DNA of 41,812 nt, from contig JADFNE010000037.1 of the NCBI GenBank assembly GCA_022563535.1, positions 1 to 41,812 on the forward strand. The letters run 5' to 3'. A program made the position numbers and the translations under genes. This document shows positions 1 through 41,812 of the stretch, piece by piece; the first letter of the stretch is position 1, and every line of letters starts with the position of its first letter. Origin of the DNA: Myxococcales bacterium. GTDB taxonomy: Bacteria > Myxococcota_A > UBA9160 > UBA4427. The notes beneath the pieces were generated by a model. That model worked only from the letters and a program-made list of their open reading frames with translations, ran no database searches and was not told the DNA's origin.

Positions 1-225
1 GTGGTGAAGCTAGAGAACTACTACTTCCCGTGGGAGCTGGAGGCAGCGCTGCGGGACTTCGTGGCTTACTACAACAACGAGCGCTACCACGAAGCTCTCG
101 ATAATGTGACGCCGGCAGATGCGTACTTCGGCCGGCGATACGCGATCCTCTCGAAGCGCGGGAGGATCAAACGACGTACGATGCAAGAGCGAAGGCGGCT
201 GTACCGAGCTGGGAAGGCAGCCTAG
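1..225 (+). CDS. IS3-family transposase, C-terminal fragment (partial at window edge)
   Basis: The frame is open from the first base and encodes 74 residues ending at TAG. The segment with AYYNNERYHEALDNVTPADAY is the typical end of the rve/DDE integrase core of IS3-type OrfB transposases (a YN-x-R-x-H-x-L pattern followed by a TP-x-x-Y motif). It is followed by a basic tail. The catalytic glutamate region and everything upstream lie outside the window, so completeness cannot be judged. The GTG at position 1 is probably an internal codon, not the real start. The family call is good; activity is unknown. Confidence 0.75.
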   Translation: MVKLENYYFPWELEAALRDFVAYYNNERYHEALDNVTPADAYFGRRYAILSKRGRIKRRTMQERRRLYRAGKAA

Positions 226-300
226 GCAGAAACCGAAAACCGTCTCTTAGCTGAGGCCATCTGCAATCCGAAATAGTCTGACGACATACATTCACCGCCG
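1..300 (+). mobile_element. Right-hand end of an IS3-like insertion sequence (boundary uncertain)
   Basis: Inferred from the transposase tail. IS3 elements normally end within tens of bases of the orfB stop, so the right terminus should lie somewhere in about 230-300. I could not fix a terminal inverted repeat or target duplication because the left end is outside the window. The rest of the gap up to 459 shows no gene. Confidence 0.4.
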
Positions 301-459
301 CCAGTGTGGTCATTCAGGGCCCCCAATGTCAAGTCGAGAATCGATTGGAGGCCGAGGGTTTGCGCGGGAATAAACTGATTGGACTAAGATACGAAGGGGT
401 ACGGCGGACTGGGGCAGGTCACGCTATCGCCAGGGAGTCAAACCTCGGGAGTATTTGAG

Positions 460-2007
460 ATGAACGTAAACATCGGACAGTTCGTCGCCAAGCGTGCCGC
501 GCTTCGGCCCGACCAGGAAGCCATCTTCGACGTCGCAAAGGGAGTGCGACTGACCTACCGCGAGCTCGACCAGCGCTGCAACCGGCTGGGGAATGGCCTG
601 GTGGGGGCTGGTCTCGCGAGCGGCGACCGGGTCGCGACCCTGCTGATGAACGGTTCCGAGTTCGTCGAGGTCTTCTTTGGCGCCGCGAAGGTGGGAGGCG
701 TGATCGTCGCCTTGAACTGGCGGTTGGTCGCCGACGAGCTCTCCTTCATCCTGACCGACTCGGGTGCCGAGACCCTGATCTTCGGTACGGCCTTCGCCGA
801 CGTGGTGGCAGAACTGCAGTCCCGCGGCGAGGAGGGAACCCAGGTCAAGAGTTGGATACACGTCGGCGACGCCGCCGATCGCCCGGACTTTGCATTCGGC
901 TACGAAGACTTGCTGTCGGGAGCGACGGCCGACGAGCCCGGGATCGGCGCAAGCGACGATGACTTACTCTTCATCTTGTATACGTCGGGCACGACCGGTT
1001 TGCCCAAGGGCGTGATGCATAGCCACACCACGACCATGTGGGCGTCGTTGACCGCCCTGGTGACCGCGGACGTCCAGTGGGACGATCGCTATCTCATCTG
1101 TCTGCCCCTGTTTCACGTGGGTGCCCTCAACCCACTGCTCACGGTGATCCACCGAGGGGGCGCGGTCACGATCATGGCCGAGTTCGATCCCGTGCGGATC
1201 TGGGAGATCTACGGCGAGGAGAAAATCACCGTGACCCTCGCGGTGCCCGCGATGCTCAACTTCATGTTGAGCACTTACGACGCAGGGGCACACGATATCT
1301 CGAACTTGCGCTGGATCATGAGTGGCGCGGCTCCCGTCCCCGTAAGCTTGATCGAGAAGTACTCGGCGATGGGGATCGAGATCCACCAGGTGTACGGACT
1401 GACCGAATCCGGCGGGCCGGCGTGCTTGATCTCTCCCGACGAGGCCATCAAGCGCGCGGGTTCAACGGGCAAGGCGTTCTTCCACACCGATATCAAAGTA
1501 ATCGATCCGGACGGCGGCGAAGTCACGGCAAACGAAACCGGCGAAGTCATCATCCGGGCACCCCATTTGATGCTCGGCTACTGGAACCGTCCCGATGCCA
1601 CCGCGGAAACGATCATCGACGGCTGGCTCCACACCGGCGATATCGCGAGGATTGACGAAGACGGCTTCATCTATATCAAGGACCGCATCAAGGACATGAT
1701 CATTTCGGGGGGCGAGAACGTCTACCCGGCCGATATCGAAAACGTGCTCGCATCCATGGAGGGTGTGAAGGAGGTGGCGGTCATCGGGATGCCTTCGGCC
1801 AAATGGGGAGAGTCGCCGCTTGCGATCGTCGTCAAGGAAGACGATTCGCTCACTGCCGAAGAGGTTCTCGCCTTTTGTAAAGGAAAGCTGGCGCCCTTCA
1901 AGTTGCCCAAGGCCGTGGAGTTCATCGAAGTGCTCCCCCGCAATCCAACCGGGAAGATCCTCAAACGCGTTCTCCGGGATCAGTTTCTGGGCGCGGCACC
2001 GTCCTAG
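460..2007 (+). CDS. AMP-dependent acyl-CoA synthetase (FadD-like fatty/aryl acid-CoA ligase)
   Basis: Activates a carboxylic acid to its acyl-CoA through an acyl-AMP intermediate in the cytoplasm. The 515-residue length is normal for the ANL superfamily. Visible motifs are the P-loop-like YTSGTTGLPKG at 174-184, the YGLTE motif near 313, the TGD (LHTGD) motif near 391, the hinge region DRIKDMIISGGENVYP near 409-424, and the C-terminal catalytic lysine in PTGKILKR (Lys499). ATG at 460 is preceded by GGGAG at 447-451. The next gene, a TauD-type dioxygenase, follows after 38 bp and may be co-transcribed. Chain length or aromatic specificity cannot be read from the sequence. The family is very secure. 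Confidence 0.93.
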   Translation: MNVNIGQFVAKRAALRPDQEAIFDVAKGVRLTYRELDQRCNRLGNGLVGAGLASGDRVATLLMNGSEFVEVFFGAAKVGGVIVALNWRLVADELSFILTDSGAETLIFGTAFADVVAELQSRGEEGTQVKSWIHVGDAADRPDFAFGYEDLLSGATADEPGIGASDDDLLFILYTSGTTGLPKGVMHSHTTTMWASLTALVTADVQWDDRYLICLPLFHVGALNPLLTVIHRGGAVTIMAEFDPVRIWEIYGEEKITVTLAVPAMLNFMLSTYDAGAHDISNLRWIMSGAAPVPVSLIEKYSAMGIEIHQVYGLTESGGPACLISPDEAIKRAGSTGKAFFHTDIKVIDPDGGEVTANETGEVIIRAPHLMLGYWNRPDATAETIIDGWLHTGDIARIDEDGFIYIKDRIKDMIISGGENVYPADIENVLASMEGVKEVAVIGMPSAKWGESPLAIVVKEDDSLTAEEVLAFCKGKLAPFKLPKAVEFIEVLPRNPTGKILKRVLRDQFLGAAPS

Positions 2008-2045
2008 CGTAATCGCCCTATTCGCATCAAAGGTCAATCTTCTCC

Positions 2046-2900
2046 ATGCCTGATCCCTCGATTCACGTCATGCCGATCACCGGGTCCATCGGCGCAGAGA
2101 TCGAAGGTGTCGATATTTCCAAACCCCTCTCTGACGCATCGTTTGAATCGATTCAGATGGCCCTCGACGAACATCTGGTGATCTTCTTTCGAGATCAACC
2201 CATGACGCCCGATCAACAGAGCCAGTTCACCCGCCTCTTTGGCGAACCCCATCCGACACCCTTCATCAAGACAATGAAAGACCATCCCGAGGTCATCGAA
2301 GTCATCAAGGAGGCCGATGAGGCGAGCAGATTCGTATTTGGCGGTGGTTGGCACTCCGACTTCAGCTTTCTCGAGCGCCCACCCTATGTAACCTGCCTCC
2401 ACGCCAAGGAGACGCCGGAGTTTGGAGGCGACACCCTGTGGGCCAATATGATCCTCGCCTATGAAACCCTGCCTCCGGAAATGAGAGAAAAGCTCAGCAC
2501 GATGGTGGCTCTTCATTCGGGGGAGCGAGCCTACTCGCCCCGAATGCAGGACCTGCAAAATCTGCTCGAAAACATGCAGGTCGAGACCACGGACGAAGCA
2601 CTGGTCCGGAGACAGCATCCTCTGGTCCGAACTCACCCGAGGACCGGCAAGAAGGGCCTCTTCATCAATTCTGTCTACACAGTCGGTATCAAGGACATGC
2701 CGGAAGACGAAGCGACTGAACTGCTTGCTGGTCTCAACCGCCATGCCCTACAAGAAGTCCTGACCTGTCGCTTCCGATGGAGAAAAAACTCTTTGGCCCT
2801 CTGGGACAACCGCTTCACGCAACACTATGCCCTCAATGACTACCCAGGAAAACGCCGCCAGATGCACCGAACCACTTGTACGGGCGAAGTTCCCAGATAG
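2046..2900 (+). CDS. TauD/TfdA-family Fe(II)/2-oxoglutarate-dependent dioxygenase
   Basis: A 284-residue protein, normal length for the family, which hydroxylates its substrate using 2-oxoglutarate and O2. In taurine or 2,4-D type enzymes this releases sulfite or a phenol. The facial triad is visible: His103-x-Asp105 in WHSDFSF and distal His260 in WDNRFTQHYA. The 2-oxoglutarate-binding Arg is probably Arg270 or 271 in GKRRQMHR. The internal segment HPLVRTHPRTGKKGLF is typical of TfdA/TauD proteins. It lies 38 bp after the acyl-CoA ligase on the same strand and converges with the dehydrogenase gene. The substrate is not identifiable; taurine, alkylsulfate or aryloxyacid type compounds are possible. 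Confidence 0.9.
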   Translation: MPDPSIHVMPITGSIGAEIEGVDISKPLSDASFESIQMALDEHLVIFFRDQPMTPDQQSQFTRLFGEPHPTPFIKTMKDHPEVIEVIKEADEASRFVFGGGWHSDFSFLERPPYVTCLHAKETPEFGGDTLWANMILAYETLPPEMREKLSTMVALHSGERAYSPRMQDLQNLLENMQVETTDEALVRRQHPLVRTHPRTGKKGLFINSVYTVGIKDMPEDEATELLAGLNRHALQEVLTCRFRWRKNSLALWDNRFTQHYALNDYPGKRRQMHRTTCTGEVPR

Positions 2901-2921
2901 CCCAAGCGCCCAGCCGCTTTA

Positions 2922-4184
2922 CTACGGAAATATCTGCCGCTGGCGATACGCGCCCTGCATCCGCTGAAGTGCGACACCATAGGCTGCGGTGCGCGTAGAG
3001 CATTTGAATTCAGAGGCAAAGGCCGACACGTTGCCAAACGCGTGCTGGATCGTTTTCGCGAGTTTGGCGTCCACCTCTTCGAGTTCCCAATGCTCGCTCT
3101 TCTTGTTCTGAACCCATTCGAAATAAGACACAATCACACCGCCTGAGTTGCAGAGAAGGTCGGGGATGATATCCACACCACGATTGATGAGTGCCTTTTC
3201 TGCATCGGGCCTCATGGGGCCATTGGCCGCCTCGGCGATTACCTTCACATCGATGCTATCCACATTGTCCACTGTGATCTGGTCCTCTAGTGCAGCGGGA
3301 ACCAGAATATCGGCCTTGATCTTGAAGAGTTGATCCAGAGCAATGGTCTCGACACCGGAGAAATCAGCGAGATCCTTCTTCTGATCCGCCCATCGCTTGA
3401 CCCCCTCCGCATCGATCCCGTCGGCACTGTAGATCGCCGTTCGGCTATTGCAGATCGCAAGCAGGCGGGCGCCGAGTTTGGCGAGAAGCACCGCGGTCCA
3501 ACTCCCCGCGTTTCCAATCCCCTGCACGACGAAGGTCGATTGGCTGAGATCGATGCCCCGCTGCTTCGCCCACTCTTGAATGCAGTACACGGTGCCTTGC
3601 CCCGTCGCCTTGTCGCGGCCCTCGGAACCACCACATTCTAGGGTCTTGCCCGTCACGACATGTCTCATGCTGGAGCGCGCATGGGCCGAGGTGCTGTTGA
3701 GATAGGTATCCATCATCCACACCATCGTCTGGCCATCGGTTCCCATATCCGGCGCGGGGATGTCGTATTCGGGCCCGATGTTGTCGCCCAACGCATGGGT
3801 GAATCGACGGGTGAGGCGCATTTTTTCGTCGACGCTCAGCGCCTTGGGATCGCATTGCACGCCACCCTTCGCGCCGCCAAGCGGGATGCCCGCCAATGAA
3901 CATTTGAACGTCATCCACATCGCAAGGGCCTTCACCTCGTCAATATGAACGTTCGGATGGAAGCGCATCCCTCCTTTATAGGGGCCGAGGATATTATTGT
4001 GTTGAACGCGATAACCCTTGAAGAGTCGAAATTCACCATTATCCATTTTTACCGGAAAGTGGACCATCAACTCGTTCTTGGGCTCACTTAGAATCGTCGA
4101 GATGGAAGAATCCAGCTCGATGAGATCCGCCGCCGCCCGCCACTGTTCCTGCGCCATTTCAAATAGATTGAATTTGTTTTCCAT
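2922..4184 (-). CDS. gdhA: Glu/Leu/Phe/Val dehydrogenase (glutamate dehydrogenase-like)
   Basis: Reversible oxidative deamination of an amino acid, most likely glutamate to 2-oxoglutarate plus ammonium. The 420-residue length fits the hexameric GDH class. The substrate-binding stretch GPYKGGMRFHP (Lys70) and the catalytic Lys106 in PLGGAKGG are intact. The Rossmann motif is VVQGIGNAGSW (GxGNxG at 222-227), and a NSGGVIVSYFEW segment follows. The start at 4184 gives the normal family N-terminus, although no clear Shine-Dalgarno is visible. It is divergent from the SGNH hydrolase gene and convergent with the dioxygenase. Leucine or phenylalanine dehydrogenase is an alternative, but length and motifs favour GDH. 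Confidence 0.92.
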   Translation of the reverse strand: MENKFNLFEMAQEQWRAAADLIELDSSISTILSEPKNELMVHFPVKMDNGEFRLFKGYRVQHNNILGPYKGGMRFHPNVHIDEVKALAMWMTFKCSLAGIPLGGAKGGVQCDPKALSVDEKMRLTRRFTHALGDNIGPEYDIPAPDMGTDGQTMVWMMDTYLNSTSAHARSSMRHVVTGKTLECGGSEGRDKATGQGTVYCIQEWAKQRGIDLSQSTFVVQGIGNAGSWTAVLLAKLGARLLAICNSRTAIYSADGIDAEGVKRWADQKKDLADFSGVETIALDQLFKIKADILVPAALEDQITVDNVDSIDVKVIAEAANGPMRPDAEKALINRGVDIIPDLLCNSGGVIVSYFEWVQNKKSEHWELEEVDAKLAKTIQHAFGNVSAFASEFKCSTRTAAYGVALQRMQGAYRQRQIFP

Positions 4185-4325
4185 CGCCGAATTTAATCAC
4201 AGATGGAAGGATTTGTCCCGGACCGGGACAATTGCGTAGTAGTTGGTGAACGACTGCCGGTAGGGACCTATGGAGAGAGCTACCTGCTGGGCCCCGATAA
4301 TTTTGTGCACTAATTTACTGAAGCG

Positions 4326-5057
4326 ATGACCCACATAAGAACAATCTCCCAAACTCTCGTTCTAGCGCTAATCGCCATCATTGCGACACCGATCGGCGAT
4401 TCTGCAGGTGCCGACAATTCTGATTTACCGCGTTACCTGTTCATCGGCGATTCGATTTCGCGAAGCTACAACCGTGGATTGCGAGCGGCGCTCGAGGGCA
4501 AGTTCGACGTGCATCATCCGCCAACCAATTGCGGGTCTTCGGCCAGGGGGCGCGCGAATATTATGAGCTGGTTGGGAGCGTATGGCGAGAAGGGGCGTCA
4601 ATGGGATGTGATTTCCTTCAACCATGGGCATTGGGATTCGGACATCACCAAAAGTGAGTACCAGGAGAACTTGGAAGCCATTATCGTGGAGCTGAAAAAG
4701 ACGGGCGCGAAGTTGATTTGGGTCACGACATGCCCCGTCCCGAATGGACTGGGCGAGGCCAAAGAGCTAACTGAAGAGGGTCGGGCGCCGGGGCGTAGAA
4801 CAGGTGTGATGGAAAAATTCCTCAATCTCTGGGCGGCCGAGGTAATGGCTCGGCATCCGGAGATTTCCATCTGCGACCAATGGCAGTTCGTGAAGAACAA
4901 TGAAGGCGGCCTCTATACCCAATGGTGGGCGGGCAGGGACGTGCATTTCACGGGGGAACCCGCAGACGCTCTTGGTCGGTTCCTGGCGGAGCACGCGCTG
5001 ATGGTCGCTGGGGACTCAAAGACTCGAGCCAAGGTTCAGCCGAAGGCCAAGCGGTAG
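4326..5057 (+). CDS. Secreted SGNH/GDSL-type hydrolase
   Basis: A 243-residue exported esterase-like protein. Residues 1-29 form a signal peptide (hydrophobic LVLALIAIIATPIG, then Ala-rich). Block I of the SGNH fold is FIGDSIS (Ser43 nucleophile) and the catalytic Asp205-x-His207 dyad is in DVHFTG near the C-terminus. Block III may be in the SFNHGHWD segment near 98-104, whose Asn is in the usual oxyanion place. The ester substrate, such as an acylated sugar, is unknown. Its stop codon abuts the GTG of the downstream amidohydrolase, so the two are almost certainly one transcript. Confidence 0.85.
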   Translation: MTHIRTISQTLVLALIAIIATPIGDSAGADNSDLPRYLFIGDSISRSYNRGLRAALEGKFDVHHPPTNCGSSARGRANIMSWLGAYGEKGRQWDVISFNHGHWDSDITKSEYQENLEAIIVELKKTGAKLIWVTTCPVPNGLGEAKELTEEGRAPGRRTGVMEKFLNLWAAEVMARHPEISICDQWQFVKNNEGGLYTQWWAGRDVHFTGEPADALGRFLAEHALMVAGDSKTRAKVQPKAKR

Positions 5058-6524
5058 GTGAGGTTCGCCATGAAGTTTCAGTTCATCATGTTTACGGCTT
5101 GCGTGTCGATGCTGCTTGCCGCTACTTCGGATGCGCAGGGGGCCGAGCCCTCTGCCGAAGTGGTGGTGCTGCGGGGTGGATGGCTCTTTGACGGGATCGC
5201 GGATGCGCGCATACGCAATACCGGGATCGTGATTCGTGACGGAAAATTTTCCGAGGTTGGCGCCGATTTGAAGGGGCGCAAATTCCCCAAGGCGCGGGTG
5301 ATCGACCTGGACGACGACGCAACCATCTTGCCCGGGATGTTCGACTTACACGCCCACTATAACCTGGACCTGGTTGACGCCGGCCGCGCAGAAGAGATGC
5401 GCAACAATGCGATGTTGTTTCTCGCCAATGGCGTGACTGCGACCTGGTCCGCGGGCGAATTCTATCCCGAGCGTGTAATCGCAGCCCGCAGTCGCATCGA
5501 TCGTGGCGAAGAGGTCGGTACACGGATTTTCAATTCGGGCCCCTATTTCGGTGCCTTTCGTTGCGAGTATCAGATCGAGACCGCGGCGGATGATTGTAAA
5601 GCTTGGCCCAATGACATCACCGAAGCGGAGATTCGCCGGGAGGTGGACTATTGGGCCAAACGGGGGGTCACGAGTATCAAGATCAAGCAGTCGACTCCGG
5701 AGGAGACGCGCATCCTGATCGACCAAGCGCACAAAAATGGCATGACGGCCACGGGCCACTTGGCAAATTACAAAGACGTCTACGACGTCCACGCCCGAGA
5801 CGCGATCGCGATGAAGATCGACCGCCTCGAGCACTGGATCACGCTGGAAGAAGGGGGCGAAGAGAAGTCCGAACTGTCGGAAATGATTGCCCTCTTTTTA
5901 GACCACGGGGTCTACTTCGACGCCAATTTGCAGATGTACGGCGAAGGAAAACTTCGCAACGATCCCGCTCTCGACATGGTATGGACGGATGAGGGGCGCT
6001 TCTTCACCCCGTATACCCGCAAACTCTTGAAAAAACGCGTCGCCGCCGACCCCAGTTTTGAAACGGGTCAGTCTTCGGATTTTCCGCAACGTGTCGTCGA
6101 ATTCAAAGCCTTCTACGACGCCGGCGGCGGCCCGCTCATGCTGGTGGGAACCGATGAGCCGGTCTACAACCTATTGCTCCCGGCGTTTGCCTATCACCGG
6201 GAACTTTTGGCGATGGTCTGGGCCGGCATGCCTCCGGTCGCAGTCCTGAAAGCTGCGACGATCAATGGAGCCCGGGCTCTCGGCGTGGACGACCGGCTCG
6301 GCTCCATCGAGGTCGGCAAGCTTGCGGATCTATTTGTCGCAAACGGCAATCCATTGGCAGAGATCACGGCGGCGCGAGACATCCATCTGGTCATCAAGGA
6401 CGGCGTCGTTTATCGCCCCGAGGATCTCTTCGCTGCTGCGGAAAATCAGATCGGACCCTCGGGCCCGGATGACCACGAAGCATGGACGCTCCGTGTTACG
6501 CCACTCGTGCGCATTAAGTTCTAG
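5058..6524 (+). CDS. Secreted amidohydrolase (imidazolonepropionase/prolidase-like metal-dependent hydrolase)
   Basis: A metal-dependent hydrolase of the amidohydrolase superfamily, 488 residues. An N-terminal signal peptide (FIMFTACVSMLLAATSDAQGA) predicts export. Metal ligands visible are the HxH pair His98/His100 in FDLHAHYN, a His in the GHLANY segment near residue 235, and an Asp in VGTDEPVYN near 368. The C-terminal GSIEVGKLADLFV segment is typical of the superfamily. GTG at 5058 abuts the preceding stop; ATG at 5070, four codons later, is an equally good start. The protein is likely translationally coupled to the SGNH hydrolase. The substrate could be a peptide, a cyclic amide or an N-acyl amino acid. 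Confidence 0.88.
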   Translation: MRFAMKFQFIMFTACVSMLLAATSDAQGAEPSAEVVVLRGGWLFDGIADARIRNTGIVIRDGKFSEVGADLKGRKFPKARVIDLDDDATILPGMFDLHAHYNLDLVDAGRAEEMRNNAMLFLANGVTATWSAGEFYPERVIAARSRIDRGEEVGTRIFNSGPYFGAFRCEYQIETAADDCKAWPNDITEAEIRREVDYWAKRGVTSIKIKQSTPEETRILIDQAHKNGMTATGHLANYKDVYDVHARDAIAMKIDRLEHWITLEEGGEEKSELSEMIALFLDHGVYFDANLQMYGEGKLRNDPALDMVWTDEGRFFTPYTRKLLKKRVAADPSFETGQSSDFPQRVVEFKAFYDAGGGPLMLVGTDEPVYNLLLPAFAYHRELLAMVWAGMPPVAVLKAATINGARALGVDDRLGSIEVGKLADLFVANGNPLAEITAARDIHLVIKDGVVYRPEDLFAAAENQIGPSGPDDHEAWTLRVTPLVRIKF

Positions 6525-6577
6525 CGTGGTCCAAGTCGTCGCTGTACTGTTTGCCAACAACCTTTGAAGGCTCGGGG

Positions 6578-6595
6578 GGTTCGACCGATCGAACC
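6578..6595. other. Perfect 7-bp inverted repeat upstream of the CDGSH gene
   Basis: GGTTCGA-CCGA-TCGAACC forms a 7-bp stem with a 4-base loop, 21 bp before the CDGSH start codon. No T-run follows, so it is not a clear rho-independent terminator. It could be an operator, a leader hairpin or chance. Confidence 0.4.
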
Positions 6596-6616
6596 ACAAA
6601 ATAGGAGCTAACAAAT

Positions 6617-6865
6617 ATGAAGACTCCCGTGATTGCTCAAAGAGCGCCAATCTCAATCGATGTTGAAGCGGGTAAGGTTTACTTCTGGTGCGCGTGTGGA
6701 AGAAGCCAGAAACAGCCATTCTGCGACGGCTCTCACAAGGGCACGGAATTTACGCCGATCAAATACGAGGCAGAGGAGGCGACAGCAGTCTTTTTCTGCT
6801 GCTGTAAGCATTCGAAGAGCGCACCAATCTGCGATGGATCTCACAAGACATTGGAGGGGCGATAA
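6617..6865 (+). CDS. Double CDGSH-type iron-sulfur protein
   Basis: An 82-residue protein made almost entirely of two CDGSH zinc-finger-like motifs, each expected to hold a 2Fe-2S cluster through three Cys and one His. Motif one is Cys25, Cys27, Cys36, His40. Motif two is Cys61 (or 62), Cys63, Cys72, His76. Both end in the diagnostic CDGSH. A tandem arrangement in a small protein is known in bacterial mitoNEET-like class proteins, which act in electron transfer or redox sensing. ATG at 6617 has AGGAG at 6602-6606. The protein has no signal peptide and should be cytoplasmic. It lies between the amidohydrolase and a Yip1-like gene, which do not specify its role. Confidence 0.92.
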   Translation: MKTPVIAQRAPISIDVEAGKVYFWCACGRSQKQPFCDGSHKGTEFTPIKYEAEEATAVFFCCCKHSKSAPICDGSHKTLEGR

Positions 6866-6923
6866 CGATATCGCTCGATCGTCCGGTCGTTACTATTCAC
6901 ACCCGTTGTAAGGAGAGAGAGCT

Positions 6924-7451
6924 GTGCCCAGTATTCAAGATCGTATGATCCGCGCCGCCAAGCTGGATGCCCAGCTCTACGAGGAGGTGGAGGCGGATCA
7001 AGGGGCCATGGGGCAGGCGAGGGCCGTCGTGATCCTCTCGGCCGTGGCGGCGGGAATTGGCAATTTTTCGCAGGGGGGCATCGGCGGGATCGTGGTGCTC
7101 AGCGTTGCGGCGCTCGTCAGCTGGTATATCTGGGCTTTCCTTACCTACATGATCGGAACGCGACTCCTGCCCGAGCCAGGCACTCGCGCCGACCTGGGGG
7201 AACTGCTGCGGACCCTCGGCTTTGCGAGTGCGCCGGGTCTGATTCGGGTGCTCGGGATCGTGCCTGGTTTCACCCAGATCGTGTTCACAGTGGCGAGTAT
7301 TTGGATGCTGATCGCGATGGTGATCGCGGTGCGGCAGGCCCTGGACTACGAAAGCACCCCCCGCGCGGTCGGCGTTTGCGTGATCGGCTGGATCGTGCAG
7401 GCGATCCTGCTCGTGCTCGTGTTCTCGATGATAGGGGGTGCGCCTGCCTAG
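6924..7451 (+). CDS. Yip1-family integral membrane protein
   Basis: A 175-residue protein with an acidic N-terminal 30 residues (IQDRMIRAAKLDAQLYEEVEAD) followed by about five hydrophobic segments. The spacing and the TYMIGTRLLPEPGTRADLGELLRTLGFASAPGLIRVL segment fit the YIP1/DUF1282 domain of bacteria. GTG at 6924 follows AAGGAGAGAG with good spacing, so this start is preferred. Function in bacteria is not established. It is on the same strand as the CDGSH gene, 58 bp downstream. Confidence 0.82.
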   Translation: MPSIQDRMIRAAKLDAQLYEEVEADQGAMGQARAVVILSAVAAGIGNFSQGGIGGIVVLSVAALVSWYIWAFLTYMIGTRLLPEPGTRADLGELLRTLGFASAPGLIRVLGIVPGFTQIVFTVASIWMLIAMVIAVRQALDYESTPRAVGVCVIGWIVQAILLVLVFSMIGGAPA

Positions 7452-7520
7452 TGGAAGTCATGCCTGGTTCAGCTAAGCCCGGCGACCTGGACCCGTCGGT
7501 GCGAGAGCTACACTAACGGG

Positions 7521-7715
7521 ATGGCGACGGACTTAGACAGTGCTGGCGTGTACTTCTTGAGCGTCGAGGAGTTTGAGTGGCGGCCGGAGCACGACAACCC
7601 AGACGAACCTGCCGGAAAGAAAAAGAAGAGTCGGACCGCCGAAAGTGGACATGGCAGCAATACTACGGATGGGCAGCATGGTCCGATCGAACCGGCGGCA
7701 GGATTCTCGAGGTAG
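7521..7715 (+). CDS. Possible small hydrophilic protein, unrecognised
   Basis: A 64-residue ORF starting ATGGCGACGG, acidic at the start and Lys-rich in the middle (GKKKKSR). It has no motif I recognise, no signal peptide and no membrane segment. A weak CGGG sits before the start. It fills most of the 267-bp gap between the Yip1-like gene and the convergent CoA-transferase. It may be real or chance coding. Confidence 0.25.
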   Translation: MATDLDSAGVYFLSVEEFEWRPEHDNPDEPAGKKKKSRTAESGHGSNTTDGQHGPIEPAAGFSR

Positions 7716-7718
7716 CCG

Positions 7719-8951
7719 TCATATGACACCTTTGGTACGCAGCCCATCGATTTCCGCCTGGGTGTAACCGTGCACTTCACGCAGGATCTCGTCGGTATGC
7801 TGGCCGAGGCTCGGTGGCGCCTGGGTGTGGCTGAGAGGGGTTTTTGAATACTTGATCGGCGAGGCGACGCCGGGGGTCGTGCCTGTCACATCGTCTTCGA
7901 TTTCGATTTGCATGCCTCGGCTCCGGATCTGGGGGTCGTCGAAAACAGCACCCATCGAATTGATTGGCCCGCAAGGAACGCCCACGGCTTCCAAATCACC
8001 AATCCACTGAAGCGAAGACCTGTCACAAAAAATCGTCTGCAAGACGGGGAGCAGTTCCTCGCGATTCTTGACCCTCAACGAATTGGTTACATAGCGCTCG
8101 TCCGTCGCCAACTCTGGTTGCCCCGCCACTTCGCAGAAGCGGGCGAACTGGGCATCGTTTCCCACGGCGAGTATGACAAAGCCATCGCTCGTCGCGAAGG
8201 CGTGGTAGGGAACGATGTTCGGATGTGCATTGCCAAGTCGCCCGGGCGGCGTGCCCGTGGCGAGATAATTCGAAGCTTGGTTGGCCATCACCGCCAGCTG
8301 CACGTCGAGAAGCGCAAGGTCGATGTATTGCCCTTCGCCCTTGAGTTCGACGTGGGCGAGGGCGCCTTGAATTGCGATGACCGCATAGAGACCTGTGAAG
8401 AGATCCGCTACCGCGAGTCCGACTTTCATGGGCTCGCCCCCGGGTTCGTCGTCGGGCTGGCCCGTTACGCTCATGAGGCCTCCCATTCCCTGGATCAAGA
8501 AGTCGTATCCCGGGCGGTTGTGGTACGGGCCCGTTTGTCCAAAACCCGTGATGGAGCAATAGACGAGCCTGTGGTTCAACTTCTTGAGGGATTCGTAGTC
8601 GAGCCCGTAGCGCTCGAGCCCCCCCGGCTTGAAATTTTCGATCAGCACGTCGCTCGATTGGGCGAGTTGGTTCACGATCTCCTGGCCCTCGGGCTTTGTG
8701 AAGTCCACGGTGATGGAGCGTTTGCCACGATTTGTACACAGGAAGTAGGCGGCGTCTGTGGTACCCGCCCCATCGCCTTGCTCACCTCTTTTGACGAAGG
8801 GCGGCCCCCAGCTGCGGGTATCGTCGCCGACTCCCGGTCGCTCGACCTTGATCACGGAAGCGCCCAGGTCCGCGAGGGTCTGCGAGGCCCACGGCCCAGC
8901 GAGGATGCGACTCAGCTCGAGCACTCGGATGTGACCAAGAGGCCCTGCCAT
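7719..8951 (-). CDS. CaiB/BaiF (family III) CoA-transferase
   Basis: Moves CoA between carboxylic acids, for example to activate carnitine-like, oxalate-like, bile acid or aromatic acids. The 410-residue length is typical. The N-terminal HIRVLELSRILAGPW, the ADLGASVIKVERPG and the YDFLIQGMGG stretches are hallmarks. The catalytic aspartate is Asp183 in VGLAVADLFTGLYA. ATG at 8951 is preceded by GAGGAAACC on its strand. It stands alone on the minus strand and converges with the Yip1-like region. The acyl-CoA ligase at 460 and the DapB-like enzyme and SDR further on fit a general acyl-CoA catabolism setting, but no single pathway can be read. Confidence 0.92.
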   Translation of the reverse strand: MAGPLGHIRVLELSRILAGPWASQTLADLGASVIKVERPGVGDDTRSWGPPFVKRGEQGDGAGTTDAAYFLCTNRGKRSITVDFTKPEGQEIVNQLAQSSDVLIENFKPGGLERYGLDYESLKKLNHRLVYCSITGFGQTGPYHNRPGYDFLIQGMGGLMSVTGQPDDEPGGEPMKVGLAVADLFTGLYAVIAIQGALAHVELKGEGQYIDLALLDVQLAVMANQASNYLATGTPPGRLGNAHPNIVPYHAFATSDGFVILAVGNDAQFARFCEVAGQPELATDERYVTNSLRVKNREELLPVLQTIFCDRSSLQWIGDLEAVGVPCGPINSMGAVFDDPQIRSRGMQIEIEDDVTGTTPGVASPIKYSKTPLSHTQAPPSLGQHTDEILREVHGYTQAEIDGLRTKGVI

Positions 8952-9172
8952 GGACTGGTTTCCTCGTCTGGACTGATGTGGAATCGCGTGGGCTGATCGA
9001 GATCGACTTCATTCGTCGCAATCGAATCAGCACAATAACCATGTCGGCTCGGATTGGCGATGGCCAACGGATTGGTCCACGAGCCAGCGTGCTATTTGCG
9101 CGCCGGTGGCTTGTTTTGCAAAATTGCGGCTTGAATTGCCTATTCTCCATGGATCCATCGTTGGAGGTTGGC

Positions 9173-9460
9173 GTGAGCCGGAGAGCAGGCAATCTTACAC
9201 TCGTTTGTCGACTCGTATGCAGCGCTCTCGTTGCCGGGGCTTTGGTTTACTGGAACGGTGTGGCTGACGGCGACGTGTACCACTTTCTCGGCTTGGTTTT
9301 GCTTGCCCCGATTGCTGGGGTCGTCCTCATTGCAAATTCCCTGTTCTGCCTCGTTCGCTATCACGGCTGGAGGTCGGCCTCGGTTGCGCTCATCTTCATT
9401 CCTGTTGGCGCCGTGGGAATCCTTCTGGCGGTGCATTTTCTACCGCAGTTCAGGATGTGA
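9173..9460 (+). CDS. Small integral membrane protein, uncharacterised
   Basis: Starting at GTG 9173 (GGAGG at 9163-9167, five bases upstream) gives a 95-residue protein with three hydrophobic segments: LTLVCRLVCSALVAGALVYW, then FLGLVLLAPIAGVVLIANSLF and SVALIFIPVGAVGILLAVHF. The same frame is open upstream to 8978 and has an ATG at 9149, but the upstream part is basic and unlike a protein N-terminus. No family recognised. It is divergent from the CoA-transferase and 183 bp before the glycosyltransferase cassette. Confidence 0.6.
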   Translation: MSRRAGNLTLVCRLVCSALVAGALVYWNGVADGDVYHFLGLVLLAPIAGVVLIANSLFCLVRYHGWRSASVALIFIPVGAVGILLAVHFLPQFRM

Positions 9461-9525
9461 GCGCGAATCCTGAGGCCAATGAGCGCGGTCTCGTTTCCCG
9501 ACTTCCTGGGAACCCAATTTGGGGA

Positions 9526-9556
9526 AGCCGCCCTGTAAGTCACGCTCTGGGCGGCT
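9526..9556. other. Inverted repeat in the gap before the glycosyltransferase cassette
   Basis: AGCCGCCC at 9526-9533 pairs perfectly with GGGCGGCT at 9549-9556 across a 15-base loop. It sits 66 bp after the small membrane protein stop and about 90 bp before the next start. The following bases are GAATTT, so a weak terminator or a leader hairpin are both possible. Confidence 0.35.
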
Positions 9557-9643
9557 GAATTTGATGGCGGCTCGGAACGGTCGAGTCCCCCTGGAAGCGA
9601 CCCCCAGAAAAAATATCGATCAGCCCCACGGGGGATCAAGCCA

Positions 9644-11026
9644 TTGGCGCAAATTTGCGACACACTCATGGAAATTCCCCCCCCAGCCGATCTCTATCCA
9701 ATGCTCGAGGCCACGAAGGTGGCCCATCACGAGCAAGGCCGGGACATAGTGAATATCGGAATGATCATTGGTCGGATCGGTGACGTTGATGGGGTCGCGC
9801 TCGAAGCCGAAAAATGGATACAGGTGCTCGAGCGGCTGGGGCACCAGGTCTTCATCCTGTCTGGGCGTTTCAAGGGCCACCCGGTCCCACTCGAACGCGA
9901 GACCCACCTCCCGATCCTGTCGTTCTTCTCGCCCGAATGCGAGTGGGAACAGAACCGCGCGTTCTTCTTCCCCCCCGACGATCCCGATGAACTCCTCACT
10001 ACGGTAGAGAGCAACGGCCATAACATCGCGACGGAGATCTTTGCCTGGGCACTGCGCAACAAGATCGACGTACTACTTTCCGAAAACGCGTCGGCGCTTC
10101 CCTGCCACCTCTCGATGGGACTCGGGATCAAGCTTGCGGTCGACTCCATGGACATCCCGGTGGTGACCCACGATCACGACTACGCGTGGGAGCGCGGCTC
10201 CCGATACGATTCGCCGTTCCAAGAGATTACAAGTCTGGTCCACGACACCTTTCCGCTGCGTTCGGATCCCCAGATCCGCCACGCAGTAATCAACTCCGCG
10301 GCCCAGCAGGAACTCAAGCAACGCTTCGACATCAATGCCCACGTGGTTCCGAACGTAATGGATTTCAAGCGACCATTTGGGGTAACGGACGAATACAACC
10401 GCGATCTCCTCAAAGAGATCGGCTTCGACCACAACGACATTCCGGTCTTCCAGATCACGCGAATCGTCGAGCGGAAGGGAATTGAGGTCGCGATTGATCT
10501 GATCGGGCAACTCGACGACCCGCGCATCAAGCTCGTCATCACGGGCAGCGCTGCGGACGACGAACGCAAGGGATACTTCAAGCGCCTTGTCGACCAGATC
10601 GCCCAACAGGGACTCGGCGATCGCGTTCGTTTCGCTTATCACCGTATTTTGTCCGACCGCGACCGTCTTCCCGACGGCCGCAAGATCTACTCCCTTTCCG
10701 ACGCGTACGCGAGCAGCCTTGCGTGCACCTACTTCAGTACCTACGAGGGGTTCGGCAACGCATTTATCGAGACGATCCTCGCGAAGCGTCCTGTTTTTGT
10801 GAACAACTACAAGCCGGTCTTTTGGCCGGACATTGGGAGCAAGGGGTTCAAGTGCGTGATGCTCGAGAACAACCAGCTCACCGACGAGGTGCTCGAAGAA
10901 GTCGATGAAATTCTCCACAACCCCGAGTTGCGCAAGGAGATCACCGAGCATAACTTCCGACTTGGTCGCGAGCATTTTTCCTACGAGGTACTCCAGGACA
11001 AGCTCGAGGAGCTGTTCTCATTCTGA
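9644..11026 (+). CDS. GT4-type glycosyltransferase
   Basis: A 460-residue cytoplasmic retaining glycosyltransferase of the GT-B fold. The N-terminal acceptor domain opens with a GMIIGRIGDVDGVALEAEKW segment, and a VVTHDHDYAWERGSRY stretch lies near 170. The donor-binding half begins about residue 260 (FQITRIVERKGIEVAIDLI). It contains the GT4 E-x7-E equivalent in YEGFGNAFIETILA near 366-380, close to VFVNNYKPVFWPDIG. TTG at 9644 has GGGGGA at 9630-9635; ATG at 9668 is an alternative without a visible Shine-Dalgarno. The next gene, 59 bp on, carries a second GT4 domain, so the two likely act in the same glycan or glycoside pathway. Donor and acceptor are unknown. Confidence 0.85.
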   Translation: MAQICDTLMEIPPPADLYPMLEATKVAHHEQGRDIVNIGMIIGRIGDVDGVALEAEKWIQVLERLGHQVFILSGRFKGHPVPLERETHLPILSFFSPECEWEQNRAFFFPPDDPDELLTTVESNGHNIATEIFAWALRNKIDVLLSENASALPCHLSMGLGIKLAVDSMDIPVVTHDHDYAWERGSRYDSPFQEITSLVHDTFPLRSDPQIRHAVINSAAQQELKQRFDINAHVVPNVMDFKRPFGVTDEYNRDLLKEIGFDHNDIPVFQITRIVERKGIEVAIDLIGQLDDPRIKLVITGSAADDERKGYFKRLVDQIAQQGLGDRVRFAYHRILSDRDRLPDGRKIYSLSDAYASSLACTYFSTYEGFGNAFIETILAKRPVFVNNYKPVFWPDIGSKGFKCVMLENNQLTDEVLEEVDEILHNPELRKEITEHNFRLGREHFSYEVLQDKLEELFSF

Positions 11027-11085
11027 AATAGCGCAATTTTGCCCGCGTCCGGTGATCCGCAACAGCGTGAGTCTTAGGGGGCGAA

Positions 11086-14000
11086 TTGGGCCAGCAGCGA
11101 CACCCGCGCAGCGATGAGATGCTCGACTCGCTGCGCGAAGAAAATGTCACGACCTGGTTCGACCTGTGTCTATTTCTGGATCGCCTGCGAGAGAACCGAC
11201 CGAGTCCCGCGTGCCAGCCCAGCGCGGATCTGCCTGCCTTCGAGCGAAACGTCGCGACCGGTATTGCCTTCATTACATTCGATATCGGGATCGACGGCGT
11301 CTCGATGGAGATTGCGAAGTACGCAGAAGCGCTGCGGCTGTTTCTCGGAAATCCCAGGATTCACTACATCGCAGGTCACTTCGAAGAGTTTTCGGACCAC
11401 GTCATCAACCCCGAAGATACCTGGCACATCCTTCCAATCATTCAGGGATTCAATGATTGGCCGAGTTATCGCCACTTCTTCTCGCAAAAACTTGACCGAG
11501 GCGGGCCGCTCTACAACGAGTTGATCGGAAGGATCTGGTCCGAGGTGTTGAGCATCTGTGAGCAGCTGGGTGCGATCATCGAAGAACATGACATCCGCCT
11601 CCTCTATCTGGTGAACACGAATTCCAACCCCGGAAACGTCAGCCTTGGCCTGGCGACGGTCCTCGTCTCTGAATACCTGGGGATTCCCGTCGTCAATAAT
11701 TGTCACGACTTCTACTGGGAGGACGGTGAAAGCGCGGTTGCGCGCGAAGTCGCAGGGACCTCCCGCGGCCCACGCGATCACTTTTTCACCAACTCACATG
11801 TGGGGGAGTTTTTCTCGGTGATCGAGATGCTCTACCCGTGGGAGTCGCGCAGCTGGGTATCGGCGTGCATCAACGCGACCCAGGTCGACGTACTGTGCAA
11901 ACGCTTTGGTCACAATCCCGCGAACCTCGTTGAGATCGGAACCGCAATCGACACCCAGCACTTTAGAATACTCGACCGGCGCCGCACCAAGGATGCGTGG
12001 AAGCAGGTCGCGGATATCCTGAGTGACGGTCGCGTAAGGCTTCCCGCCCATGCGGTTGCCGATGTCATCAAAGAGGGACGGCTTGCGGCGGATATTCGCC
12101 GTCCGATGCTGATTGCCGGGACCAAGCAAGCGAACGTAGACTTTGCAAACGCGAACACAGTTCTCCTTCAACCCACCCGTATCATCTCACGCAAACGGAT
12201 CGAGGTGAGCCTCAAGCTCATCGAAAAGCTATTCGGAATCTCACGCTTCCTGAACGCCTTTCTCGATCATCCCGAGAAGAAGCTCACACTCCTGGTCAGT
12301 GGCCCCGTGGCTCAGGGCCAAGATGCCTATCTGGAACGATTAGTCGGCGAGTTCTCGAAGTTCGTTGTTCGGCTTCCGAAGGCGGTACAAGGCCGGGTCT
12401 ATCTCGCTTTCCTCTTCAGTGAATTCGATCATGCGGAATTTCGCGCCCAACAATCGGATCCGATTGAGATGCCTGAGCTCTACAACATCTCCTCCCTTGT
12501 CGTGTTGCCGAGCAAGACCGAAGGACGAGGCTTGCCCATCATCGAGTCCGCGGCGTGTGGTGTTCCGATTCTGACCCATCACTACGAACCCGCCGAGGTC
12601 TTCGCAGCGGTGATCGGTGAAACCCTTGCTCGCGAGGATCGCCTCGACGTCATCATCTTTCGAGGTACCAAGTTCAAGGACGCCATGGTCGAGAGGCTCT
12701 GTGAGCAATTGTTATCTCCCGATCGTCCAGAGGATATGCGCAGTCACAATCGTCGGGTCGTCGAGCGCCGATTCAGTCTCGCCGCTCTGACTCTGGATTT
12801 TGGACAGATACTTGAAAAGCTCCACCTTCAAATTCAGAAACCCAAGCGCTGGATGAAGTGTGCGGGCAATGCGATGGAGCGGTTCGCCGAGCGAGTCGCC
12901 GTGAAAAGTCCAGAACTCGACGCCTTGCTCGAGACTCGGCAACGCACGTATCTGCCCGGCTTCGGTCGCATGGGCCTCATGCTGATGCTGAAGTCGCTGA
13001 TCGACCCCAGCTATTTCCGAATCGAGGAACAGCGCATGCGCGGAATGGCTTTCGAGTTTGCGAAGAGGCTGATGCGCGAGACGCCTGGGGCAGACGACCT
13101 GGACCTCGGGGATTGTGCGGACTTCTACAACGCCATAGACAGTCTCTTCTGGGTTCAAGCTGGCGAGATTCCGATTCAGGTCGATCACTCCCTTGCGTAC
13201 CGACACCGGAGTCGCCGTCATCATCCCTATCGCGAGCTGACCCCCCAGGAACTTACTGGTGTCATTATCTCGATCCACCGGGAGGCGTTCGGTCCGATTC
13301 CATCGGTCGAGGTTGCGTACGATACTTCGCACCAAGTAGCGGATTGGCCCGCAATGGTGGCGCGGTGCTTCGGCGGCGGGATTCCCGAAATCGACGACCG
13401 GGACTTTCTCAACGAGCGCCTCCGCGAGGACGTTCCGGTTGCAATCTTCCCCGGAGCATTGACGGAGCACGAACTCGAGGTCTTTGTGCTCCAGACGGCG
13501 CGCATGCGGCTAGGCCTTGGAACCCATGACGAACTTCCGGCGGAGTTTCTCGCTCGAATCAGGCGCCTTGCACCGATCACGATAATCGAAAGACGGGACC
13601 CACTGCCTGGGGGGGTCAGCGCCGAGACGCTCGAGAAGTATTTGGTGGAGCGGGCGGACTGGGAACTCAAGCTGCTCTACGACACTGGAGTCTGTCGCGT
13701 CATCGCCAGCGAGCAGATGTCCGTAGGAATCGACTTCCGTCAACTCGGTGACGAAGCAACTCGGGTACTCGATGAGATTCGCGCAGCGGGAGGCTTCATC
13801 GTCGCGCTCTGTCCAGAGGCGGCGATGACCACCGATGCCGCAACACTGGACCGTTTTCACATCGGTTGCGCCACAGATCCGACGACGGCGAACATTCTCG
13901 GCATCGCGCTGGGCGCGGGCTATGTACAATGGTCACCTGCGGGTGTCCGTTCTACGCTCGCGTATCCGACACCAGTGCAGACCGCAAAGAGTCTCAGCGA

Positions 14001-15252
14001 AACGCTACACACCGGGCGATATGCGCGACTACGCAAGCGCCTTGGTGACTCCGCGCTGCGAAAGGCACTCTGCGAGGACGCGATCACTTGCGGTTCGCGG
14101 GTTGAAGACCTCATCGAACGTCTCGCGACCGTGAAGGGTTCTCAACCGGGGCGGGTGGAAGCCCATGCACTGAACGGCGTGTACAGCGATGGCTGTCCGT
14201 GGTCGGGCGTGATCGCGCGAGTCCCGCCCTCTCGCAGGGCGCTCCAGTACGAGATTCTCTCTTCCAACAAGGGCAACCAGACCGTGCCCGAATTCGTGCG
14301 TCGCTTTGATAAGTCTGCTGACCGCCGCGCACAAATCGCGTGGAATGGCGGCTACATCCTGAACGCAGAGCTGGTGGGAAAGCTCGGTCTCCCCGAGAGT
14401 TACATCGGCTCTCCCCTGGGATTGATCATTTCGCAGCAGCGGCTGCTGAGTCCACCGCTGTTCGAAAAGCCTGCGTTTCTGGTCGGAGAAGATCGAACAC
14501 TCTCGATTCGTCGCGTGAGTTGCAAACAAGGGCTGACCCTGCGAGCCGGACGAACCACCATCGAACTCGGCCCAGAAACTCGCAATCTCGCCAAGCCCGG
14601 ATCTGATCCGTGCTTCTACGACCTCTTCTACGATGCACCGACACTGCCCGGAGACGGCCGATCGCTCGTACGACTGGTAGGCAATCGAATCATGGAAATC
14701 GTGAATACGAAGTCGGGTGAACATCCGCCAGTGCTCCCGGTTGGCCTGGTGGTTTCGTTCTCGGCAAAGAGTGTTCCGAACAGCTGGAAGGTTGGACGGG
14801 CTCTCGCAATCGAGATCGTTGGACTCACGGGCATCGGGAATGCGGTGGAGGCTGGACCCCTGCTGCTCGCCGAGGGCAAGATCGCGGTCGACATGGAACG
14901 GGAGGGATGGAAGACGCGAACCTCCATTCAGTCCCAAGCCGCTCGCATCGACTACCTCGACATGCGCGGGCCAAAAATTGCGATCGGGCTCGACGACCAG
15001 GGCACTCTGGTTGTTCTTGCGGTGAACGGCCGCATTCGCGAGTCAGTCGGTGCGACCCACATCGAAATGGCGGAGATCCTGCTCGAGCAGGGCATGCGGA
15101 GCGCGATGGGATTTGATCCCGGTGGCAGCGCGACGCTTGTCGTCAACGGAGAGACCCTGAATATTTCGCCCTACAATCGCGACTACGAGCGGAACGTTTA
15201 TTCCCTCTCACCGGAGCCCCGCAGCGTGGCGAACGCCGTGGTGGGCTATTGA
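11086..15252 (+). CDS. Giant fusion: GT4 glycosyltransferase + unassigned middle + NAGPA-like phosphodiester glycosidase
   Basis: A single open frame of 1388 residues. Residues about 50-575 are a GT-B glycosyltransferase: TFDIGIDGVSMEIAKYAEAL near 64-83, NCHDFYWEDGE near 205, TRIISRKRIEVSLKLIEKL near 365, and the E-x7-E motif in KTEGRGLPIIESAACG near 476. Residues about 600-1055 match nothing I recognise; they contain a His/Arg-rich YRHRSRRHHPYRE and an IFPGALTEHELEVFVLQ segment. Residues about 1060-1388 fit the phosphodiester glycosidase (NAGPA/DUF2233) domain: IAWNGGYILN near 1081-1090 and GFDPGGSATLVVNG near 1342. No signal peptide or membrane segment is seen, although NAGPA-domain proteins are usually exported. 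TTG at 11086 has AGGGGG just upstream; ATG at 11119 is an alternative. It probably shares a transcript with the upstream glycosyltransferase. Confidence 0.8.
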   Translation: MGQQRHPRSDEMLDSLREENVTTWFDLCLFLDRLRENRPSPACQPSADLPAFERNVATGIAFITFDIGIDGVSMEIAKYAEALRLFLGNPRIHYIAGHFEEFSDHVINPEDTWHILPIIQGFNDWPSYRHFFSQKLDRGGPLYNELIGRIWSEVLSICEQLGAIIEEHDIRLLYLVNTNSNPGNVSLGLATVLVSEYLGIPVVNNCHDFYWEDGESAVAREVAGTSRGPRDHFFTNSHVGEFFSVIEMLYPWESRSWVSACINATQVDVLCKRFGHNPANLVEIGTAIDTQHFRILDRRRTKDAWKQVADILSDGRVRLPAHAVADVIKEGRLAADIRRPMLIAGTKQANVDFANANTVLLQPTRIISRKRIEVSLKLIEKLFGISRFLNAFLDHPEKKLTLLVSGPVAQGQDAYLERLVGEFSKFVVRLPKAVQGRVYLAFLFSEFDHAEFRAQQSDPIEMPELYNISSLVVLPSKTEGRGLPIIESAACGVPILTHHYEPAEVFAAVIGETLAREDRLDVIIFRGTKFKDAMVERLCEQLLSPDRPEDMRSHNRRVVERRFSLAALTLDFGQILEKLHLQIQKPKRWMKCAGNAMERFAERVAVKSPELDALLETRQRTYLPGFGRMGLMLMLKSLIDPSYFRIEEQRMRGMAFEFAKRLMRETPGADDLDLGDCADFYNAIDSLFWVQAGEIPIQVDHSLAYRHRSRRHHPYRELTPQELTGVIISIHREAFGPIPSVEVAYDTSHQVADWPAMVARCFGGGIPEIDDRDFLNERLREDVPVAIFPGALTEHELEVFVLQTARMRLGLGTHDELPAEFLARIRRLAPITIIERRDPLPGGVSAETLEKYLVERADWELKLLYDTGVCRVIASEQMSVGIDFRQLGDEATRVLDEIRAAGGFIVALCPEAAMTTDAATLDRFHIGCATDPTTANILGIALGAGYVQWSPAGVRSTLAYPTPVQTAKSLSETLHTGRYARLRKRLGDSALRKALCEDAITCGSRVEDLIERLATVKGSQPGRVEAHALNGVYSDGCPWSGVIARVPPSRRALQYEILSSNKGNQTVPEFVRRFDKSADRRAQIAWNGGYILNAELVGKLGLPESYIGSPLGLIISQQRLLSPPLFEKPAFLVGEDRTLSIRRVSCKQGLTLRAGRTTIELGPETRNLAKPGSDPCFYDLFYDAPTLPGDGRSLVRLVGNRIMEIVNTKSGEHPPVLPVGLVVSFSAKSVPNSWKVGRALAIEIVGLTGIGNAVEAGPLLLAEGKIAVDMEREGWKTRTSIQSQAARIDYLDMRGPKIAIGLDDQGTLVVLAVNGRIRESVGATHIEMAEILLEQGMRSAMGFDPGGSATLVVNGETLNISPYNRDYERNVYSLSPEPRSVANAVVGY

Positions 15253-15300
15253 TGAGACCACAGCAAGTGGACCGCAAGAAGGATTGCAAAGGAGATTCCC

Positions 15301-15885
15301 GTGGCGAGGCTTGAAGGCGTTGGCGATTCAGAAGCTGGCCTGGTTACCCGCCAGGTCTTCAGGGGTGCGGCGAAAAAGTTGGGCGTCGTACCCGATCCGC
15401 TGCGCCTCATGGCCCACTCAAAGCCGGTCATGTTTGCAGACATCCTGTTTGAACTCGCTTGGGCCAAGGCCAAGAACCTCGACCCGGTGCTCAGAGATCT
15501 GTGCCAACTCAAGGTTGCATCGATGGTGGGATGTTTGTTCTGACTGGACATCGGCTCTGCCGTCGGCAGAGAAGACGGAGTCAGCGAAAGGCAGATTGCC
15601 GAGCTGGCGAGTTATCGGGAAAGTGATGCGTTTGACGAACTACAGACACTGGTACTCGACTACGCGGTTGCCTTGACCCAAACCCCGGCGGTTGCAACGG
15701 ACGAGCTGGTGGCTTCGTTGCGAATGAGCCTCGACGAAGTGGAACTGGTCGAACTCACCACCGGTATCGCCTGGGAAAACTTCCGCGCACGCTTCAACCG
15801 CGGGTTCGATGTCGCGGCACAGGGCTTTTCAGACGGAGCGTTCTGCCCAATTCCGGAGCGTGCTGGAGCCGCGCCGACGACTTGA
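15301..15885 (+). CDS. AhpD/carboxymuconolactone-decarboxylase-like protein with in-frame TGA at the redox CxxC: candidate selenoprotein
   Basis: GTG at 15301 has GGAG at 15291-15294. Eighty codons lead to TGA at 15541-15543. The same frame then stays open for 113 more codons to a TGA at 15883-15885, giving a 194-residue product if the first TGA is read. Both sides match one family: KLGVVPDPLRLMAHSKPV and LCQLKVASMVGCLF before, LDIGSAVGREDGVSERQ, FDELQTLVLDYAVALTQTP and IAWENFRARFNRGFD after. Cysteine-containing relatives have GC-x-x-C-x-D-I-G here, so the TGA replaces exactly the second Cys (position 81; first Cys is 78), making a Cys-x-x-Sec pair. Such proteins are peroxidase or thiol-reductase-like. 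A hairpin meeting bacterial SECIS rules follows. The alternative is a TGC/TGT to TGA nonsense mutation or a sequencing error. No sel genes are in the window. Confidence 0.75.
15541..15543 (+). other. Candidate selenocysteine codon (UGA, position 81)
   Basis: In-frame TGA at the position of the resolving or attacking Cys of the AhpD-like CxxC motif (GCLF-U-LDIG). Reading frame and family similarity continue without shift on the far side. Confidence 0.65.
15555..15571 (+). promoter_or_regulatory. Candidate bacterial SECIS hairpin
   Basis: CTCTGCC-GTC-GGCAGAG forms a perfect 7-bp stem with a 3-base loop whose first base is G. Eighteen bases separate the TGA from the loop. The bacterial SECIS rules, as I recall them, ask for a loop of 3-14 bases with a G in its first two positions, a 4-16 bp stem, and 16-37 bases from UGA to the loop. 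All are met. The structure lies inside the coding frame, as expected for SelB-dependent recoding. A 7-bp perfect stem in GC-rich DNA could also be chance. Confidence 0.6.
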
Positions 15886-15922
15886 CCGATGTCGCCAGCG
15901 CAGAGTGGTCTGACAGGTGCGC

Positions 15923-16981
15923 TCATCGCCGGTGCTCCGGTGCTGCGCGACCCGCGACCAACGGCAGATCGAGATAAGTCTTGATCCCAGGGTCTGCCTG
16001 ACAAACATATGGGATTGCGCTCACGACGTGGATCGCAGTGGCGACGATACCGGGATTGCGCTTCAGCCCCGCCTCGACTGACTCGGGATGCCAACCGTGA
16101 AAGGTGACCTTGGAAGTGGGATCCCCGGTGACCTCAACTTCAAAACGCTCGCCCTCGGGTCCAAAGGTCCAGGCCGGGTCAAGGCCTTCTTCGCCCATGA
16201 ACCAGTTGGTGATGACCGAGATCACGACTTTGCCGCGCACGCTGGCCTCCCAGGTAAATCGTTGGGCCGCGACCAGGCCGGGCTCGATGATGCCGATCGG
16301 TGAATCGATCGGCACCGTGGCGACCGCGACCTCGTGGTTCGTGCGCTTTTGTTCATCGAGGTCGAAGCCCAATGCGTCCGCGATCATGTCGACGGATTCC
16401 AGAAAGCCGCCTCCCAACACGTCGAGCATCGGGCTCTTGGCTGCATCTTCCGGGGTCTTTCCAAAGCCCATGATCTCACCGACGACAAAAGGAGCATCGT
16501 AGCTTCGAATGTCGGAGAACTCTTCGGCGCGAATGTGGGTGATGTTGCGCGACAGTGCCGAAACCATGAGCGGAAAGCGCTCGGTGATACCGCCGGGGTG
16601 AATGCCGGTTCCATGGAGTGTTGCGCCGCCGGCGATGCAAGCGGCCTGAAGGTCAGCAACGTCTCGCTTGCCCGGATAGAAGTAACCAAGCGGGGTGACG
16701 ACATTCTTGCCCGATTCGAGAATGCGAATGATCTCTTTTCGATTCGCCACAATCGGGCAGTACATGACGCAGTCCGCGTCGAGGGCCAGAAGCGCGTCTG
16801 CGTCATGGGTGGCGGTAATGCCGATGGGATCCATGTTGCAGAGTTCGCCAACGTCTTTGCCGACCTTGTCGTCGCTGTGTACCCAACAACCCACGAGTTC
16901 GAGTTCGGGGTGAGAGCGAATGCCTTCTATCGAGGCACGTCCCACTCCGCCGGTTGCCCACTGAATGACGCGATAGCCCAT
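15923..16981 (-). CDS. DapB-like NAD(P)-dependent oxidoreductase (dihydrodipicolinate reductase N-terminal domain family)
   Basis: A 352-residue Rossmann-fold protein beginning MGYRVIQWATGGVGRASI, with the nucleotide-binding motif in the first 20 residues. Middle segments such as TPLGYFYPGKRDVADLQAAC and GTGIHPGGITERFPLM match the large group annotated as dihydrodipicolinate reductase-like or 2,4-diaminopentanoate dehydrogenase-like proteins. These are common in actinobacteria and in lipid or xenobiotic-degrading bacteria. It is much longer than true DapB (about 270 residues), so a lysine-biosynthesis role is unlikely. ATG at 16981 is chosen because GGAGGGAG precedes it; the frame is open to 17002. 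It lies 87 bp after the SDR gene on the same strand, so the two probably form an operon. Confidence 0.82.
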   Translation of the reverse strand: MGYRVIQWATGGVGRASIEGIRSHPELELVGCWVHSDDKVGKDVGELCNMDPIGITATHDADALLALDADCVMYCPIVANRKEIIRILESGKNVVTPLGYFYPGKRDVADLQAACIAGGATLHGTGIHPGGITERFPLMVSALSRNITHIRAEEFSDIRSYDAPFVVGEIMGFGKTPEDAAKSPMLDVLGGGFLESVDMIADALGFDLDEQKRTNHEVAVATVPIDSPIGIIEPGLVAAQRFTWEASVRGKVVISVITNWFMGEEGLDPAWTFGPEGERFEVEVTGDPTSKVTFHGWHPESVEAGLKRNPGIVATAIHVVSAIPYVCQADPGIKTYLDLPLVAGRAAPEHRR

Positions 16982-17068
16982 GCTGTTTCTCCCTCCATGC
17001 AATCATCGTAAGAATTCTTGGAGACACCGAGATTGGTCGACTCTGTTGAATCTGCGTGCGAATCGCGC

Positions 17069-17878
17069 CTAGAGATCGACCGGCGGCATCTCGACCTGGA
17101 TCTGGGTGAGTCCACCGTTGACCCCGTAGATTTCGCCGGTGACATAGCTGGCCGCGGGTGAGGCCAGGAACAAGGCACAAGCAGCGATGTCCTCTACCTG
17201 TCCCAGACGCGCCATCGGCGTCTTGGCGAGCATCTGCTTCTCGAGGTCGTCGGTCATGAATCCTGCCAACGCCTCGGTGAGGATCGCGCCTACTGCGATT
17301 CCGTTCACCCGAATCTTCGGCGCGAAATCTTGCGCGAGGTTGCGGGTCAAGAAGGTGAGGGCTGCCTTGGCGGTCCCATAGGCGGCGAAGCCCCTGGCGT
17401 TGAAGCGTCCCGCTACCGACGAGATGTTGACAATCGCACCGCTGCCCGCTGTCTTCGCCATCAGGGGTACGGCCAGTCGGGTCATTGCAAGAGTAGTCGT
17501 GACGTTGAAGCGGAAGCAGGCGTCAAACTCGTCCTCGCTGGTATCGAGGGTGGGCTTGGGAGGCCAGCCCCCGGCGTTGTTCACGAGAATGTCGAGGCGA
17601 CCGAATTCATCGATGGTGCGGTTCACGAGGTGTGCGCGCTGCGCCGGGTCGAGTACATCGCATTCAACCACCAATGCCCGTTGCCCCCGGGCGCGAATCT
17701 TCTCCGCGGTCTCTTCGAGTTGAGAGACCGTTCGGGCGGAAACCACGACGTCACAACCGGCATCCGCAAAGGCAATTGCCGTGCCGGCACCGATGCCGCG
17801 GCCAGAGCCCGTAACGATGGCGACTTTGTCGTCGAGTCGAAAGCGATCCAAAATACTGGGTTCTGAATTACTGGTCAT
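17069..17878 (-). CDS. Short-chain dehydrogenase/reductase (SDR, classical)
   Basis: NAD(P)-dependent alcohol/ketone oxidoreductase of 269 residues. The cofactor motif TGSGRGIG is at 23-30, NNAG at 100-103, the active Ser at 153/154 in VNISSVAGRF, and the YxxxK pair Tyr167/Lys171 in AAYGTAK. The C-terminal FLASPAASYVTGEIYGVNGGL is a typical SDR tail. It resembles FabG and 7-alpha-hydroxysteroid dehydrogenase types, but the substrate cannot be set from sequence. ATG at 17878 has AAGGGA upstream. It is upstream of the DapB-like gene in the same direction and divergent from the 2H phosphoesterase gene (147-bp gap). Confidence 0.93.
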   Translation of the reverse strand: MTSNSEPSILDRFRLDDKVAIVTGSGRGIGAGTAIAFADAGCDVVVSARTVSQLEETAEKIRARGQRALVVECDVLDPAQRAHLVNRTIDEFGRLDILVNNAGGWPPKPTLDTSEDEFDACFRFNVTTTLAMTRLAVPLMAKTAGSGAIVNISSVAGRFNARGFAAYGTAKAALTFLTRNLAQDFAPKIRVNGIAVGAILTEALAGFMTDDLEKQMLAKTPMARLGQVEDIAACALFLASPAASYVTGEIYGVNGGLTQIQVEMPPVDL

Positions 17879-18025
17879 GGGGGGTCCCTTGGGTTGTCGA
17901 AGCGCGCGATTCCGGTGCGCGCAGTCCAGTCCGAAATAGCTGGGTACGGAGCATTATTGATGGCACTAGAATAGGTGAGACCCGACCTGATATCGGCCCG
18001 CACGAGCATTCCCTACTCTTCCGCC

Positions 18026-18574
18026 ATGGCGAATTGGTTCATCGGCTTGCCGATCCCCTCCGACCACTGGTTCCAGACCCTTCCCGATCCCCCTGCCTGC
18101 GTGCGGCCCTTCGCCGCCGAGGACCTTCACGCAACCGTTGCGTTCTTGGGACGCGTGGAGGCCGAGCAAGCGAGAGCCGCCTTCGAGCTGGCGCAGAACT
18201 GGCCCACCGGCCCCATCCCCGCCACCCTGGGAGATGTCCGGCCCATGGGCAACCCCCGCCGCGCCTCCGCTCTCAGCGCCATGATCCAGGCCGAACCCGG
18301 GCTGCTCGAAGACGCCATCGCCAGCGTGCGTGACGCCATGCTGGCGGCCGCCGGGGCGCCTCCGGACCAACGACCACCCCTGGCTCACGTCACCCTGGCG
18401 CGCATCGGCCGCAAGGCATCGAAGCAGGAACGCAAAAATGCGATCAGCTGGGCGGAGGGGCTGGACCTCGGACGCCCGGTGGTGAGAATCAATCGACTGG
18501 CCCTGTACACGTGGGCCCAGGATCGCAAGCACCAGTTGTTCGAGATCGTGGAGAGTATTGGGCTGGGGGAATGA
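18026..18574 (+). CDS. thpR: RNA 2',3'-cyclic phosphodiesterase (2H phosphoesterase, ThpR/LigT family)
   Basis: A 182-residue cytoplasmic enzyme of the 2H family, which opens 2',3'-cyclic phosphates on RNA. The two catalytic H-x-T motifs are His35-Ala-Thr37 in LHATVAFLG and His121-Val-Thr123 in AHVTLARIG, with the usual spacing of about 85 residues. The first residues WFIGLPIP match the family's opening strand. ATG at 18026 is the natural start; the frame is open to 17975 but the extra residues look non-coding. It lies 94 bp before the sulfatase-like gene, without an evident functional link. Confidence 0.9.
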   Translation: MANWFIGLPIPSDHWFQTLPDPPACVRPFAAEDLHATVAFLGRVEAEQARAAFELAQNWPTGPIPATLGDVRPMGNPRRASALSAMIQAEPGLLEDAIASVRDAMLAAAGAPPDQRPPLAHVTLARIGRKASKQERKNAISWAEGLDLGRPVVRINRLALYTWAQDRKHQLFEIVESIGLGE

Positions 18575-18667
18575 TGATTCACACGAAATTCGCGATCCGA
18601 ATCTCTCGGTCGAGGTCCGTGGGATTCCTCTCATCGTCGGGATCGGATCGCCGGAGACGCTCACCTG

Positions 18668-19924
18668 TTGTACTGCTGCTTGGGGGTTGTTCTGGCGATC
18701 GGGGCCTGTCAGAGAAGCGGCCCCGAGCCGCCCGAGCGCATCATCCTGATCGTCATCGACACGCTGCGGCCGGACTTCCTCACCCCCTACGGAAGTGAGG
18801 TCCTGACCCCGACGATCGGACGCTTGGCTGCGGAGGGACAAGTCTTTCGCAACGCGGTCGCCTCCTACCATCAAACGACGATGTCGATGGCCGCGCTCTT
18901 CACCGGCCGAACACCGAGTCTCGAGAGCGGATCGCGAGAGAGGAGCCTCCCATGGAATGGGAATTCCTTCTGCGGAATGGCGCGATTTGCAAAGCCTCCT
19001 CACGACACGGCTTGTGTGCCCAGCGCGTTGGAAACCCTGGCCGAGAAGCTGCAGGCTGCTGGATACTGGACCATCGGTGTCGTCTCGAACCGCTTGCTCT
19101 TCGCACCTTATGGTTTCGAGCAGGGCTTCGATCAATGGGTCGAAGTGAGTGGGAACCAGCCGGTCGAAACCGAGGCCGCGAAACGCACCGGCGCTGGCAC
19201 CCGACCCGCCGATTTCGTAAACCGCGCAGCCCTGAAAGCGCTGACCCGTCGCGAGCGGGACAAGTTCTTTCTATACCTGCATTACGTCGACGTACACGAC
19301 TGGCAGCAGGGTGCGAAGGGCCAGCGACGTGACTACGGTCGGTCGGTGGAAGCCCTCGACCGGTCGCTCGGGAAATTGCTCGCAGAGCTCGAGCGACAGG
19401 GGCTGCTCGAGGACGCGACCATCATCTTCACATCGGATCACGGCGAGGCACTTGGCGAGAAACACGCATTGCCCGGCCGGCCAGCCCACATGGGCAATCC
19501 ATCCTTCGAATCGGTGTTGCGCGTTCCGCTGATCATTTCGCCAGCACATTTCGATGACAGCGACCGTCTCGTACGTTCTGAGGATCTGCTGAGCTTGGTG
19601 ATGGAAATGATCGGGGTCCCGCACGAGGCCGCGTCTGAGCTTCGCGACCAGGAGCTGCTCGTCACCGAGGCCCACTATCAGACCTATCGCTACGGGCACT
19701 GGAAGAGCGTATGGCCACGCGGGTCGGAAACGCTCCATCTGTTCGATCTGGAGAGCGATCCGCAGGAGTTGCAAGACGTGGCCGCGGAGCATCCGAAGGT
19801 GGTTCAGGAGCATCGCGATCGCATTACCGAGCTGAGCGAGACGCTTGCTACCCGTCGCCAACTCGCTCCGCAAATGAGCGAGGAGGATCGGCGGCGCCTG
19901 CGCGCACTCGGCTACCTCGATTGA
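18668..19924 (+). CDS. Sulfatase-like lipoprotein of the alkaline phosphatase superfamily, Thr at the nucleophile position
   Basis: A 418-residue protein with a short hydrophobic leader and a lipobox-like AIGAC (Cys14), so probably a membrane-anchored periplasmic lipoprotein. Sulfatase-fold metal sites are seen: Asp31 in IVIDTLRPDFL and the FTSDHGEALGEKHALPGRPAHMGN block near 255-280. Where sulfatases carry the C-x-P/A-x-R formylglycine motif, this protein has TTMSM (Thr70), so it should not be matured to formylglycine. A phosphatase, phosphodiesterase or phosphotransferase is more likely than a sulfatase. The C-terminus RRLRALGYLD is typical of this subfamily. TTG at 18668 is the only usable start after the in-frame stop at 18575; the leader lacks the usual basic n-region. 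Confidence 0.78.
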   Translation: MYCCLGVVLAIGACQRSGPEPPERIILIVIDTLRPDFLTPYGSEVLTPTIGRLAAEGQVFRNAVASYHQTTMSMAALFTGRTPSLESGSRERSLPWNGNSFCGMARFAKPPHDTACVPSALETLAEKLQAAGYWTIGVVSNRLLFAPYGFEQGFDQWVEVSGNQPVETEAAKRTGAGTRPADFVNRAALKALTRRERDKFFLYLHYVDVHDWQQGAKGQRRDYGRSVEALDRSLGKLLAELERQGLLEDATIIFTSDHGEALGEKHALPGRPAHMGNPSFESVLRVPLIISPAHFDDSDRLVRSEDLLSLVMEMIGVPHEAASELRDQELLVTEAHYQTYRYGHWKSVWPRGSETLHLFDLESDPQELQDVAAEHPKVVQEHRDRITELSETLATRRQLAPQMSEEDRRRLRALGYLD

Positions 19925-19988
19925 TCGCGTATCCCCCTTGGGAGATAAGAAACTCGACACAAATCGGCTCAGATCACCACTCTTCTAT

Positions 19989-20702
19989 GTGAATCATTTG
20001 ACTCGAGTGGCTCTGATCGGTTTTGTGGTGATGCTGTCGATCGCTCCCTCGCTCGCTTTTTCGGCGACCATTCAGCATTCCGCGACATTTGCGGCGTATC
20101 AGCCGAGCATGTTCCGAACCGATTCATATTCCGATTGTATCTTTGACCCCGGTAGTTCATCGCACGGCCAATGCTACACAGACGAAACTTGGTTTGGCAT
20201 ATCTGAAGTGCCGCAATTCGACAGCGAGCTCGGTAAATTGACGAGCGTATCGGTGGAAGCGATTTTTTTTGCCGATGTGACTGCGGGGACAGATGGGCGG
20301 GAGGGTTACATACCCAACAAAACATATCTCTATTTGGATATGGACTTCGCGATCTACAATGGCCCGAGCATATACAGCAGTCGTTACACCGTGAACGATT
20401 CCCAAGATGAGTGCGATCCCACTTGCAGCTTGAATTGGATGTTGAATAACACCATCGAAACGATCTTCACCGACGACGCCTACCTGTTCATTGGCACGGG
20501 AACTCTTGAAGTCAACTTCCAGGCACGTGTTGACATCCGAGGGATCCTTGCGCTGTTCTATCAAGAGCCCCGTTTAGAGGGAACTCTCGTCACGACCTAC
20601 ACCTATACTCCAGTGCCAGAACCAGGAACGGGCGCCATGCTAGGCGCCGGCATGCTAGTGCTGAGTCTGGGGCGGCGGATCACACACAAGCGAACTGACT
20701 GA
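19989..20702 (+). CDS. PEP-CTERM sorting-domain protein, secreted
   Basis: From GTG 19989 a 237-residue protein with a signal peptide (VALIGFVVMLSIAPSLAFSA) and a C-terminal PEP-CTERM signal: VPEPGTGAML, a hydrophobic stretch and a basic end RRITHKR. Such proteins are processed by an exosortase (EpsH family) and often go to the surface with exopolysaccharide. The mature part is rich in Tyr, Ser and Asp, with a likely disulfide pair (DECDPTCSL), and no enzymatic motif is seen. The frame extends upstream to a TTG at 19938. Codon use is more AT-rich than in neighbouring genes. No exosortase gene is in this window. Confidence 0.82.
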   Translation: MNHLTRVALIGFVVMLSIAPSLAFSATIQHSATFAAYQPSMFRTDSYSDCIFDPGSSSHGQCYTDETWFGISEVPQFDSELGKLTSVSVEAIFFADVTAGTDGREGYIPNKTYLYLDMDFAIYNGPSIYSSRYTVNDSQDECDPTCSLNWMLNNTIETIFTDDAYLFIGTGTLEVNFQARVDIRGILALFYQEPRLEGTLVTTYTYTPVPEPGTGAMLGAGMLVLSLGRRITHKRTD

Positions 20703-20767
20703 GGGCGCGCCGACAGAAAGTGCTTGAATTCACCTCGGAAGTCGTGATACTGCTTCCGAGGTTTTTG

Positions 20768-21937
20768 ATGACGGCGCCGGATTCCCCTTCAAAGAAGTCG
20801 CACGCCGGCTCTCTTGTATCCGGCCTGGTTTCGACCGTCAGCTTCGTGCTGATCGTCTTGGTTCTACTCGAAGGCCTCTCGCGACTCTTTCTGGACCCGG
20901 TACCCGAAGTGCGCGTCGCGGCGCGAGTCATCCCCAAGAGCACGGAACCCATTTCTCTTGAACTCGAAGGCGTTCCAGACCGAGGGGGGCTTTACCAGCG
21001 AACTCGCTCGGGCTTGCGGCTACGGCCCCAGACCCACGCGGTCTTGAAGAACGAGCGGCTCAGCGGTCTTACCATCGATATACGAACCAATTCACTGGGC
21101 TATCGCGGGCCGGAGATCGATGCGCGGGAAGGCACGCGGATTCTCTTTCTAGGAGACTCGATCACCTTCGCCAACTACTTGCCCGAAGAAGAAACTTTCG
21201 TGCACCTGACCCGGGTTTTGGGTGCGGCGAAGGGTCACTCCTGGAACACCATCAATGCAGGGGTGGGTACGATCAGCCTGGGCAACGAACTTGCGATTCT
21301 CAAGGAAACGGGAATCTCCGTCGAGCCCGATGTCGTGGTGCTGGCATTTTATCTCAATGACTTTCACGAGTCGCCGGGAATATTTGTCGCGAGAATTCCC
21401 AAGGCCATCGCTTGGAGCAGGGTGGTTCAGCACGTTGCACGGATCCACAGCCAGAACGCGAAATCGTCCAAGGAGAAGAAGTCGAGATTCATCGCGCAGG
21501 TGCGGGAGGATCTCGCGCGTCAACTGAATCCCGCCCCTGGAAACTGGCGCATAAACCCGCGAGCCTTTGATGCATTGATTCTCAAGAATGCTCGCGATTG
21601 GGGAGGCGCCTGGTCGGACGCAGCGTGGACCTCAATGGTGCCGCTCTTCGAAGAGTTGAAGCGACTCTCGGACGAGCACGGCTTTCAGTTGGCCATCGTT
21701 GCGTTTCCCGTCCGCTACCAGGTGCTGTCCGAGTTTTCCAACGACTGGCCCCAGCAACAGCTCGCCAAGATCGCAAAATCTCTGGACGTACCGTTGCTAG
21801 ATCTTCTTCCCTCGCAGCGTCGTGCCAAGGGAGCGCTCTACTACGATCATTGCCATCATTCGCCACGGGGTGCCCGACTTGCAGCCGTGGAGATCACAGA
21901 GTTCTTGGCAACTCAGGTGTTGAACGACGAACCCTGA
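20768..21937 (+). CDS. Membrane-anchored SGNH/GDSL hydrolase
   Basis: A 389-residue protein with one N-terminal membrane anchor (LVSGLVSTVSFVLIVLVLLEGL, about 16-37) and a periplasmic SGNH domain. Block I is ILFLGDSITFAN (Ser131), block II is probably INAGVGTISLGNEL, block III the Asn in LAFYLNDFHES, and the catalytic Asp/His are in YYDHCHHSPRG near the C-terminus. The TNSLGYRGPEID segment before block I is common in SGNH proteins of polysaccharide-modifying systems (acyl esterases or transferases). ATG at 20768 follows a GAGG; an upstream GTG at 20720 adds 16 residues. The nearby PEP-CTERM gene fits an envelope or exopolysaccharide setting, but this is inference. Confidence 0.85.
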   Translation: MTAPDSPSKKSHAGSLVSGLVSTVSFVLIVLVLLEGLSRLFLDPVPEVRVAARVIPKSTEPISLELEGVPDRGGLYQRTRSGLRLRPQTHAVLKNERLSGLTIDIRTNSLGYRGPEIDAREGTRILFLGDSITFANYLPEEETFVHLTRVLGAAKGHSWNTINAGVGTISLGNELAILKETGISVEPDVVVLAFYLNDFHESPGIFVARIPKAIAWSRVVQHVARIHSQNAKSSKEKKSRFIAQVREDLARQLNPAPGNWRINPRAFDALILKNARDWGGAWSDAAWTSMVPLFEELKRLSDEHGFQLAIVAFPVRYQVLSEFSNDWPQQQLAKIAKSLDVPLLDLLPSQRRAKGALYYDHCHHSPRGARLAAVEITEFLATQVLNDEP

Positions 21938-21960
21938 AATTTGGTGGGGCTGAGATCACA

Positions 21961-24195
21961 TCAGTCGGGCATGGAAAAGGGATCGTCTTTCAGGAAACGT
22001 CGAACCACGTTCTCCGTAATTCTCGATACGTTGTTGTCGTATTTGTGATGGGAGAGGCTCGCGCTCCAGGCGATCGATCCGACAGAGAACACGGCACCGC
22101 CTCCGGGCGTTTCAAAAAACGTCATATCAGCCCGAATGTCCGGGTTCTGAATGCCGTCCATGGCGCTGTGGTGAAAGCCTGTTTCGTCGGGCACCAGATA
22201 GGTGTTTTGCGAATGGCCTTCGGAACTGGCAACCACCAGAGTATGCGAGGGGGTTCCCAGCATGGTGTTTGTCGCATCAATTTCTCCACCGCTGGCACCA
22301 TCGCCGCCAATGCCAAAGTTGCCGATCACTTCGTCCTCACCGATGCCCTCGAACATGAAGCGGACCCGAGGATCGAAGCTCGCTTCCTTACGCTTGTAAT
22401 AACCGGAAGCATCAAATCCGACGGCGACCGTGCCTACGCCAACCAAAGCCTGGGGTGCCATACCGAGGCGTCGCCACAAGCCACCGTACTCTCCGGTGAA
22501 CTCCAGATAGTATTCACCGGGTTCCTCGTCGCGGTATCGAATGCCGTCTTCCGGCCGGCGCAGCTCGAGCATGCCGGGCATGTCGGATGAAAGAGCGCAG
22601 CGCCAGATGAATCCATTGCCGCCGAGATAGACCAGGCGACCCTCTCGTGCGAGATACGCCCGCATCCCGTCCCACATGGGTGTGGTGTAATATTCGGGAT
22701 GGGTGCCCGTCAGCACGGCCTGGTATCCATCCAGCAACGCGGCACCTTCCTCGTGAAGGTCCTCATCGGTGATCACATCGTATTCAATGCCTTGATTTTC
22801 CAGCCAACCCATGATGTGGGTATCGGCATTGAAACCCCACAGGTGTGTCTTGGGTGACATATTGAGCACGGGACGCAACCTCGACGCATAGCGCACGCCG
22901 CTTCCGTCGGAATGAGTGTCGTAGGTCGATAAACCGAACTCGTTGTGCTCCTGCAGAAAGACGTCGCCTTTCTCCAATGTGGTCCAACCAGCCTCTGTAA
23001 CCTCGCAAAAGCGTTCATGGAATAGCCAGTGATAATTCGCATACGCCATGTAGGTGACTGTCGAAGCCAAGAAGGCGAGTTTCGAGGTAGTGGTACCTCG
23101 AGGGGGTCGCACGAAGAAGGTCACGTACGATTCGTCGTCTTCGGCTTTGAGACGCACCGCATACACACCACTTGGCAGATCATCGGGTACGGTGTACTCG
23201 AAATCTGTGTCCCACCCGGCGTCATAAAGGTCATCGTCGTGGAAATGAATGGCGCCATATTCCTGCGGTGCATGTCGCCAGTTCTGCTCTTTACCGCTCC
23301 AGTTGTAACCTTTGCAACCGCGTGAAGGCAGATTGACCGTATTTCCGTGAAGCCCGTTGGGACCCACATCGGTGAGTGCGCCACCGCCAATATCGCGTGA
23401 GAAATCCCAAGCTCCAATCACTCGGTTGTTTTGTTCATGGGGTTGGGCGTCCTCGGCCATCGCTGAACGTTCCGCCGAAGACAGTACTCCTGCAGTCAAA
23501 CGCGGCCGGTCGATCTTGCCATTGTAATGACATTTCGATCCTGGCTTCCCCGTCGATAACGTCGCGGGCAAGGCCGCAAACATGAGCGGTAAATTCGACT
23601 CGACACAAGCGCCCAGATCCACTGAACTCGTTGTACTGGCAACGATGTGATTTTCATGGTCGACATTGATGGGTTCCTGGCAGACGTTGAGTTCGCCCTT
23701 CAGCGCATCATACGATCCGCTCACCAGATACCAGCGCCGCATGGCCAATGGCTCGCCGGTGCTGATTTCAACCTTCTTGCCGCAACCATCCCCTAGCTTG
23801 ATCGCAAGCGCACCAGCTTCATCGATGAATAGAGCAAACCCGAGAGCCGGATCCTCCTGCCAGCGGGTAATCAGAGCTTGCTCTCCCTTATGGGGTGTCG
23901 TCGGCCATATCCACGCCTGAACTGTGAAACTTTCGAGGGCGGAGAGTTCCGGTGCATTGGGCACCACCGCATAAGAACCCGCGTCGATGGGCTGCAACCG
24001 TCCAGGATATTCACCACTGAAGGCTGCCTCGATCTCTTCTTCACGATAAATATCATGCCTGGGGTCGTCATCGCCGCAAATGACCCGGATGAGATCGGCG
24101 TGATAGCGCTTGGGCCCGTATGTGCTCACCTTGACGTCGAGCGTCTCGCCCGGTGCGATGCCCCAGGTTTTCGAGTATCCCAAAATTTTCTTCAT
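21961..24195 (-). CDS. N,N-dimethylformamidase large-subunit-like protein (DmfA2 family)
   Basis: A 744-residue protein resembling the beta (large) subunit of dimethylformamidase, which hydrolyses DMF to dimethylamine and formate with a mononuclear iron site. Visible blocks are GYSKTWGIAPGETLDVKVSTY at the N-terminus, a LamG-like concanavalin module about 85-240 (SALESFTVQAWIWPTT), and the core with DDLPSGVYAVRLKAEDDE and TVTYMAYANYHW. Near 540 is LVYLGGNGFIWR, then LRRPEDGIRYRDEEPGEYY. The last two blocks lie in the alpha/beta domain expected to bear the iron ligands. It is the third gene of a minus-strand set, 31 bp after the 99-aa gene. DMF itself may not be the substrate; other small or cyclic amides are possible. 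Confidence 0.82.
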   Translation of the reverse strand: MKKILGYSKTWGIAPGETLDVKVSTYGPKRYHADLIRVICGDDDPRHDIYREEEIEAAFSGEYPGRLQPIDAGSYAVVPNAPELSALESFTVQAWIWPTTPHKGEQALITRWQEDPALGFALFIDEAGALAIKLGDGCGKKVEISTGEPLAMRRWYLVSGSYDALKGELNVCQEPINVDHENHIVASTTSSVDLGACVESNLPLMFAALPATLSTGKPGSKCHYNGKIDRPRLTAGVLSSAERSAMAEDAQPHEQNNRVIGAWDFSRDIGGGALTDVGPNGLHGNTVNLPSRGCKGYNWSGKEQNWRHAPQEYGAIHFHDDDLYDAGWDTDFEYTVPDDLPSGVYAVRLKAEDDESYVTFFVRPPRGTTTSKLAFLASTVTYMAYANYHWLFHERFCEVTEAGWTTLEKGDVFLQEHNEFGLSTYDTHSDGSGVRYASRLRPVLNMSPKTHLWGFNADTHIMGWLENQGIEYDVITDEDLHEEGAALLDGYQAVLTGTHPEYYTTPMWDGMRAYLAREGRLVYLGGNGFIWRCALSSDMPGMLELRRPEDGIRYRDEEPGEYYLEFTGEYGGLWRRLGMAPQALVGVGTVAVGFDASGYYKRKEASFDPRVRFMFEGIGEDEVIGNFGIGGDGASGGEIDATNTMLGTPSHTLVVASSEGHSQNTYLVPDETGFHHSAMDGIQNPDIRADMTFFETPGGGAVFSVGSIAWSASLSHHKYDNNVSRITENVVRRFLKDDPFSMPD

Positions 24196-24226
24196 ACACT
24201 CACCAGCCGGGCCATTGGAAAACCGT

Positions 24227-24526
24227 TCATGTCAGGCTCTCCCCCGTCACTGTTTCCCAGCGCAGTCTGAAAACTTCCCAAACCCCTTCATCGTAGTCGG
24301 TAAAAACACGGTCTTCGAAGAGTTCCACCGTGGCTCCGCGCTCTGTTGGCATTTTTGCCAGGGTCCATTCACAACCGCGCTGGGTGCAAACCAGAATGTG
24401 ACGATCGGCCATGGGCATGACTCGCAATCGATTCACGACGAGTGCAAGTTCCGGGCTAAAAGGTCCGCCCGGATTACCTCGAAACTCTAGGGCGAGATCC
24501 GTTCTCGATGGATCGATTTCATACAT
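24227..24526 (-). CDS. 99-aa protein in the dimethylformamidase-like operon, candidate partner subunit
   Basis: A compact, soluble 99-residue protein with a FRGNPGGPFSPELALVVNRLR stretch and a RHILVCTQRGCEWTLAKMP segment. No catalytic motif is recognised. It does not visibly resemble the characterised DMFase small subunit, which is a helical protein of about 130 residues. ATG at 24526 has AAAGGGA upstream on its strand. It sits 31 bp before the large-subunit-like gene and 56 bp after the M24 gene, all in one direction. Small partner, chaperone or independent protein are all open; the subunit idea rests only on position. Confidence 0.65.
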   Translation of the reverse strand: MYEIDPSRTDLALEFRGNPGGPFSPELALVVNRLRVMPMADRHILVCTQRGCEWTLAKMPTERGATVELFEDRVFTDYDEGVWEVFRLRWETVTGESLT

Positions 24527-24582
24527 CGGGCATCCCTTTTTCGACTTTGTTTCTACGTTGCTGGAACGACGGACTCACGCCG

Positions 24583-25827
24583 CTAATCGCCCACGACAAT
24601 GAGATCCAGCGGCGACTTTAGCGGCAGATACGCAGTATCCGCCTTGAACAACAGTGTATCGATGTAATAGGTAATTCCCGACATGCGGGGCGAGTAGAAC
24701 TGGCTCTCGAAATTGACGACCGTCCCCGGTTCTAGAATCTTGTCCGTCTCGGTGTCCGTCATCTCGTAGACATAATTGCCAACCCAATCGGGCGGAAAGG
24801 CGAGACCAAGCTCGTAACCGCCGACCCAACCAGCATCGGACCAGATGCCAACCTCCTCGTAATAGGCCCGGGTCCTGGTCACGAGTTCCGAAATCGGCAG
24901 GTTGGGACGCATGATCTCGGCGATCACATCGAAAACACCCGCGGACAGCCGGTGATATTCCATTACGTCCTTGGCGGGCTCGCCGACATGAAAAGATCGT
25001 CCGGCGTTGCCGTGATAGCGATTGAACACGCCACTGATGTCGACATTGACTTGTTCGCCAGCCTTGATGACTTTGCGACTGGCAAGCGAATGGCCGCAAT
25101 TGGCTTTCAGCCCTGAATTCACCGGCAACGTAATTCCCGGGTTCTCGCCGCCCGCCTGCGCCATGGCGTAGGCGATCTCGCCGTAGACATCGAGTTCGGT
25201 GACACCCGGTCGGATTGCATTCTTCGCGGCCTGCAAACCGATATCGGTGATTTCAGCGGCCTTTTCGATACACGCGATCTCGGCTTCCGATTTGATCCAA
25301 CGAACATCGCGCAGGATATCGCTACCGTCGGCCACACTCATACCGCTGCTCTCGAAAGCATCCCGGAAGCGTTGGCTGATTACAGGATTGGGCCGGTAGC
25401 TGTGAAACTCCATTCCGACCGTGCCAGAGGACAGCCAACCCTGAGATTTCAGTTCGTCGATGATGAATGAAATGCCATCGCGACGCCCCCCCAGCGGGAA
25501 TATCCGGACATCCTTCGCGCACGTCACAAAGCGGGACATGATGGCTTCGCTGGGCGTGTCGAAGAGGATGAAGTCGTCACGCTCCTTGTGAATCGCAATT
25601 CCGCTTGTGGCCGGCCATTGCTTGGGGCCCTGCGCCTGATACCAGATGCATTTGTAGCCGCTCACGTAGTAAAGGCTCTCGGGAGCCATGAGCCACAAGA
25701 CATCAATGCCATCGCTTTCCATTCGCGCACGAATGCGCTGAAGACGATTTTGAAACTCTTCGATGCTGAACGCCAATTCCTTCTCGGGCTGGCATTGCTC
25801 GAGGGCAAGCTCGCGATTGATCCCCAT
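24583..25827 (-). CDS. M24-family hydrolase of the creatinase/ectoine-hydrolase type (Xaa-Pro peptidase fold)
   Basis: A 414-residue pita-bread protein with an N-terminal creatinase domain (1-170) and a C-terminal M24 domain. Of the five usual metal ligands, only the first Asp (NVDISG) and one Glu (NFESQFY) are evident. The second Asp is Asn in HGNAGRS, the ligand His is Tyr in GGYELGLAFPPDW, and the last Glu is Asp in YYIDTLL. That pattern, and the G-Y-x-x-G-x-x-x-PPDW motif, recall ectoine hydrolase (DoeA) and creatinase rather than a metallo-aminopeptidase. It likely cleaves a C-N bond of a small amide or amidine. ATG at 25827 has AAGGAG upstream. It is the first gene of the operon with the formamidase-like protein. 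Confidence 0.85.
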   Translation of the reverse strand: MGINRELALEQCQPEKELAFSIEEFQNRLQRIRARMESDGIDVLWLMAPESLYYVSGYKCIWYQAQGPKQWPATSGIAIHKERDDFILFDTPSEAIMSRFVTCAKDVRIFPLGGRRDGISFIIDELKSQGWLSSGTVGMEFHSYRPNPVISQRFRDAFESSGMSVADGSDILRDVRWIKSEAEIACIEKAAEITDIGLQAAKNAIRPGVTELDVYGEIAYAMAQAGGENPGITLPVNSGLKANCGHSLASRKVIKAGEQVNVDISGVFNRYHGNAGRSFHVGEPAKDVMEYHRLSAGVFDVIAEIMRPNLPISELVTRTRAYYEEVGIWSDAGWVGGYELGLAFPPDWVGNYVYEMTDTETDKILEPGTVVNFESQFYSPRMSGITYYIDTLLFKADTAYLPLKSPLDLIVVGD

Positions 25828-25989
25828 CGACCCTCTCCTTCATTTCCATGGATTGCGTTACTGCGCCACCAATCAACATCCCGCGTCATGACCAAGTTTG
25901 AGATGTCTAATATGGGCCATGGAGAGGCGTTGCATACGGCTTCTGCTATTGGGAGGAAAGCAGACATCGCTGGGAAAAGCCCGCCGTTG

Positions 25990-26013
25990 CGGGGCCGCAC
26001 CAGCCGGGCCCCG
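25990..26013. other. Inverted repeat between the divergent M24 operon and sulfatase gene
   Basis: CGGGGCC at 25990-25996 pairs perfectly with GGCCCCG at 26007-26013 around a 10-base loop. It lies in the 273-bp gap shared by two divergent transcripts, so an operator or a leader hairpin for either gene is possible. No other gene is seen in the gap, and no promoter could be fixed. Confidence 0.35.
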
Positions 26014-26100
26014 AAGACGGGGATCACTCTCATGATCGCGAGAAGTTCCACGTTGCACCTGCCTGACGGCAATCGTACCATCGGCGCCGAGGCTGGTAAT

Positions 26101-27618
26101 ATGCGCGCTGTACACTGCACCGTCATAGCATTTGCACTCCTTTGGATTCCCATCCAGTTCGCCCAAGCGCAGTCCCCCGTCGCCTCCGCCCCCCCTGCGC
26201 AATTAAACGTCTTGTTCATCCTGGCCGATGATCTTGGTTACAGCGATACCACTCTCTACGGAACGACCTGGTTCTACGAGACGCCGAACATCAGACGTCT
26301 CGCGAGCCGAGGCATGGTCTTCCGCAATGCATACTCGGCGAGCCCCGTCTGCTCCGCGACCCGTGCCAGCATCTTGACTGGGCAGGCACCCGGCCGTCTC
26401 GGGATAACAGCAGCGGGCGGGCATATTGAGCGAGCGATCACGAAGTCCAGATTTCGCACACCGGAAGAGATTGCGGACCGGCCCAAATTAAAATCGAGGA
26501 AGGCCAGTACCCCGGTCGCGGCAACCCGGCTTGGCCTCGAAGTGGAAACGCTGGCCGAAGTACTTCAGAGTGCGGGTTACGCCACTGGACACTTCGGGAA
26601 GTGGCATCTCGGCCATGAGCCCTACAGCCCTCTTGAGCAGGGCTTCGATGTCGACATTCCCCACTGGTCCGGCCCCGGACCCGCGGGTTCGTATACGGCA
26701 CCTTGGCAATTTCCGGAGGAGTTGGACTTCGAACCCAATATTCCGGGTGAACACATCGAAGATCGACTGGCCCAAGAGGCCGTGGCGTTCATGGAGAAAC
26801 ACAAGAACCGGCCATTCTTTATCAACTATTGGGCGTACTCGACCCATGGACCGTTTGACGCCAAGGCGATCCTGGTCGACAAATACGTCAAGAAAGTTCA
26901 TTCGGTCAATGCCCAACGGAGTCCGATCTATGCAGCGATGGTTCAGAGCTTCGATGAGGCGGTCGGGACATTACTCGATGCCCTGGATCGACTCGAACTC
27001 GCAGAGCAAACGATCGTCGTGTTCTACTCGGACAATGGTGGGAGTACCTATGACCGAATCCACAACGTTCCGGCGACGAGCAACGCACCGCTGCGGGGCG
27101 GTAAGGGAGAGATCTACGAAGGCGGAATCCGGGTTCCGGCAGTTGTGATCTGGCCCGGACATGTAGCGCCCGGCAGCAAGAGCGATGCATTGCTGAGCAG
27201 TACGGACTGGTATCCCACTCTGCTCGAGATGCTCAACCTGGTCAAACCAAAAGGACACATTCTGGATGGTGTGTCGCAGGTTCCTGCATTCTTGTCCCAG
27301 AGCGATCCGCGTGCCCAGCTTCCTTGTTTCGTCCCCCACTATTTTCTGAAAGCCGGGACCGTACCGGCAACTTCGATGCGGCGCGGAAAATGGAAATTGA
27401 TCCGCTTTCATCACGATGGGGATGACCAGCGCGATCGCTTCGAACTGTATGATCTCGAAGCGGACATCGGCGAGAGGGTGAATCTGGCCAGCCGACATCC
27501 AGATCGGGTGCTGGCCCTCGACACAGAGATTTCCAACTACCTGAGCCGCATTGGCGCATTCGTCCCGAGGCGAAACCCGGCGTACGTAGGTTCTATCACG
27601 GTGGACGCCATGAAGTAG
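26101..27618 (+). CDS. Secreted type I sulfatase (formylglycine-dependent arylsulfatase family)
   Basis: A 505-residue sulfatase. Residues 1-23 form a signal peptide (VIAFALLWIPIQFAQA). Metal ligands Asp43/Asp44 are in FILADDLGYSD. The formylglycine motif is C-S-A-T-R with Cys84 in SPVCSATRASILTG, so a maturase is needed and is not in the window. The GHFGKWHLG block near 170 and the YSDNGG block near 310 (second metal site) are intact. ATG at 26101 is chosen because it begins the signal peptide; the open frame reaches 25588 but that part overlaps the M24 gene on the other strand. The substrate is likely a sulfated polysaccharide or aryl sulfate. Confidence 0.9.
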   Translation: MRAVHCTVIAFALLWIPIQFAQAQSPVASAPPAQLNVLFILADDLGYSDTTLYGTTWFYETPNIRRLASRGMVFRNAYSASPVCSATRASILTGQAPGRLGITAAGGHIERAITKSRFRTPEEIADRPKLKSRKASTPVAATRLGLEVETLAEVLQSAGYATGHFGKWHLGHEPYSPLEQGFDVDIPHWSGPGPAGSYTAPWQFPEELDFEPNIPGEHIEDRLAQEAVAFMEKHKNRPFFINYWAYSTHGPFDAKAILVDKYVKKVHSVNAQRSPIYAAMVQSFDEAVGTLLDALDRLELAEQTIVVFYSDNGGSTYDRIHNVPATSNAPLRGGKGEIYEGGIRVPAVVIWPGHVAPGSKSDALLSSTDWYPTLLEMLNLVKPKGHILDGVSQVPAFLSQSDPRAQLPCFVPHYFLKAGTVPATSMRRGKWKLIRFHHDGDDQRDRFELYDLEADIGERVNLASRHPDRVLALDTEISNYLSRIGAFVPRRNPAYVGSITVDAMK

Positions 27619-27679
27619 TTATGCACTACCATCAATCGACCGTGCGAAACGGGGAAGAACCACGGCGTCAGAAATAGGG

Positions 27680-28603
27680 GTGATACCGAATTGCGGATGC
27701 CGAGGGCGTGTTCATTGCGAGAGGGGTGGGGCGATCCTCCGATTCGTCTTGATCGCATCAATGTTCTGGGCCTGTGGATCGGATCCCGCGGAAGAGATAA
27801 TCGGCGAGGGGGCTCCTCGGGAAGCGCGCGTGGAGCAGAAGGCCCCGGCCCAACAGAACATCGTCGTCATCTTGATCGATACGCTTCGTCCGGATCACCT
27901 CGGTTTCAACGGCCATCATCGCGAAACGGCACCCTATCTCGCGTCGCTCGCCGAGCGCTCCGTGGTCTTCAGCCATGCGGTCTCGACCTCTACCTGGACC
28001 GCGCCTTCGACCGCGTCACTCTTTACGGCGCTGCACCCCCTGCGACACGGTGTGCATATCGGCGTCGTGGCCCATCACAAGCGGGTCGTGCTGGACGAAG
28101 CGGCCGGGGTCATGAAGCTCCAGATCAACCGCTTGCCGGAGTCGATCGCGACGCTCCCTGAACTCTTTCGCGATCTCGGTTATCGCACCTTTGGTATCGC
28201 GGCGAACCCCAATATCGGTTCGAGTATCGGCTTCGATCGCTTCAAGCTACTAGAGGGTCGCTCACTCAGTGTCGAGGAAGCCCGCAAGGCGGGCCGCACC
28301 CGGAAGCCCTTTCGTTGGGCCAATGGAGAGGAACTCTACAAAGAACTCTCGAGCTGGCAGGCCGACATCAAGCGCGGCCCGGAACCGTTCTTCCTCTACA
28401 TCCATATCAACGACGTTCACGATCCCTGCAAAAAGCACGCTGGCTTCTATCGCGAGCCGACCGGTGAAGATTACGGTCGCGCCCTCTACGACAGCGGGAT
28501 CGGCTACGTGGACGAGATTCTTTCGCGCGTACACCGCGATCTCGATGTTCTGCTCGATCCGCAGAAGGTCGAGGCGCTGCGTGTCCTCGGGTACGGAGAC
28601 TAG
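27680..28603 (+). CDS. Truncated sulfatase-like lipoprotein (internal deletion likely)
   Basis: A 307-residue protein with a lipoprotein signal ending MFWAC (Cys32) and a sulfatase-fold N-terminal half: Asp67 in VILIDTLRPDHLG, then TAPST (Thr107) where Cys-type sulfatases have the formylglycine motif. The family-typical DSGIGYVDEIL helix is reached near 275. It is then followed after about ten residues by DPQKVEALRVLGYGD, which is the usual extreme C-terminus. The whole block that should hold the D-H-G metal motif (roughly 150-200 residues in relatives) is missing without a frameshift. It is likely inactive or a decaying gene. GTG at 27680 is the start used; others are possible. Confidence 0.65.
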   Translation: MIPNCGCRGRVHCERGGAILRFVLIASMFWACGSDPAEEIIGEGAPREARVEQKAPAQQNIVVILIDTLRPDHLGFNGHHRETAPYLASLAERSVVFSHAVSTSTWTAPSTASLFTALHPLRHGVHIGVVAHHKRVVLDEAAGVMKLQINRLPESIATLPELFRDLGYRTFGIAANPNIGSSIGFDRFKLLEGRSLSVEEARKAGRTRKPFRWANGEELYKELSSWQADIKRGPEPFFLYIHINDVHDPCKKHAGFYREPTGEDYGRALYDSGIGYVDEILSRVHRDLDVLLDPQKVEALRVLGYGD

Positions 28604-28692
28604 CGAGGGACACAGGAAATTTGGAGATTGACCGTTTGCTCGCAACAGAGGAAAACGGCGAGGGTTTGCTGTTAGAGGCCCTGAGCTAAGAG

Positions 28693-30045
28693 CTACTTCA
28701 CTCGGTTGTTCGCCGCGACTTCTGCGTACCAATGGCCCGACTGCTTCAGGGTTCGCTCGCCGCTCTCGAAATCAACCCAGGTCAAGCCAAAACGCTGGTC
28801 ATAGCCCTCGCTCCACTCGAAGTTGTCGAGCAGGCTCCAGGCGTGATAGCCCCGCACATCGGCCCCTTCGGCGATCGCACGGCCGAGGGCGTCGAGATAG
28901 CCACGGTAGAATTCGATGCGGCGATCGTCGCAAATCACGCCCGAATCATTGGGGGCGTCGTCGTACGAGCAGCCGTTCTCCGTGATCTCCATTGGAAGCT
29001 CTGGATAATCGGCACTGACACGTTTCACCATGTCGTAGAGCGCATCGGGCCAGACTTCCCAACCAAAGTCGGTGCGTGGGACCTCGCGACCGCCGAGGCC
29101 GAGATCCGGCGCGGCATCGATCCCGATCGGGCCACCGGGTTGATGGGCGACCAATGTCCGCATGTAGAGATTGATGCCGACGAAGTCGAGGGGGGTGCGC
29201 AACCGATCCATGTCATCCCGCTCGATTCCCATTCGCTCAATCGGCAGGCCCTCGGGAAAGGCGTTGGGGTAGTGGCCCTCGAGGGCGGGCGTGAGGTACC
29301 AGTAATTGGTGAAGGCATGCCAGCGCTCGGCGGCGGCCACGTCGCGTTCGTCGTCGCCGGCGGGTCCGGTGGGCGACATGCTGAGCGAGGTTCCGATATT
29401 GGCCGTTGGACAGGTGGCCTTCATGGCGCGAAAGGCATCGGCCTGCGCGAGATTGACGACGTGGCTTGCGCGCAGGGTGTCGTCGAGGCTGCGGCGGCCG
29501 GGAGCATGAATACCCGCGAGGTAGCCCATCACGGTGAAGATCCCGGGCTCATTGAAGATGATCCAATCCGAAACCCGATCGCCCAGAGCACCCACGACGT
29601 GTTCCGCATAATCGGTGAAGCGGCCCGCGGTGTCTCGTGCCGGCCAACCCCCAGCCTGCTCGAGGGGGAGGGGCAGGTCCCAGTGATAGAGCGTGGGGAA
29701 GGGGCGAATGCCGGCTTCGAGCAGGGCGTCGACCAGGCGGCGGTAGTAGTCGACGCCGTTGGCATTGGGCGGGCCGGAGCCGGTGGGCTGAATCCTGGTC
29801 CAGGAAATCGAGAATCGATAGCTGGTGAGATTCATCTCTCTGAGGAGTGCGATGTCCTCCTCAAAACGATGGTACGAGTCGCATGCCACGTTCCCGGTAT
29901 CGCCGTTCTTGATCTTGCCGGGTGTGTGGGTGAAGTGATCCCAGATCGATACGCCCTTGCCATCCTCGTTCCAGGCGCCTTCGATCTGGTAGGAGGCAGT
30001 CGCCGCCCCCCAATGAAAACCTGTCGGAAAATCCATTCGCTCCAT
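28693..30045 (-). CDS. GH1 family beta-glucosidase
   Basis: A 450-residue retaining glycoside hydrolase, the normal GH1 length, cleaving beta-linked glucosides or galactosides in the cytoplasm (no signal peptide). The N-terminal signature FHWGAATASYQIEG is at 10-23. The acid/base is Glu166 in IFNEPG and the nucleophile Glu356 in ITENG. The aglycone-site region WSLLDNFEWSEGYDQRFG near the C-terminus is intact. ATG at 30045 or 30036 begins the conserved part; the frame is open to 30138 but those residues are not GH1-like. It converges with the truncated sulfatase-like gene and diverges from the GT-C gene. Confidence 0.93.
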   Translation of the reverse strand: MERMDFPTGFHWGAATASYQIEGAWNEDGKGVSIWDHFTHTPGKIKNGDTGNVACDSYHRFEEDIALLREMNLTSYRFSISWTRIQPTGSGPPNANGVDYYRRLVDALLEAGIRPFPTLYHWDLPLPLEQAGGWPARDTAGRFTDYAEHVVGALGDRVSDWIIFNEPGIFTVMGYLAGIHAPGRRSLDDTLRASHVVNLAQADAFRAMKATCPTANIGTSLSMSPTGPAGDDERDVAAAERWHAFTNYWYLTPALEGHYPNAFPEGLPIERMGIERDDMDRLRTPLDFVGINLYMRTLVAHQPGGPIGIDAAPDLGLGGREVPRTDFGWEVWPDALYDMVKRVSADYPELPMEITENGCSYDDAPNDSGVICDDRRIEFYRGYLDALGRAIAEGADVRGYHAWSLLDNFEWSEGYDQRFGLTWVDFESGERTLKQSGHWYAEVAANNRVK

Positions 30046-30303
30046 CCCGCGTCGCTCGAGCGAACGCTCGAGGAGGGCAACTGATTCGCACAAAGCGTAG
30101 CCGCTATGACGGGGAGTGGCCCCGAATACAGCTAGCACGATCTCCCCCGATCTTGATCGCCTACAGTTGCAACGTTAAGCTGTCGATGGTTTCTCTCCCT
30201 GGCGGCGAAAACAGGTCTCGCGCATCATCATGGAAAGCTCAACCAGCGAGGAGTTCTTCGCCTTGATATCCGCCTCGTTTCATTCCAGTCGCGGCAAACA
30301 GTC

Positions 30304-31683
30304 ATGAGCGAGGCGAGCAGCCGTGGGCAGGGTAGGTGGGGGCGCTGGCTGTCGCAGCTTCATTCACCGGTTCCGCTCCCGAAAGGTACGCCCTTCGAGC
30401 AGCGCTTGATCACCATGGGTGCGTTGCTGATCTTCGCCGCAGGGCTGGCGTTTCGCCTGTTTTACGGACACCGCATCCGTGAAACCTTCGGGCTGATAGG
30501 AAACCGTTTCGGGCAAGCGACGGGAATTGCGAACAACCTGCTGGAAAACGGTTTCTATTCGATCGACGGAATACACCCAAATGTGACCGAAGAGCCCGTT
30601 TATCCGGTCGTGGTCGCATTTTCCCAATGGCTCCCGGGAGCACCGTGGCTTTCCTACCTGTTGGTGCAGATTGGGGTTGCAGCGGTTGGTGCCTGGGCGG
30701 TTTATCGATTGTGCGTATTGTGCGGAACTCACCGCCCACACGCACTCCTTACCGCGGCGCTCTTCTTCACGCACCCCTACCTCGCGAGCCAGTCAGTCGC
30801 GATCGCAGATACGCAACTGTTTGCGAGTGTGCTGATCTTGACGGTTTGTTCATGGCTCACACTACAGGAACACAACAACGTGCGCGCGGCGCTGGGCGCT
30901 GGATCTTGCCTTGCGCTTTGTTTCTTGACTCGGAACACAACCCTAGTTGTTTTGCCGGCTATTGCTGTGTTTTTTCTGGCAACGATGTGGGCAGAGGGTT
31001 GGCAAGGCTGGCAGAATCGCGTGCGGAATGTTGCGTTGGCCTGTTCTATTACACTGGTACTTGTCACGCCATGGTGCATTCGGATTTGGCAGCTGACCGA
31101 TCACTTCATGGTGGCGACGCATGGAACCATGGAATTCCATGCTGGGAACAACTCACACATCTACAAACGCTTGGCGGACAATCTCAGTGTTGACGGCATG
31201 GAATTGGATCCTGGGCTCAAGCTTTGGAAGCTCGCTGAGTCACGCTATCAGCCAAGGTCTCCAAGATTTACGGTCTACTTGGAGAATTTGCATCGAAGCA
31301 AAGGGGTCGATTGGGTAATCGAACATCCAGACGAATTCATTGCAATGGTGCCACTGCGCTTGTTCAGGATGTGGAGCTGGAACCTCAATCCTAAATTCGA
31401 CAGATATGGGAAGCTGAATCCCAACTACGAATTGAAGGCGAGCATATTGAGGGTATTTTATATTCCGGTTACCCTGCTCGCCGGATTCGCGTTCTGCGTT
31501 CCGGTATTGTGGAATCGAGGCACCGTGTTCTGTGCCGGAATTTTGATCTTCTTCAGCTGCGCGGCAGCCTTGCTCTTTGGCTTCACTCGGCTCCGTACGC
31601 CATTTGACATTTTTTTGATCATCCCTGCAGTACAAGGTGCGTTGTGGTTGTCGACTCGGTTGCGAGAAAGATGGGGAAGCTAA
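30304..31683 (+). CDS. GT-C/PMT-like polytopic membrane glycosyltransferase (GT39/ArnT superfamily)
   Basis: A 459-residue integral membrane protein with a basic, soluble N-terminus and roughly nine to ten hydrophobic segments beginning LITMGALLIFAAGLAFRLFYG. The first extramembrane loop carries TEEPVYPVVVAF, corresponding to the P-x-Y-P region of PMT-type glycosyltransferases. These use a polyprenyl-phosphate sugar donor and glycosylate lipid, glycan or protein on the periplasmic side. A soluble loop (residues about 270-340) precedes the last membrane cluster. The second half uses more AT-rich codons than neighbours. ATG at 30304 is the only start near the first segment. Acceptor and donor are unknown. 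Confidence 0.72.
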   Translation: MSEASSRGQGRWGRWLSQLHSPVPLPKGTPFEQRLITMGALLIFAAGLAFRLFYGHRIRETFGLIGNRFGQATGIANNLLENGFYSIDGIHPNVTEEPVYPVVVAFSQWLPGAPWLSYLLVQIGVAAVGAWAVYRLCVLCGTHRPHALLTAALFFTHPYLASQSVAIADTQLFASVLILTVCSWLTLQEHNNVRAALGAGSCLALCFLTRNTTLVVLPAIAVFFLATMWAEGWQGWQNRVRNVALACSITLVLVTPWCIRIWQLTDHFMVATHGTMEFHAGNNSHIYKRLADNLSVDGMELDPGLKLWKLAESRYQPRSPRFTVYLENLHRSKGVDWVIEHPDEFIAMVPLRLFRMWSWNLNPKFDRYGKLNPNYELKASILRVFYIPVTLLAGFAFCVPVLWNRGTVFCAGILIFFSCAAALLFGFTRLRTPFDIFLIIPAVQGALWLSTRLRERWGS

Positions 31684-31774
31684 GAGAAGAAAAGGGGAGT
31701 GGCGGATCGCTGATTCTATTCGCCACCATTGGCGTAGTGACCTGTCCTCGAAATCCCGCCTCAGCAAGTTGCAA

Positions 31775-33523
31775 TCAGTAGCCGACGGCCTGACCATCGA
31801 AGCGCATCTCTGAGGCGCCGTGGTAGACGCCGGTTTTCGGGTCGCGCCAGATGGCCTGATAGCCGCCCACGTAGGGGCGGGTTTCGTTGCTTACCCGGTG
31901 ACCGCGTCGCTCGAGTTCGTCGGCCACTGCCCGGGGGATTCCGGCTTCCAGCTCAACGGTGCCGCTGCCGTCTGCAGCTTTGCCGTTGGGTTGCGAGCTG
32001 CCGGAATGGATCAGCCGGGCGGCGTCGCCGGCCTCTTGAACATTCATCCCGAAATCAATCTGATTGATCAGAATTTGGACGTGGGCCTGGGGTTGTAATG
32101 CGCCGCCCATTACGCCGAAACTCATCACCGGTTGGCCGTCCCGCATCACAAAGGCGGGGATGATGGTGTGGAACGGGCGCTTGCCCGGGGCGTAGACGTT
32201 GGCGTGACCATCCTCGAGCGAAAAAGACGATCCGCGGTTTTGCAATACGAAGCCTGCTCCCTTCGGTACCACCCAGCTTCCGAATTCCCAGAAATTACTT
32301 TGAATCAAGGACACCATCATTCCAGCTGCGTCCGCGGTCGCGATGTAGGTGGTATCGCCTTTTTCTGGAGGGGAGCCGGCCTCCACCGCGGGGGCTGCGG
32401 TTTTCATCTGGATCCGTTTGCTTCGCTCCCGCGCGTAGGCGTCTGAGAGCAAGGCTTCCACCGGAGTCTTTTGAAACGCGGGGTCGGCGTAATAACGAGC
32501 GCGGTCTTCGTAGGCGAGTTTTTTGGCCTCGATGAGGACGTGCCAGAAGTCAGCGCTGTCTCGTCCCATCCCTGCCAGGTCGAAGTGTTCGAGGATCTTG
32601 AGCATCTGAAGCGCAGCAATCCCCTGGGTGGGAGGTGGGAGTTCGTAAACCTCGTACCCGCGATAATTTACGCTGACCGGTTTCACCCAATTCCCCTGAT
32701 GGGCGGCGAGATCCTCGACACTCAAAAAGCCACCCGCAGCTTGAACCGCGGTGGCGATGGATATTGCAAGCTCTCCCGTGTAGAAGGCATTGCGGCCTTT
32801 TGTCGCGATGCTCTCGTAGGTCGCTGCAAGATCGGGATTGCGAAATATTTCTCCCACCTCGGGTGGCTGCCCAGCGCTGAGGAAGGTCTGCTTGAAATTC
32901 GAAAACCTTCCTTCGGGCGCCGAGGGCTCTTCGAGTCCTTCAATTCCCCATTCCCACTGCAGGGCGTCGACTTCTGTAATTGGAACCCCCTCGCGCGCGT
33001 AGCGGATCGCCGGCGCAAGCAGTTCCTTCATGGGAAGTATCCCGAAACGTTCATGCAGCCGAAACCAGCCATCGACTGCACCCGGAACCGAAACGGTGAG
33101 GGGGCCACGAAGCGGGATCTTGCCCGTCGAGGCGGTCAACTCACGCAATTTCTGGGTGCTCAACCCTTGCGGTGATCTGCCGCTGGCGTTGAGTCCGTGC
33201 AGGGATTTTGTGTCGGGGCTAAAGACGATGGCGAAGAGGTCGCCGCCGATTCCACAAGCAAAGGGTTCTACCAGGGACAGCATTGCATTTGCGGCGATTG
33301 CTGCATCTACCGCGCTACCGCCGCGTTTTAAAATATCGACCGCGACCGCGGATGCGAGCGGGTGGCTGGTTGCCGCCATGCCGTTGCGCGCCAGCACGGG
33401 GCTACGACTTGCAAACGCCTTGCCGCTGAGACGCGTGCCTCCGTGATCCGATGCCTGAACATCCGCGCCGAAGTTCACGATGAGGAACACCGTGAGCAGG
33501 GTTCGCAAAGAAGGCTTTAGCAT
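31775..33523 (-). CDS. ggt: Gamma-glutamyltransferase, periplasmic
   Basis: A 582-residue Ntn-hydrolase precursor that cleaves or transfers the gamma-glutamyl group of glutathione and similar amides. The signal peptide is LRTLLTVFLIVNFGADVQA (about 6-24). The large-subunit part has GGSAVDAAIAANAMLSLVEPFACGIGGD. The self-cleavage and catalytic Thr is Thr391 in KGDTTYIATAD, followed by the small-subunit blocks NRGSSFSL, KRPFHTIIPAFV and FGVMGGALQPQ. ATG at 33523 has AAGGA upstream and begins the signal peptide; the frame is open to 33823 but that part is not GGT-like. It is divergent from the interrupted membrane gene with a 104-bp shared upstream region. Confidence 0.93.
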   Translation of the reverse strand: MLKPSLRTLLTVFLIVNFGADVQASDHGGTRLSGKAFASRSPVLARNGMAATSHPLASAVAVDILKRGGSAVDAAIAANAMLSLVEPFACGIGGDLFAIVFSPDTKSLHGLNASGRSPQGLSTQKLRELTASTGKIPLRGPLTVSVPGAVDGWFRLHERFGILPMKELLAPAIRYAREGVPITEVDALQWEWGIEGLEEPSAPEGRFSNFKQTFLSAGQPPEVGEIFRNPDLAATYESIATKGRNAFYTGELAISIATAVQAAGGFLSVEDLAAHQGNWVKPVSVNYRGYEVYELPPPTQGIAALQMLKILEHFDLAGMGRDSADFWHVLIEAKKLAYEDRARYYADPAFQKTPVEALLSDAYARERSKRIQMKTAAPAVEAGSPPEKGDTTYIATADAAGMMVSLIQSNFWEFGSWVVPKGAGFVLQNRGSSFSLEDGHANVYAPGKRPFHTIIPAFVMRDGQPVMSFGVMGGALQPQAHVQILINQIDFGMNVQEAGDAARLIHSGSSQPNGKAADGSGTVELEAGIPRAVADELERRGHRVSNETRPYVGGYQAIWRDPKTGVYHGASEMRFDGQAVGY

Positions 33524-33627
33524 GTTGGGATGTCCTTGCGACAACTCTACCATGCTGCCGGATCGCTTCGTAGATTCGAATTCAAGCTCGATTGTGCCCG
33601 CAGAAGGCATGGTCCATACTTTCATGC

Positions 33628-35457
33628 ATGTCAAATCCGCAGCCGGTACCGGGAGAAGGCGTGCCCAGGCCACCTGTCGAGACGGCAACGCGTGTACTTT
33701 CCACTCTATACGTTGTACTAGTCGTTCTGTTTGCAATTCACGTCGTGTGGGTCGCGATCGACACTCACTATACGATTCCCACCAGGGACGACTGGCGCCT
33801 TCTCGACGGCATGTTCTCATCACCGACCCTGGAGTGGATACTTACAGACCAGGTCGGCCACCGGGTCCCCGTCACGCTGTCATTGATGTATTTCGATTAC
33901 ACGATCTTTGGCGGCCACATGCACCTGCTCGTGTTGGCTTCTTTGCTTTGGACGGGTGTCGCGGTCGCAATACTCGCGCGAGCACCGCGCTTTCGAGACT
34001 TGTCGCTTGACCCGCTCGCCTGGACCGCCGTGGCCTTCGCGTGCTTCTTGTTTTTCTGGGCCGTCTCGAGACACGACCTCGGGTGGGGGATGCATCAAGG
34101 AACGCTCCTATCGGCCATGTTCGCTGTCGTGTCTGTAGCCGCATTGGGAACTGCCGCTCGTCGCAAGCTCGACAACGGAATACCTGGGACGCTCCCGCTA
34201 CTCACCGCAGTTGCCGCGGCGATCGGGGCGAGCTTCAGTTCGGGAATCGGCTTTGCGTGCTGGGCTGGCCTGTTTACCGTGAGCCTGCTCATCCCGTTGT
34301 CGGCGCGTGCGATTGCTGCGCTTTGGGTCTGCGCTGCAGTTGTGCTCGTGGTGTACATGACGGGGCTCGAGGACTCGGGTTTCAAAGCGCCCAAAGACGC
34401 CTATCTTTGGAAACTTTCGAACGTTCCTGGCAGACTCTTCGAGTTTGCAATCGCCTACGTCGGAGCGCCCGCGGCAACCCTTTTCGCCGGTGCTCCAAAA
34501 GCCGATGCGTACAATTTTGCACGATTCGCCGGCGCCATCGGATTTGCCGGGTACGTCACCTTGGTTTTGTACTTGGTGATTCGTCGCGACAAAATGACAC
34601 CACTTCATGTGTTCGCAGTCGGACTGCCGAGTATCGCGCTGGCCGGAGGGTTCATGGTCGGGCTCAACCGCCTCAACTGGCCGAATTACCCCTCGATGGC
34701 CCTTCGCTATTCAACCTGGTCGACTCTTTTTTGAATTGGTCTCGTTTTCGCGATTCCCTCCTTGCGTCGGCGTCCGAACTTTCGACCAGGCTGGCCGTCT
34801 CTTTTCGGCATAGTGCTATTTGTCGGGCTGTCGGTTCTTCTCCTCCCAGAGTTTCGCGCGCAGCGTGGCGCTCAAGCTGCGCACAAGTCTTACAATGCAT
34901 ACATAAGCACAATGCATCTGCTCGGGATTCGCTGGGACCCGATGTCGAAAAACTCGATCCGACCGCTGCCTGACCGCACCTACCGGATCGTCGAACGGCT
35001 GCGGCGAGATCGTCGAAGTTTCTTCGGAGAGCATCGCGCTTCATGGGTTGGCAGTTCCATAGCCGACGACTTCGAACTGGCCGACGATGACCGTTGCACG
35101 GGTGGCGTTAGTTGGACGCAGCTGACGCTCACGCGTGATGATCCGGTGCTGCGGGTAACAGGCTGGGCCATCGATCACAAACGCGAAACGCCAATCGAAC
35201 ATATCCTGGTCGCAGACGGAGCAGGAATCGTGAGAGGGCTCGGAATTTACGTTCGGAGGGACGCAGATCTCGGCGAGATCCAGCTCCCCTTGGAAGATTT
35301 TCCATGGGCCGGGTTCTTGGGACAGCCCAGTGGCCGCGGGCCGTACCGCGCTTTCGGTGTCCTGAACGGATCGCTCATCTGCGATCTGAAACTGTCAGCC
35401 AAGGCGATTCGGTGGCCTGGCTACCAGCACCGCAAGTTGAGAGCCAAGCCGTTATAG
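33628..35457 (+). pseudogene. Polytopic membrane protein gene interrupted by an in-frame TGA
   Basis: From ATG 33628 the frame encodes about nine hydrophobic segments, starting VLSTLYVVLVVLFAIHVVWVA, with the loop HYTIPTRDDWRLLDGMF and HRVPVTLSLMYFDYTIFGG. It stops at TGA 34732-34734 in the middle of a membrane segment (TWSTLF-stop-IGLVFAI). The same frame then continues without shift for 240 codons. A further membrane segment (LFGIVLFVGLSVLLL) and a soluble periplasmic-type domain (DDFELADDDRCTGGVSW) lead to TAG at 35457. The simplest reading is a Trp TGG to TGA change in a glycosyltransferase-like or O-antigen-type membrane protein of about 609 residues. The family is not recognised with certainty. 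No SECIS-like hairpin follows this TGA. Confidence 0.6.
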
Positions 35458-35552
35458 GATTTATTCGCAATCGACTGGAGGCGAATCGAGCGCGACGCCT
35501 CTCCGGTGATCGACACCGATCGTTAGTGGCGCAGTGTCGGTGAGCTCCGCGG

Positions 35553-36443
35553 CTAGAGTTCGACTGCCGGACTGAAGGTGCCGCCCAGATCCAGGATCGG
35601 CTTTTTGAAGGGCGTGTCGTGAAAGGCGGACGTGAACAGCTTTTTGCGGAGCACGTTGTCGCTCAATTTCTTGAGCGGTACATACGCCCGTTCGGCCGGC
35701 GATATGTTCATGAACGCGCCTTCTTCGTTCGGGCCCTGAGCCGCGGGGATGGGTGCGTTGGAAACAGCATTGTAGGAAGAGAAGAGAAGAGGGCGAGGGG
35801 AGTCTGTCTCGTTCGCGCCGGAACCGTGGAACAGGTTGCAGTGGAAGAACACGGCATCGCCGACATCGAGTTCGATCTGCACCACGCCAAGGGTTTCCTT
35901 CGCCGCCGCTAGCCTCGGCTCAAAGCTTTCGAATCCGTTATCGCCTGTCCGGTGGTCGATGCGCCCCATGAGGTGCGAGCCGGGGATGAACTGCGTGCAG
36001 CCGTTGGCTTTGGTTGCGGGCTCCAGCGCAAGGGCGACAGTGAGCATATTGGGATACGGAACGCCATCGTCATACCAGCTGGCAAAATCCTGGTGCCAGT
36101 CCACGTGTGCACGAGACCGCGCCGGCTTGATCGTGATCTTCGAATGCCAGTGATAACAGGCGTCGCCCAATAGCGACTCGGTAGCCTCTACCATCCGAGC
36201 CATGCGGGGAATCATGCCAATGATGTCATCCGCGAGCTCAGTCCAGATGCAAATCGGATGAGGCTCGTCCGCGTGATCCACCATGCCATAGAGCGAGCCG
36301 TTGATCGTGGGGTCTTCACGTGTGGCGCGCCGGAGCGGTTCCAATTCCAGCGGGTCGAAGAAATGTGGCAGGTGGAGCAGACCGTCGCGCTGGTAGGTTT
36401 GGAGCTGTTCTTTCGTGAGCGTGAGCTTTTGGGTGTTGTCCAT
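35553..36443 (-). CDS. Phytanoyl-CoA dioxygenase (PhyH) family Fe(II)/2-oxoglutarate oxygenase
   Basis: A 296-residue oxygenase. The iron facial triad is His117-x-Asp119 in HVDWHQDFASW and distal His206 in FFHCNLFHGSG. The 2-oxoglutarate Arg probably lies soon after, in the ETDSPRPLLFSSYNA segment. The N-terminal LTKEQLQTYQRDGLLHLPHFF is the typical PhyH opening. ATG at 36443 has a GGAG nine bases upstream; the frame is open to 36500. It lies 79 bp after the DAO-type oxidoreductase on the same strand, so the two likely form an operon acting on one compound. Substrate unknown; ectoine, phytanoyl-like, amine and amino-acid hydroxylases all occur in the family. Confidence 0.9.
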   Translation of the reverse strand: MDNTQKLTLTKEQLQTYQRDGLLHLPHFFDPLELEPLRRATREDPTINGSLYGMVDHADEPHPICIWTELADDIIGMIPRMARMVEATESLLGDACYHWHSKITIKPARSRAHVDWHQDFASWYDDGVPYPNMLTVALALEPATKANGCTQFIPGSHLMGRIDHRTGDNGFESFEPRLAAAKETLGVVQIELDVGDAVFFHCNLFHGSGANETDSPRPLLFSSYNAVSNAPIPAAQGPNEEGAFMNISPAERAYVPLKKLSDNVLRKKLFTSAFHDTPFKKPILDLGGTFSPAVEL

Positions 36444-36522
36444 GGAGGATCTCCGGTGACGCCCTCTGACCCAGCGAGCGTAGCACTGAGCCTCAAACAC
36501 GTATCCTCTCGGATGTTGGCGC

Positions 36523-37761
36523 CTACTTGCGAGCGGCGCCGGGGGCGAGCACCTCGAACATTTGCCGGGCGCGCAGCGGCACCCTTCCCGTGTCGATGAG
36601 TTCGGCCATCAGTTCACCGGTCGCGGGGCTCATGCAGACACCGTCCCCTCCGAAGCGCGTCGCCACGTAGCCGTTTTGCCATTCTGGGAGTCGGCCCATC
36701 ACGGGCTTCTGGTAGGGAGGCGTTGGCGCCATGGCGAGCAGATCGCCCCGATGTTCGACGATCGTGGCGTCCTCGAGCGCGGGCAAGATCCGCGCGACAC
36801 CTTCCAGGGTCTGCAGCTTTACTTCGTCGCTCAGGCTGGCGTCGAGATTGGGACGATCGATGAAATCGTCCGAACCGTACTTGGCAAGAATCACCTCGCC
36901 GTTTTTCTTGGGGAGGATCCAGTAATCCCCGGCTGAGAGGATATGGAGCGGCAGGTCGATCGGCATCTTTGCACGCAGACACTCGGTGAAGACGGGGCGG
37001 CAGGCAATCTCGCAGCCGAGCAGGGCGCTCCCTTCTCCAATCCACGGGCCAGTGGCGAGCACCACTGCATCGGCTTGCAGTTCGTTTCCCGATGCGAGTC
37101 GGACGCCAGTAATCTTGTCGCCCTCGGTCGCGAAGCCCACCACCTCTCCCCGCACGATTTCGGTGCCCAGTTTTTCCGCAGCCTGGGCCATGGCGAGGGT
37201 GAACTTGTAGGGCTCCACCTGTCCAGCGGGATAGCTGATGCCGCCCACGTAGTCCGGGTTCAACGAAGGAAACTGCTCTCGCAGCGCAGCTGCGTCGATC
37301 CAGGTGGATTCGACGCCGCCCACTTCTCGCATGGGGCGGAGCAGTTCCTGTGGCCCCCCCGCTTCCTCGAGTGCCTGCTGGGTCAACAGGTTTGTGCAGG
37401 GCGTTTCGCAGTACTCGATGTCAATCCCGCCGCGCTCCTTCAACTCGATTGCGAACTCCGGCATGCGATCATTGGACGCGGAGTGGAGATAGAGCCAATG
37501 CTCGACGCTCTCGCCGGGCACTGTCAACGCGGTGTCCAGGGGGCCGCCTTCGAGTGCTTCGGAGGGCGTCGTGACGCATGTCTCCCAAGCGAACATCGCC
37601 GGCGCGTAGACAAACATTGCCCAGGCCTTGCCCGATGCACGAACGGCGATGGATTCACGATCGACGATGCATGCAGAGATCCCCCGACGGCCTAAGTGAT
37701 AGGCAATTGAGCAGCCGATGACTCCGGCTCCGACGATGATCACATCCTTGCGTATCGACAT
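36523..37761 (-). CDS. FAD-dependent oxidoreductase, DAO (glycine/D-amino acid/sarcosine oxidase) family
   Basis: A 412-residue flavoenzyme. The dinucleotide-binding motif is VIIVGAGVIGCSIAYHLGRRG (GxGxxG at about 11-16) with the acidic end of the second strand at IVDRES. The C-terminal NGYVATRFGGDGVCMSPATGELMAELI is the usual DAO FAD-closing segment. These enzymes oxidise secondary or primary amines such as sarcosine, dimethylglycine, glycine or D-amino acids. ATG at 37761 starts directly at the conserved strand. It is upstream of the PhyH gene on the same strand and divergent from the APC permease, which could import the substrate. Confidence 0.9.
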   Translation of the reverse strand: MSIRKDVIIVGAGVIGCSIAYHLGRRGISACIVDRESIAVRASGKAWAMFVYAPAMFAWETCVTTPSEALEGGPLDTALTVPGESVEHWLYLHSASNDRMPEFAIELKERGGIDIEYCETPCTNLLTQQALEEAGGPQELLRPMREVGGVESTWIDAAALREQFPSLNPDYVGGISYPAGQVEPYKFTLAMAQAAEKLGTEIVRGEVVGFATEGDKITGVRLASGNELQADAVVLATGPWIGEGSALLGCEIACRPVFTECLRAKMPIDLPLHILSAGDYWILPKKNGEVILAKYGSDDFIDRPNLDASLSDEVKLQTLEGVARILPALEDATIVEHRGDLLAMAPTPPYQKPVMGRLPEWQNGYVATRFGGDGVCMSPATGELMAELIDTGRVPLRARQMFEVLAPGAARK

Positions 37762-37880
37762 GGTGCGTATTCCTAGAATTCCTTGTTGTGGGTCGCCAGA
37801 TGAAACGGAATCGTTGCGCCTGGGGGTTGAACTCGCGCCGTAGGATACCCCGGAGAGGAGAGGTCGGTATAGTCCCCCGG

Positions 37881-39530
37881 ATGATGGATTCGAATGTAGC
37901 GGGAACCATGATCGATCCTGCGCAGGCAGGGTTGAAGAAGCACCGGATGACGACGTCCACCGTTGTCTTCATGATCTTTTGTCTTTGTGCCGCCGGCGCC
38001 TACGGGATCGAAGAAATGATCCCTCAGGCGGGGCCTGGTCTGACGCTCGTCATGTTGATTGTGCTTCCTTTCGTGTGGAGCACTCCGATGGGGCTGGTGG
38101 CCTCGGAGCTAGGGTCCGCAATCCCTCAAGAGGGAGGATTCTACAAGTGGGTACAGCGCGCCTGCGGTGAATTCTGGGGCTTTCAGGCCGGCTGGTGGCG
38201 GACCATCTCCATCTATTTCGACAATACGATCTACGTCGTGCTTGCAGGATCGTATACCGCCAGCGTCATCGACCTTACACCGATCGAGGAATATCTCTTC
38301 AAGGCGTCGGTCATCGTCCTTTTCACCTACATCAATATTCGAGGCATCAAGGACGTCGGGGCGGTGAGCACGGCCATCTCCATTGTCGTCATGATCGCCT
38401 TTGCGATGGTCGCTGCCTTCGGTTTCGCGAACTGGCAGAGCAATCCCTTTGAGCCCTTCATTCCACCGGGTCAGACTCTGCTGCAGAGCATCGGGGCCGG
38501 GATTGCGATCGGCATCTGGGTGTACTCCGGCTATGAGTCCATGTCGACCATGGCGGGCGAAATCGAAGATCCCCAGGTGATTCCGAAGGCCACCATGATC
38601 ACGGTTCCCTTGATCATGGCGGTGTACATCCTGCCCACCATGGGCGGGCTCGCCTCTCTTGGATCCTGGAGTGAATGGGCTTCGGAAGGCGGCCTGTCCT
38701 ACAGCGATGTCGTAGCGAATCACGTTCCCGCTCTCGGGATCCTATTTGTGTTCGTGGCGGTGATCGCACAGTTTTCCATCTTCAATACCTATATTGCGTC
38801 CGGCTCCAGGGGGTTTTTCGCCCTCGCTCAAGATAATTTGGCACCGAGAGCGCTCGTCAAGTGCAGCAAAGAGCGCGGCGTTCCCTACATCGCAGTCTTG
38901 TCTCTGGGGGCGTTCAGTCTCGTCGTCTGCATGTTTCCGTTCGAAGTAATCGTGGTCGTGGACGTGATGCTCTTCATGGCCGCCTACGTGCTGATCTTCA
39001 TCTCCGCCTGCATCTTGCGTATCAAGGAGCCAGACCTCGAAAGACCCTTTAAGGTTCCGTTCGGGACCAAGGGTTTCATCGCCATGTGCGTCCCACCGAT
39101 CAGCATCGCTTTCGTTGCACTGTTCATCAATGGAACCGATTACTTCGTGGGAGGCATGCTTGCCATGGTGAGCGGGCCAGTCGCGTATTTCATCTTCAGG
39201 AGAAAATACGGTGGCTTGACGAAGATCGATCCTGTGCGCCATCCGGGCAATCCAAAGACCGGACTGGGAATCGGCGATACAAAGAGAATGGCGTGGATGT
39301 TCGGAATCCTGACGGCAGTCGGAATCATCGCCGTCTTTTTCCTGCCATGGTACGACGACCCACAGTCTTACACGGACGACTACGGGATCGAGGGACTTTT
39401 CGACATGCTCATGAGTTGCATACGCTGGATGACCGCGGCCTTTGGCATGCTCACCGCCGCCTTGCTGATCATTGCCAGACGCGTCGAGCCGGCCGAAACG
39501 GCGGCGCGACGAGTTGCTGCGTCTCTATGA
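37881..39530 (+). CDS. APC-superfamily amino acid/amine permease
   Basis: A 549-residue transporter from ATG 37881 with about 12-14 membrane segments. The first half has FCLCAAGAYGIEEMIPQAGPGL (the unwound TM1 region with a G-x-G-like turn) and LGSAIPQEGGFYKWVQRACGEFWGF, typical of APC transporters. It moves an amino acid or amine by proton or ion coupling, or by exchange. A C-terminal tail with two extra segments after 460 is present. The frame is open up to a GTG at 37788, and ATG 37908 is another start. It is divergent from the DAO gene and 67 bp before the kinase-phospholyase fusion on the same strand, so uptake plus breakdown of one compound is likely. Confidence 0.88.
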   Translation: MMDSNVAGTMIDPAQAGLKKHRMTTSTVVFMIFCLCAAGAYGIEEMIPQAGPGLTLVMLIVLPFVWSTPMGLVASELGSAIPQEGGFYKWVQRACGEFWGFQAGWWRTISIYFDNTIYVVLAGSYTASVIDLTPIEEYLFKASVIVLFTYINIRGIKDVGAVSTAISIVVMIAFAMVAAFGFANWQSNPFEPFIPPGQTLLQSIGAGIAIGIWVYSGYESMSTMAGEIEDPQVIPKATMITVPLIMAVYILPTMGGLASLGSWSEWASEGGLSYSDVVANHVPALGILFVFVAVIAQFSIFNTYIASGSRGFFALAQDNLAPRALVKCSKERGVPYIAVLSLGAFSLVVCMFPFEVIVVVDVMLFMAAYVLIFISACILRIKEPDLERPFKVPFGTKGFIAMCVPPISIAFVALFINGTDYFVGGMLAMVSGPVAYFIFRRKYGGLTKIDPVRHPGNPKTGLGIGDTKRMAWMFGILTAVGIIAVFFLPWYDDPQSYTDDYGIEGLFDMLMSCIRWMTAAFGMLTAALLIIARRVEPAETAARRVAASL

Positions 39531-39597
39531 ATTAGCCTAGTATCCGCGGATTACCGAAGGTCCAAACTTTTGTTTTGCGATCAGGGAGTGAACGTCT

Positions 39598-41812
39598 GTG
39601 GCAAATCCGAGTACGAATCCTCAAATTTCAGTAATACGAACCCTCGAGTCCGATCCACCACGATTCACATCCGGCGCCGCAGAGCGAATCGCGCTGCGCA
39701 GCTTTGGCATCAAAGCGCAGGCCGCATCGTTAGACAGCGAACGCGATCAAAATTTTCGCCTGCACACAGCCGACGGTACACAATACGTTTTGAAAATCGC
39801 CAACGCAGAGGAAGATCCAGCCGCGATTGATTTCGAAAACGCTGTGCTGGAGCACATCCGCACGGTGGCGCCCACTATTCCCGTACCGCGAATTGTTGCA
39901 TCGACGGGCAACGAGAATGTCGTCATTCATCCTTTCAAGGGCGTGAATTATCTTGTGCGATGTCTTACGTGGCTAACCGGAGAATGCGTGGATGACGTTG
40001 AATCGACACCTGGCTTGCGCAAGCAAATGGGCGTGGAATTGGCCACCCTGGGCCGGGCATTGCGCGGTTTATTTCATCCTGCTGCACGCAAGCCCTTGCT
40101 CTGGGACATACAAAATCTTGCAGAGCTGACGCCCTGGATCGCCGACATCGAAGATGCCGGTACGCGCGAGGTCTGCACCACGTTTGTTAGCCGTTTCGCG
40201 GAGAACACCCTGCCAAAACTGGCGGGGCTGCGATGCCAGGTTATTTACAACGACCTGCACGGGGGCAACGTATACGTTAACGACGATTCGCCGCGCCGAA
40301 TCAGTGGTATAGGCGATTTTGGCGACACCCTTTACGGGCCCTTGATTTGTGATGTGGCGGTTGCGGCGGCCTACCAATTGTCAATGGGCGATGATCCGCT
40401 CAACGACGTCATCGAGTTTGTGCAAGCCTACAACAGCATCACGGCCCTGGAACGCGAAGAACTCGACCTGCTCCCCGACCTTATAATGGCACGACTGGTT
40501 ACGATGCTGACGATCGCTGCGTGGCGCGTCAGCCGCTATCCGGAAAATCGCGATTACATTCTCGGTGATACAGGCGCGGCGACTAAGGGGCTGAAGGTAC
40601 TGTCCGAGGCTCCGACACACGAATTTGCGCGGCGCCTTCGCGAGGCTTGTGGGCTGGTTGACTCTGCGGACGATTCGGCGAACCAACAAAGTGATGAGGA
40701 GTTAAGAAATCGCCGCGAGTTGGTTTTCGGTTCAACATTCGAATTGTTCTACGATCGCCCCGTTAATCTCGTACGTGGTGACGGCGTATGGCTTTATGAC
40801 CGGGCCGGCGAAGCGTATCTCGACGCTTATAACAATGTACCGCTGGTGGGGCATTGTCACCCCGCTGTCGTCAATGCGCTGAGTCGCCAGGCAGCGACGC
40901 TGAATACGCACACGCGCTATTTGAACAACGCTGTCGTCGAATATGCCGACCGGCTGTTGTCGCTATTCCCTGCGAACCTGGATCGGGCTATGTTCAGCTG
41001 CACGGGTAGTGAGGCAAATGAACTTGCAATACGAGTCGCGCGTGCCTACACCGGCAACGAGGGAGTCATCGTTACACGTTGCGCCTATCACGGCAATACA
41101 ACGACGATCGCCGAGCTTTCTCCCGGTGACTCCGGGAAAGAAACGTTCGAAGATTGGGTGGAGACCATACCCTCGCCCGATACGTATCGGCGAACGGCAC
41201 GAAAGAATAGTTCCGAGTGGGTGCAGGACTACCTGGACGAAGTCGATCTCGCACTCGAGCGCATGCGCGGCCGTGGCGTCAAGCCGGCGGCGCTATTGCT
41301 GGATTGCGCTTTCACCAGCGATGGCATGTTTCTGCCGCCGCAAGGGCTTGTCACTGGAGCGTCGGCCAAGATCAGGGCTGCCGGTGGCGTGTTGATCGCC
41401 GATGAGGTGCAGGCGGGTTTCGGTCGGCTCGGCCAGGCGATGTGGGGCTTCGAAGTTCATGGCGCTGAGCCTGAAATCGTAACGCTGGGCAAACCGATCG
41501 GCAATGGCCATCCCCTGGCCGCGACGATCATGCAACACGAACTCCTGGACGCGTTTATGGAGCGCGATCATTACTTCAACACCTTTGGCGGCAATCCCGT
41601 ATCTGCGAAAGTCGGCCTGGCCGTATTGGACACCTTCGAGCGTGACGGCCTGTTGCGAAACTCCCTGGAAACCGGACGCTATCTAAAGGATCGCCTGGAG
41701 GGTCTGGCCGAGAGTTATGAGTGCATCGGCGATGTTCGTTCATTCGGTCTCTTCGCAGGCGTTGAACTCGTGTCAGATCGCGCTTCAAAAACTCCGGCAA
41801 CGAACCTAGCCA
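39598..41812 (+). CDS. Fusion of an APH-type small-molecule kinase and a class III PLP phospho-lyase/aminotransferase (partial at window end)
   Basis: The frame starts at GTG 39598 (AGGGAG at 39583-39588) and stays open to the last base, 738 codons. Residues about 20-340 are an aminoglycoside-phosphotransferase/choline-kinase-like fold: catalytic Asp219 in IYNDLHGGNVYV (HxDxxxxN with Asn for the first His) and a DFG-like GIGDFGDTLYGPL. Residues about 375-738 are a class III aminotransferase: SCTGSEANELAIRVARAY, RCAYHGNTT, LIADEVQAGFGR, and PLP Lys632 in TLGKPIGNGHP. The GKP-x-GNGHP form is that of ethanolamine-phosphate and 5-phosphohydroxylysine phospho-lyases (AGXT2L family). Kinase plus lyase in one chain suggests phosphorylation of an amino alcohol, then elimination to an aldehyde, ammonia and phosphate. 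The permease upstream supports uptake. The 3' end is missing. Confidence 0.88.
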   Translation, partial: MANPSTNPQISVIRTLESDPPRFTSGAAERIALRSFGIKAQAASLDSERDQNFRLHTADGTQYVLKIANAEEDPAAIDFENAVLEHIRTVAPTIPVPRIVASTGNENVVIHPFKGVNYLVRCLTWLTGECVDDVESTPGLRKQMGVELATLGRALRGLFHPAARKPLLWDIQNLAELTPWIADIEDAGTREVCTTFVSRFAENTLPKLAGLRCQVIYNDLHGGNVYVNDDSPRRISGIGDFGDTLYGPLICDVAVAAAYQLSMGDDPLNDVIEFVQAYNSITALEREELDLLPDLIMARLVTMLTIAAWRVSRYPENRDYILGDTGAATKGLKVLSEAPTHEFARRLREACGLVDSADDSANQQSDEELRNRRELVFGSTFELFYDRPVNLVRGDGVWLYDRAGEAYLDAYNNVPLVGHCHPAVVNALSRQAATLNTHTRYLNNAVVEYADRLLSLFPANLDRAMFSCTGSEANELAIRVARAYTGNEGVIVTRCAYHGNTTTIAELSPGDSGKETFEDWVETIPSPDTYRRTARKNSSEWVQDYLDEVDLALERMRGRGVKPAALLLDCAFTSDGMFLPPQGLVTGASAKIRAAGGVLIADEVQAGFGRLGQAMWGFEVHGAEPEIVTLGKPIGNGHPLAATIMQHELLDAFMERDHYFNTFGGNPVSAKVGLAVLDTFERDGLLRNSLETGRYLKDRLEGLAESYECIGDVRSFGLFAGVELVSDRASKTPATNLA

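Follow-up and report, generated by a model that had tools for sequence, protein, structure and literature searches.

A predicted Cys-x-x-Sec selenoprotein of the AhpD fold in a Myxococcales bacterium

Known AhpD-like selenoproteins and the gene described here

AhpD-like selenoproteins with a Cys-x-x-Sec (CxxU) motif were reported from the Sargasso Sea in 2005 (PMC1088965), the AhpD-like 1 and 2 selenoproteins are among the commonest in the GOS samples (PMC2398784), and later inventories list CxxU proteins under COG2128/YciW or TIGR01926 (PMC9312934, PMC13188914; MCB9421940.1 is an example). The bacterial gene described here is of this kind, which has thus been known since 2005: by their published descriptions, it shares with these examples the AhpD/CMD type, the selenocysteine (Sec) at the second position of the CxxC motif and a SECIS-like hairpin downstream of the TGA. 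The novelty lies in the gene as such, in a subfamily that scores below the curated cut-offs of both NF053654 and TIGR01926, and in the documented spread of that subfamily in this order.

The best family match of the protein is the NCBIfam model NF053654, YciW-related (seleno)protein, which aligns with residues 1–175 (E value 1e-29 to 1e-30) and is matched by all 15 aligned members of the subfamily; the score of the protein, 103.5–105.7 bits against a cut-off of 310, places it outside the equivalog as curated. The same is true of TIGR01926, peroxidase-related enzyme (32.7 bits, cut-off 81.8). Of the NCBIfam models scanned, only TIGR00778, which represents the short AhpD core domain, covers the subfamily with scores above the cut-off. 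A literature search on selenoproteins of Myxococcota and on the debrominase Bmp8, which is discussed below, found no papers.

The subfamily is spread through one order and has members elsewhere in the same phylum, and it is a well-supported addition to the known selenoproteins, in a lineage where selA is nearly universal and where redox genes of the peroxide type use Sec. It leaves the understanding of Sec coding unchanged. Ordinary gene calling is expected to split such a gene at its TGA. The features of the gene, numbered in the window (the whole stretch of 41,812 nucleotides that was analysed), are the following.

15288–15300, + strand: region of the ribosome-binding site, AAAGGAG before the GTG at 15301, from reading of the sequence; GGAG-type sites precede most homologues
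15301–15885, + strand: selenoprotein gene, AhpD-like Cys-x-x-Sec, 194 codons; GTG start at 15301, coding part 15301–15882, TGA stop at 15883–15885
15532–15534, + strand: codon 78 (TGT) for the Cys that opens the CxxU motif, without variation in the homologue alignment
15541–15543, + strand: codon 81, TGA, predicted to be read as Sec; TGA in the homologues of 26 genomes, TGC or TGT in Cys homologues
15555–15571, + strand: SECIS hairpin CTCTGCC-GTC-GGCAGAG, perfect 7-bp stem and 3-nt loop beginning with GU, −10.0 kcal/mol when folded alone
15844–15846, + strand: codon 182, TGC, Cys of the C-terminal tail and candidate resolving thiol, invariant in 15 Sec homologues

The in-frame TGA and its hairpin

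The first-pass annotation had described an 80-codon frame, a TGA and 113 further codons with matching family content on both sides. The frame is indeed so built (80 codons from the GTG at 15301, the TGA at 15541–15543, 113 codons and the TGA stop), and the match of the read-through protein to the Pfam CMD family spans the TGA. The motif across it reads GC-L-F-U-L-D-I-G, with the TGA in place of the second Cys of an AhpD-type CxxC. That relatives have Cys at this position also holds, since Cys homologues carry TGC or TGT at codon 81. The start codon lies exactly 80 codons 5′ of the TGA in 15/15 homologues. An in-frame TGA at the Cys position of homologues, with similarity on both sides, is the pattern by which bacterial selenoproteins are recognised. 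Only nine TGA triplets of the window have a start at least 20 codons upstream, at least 60 open codons downstream and a CxU, CxxU or UxxC motif; codon 81 is one of these, and its gene belongs to a recognised redox family.

The hairpin that follows has the 7-bp stem and 3-nt loop first attributed to it, at 15555–15571, but the eighteen bases that had been given as the distance to the stem in fact separate the TGA from the apical loop (15562–15564, GTC), the stem itself starting 11 nt after the TGA. The distance used by the SECIS rule is the one to the loop. According to the bSECIS rules, the stem has 4–16 bp, the loop 3–9 nt with a G in its first two positions, the distance from the UGA is 16–37 nt and the minimum free energy is at most −7.5 (PMC13188914). 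With 7 bp, a 3-nt GUC loop, 18 nt and −10.0 kcal/mol, the hairpin lies within all these limits, as had been claimed for its spacing. A perfect stem of at least 7 bp in SECIS geometry follows 8 of the 1231 TGA triplets of the window (0.65%, both strands), and one of these eight is the mirror image of the hairpin itself. An RNA model of the hairpin gives good scores only at its own locus and on its mirror strand; at the four best weaker matches, which were inspected, there is no plausible Sec frame.

The hairpin overlaps the codons for SAVGRE, so that constraint on the RNA had to be told apart from constraint on the protein. In the homologue alignment, 93.3% of the cells of the stem are paired, against 36–51% in slid controls, a comparison that is somewhat biased in favour of the hairpin because its structure was taken from one of the aligned sequences. 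Two-sided changes occur in three of the seven pairs, and the covariation score was reached by none of 500 shuffles. In most homologues the Ser codon TCT, which makes up 9.8% of the Ser codons of the window, pairs with the Arg codon AGA (4.4% of the Arg codons). In one homologue (L020) the Ser codon is TCG and its partner Arg codon is CGA, and the two face each other in the stem; in L024, the most distant of the members, the entire stem is rewritten, amino acids included, and is still paired. The Cys homologues that were examined have TGC or TGT at codon 81, no hairpin and no codons of the TCT/AGA type. Judged from these sequences, the hairpin is kept in the TGA members, partly through compensatory changes and the use of rare codons.

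Homologues and Sec machinery

Among 61 related genomes, there are 15 close homologues (this gene counted among them), all of which have TGA at exactly codon 81. The other 14 are 36–75% identical to the gene over both sides of the TGA. A wider profile search in 379 genomes of the phylum brings the number of genomes that carry the TGA form to 26, again with its own, while TGC takes the place of TGA in homologues from certain other families of that phylum; on a quick tree of 39 rows, the Sec or Cys label changes three times. A scan of named genomes returned a single relative, which is distant (27% identical). The gene is patchy: a genome of the same genus (G001) has no close homologue. One of the 26 (L072, G187:C217:5413–5925) keeps the TGA and the hairpin and has a TAA stop soon downstream, and is a decayed or mis-assembled copy.

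The TGA is only one base away from the Cys codons and the draft assembly consists of 147 contigs, which could make one think of a Cys gene that has decayed by a nonsense mutation, or of a sequencing error for TGC or TGT. We give this reading a negligible probability: 26 separate genomes have TGA at codon 81 together with the conserved hairpin, and these homologues in practice refute it. Selection is moreover intact 3′ of the TGA, contrary to what is expected of a decayed gene. The ratios of nonsynonymous to synonymous changes between the gene and its relatives are 0.18–0.36 after the TGA and 0.25–0.55 before it, with synonymous sites near saturation in the more distant pairs. In every pair, constraint is stronger on the part after the TGA than on the part before it, which excludes a dead tail. 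The comparison of close homologues proposed in the first-pass annotation thus finds the TGA kept and the downstream part under purifying selection, with no decay.

A search of the genome for selA, selB, selC and selD had also been suggested, and all four are present. In this draft genome, which is 97.9% complete with 4.63 Mb in 147 contigs, the tRNA-Sec, of anticodon UCA, scores 73.2 bits (cut-off 47), selA 540 bits, and selB 283 bits with the C-terminal winged-helix domains of SelB. The selD gene (336 bits) has an in-frame TGA of its own (GGUARK), followed by an 8-bp SECIS-like hairpin. Two genes for PrxQ/BCP-like peroxiredoxins have TGA at the peroxidatic Cys, in the motifs FTGGU-T and TPGU-T, and probably code for further selenoproteins, going by their sequences. 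In the search of this genome, no AhpC was found over the cut-off; the two Sec-type PrxQ-like genes were found instead.

G000:C15:56143–57069, − strand: selD with in-frame TGA (L044), SECIS-like hairpin after the TGA
G000:C119:4234–4569, − strand: PrxQ/BCP-like peroxiredoxin gene (L092), TGA at the peroxidatic Cys
G000:C59:14818–15177, − strand: PrxQ/BCP-like peroxiredoxin gene (L093), TGA at the peroxidatic Cys

The machinery and the TGA-bearing selD and PrxQ-like genes indicate that this organism makes active use of Sec in redox enzymes. Each of the 26 genomes that carry the TGA form also has selA; since selA is nearly universal in the order (57 of the 61 relatives), this co-occurrence counts for little within the order.

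The residue inserted at a recoded UGA cannot be told from the reading frame alone, and UGA might in principle be read as Trp or Cys, by recoding or by a suppressor tRNA. This is very improbable here, given that the genome has the complete Sec machinery and that the TGA members keep the SECIS-type hairpin, which the Cys members examined lack. The selenoprotein gene and the upstream open reading frame both end in TGA, which shows that TGA is still a stop in this genome. Homologue TGA codons and hairpins, downstream selection and the Sec machinery thus led us to reject the pseudogene, the sequencing error and the non-Sec recoding.

The gene, the conservation of its TGA and hairpin, the Sec machinery and the fold of the protein are all results of computation. 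The conserved TGA, the hairpin, the machinery and the downstream purifying selection together give strong computational support to the read-through into a 194-residue Cys-x-x-Sec protein that had been proposed at the outset, with TGA in 26 genomes. We predict, with a confidence close to certainty, that the TGA of codon 81 is read as Sec in a redox protein of the AhpD fold. SelB, loaded with Sec-tRNA(UCA), would bind the hairpin just 3′ of the UGA and insert Sec.

Fold, active site and possible reaction

The read-through protein matches the Pfam CMD family PF02627 above its cut-off (39.7 bits against 23) over residues 45–115. An AlphaFold2 model built from 15 aligned rows shows a helical core of good confidence (mean pLDDT 83) and is poorly defined beyond residue 168 or so. 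Fold matches of this model include the AhpD of pneumococcus (Z 19.1), the AhpD of Deinococcus (18.6), Atu0492 (18.5) and the debrominase Bmp8 (18.4), and the Z scores with AhpD-type chains are in the range 17–19, over most of the length of the protein. The family match and the predicted structure thus identify a protein of the CMD/AhpD fold; the product would be an all-helical AhpD-like (CMD/YciW-type) redox enzyme of 194 residues, with the motif Cys78-Leu-Phe-Sec81.

The AhpD of Mycobacterium tuberculosis and PA0269 of Pseudomonas aeruginosa have the same fold and carry their CxxC pair in the corresponding helix hairpin (PMC3141380). The AhpD relay consists of Glu, Cys, Tyr/His, Cys and His, the Glu being 12 residues before the first Cys and the last His 4 residues after the second (PMC3141380). 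The protein described here differs from both enzymes in that it has Sec for the second Cys, Asp66 for the relay Glu and Gly85 for the relay His; none of the 15 members has Glu at position 66, and just three have His at position 85. The AhpD fold and the redox pair are therefore present and the AhpD proton relay is absent, which makes peroxidase action by the AhpD route doubtful. Of the initial description as an AhpD-like thiol peroxidase, the AhpD-like fold stands, whereas "thiol peroxidase" is only a guess in the absence of the relay Glu and His. It may be asked whether the loss of the relay His is a consequence of the presence of Sec; we rejected this idea, as Cys homologues also have Gly at that position.

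At neutral pH a selenol is already ionised, and would therefore be nucleophilic without the help of a relay. In the reaction that we envisage, Sec81, in its ionised form, would attack an oxidised substrate, the selenenyl intermediate would be resolved by Cys78 or by Cys182, and a dithiol donor would then reduce the enzyme. The invariant Cys182, a tail Cys that is also found in most Cys homologues, lies in a flexible, low-confidence C-terminal tail in the model and may act as the resolving thiol. As for the class of substrates, reduction of peroxides or disulfides, alongside the Sec-peroxiredoxins of the genome, is the putative role that we favour, and it is probable rather than assured. It seems unlikely, though conceivable, that the proteins form a distinct subfamily of AhpD-fold selenoenzymes in which a Sec81/Cys78/Cys182 relay replaces the AhpD proton relay and whose substrate is other than an alkyl hydroperoxide.

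By analogy with Bmp8, which uses Cys, it may also be that the protein is a selenoprotein whose Sec acts on a small molecule in some other reaction of the thiol type. Bmp8 (6ohi/6ohj) shares the fold along almost the entire chain and has a CxxC pair, it is one of the best matches by profile as well as by structure, the Glu and His of the AhpD relay (PMC3141380) are not conserved in the family, and there are catabolic genes in the window (dioxygenases, sulfatases), none of those adjoining the gene being conserved. However, the identity with Bmp8 is only about 20%, Bmp8 has Cys and not Sec, the scan of window genes showed none for halogenation, no halogen-related neighbours were seen beside this gene, and the Sec-peroxiredoxins of the genome fit peroxide defence. 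We regard this alternative as a serious but secondary possibility, and retain peroxide or disulfide reduction as the most likely role.

The neighbourhood of the gene points to no substrate, since it is not conserved: in the 15 homologous regions compared, none of the neighbour genes of the window recurs beside a homologue, and neighbours are shared among close pairs of relatives only. Frames of 160–380 residues at 4326–5057, 8978–9460, 19938–20702 and 33592–34734 of the window have no Pfam match, and some of them may not be genes. Just upstream of the selenoprotein gene, at 11086–15252, a frame that does not adjoin it elsewhere joins a glycosyltransferase group 1 domain and a phosphodiester glycosidase (NAGPA) domain in a single stretch of 1388 residues.
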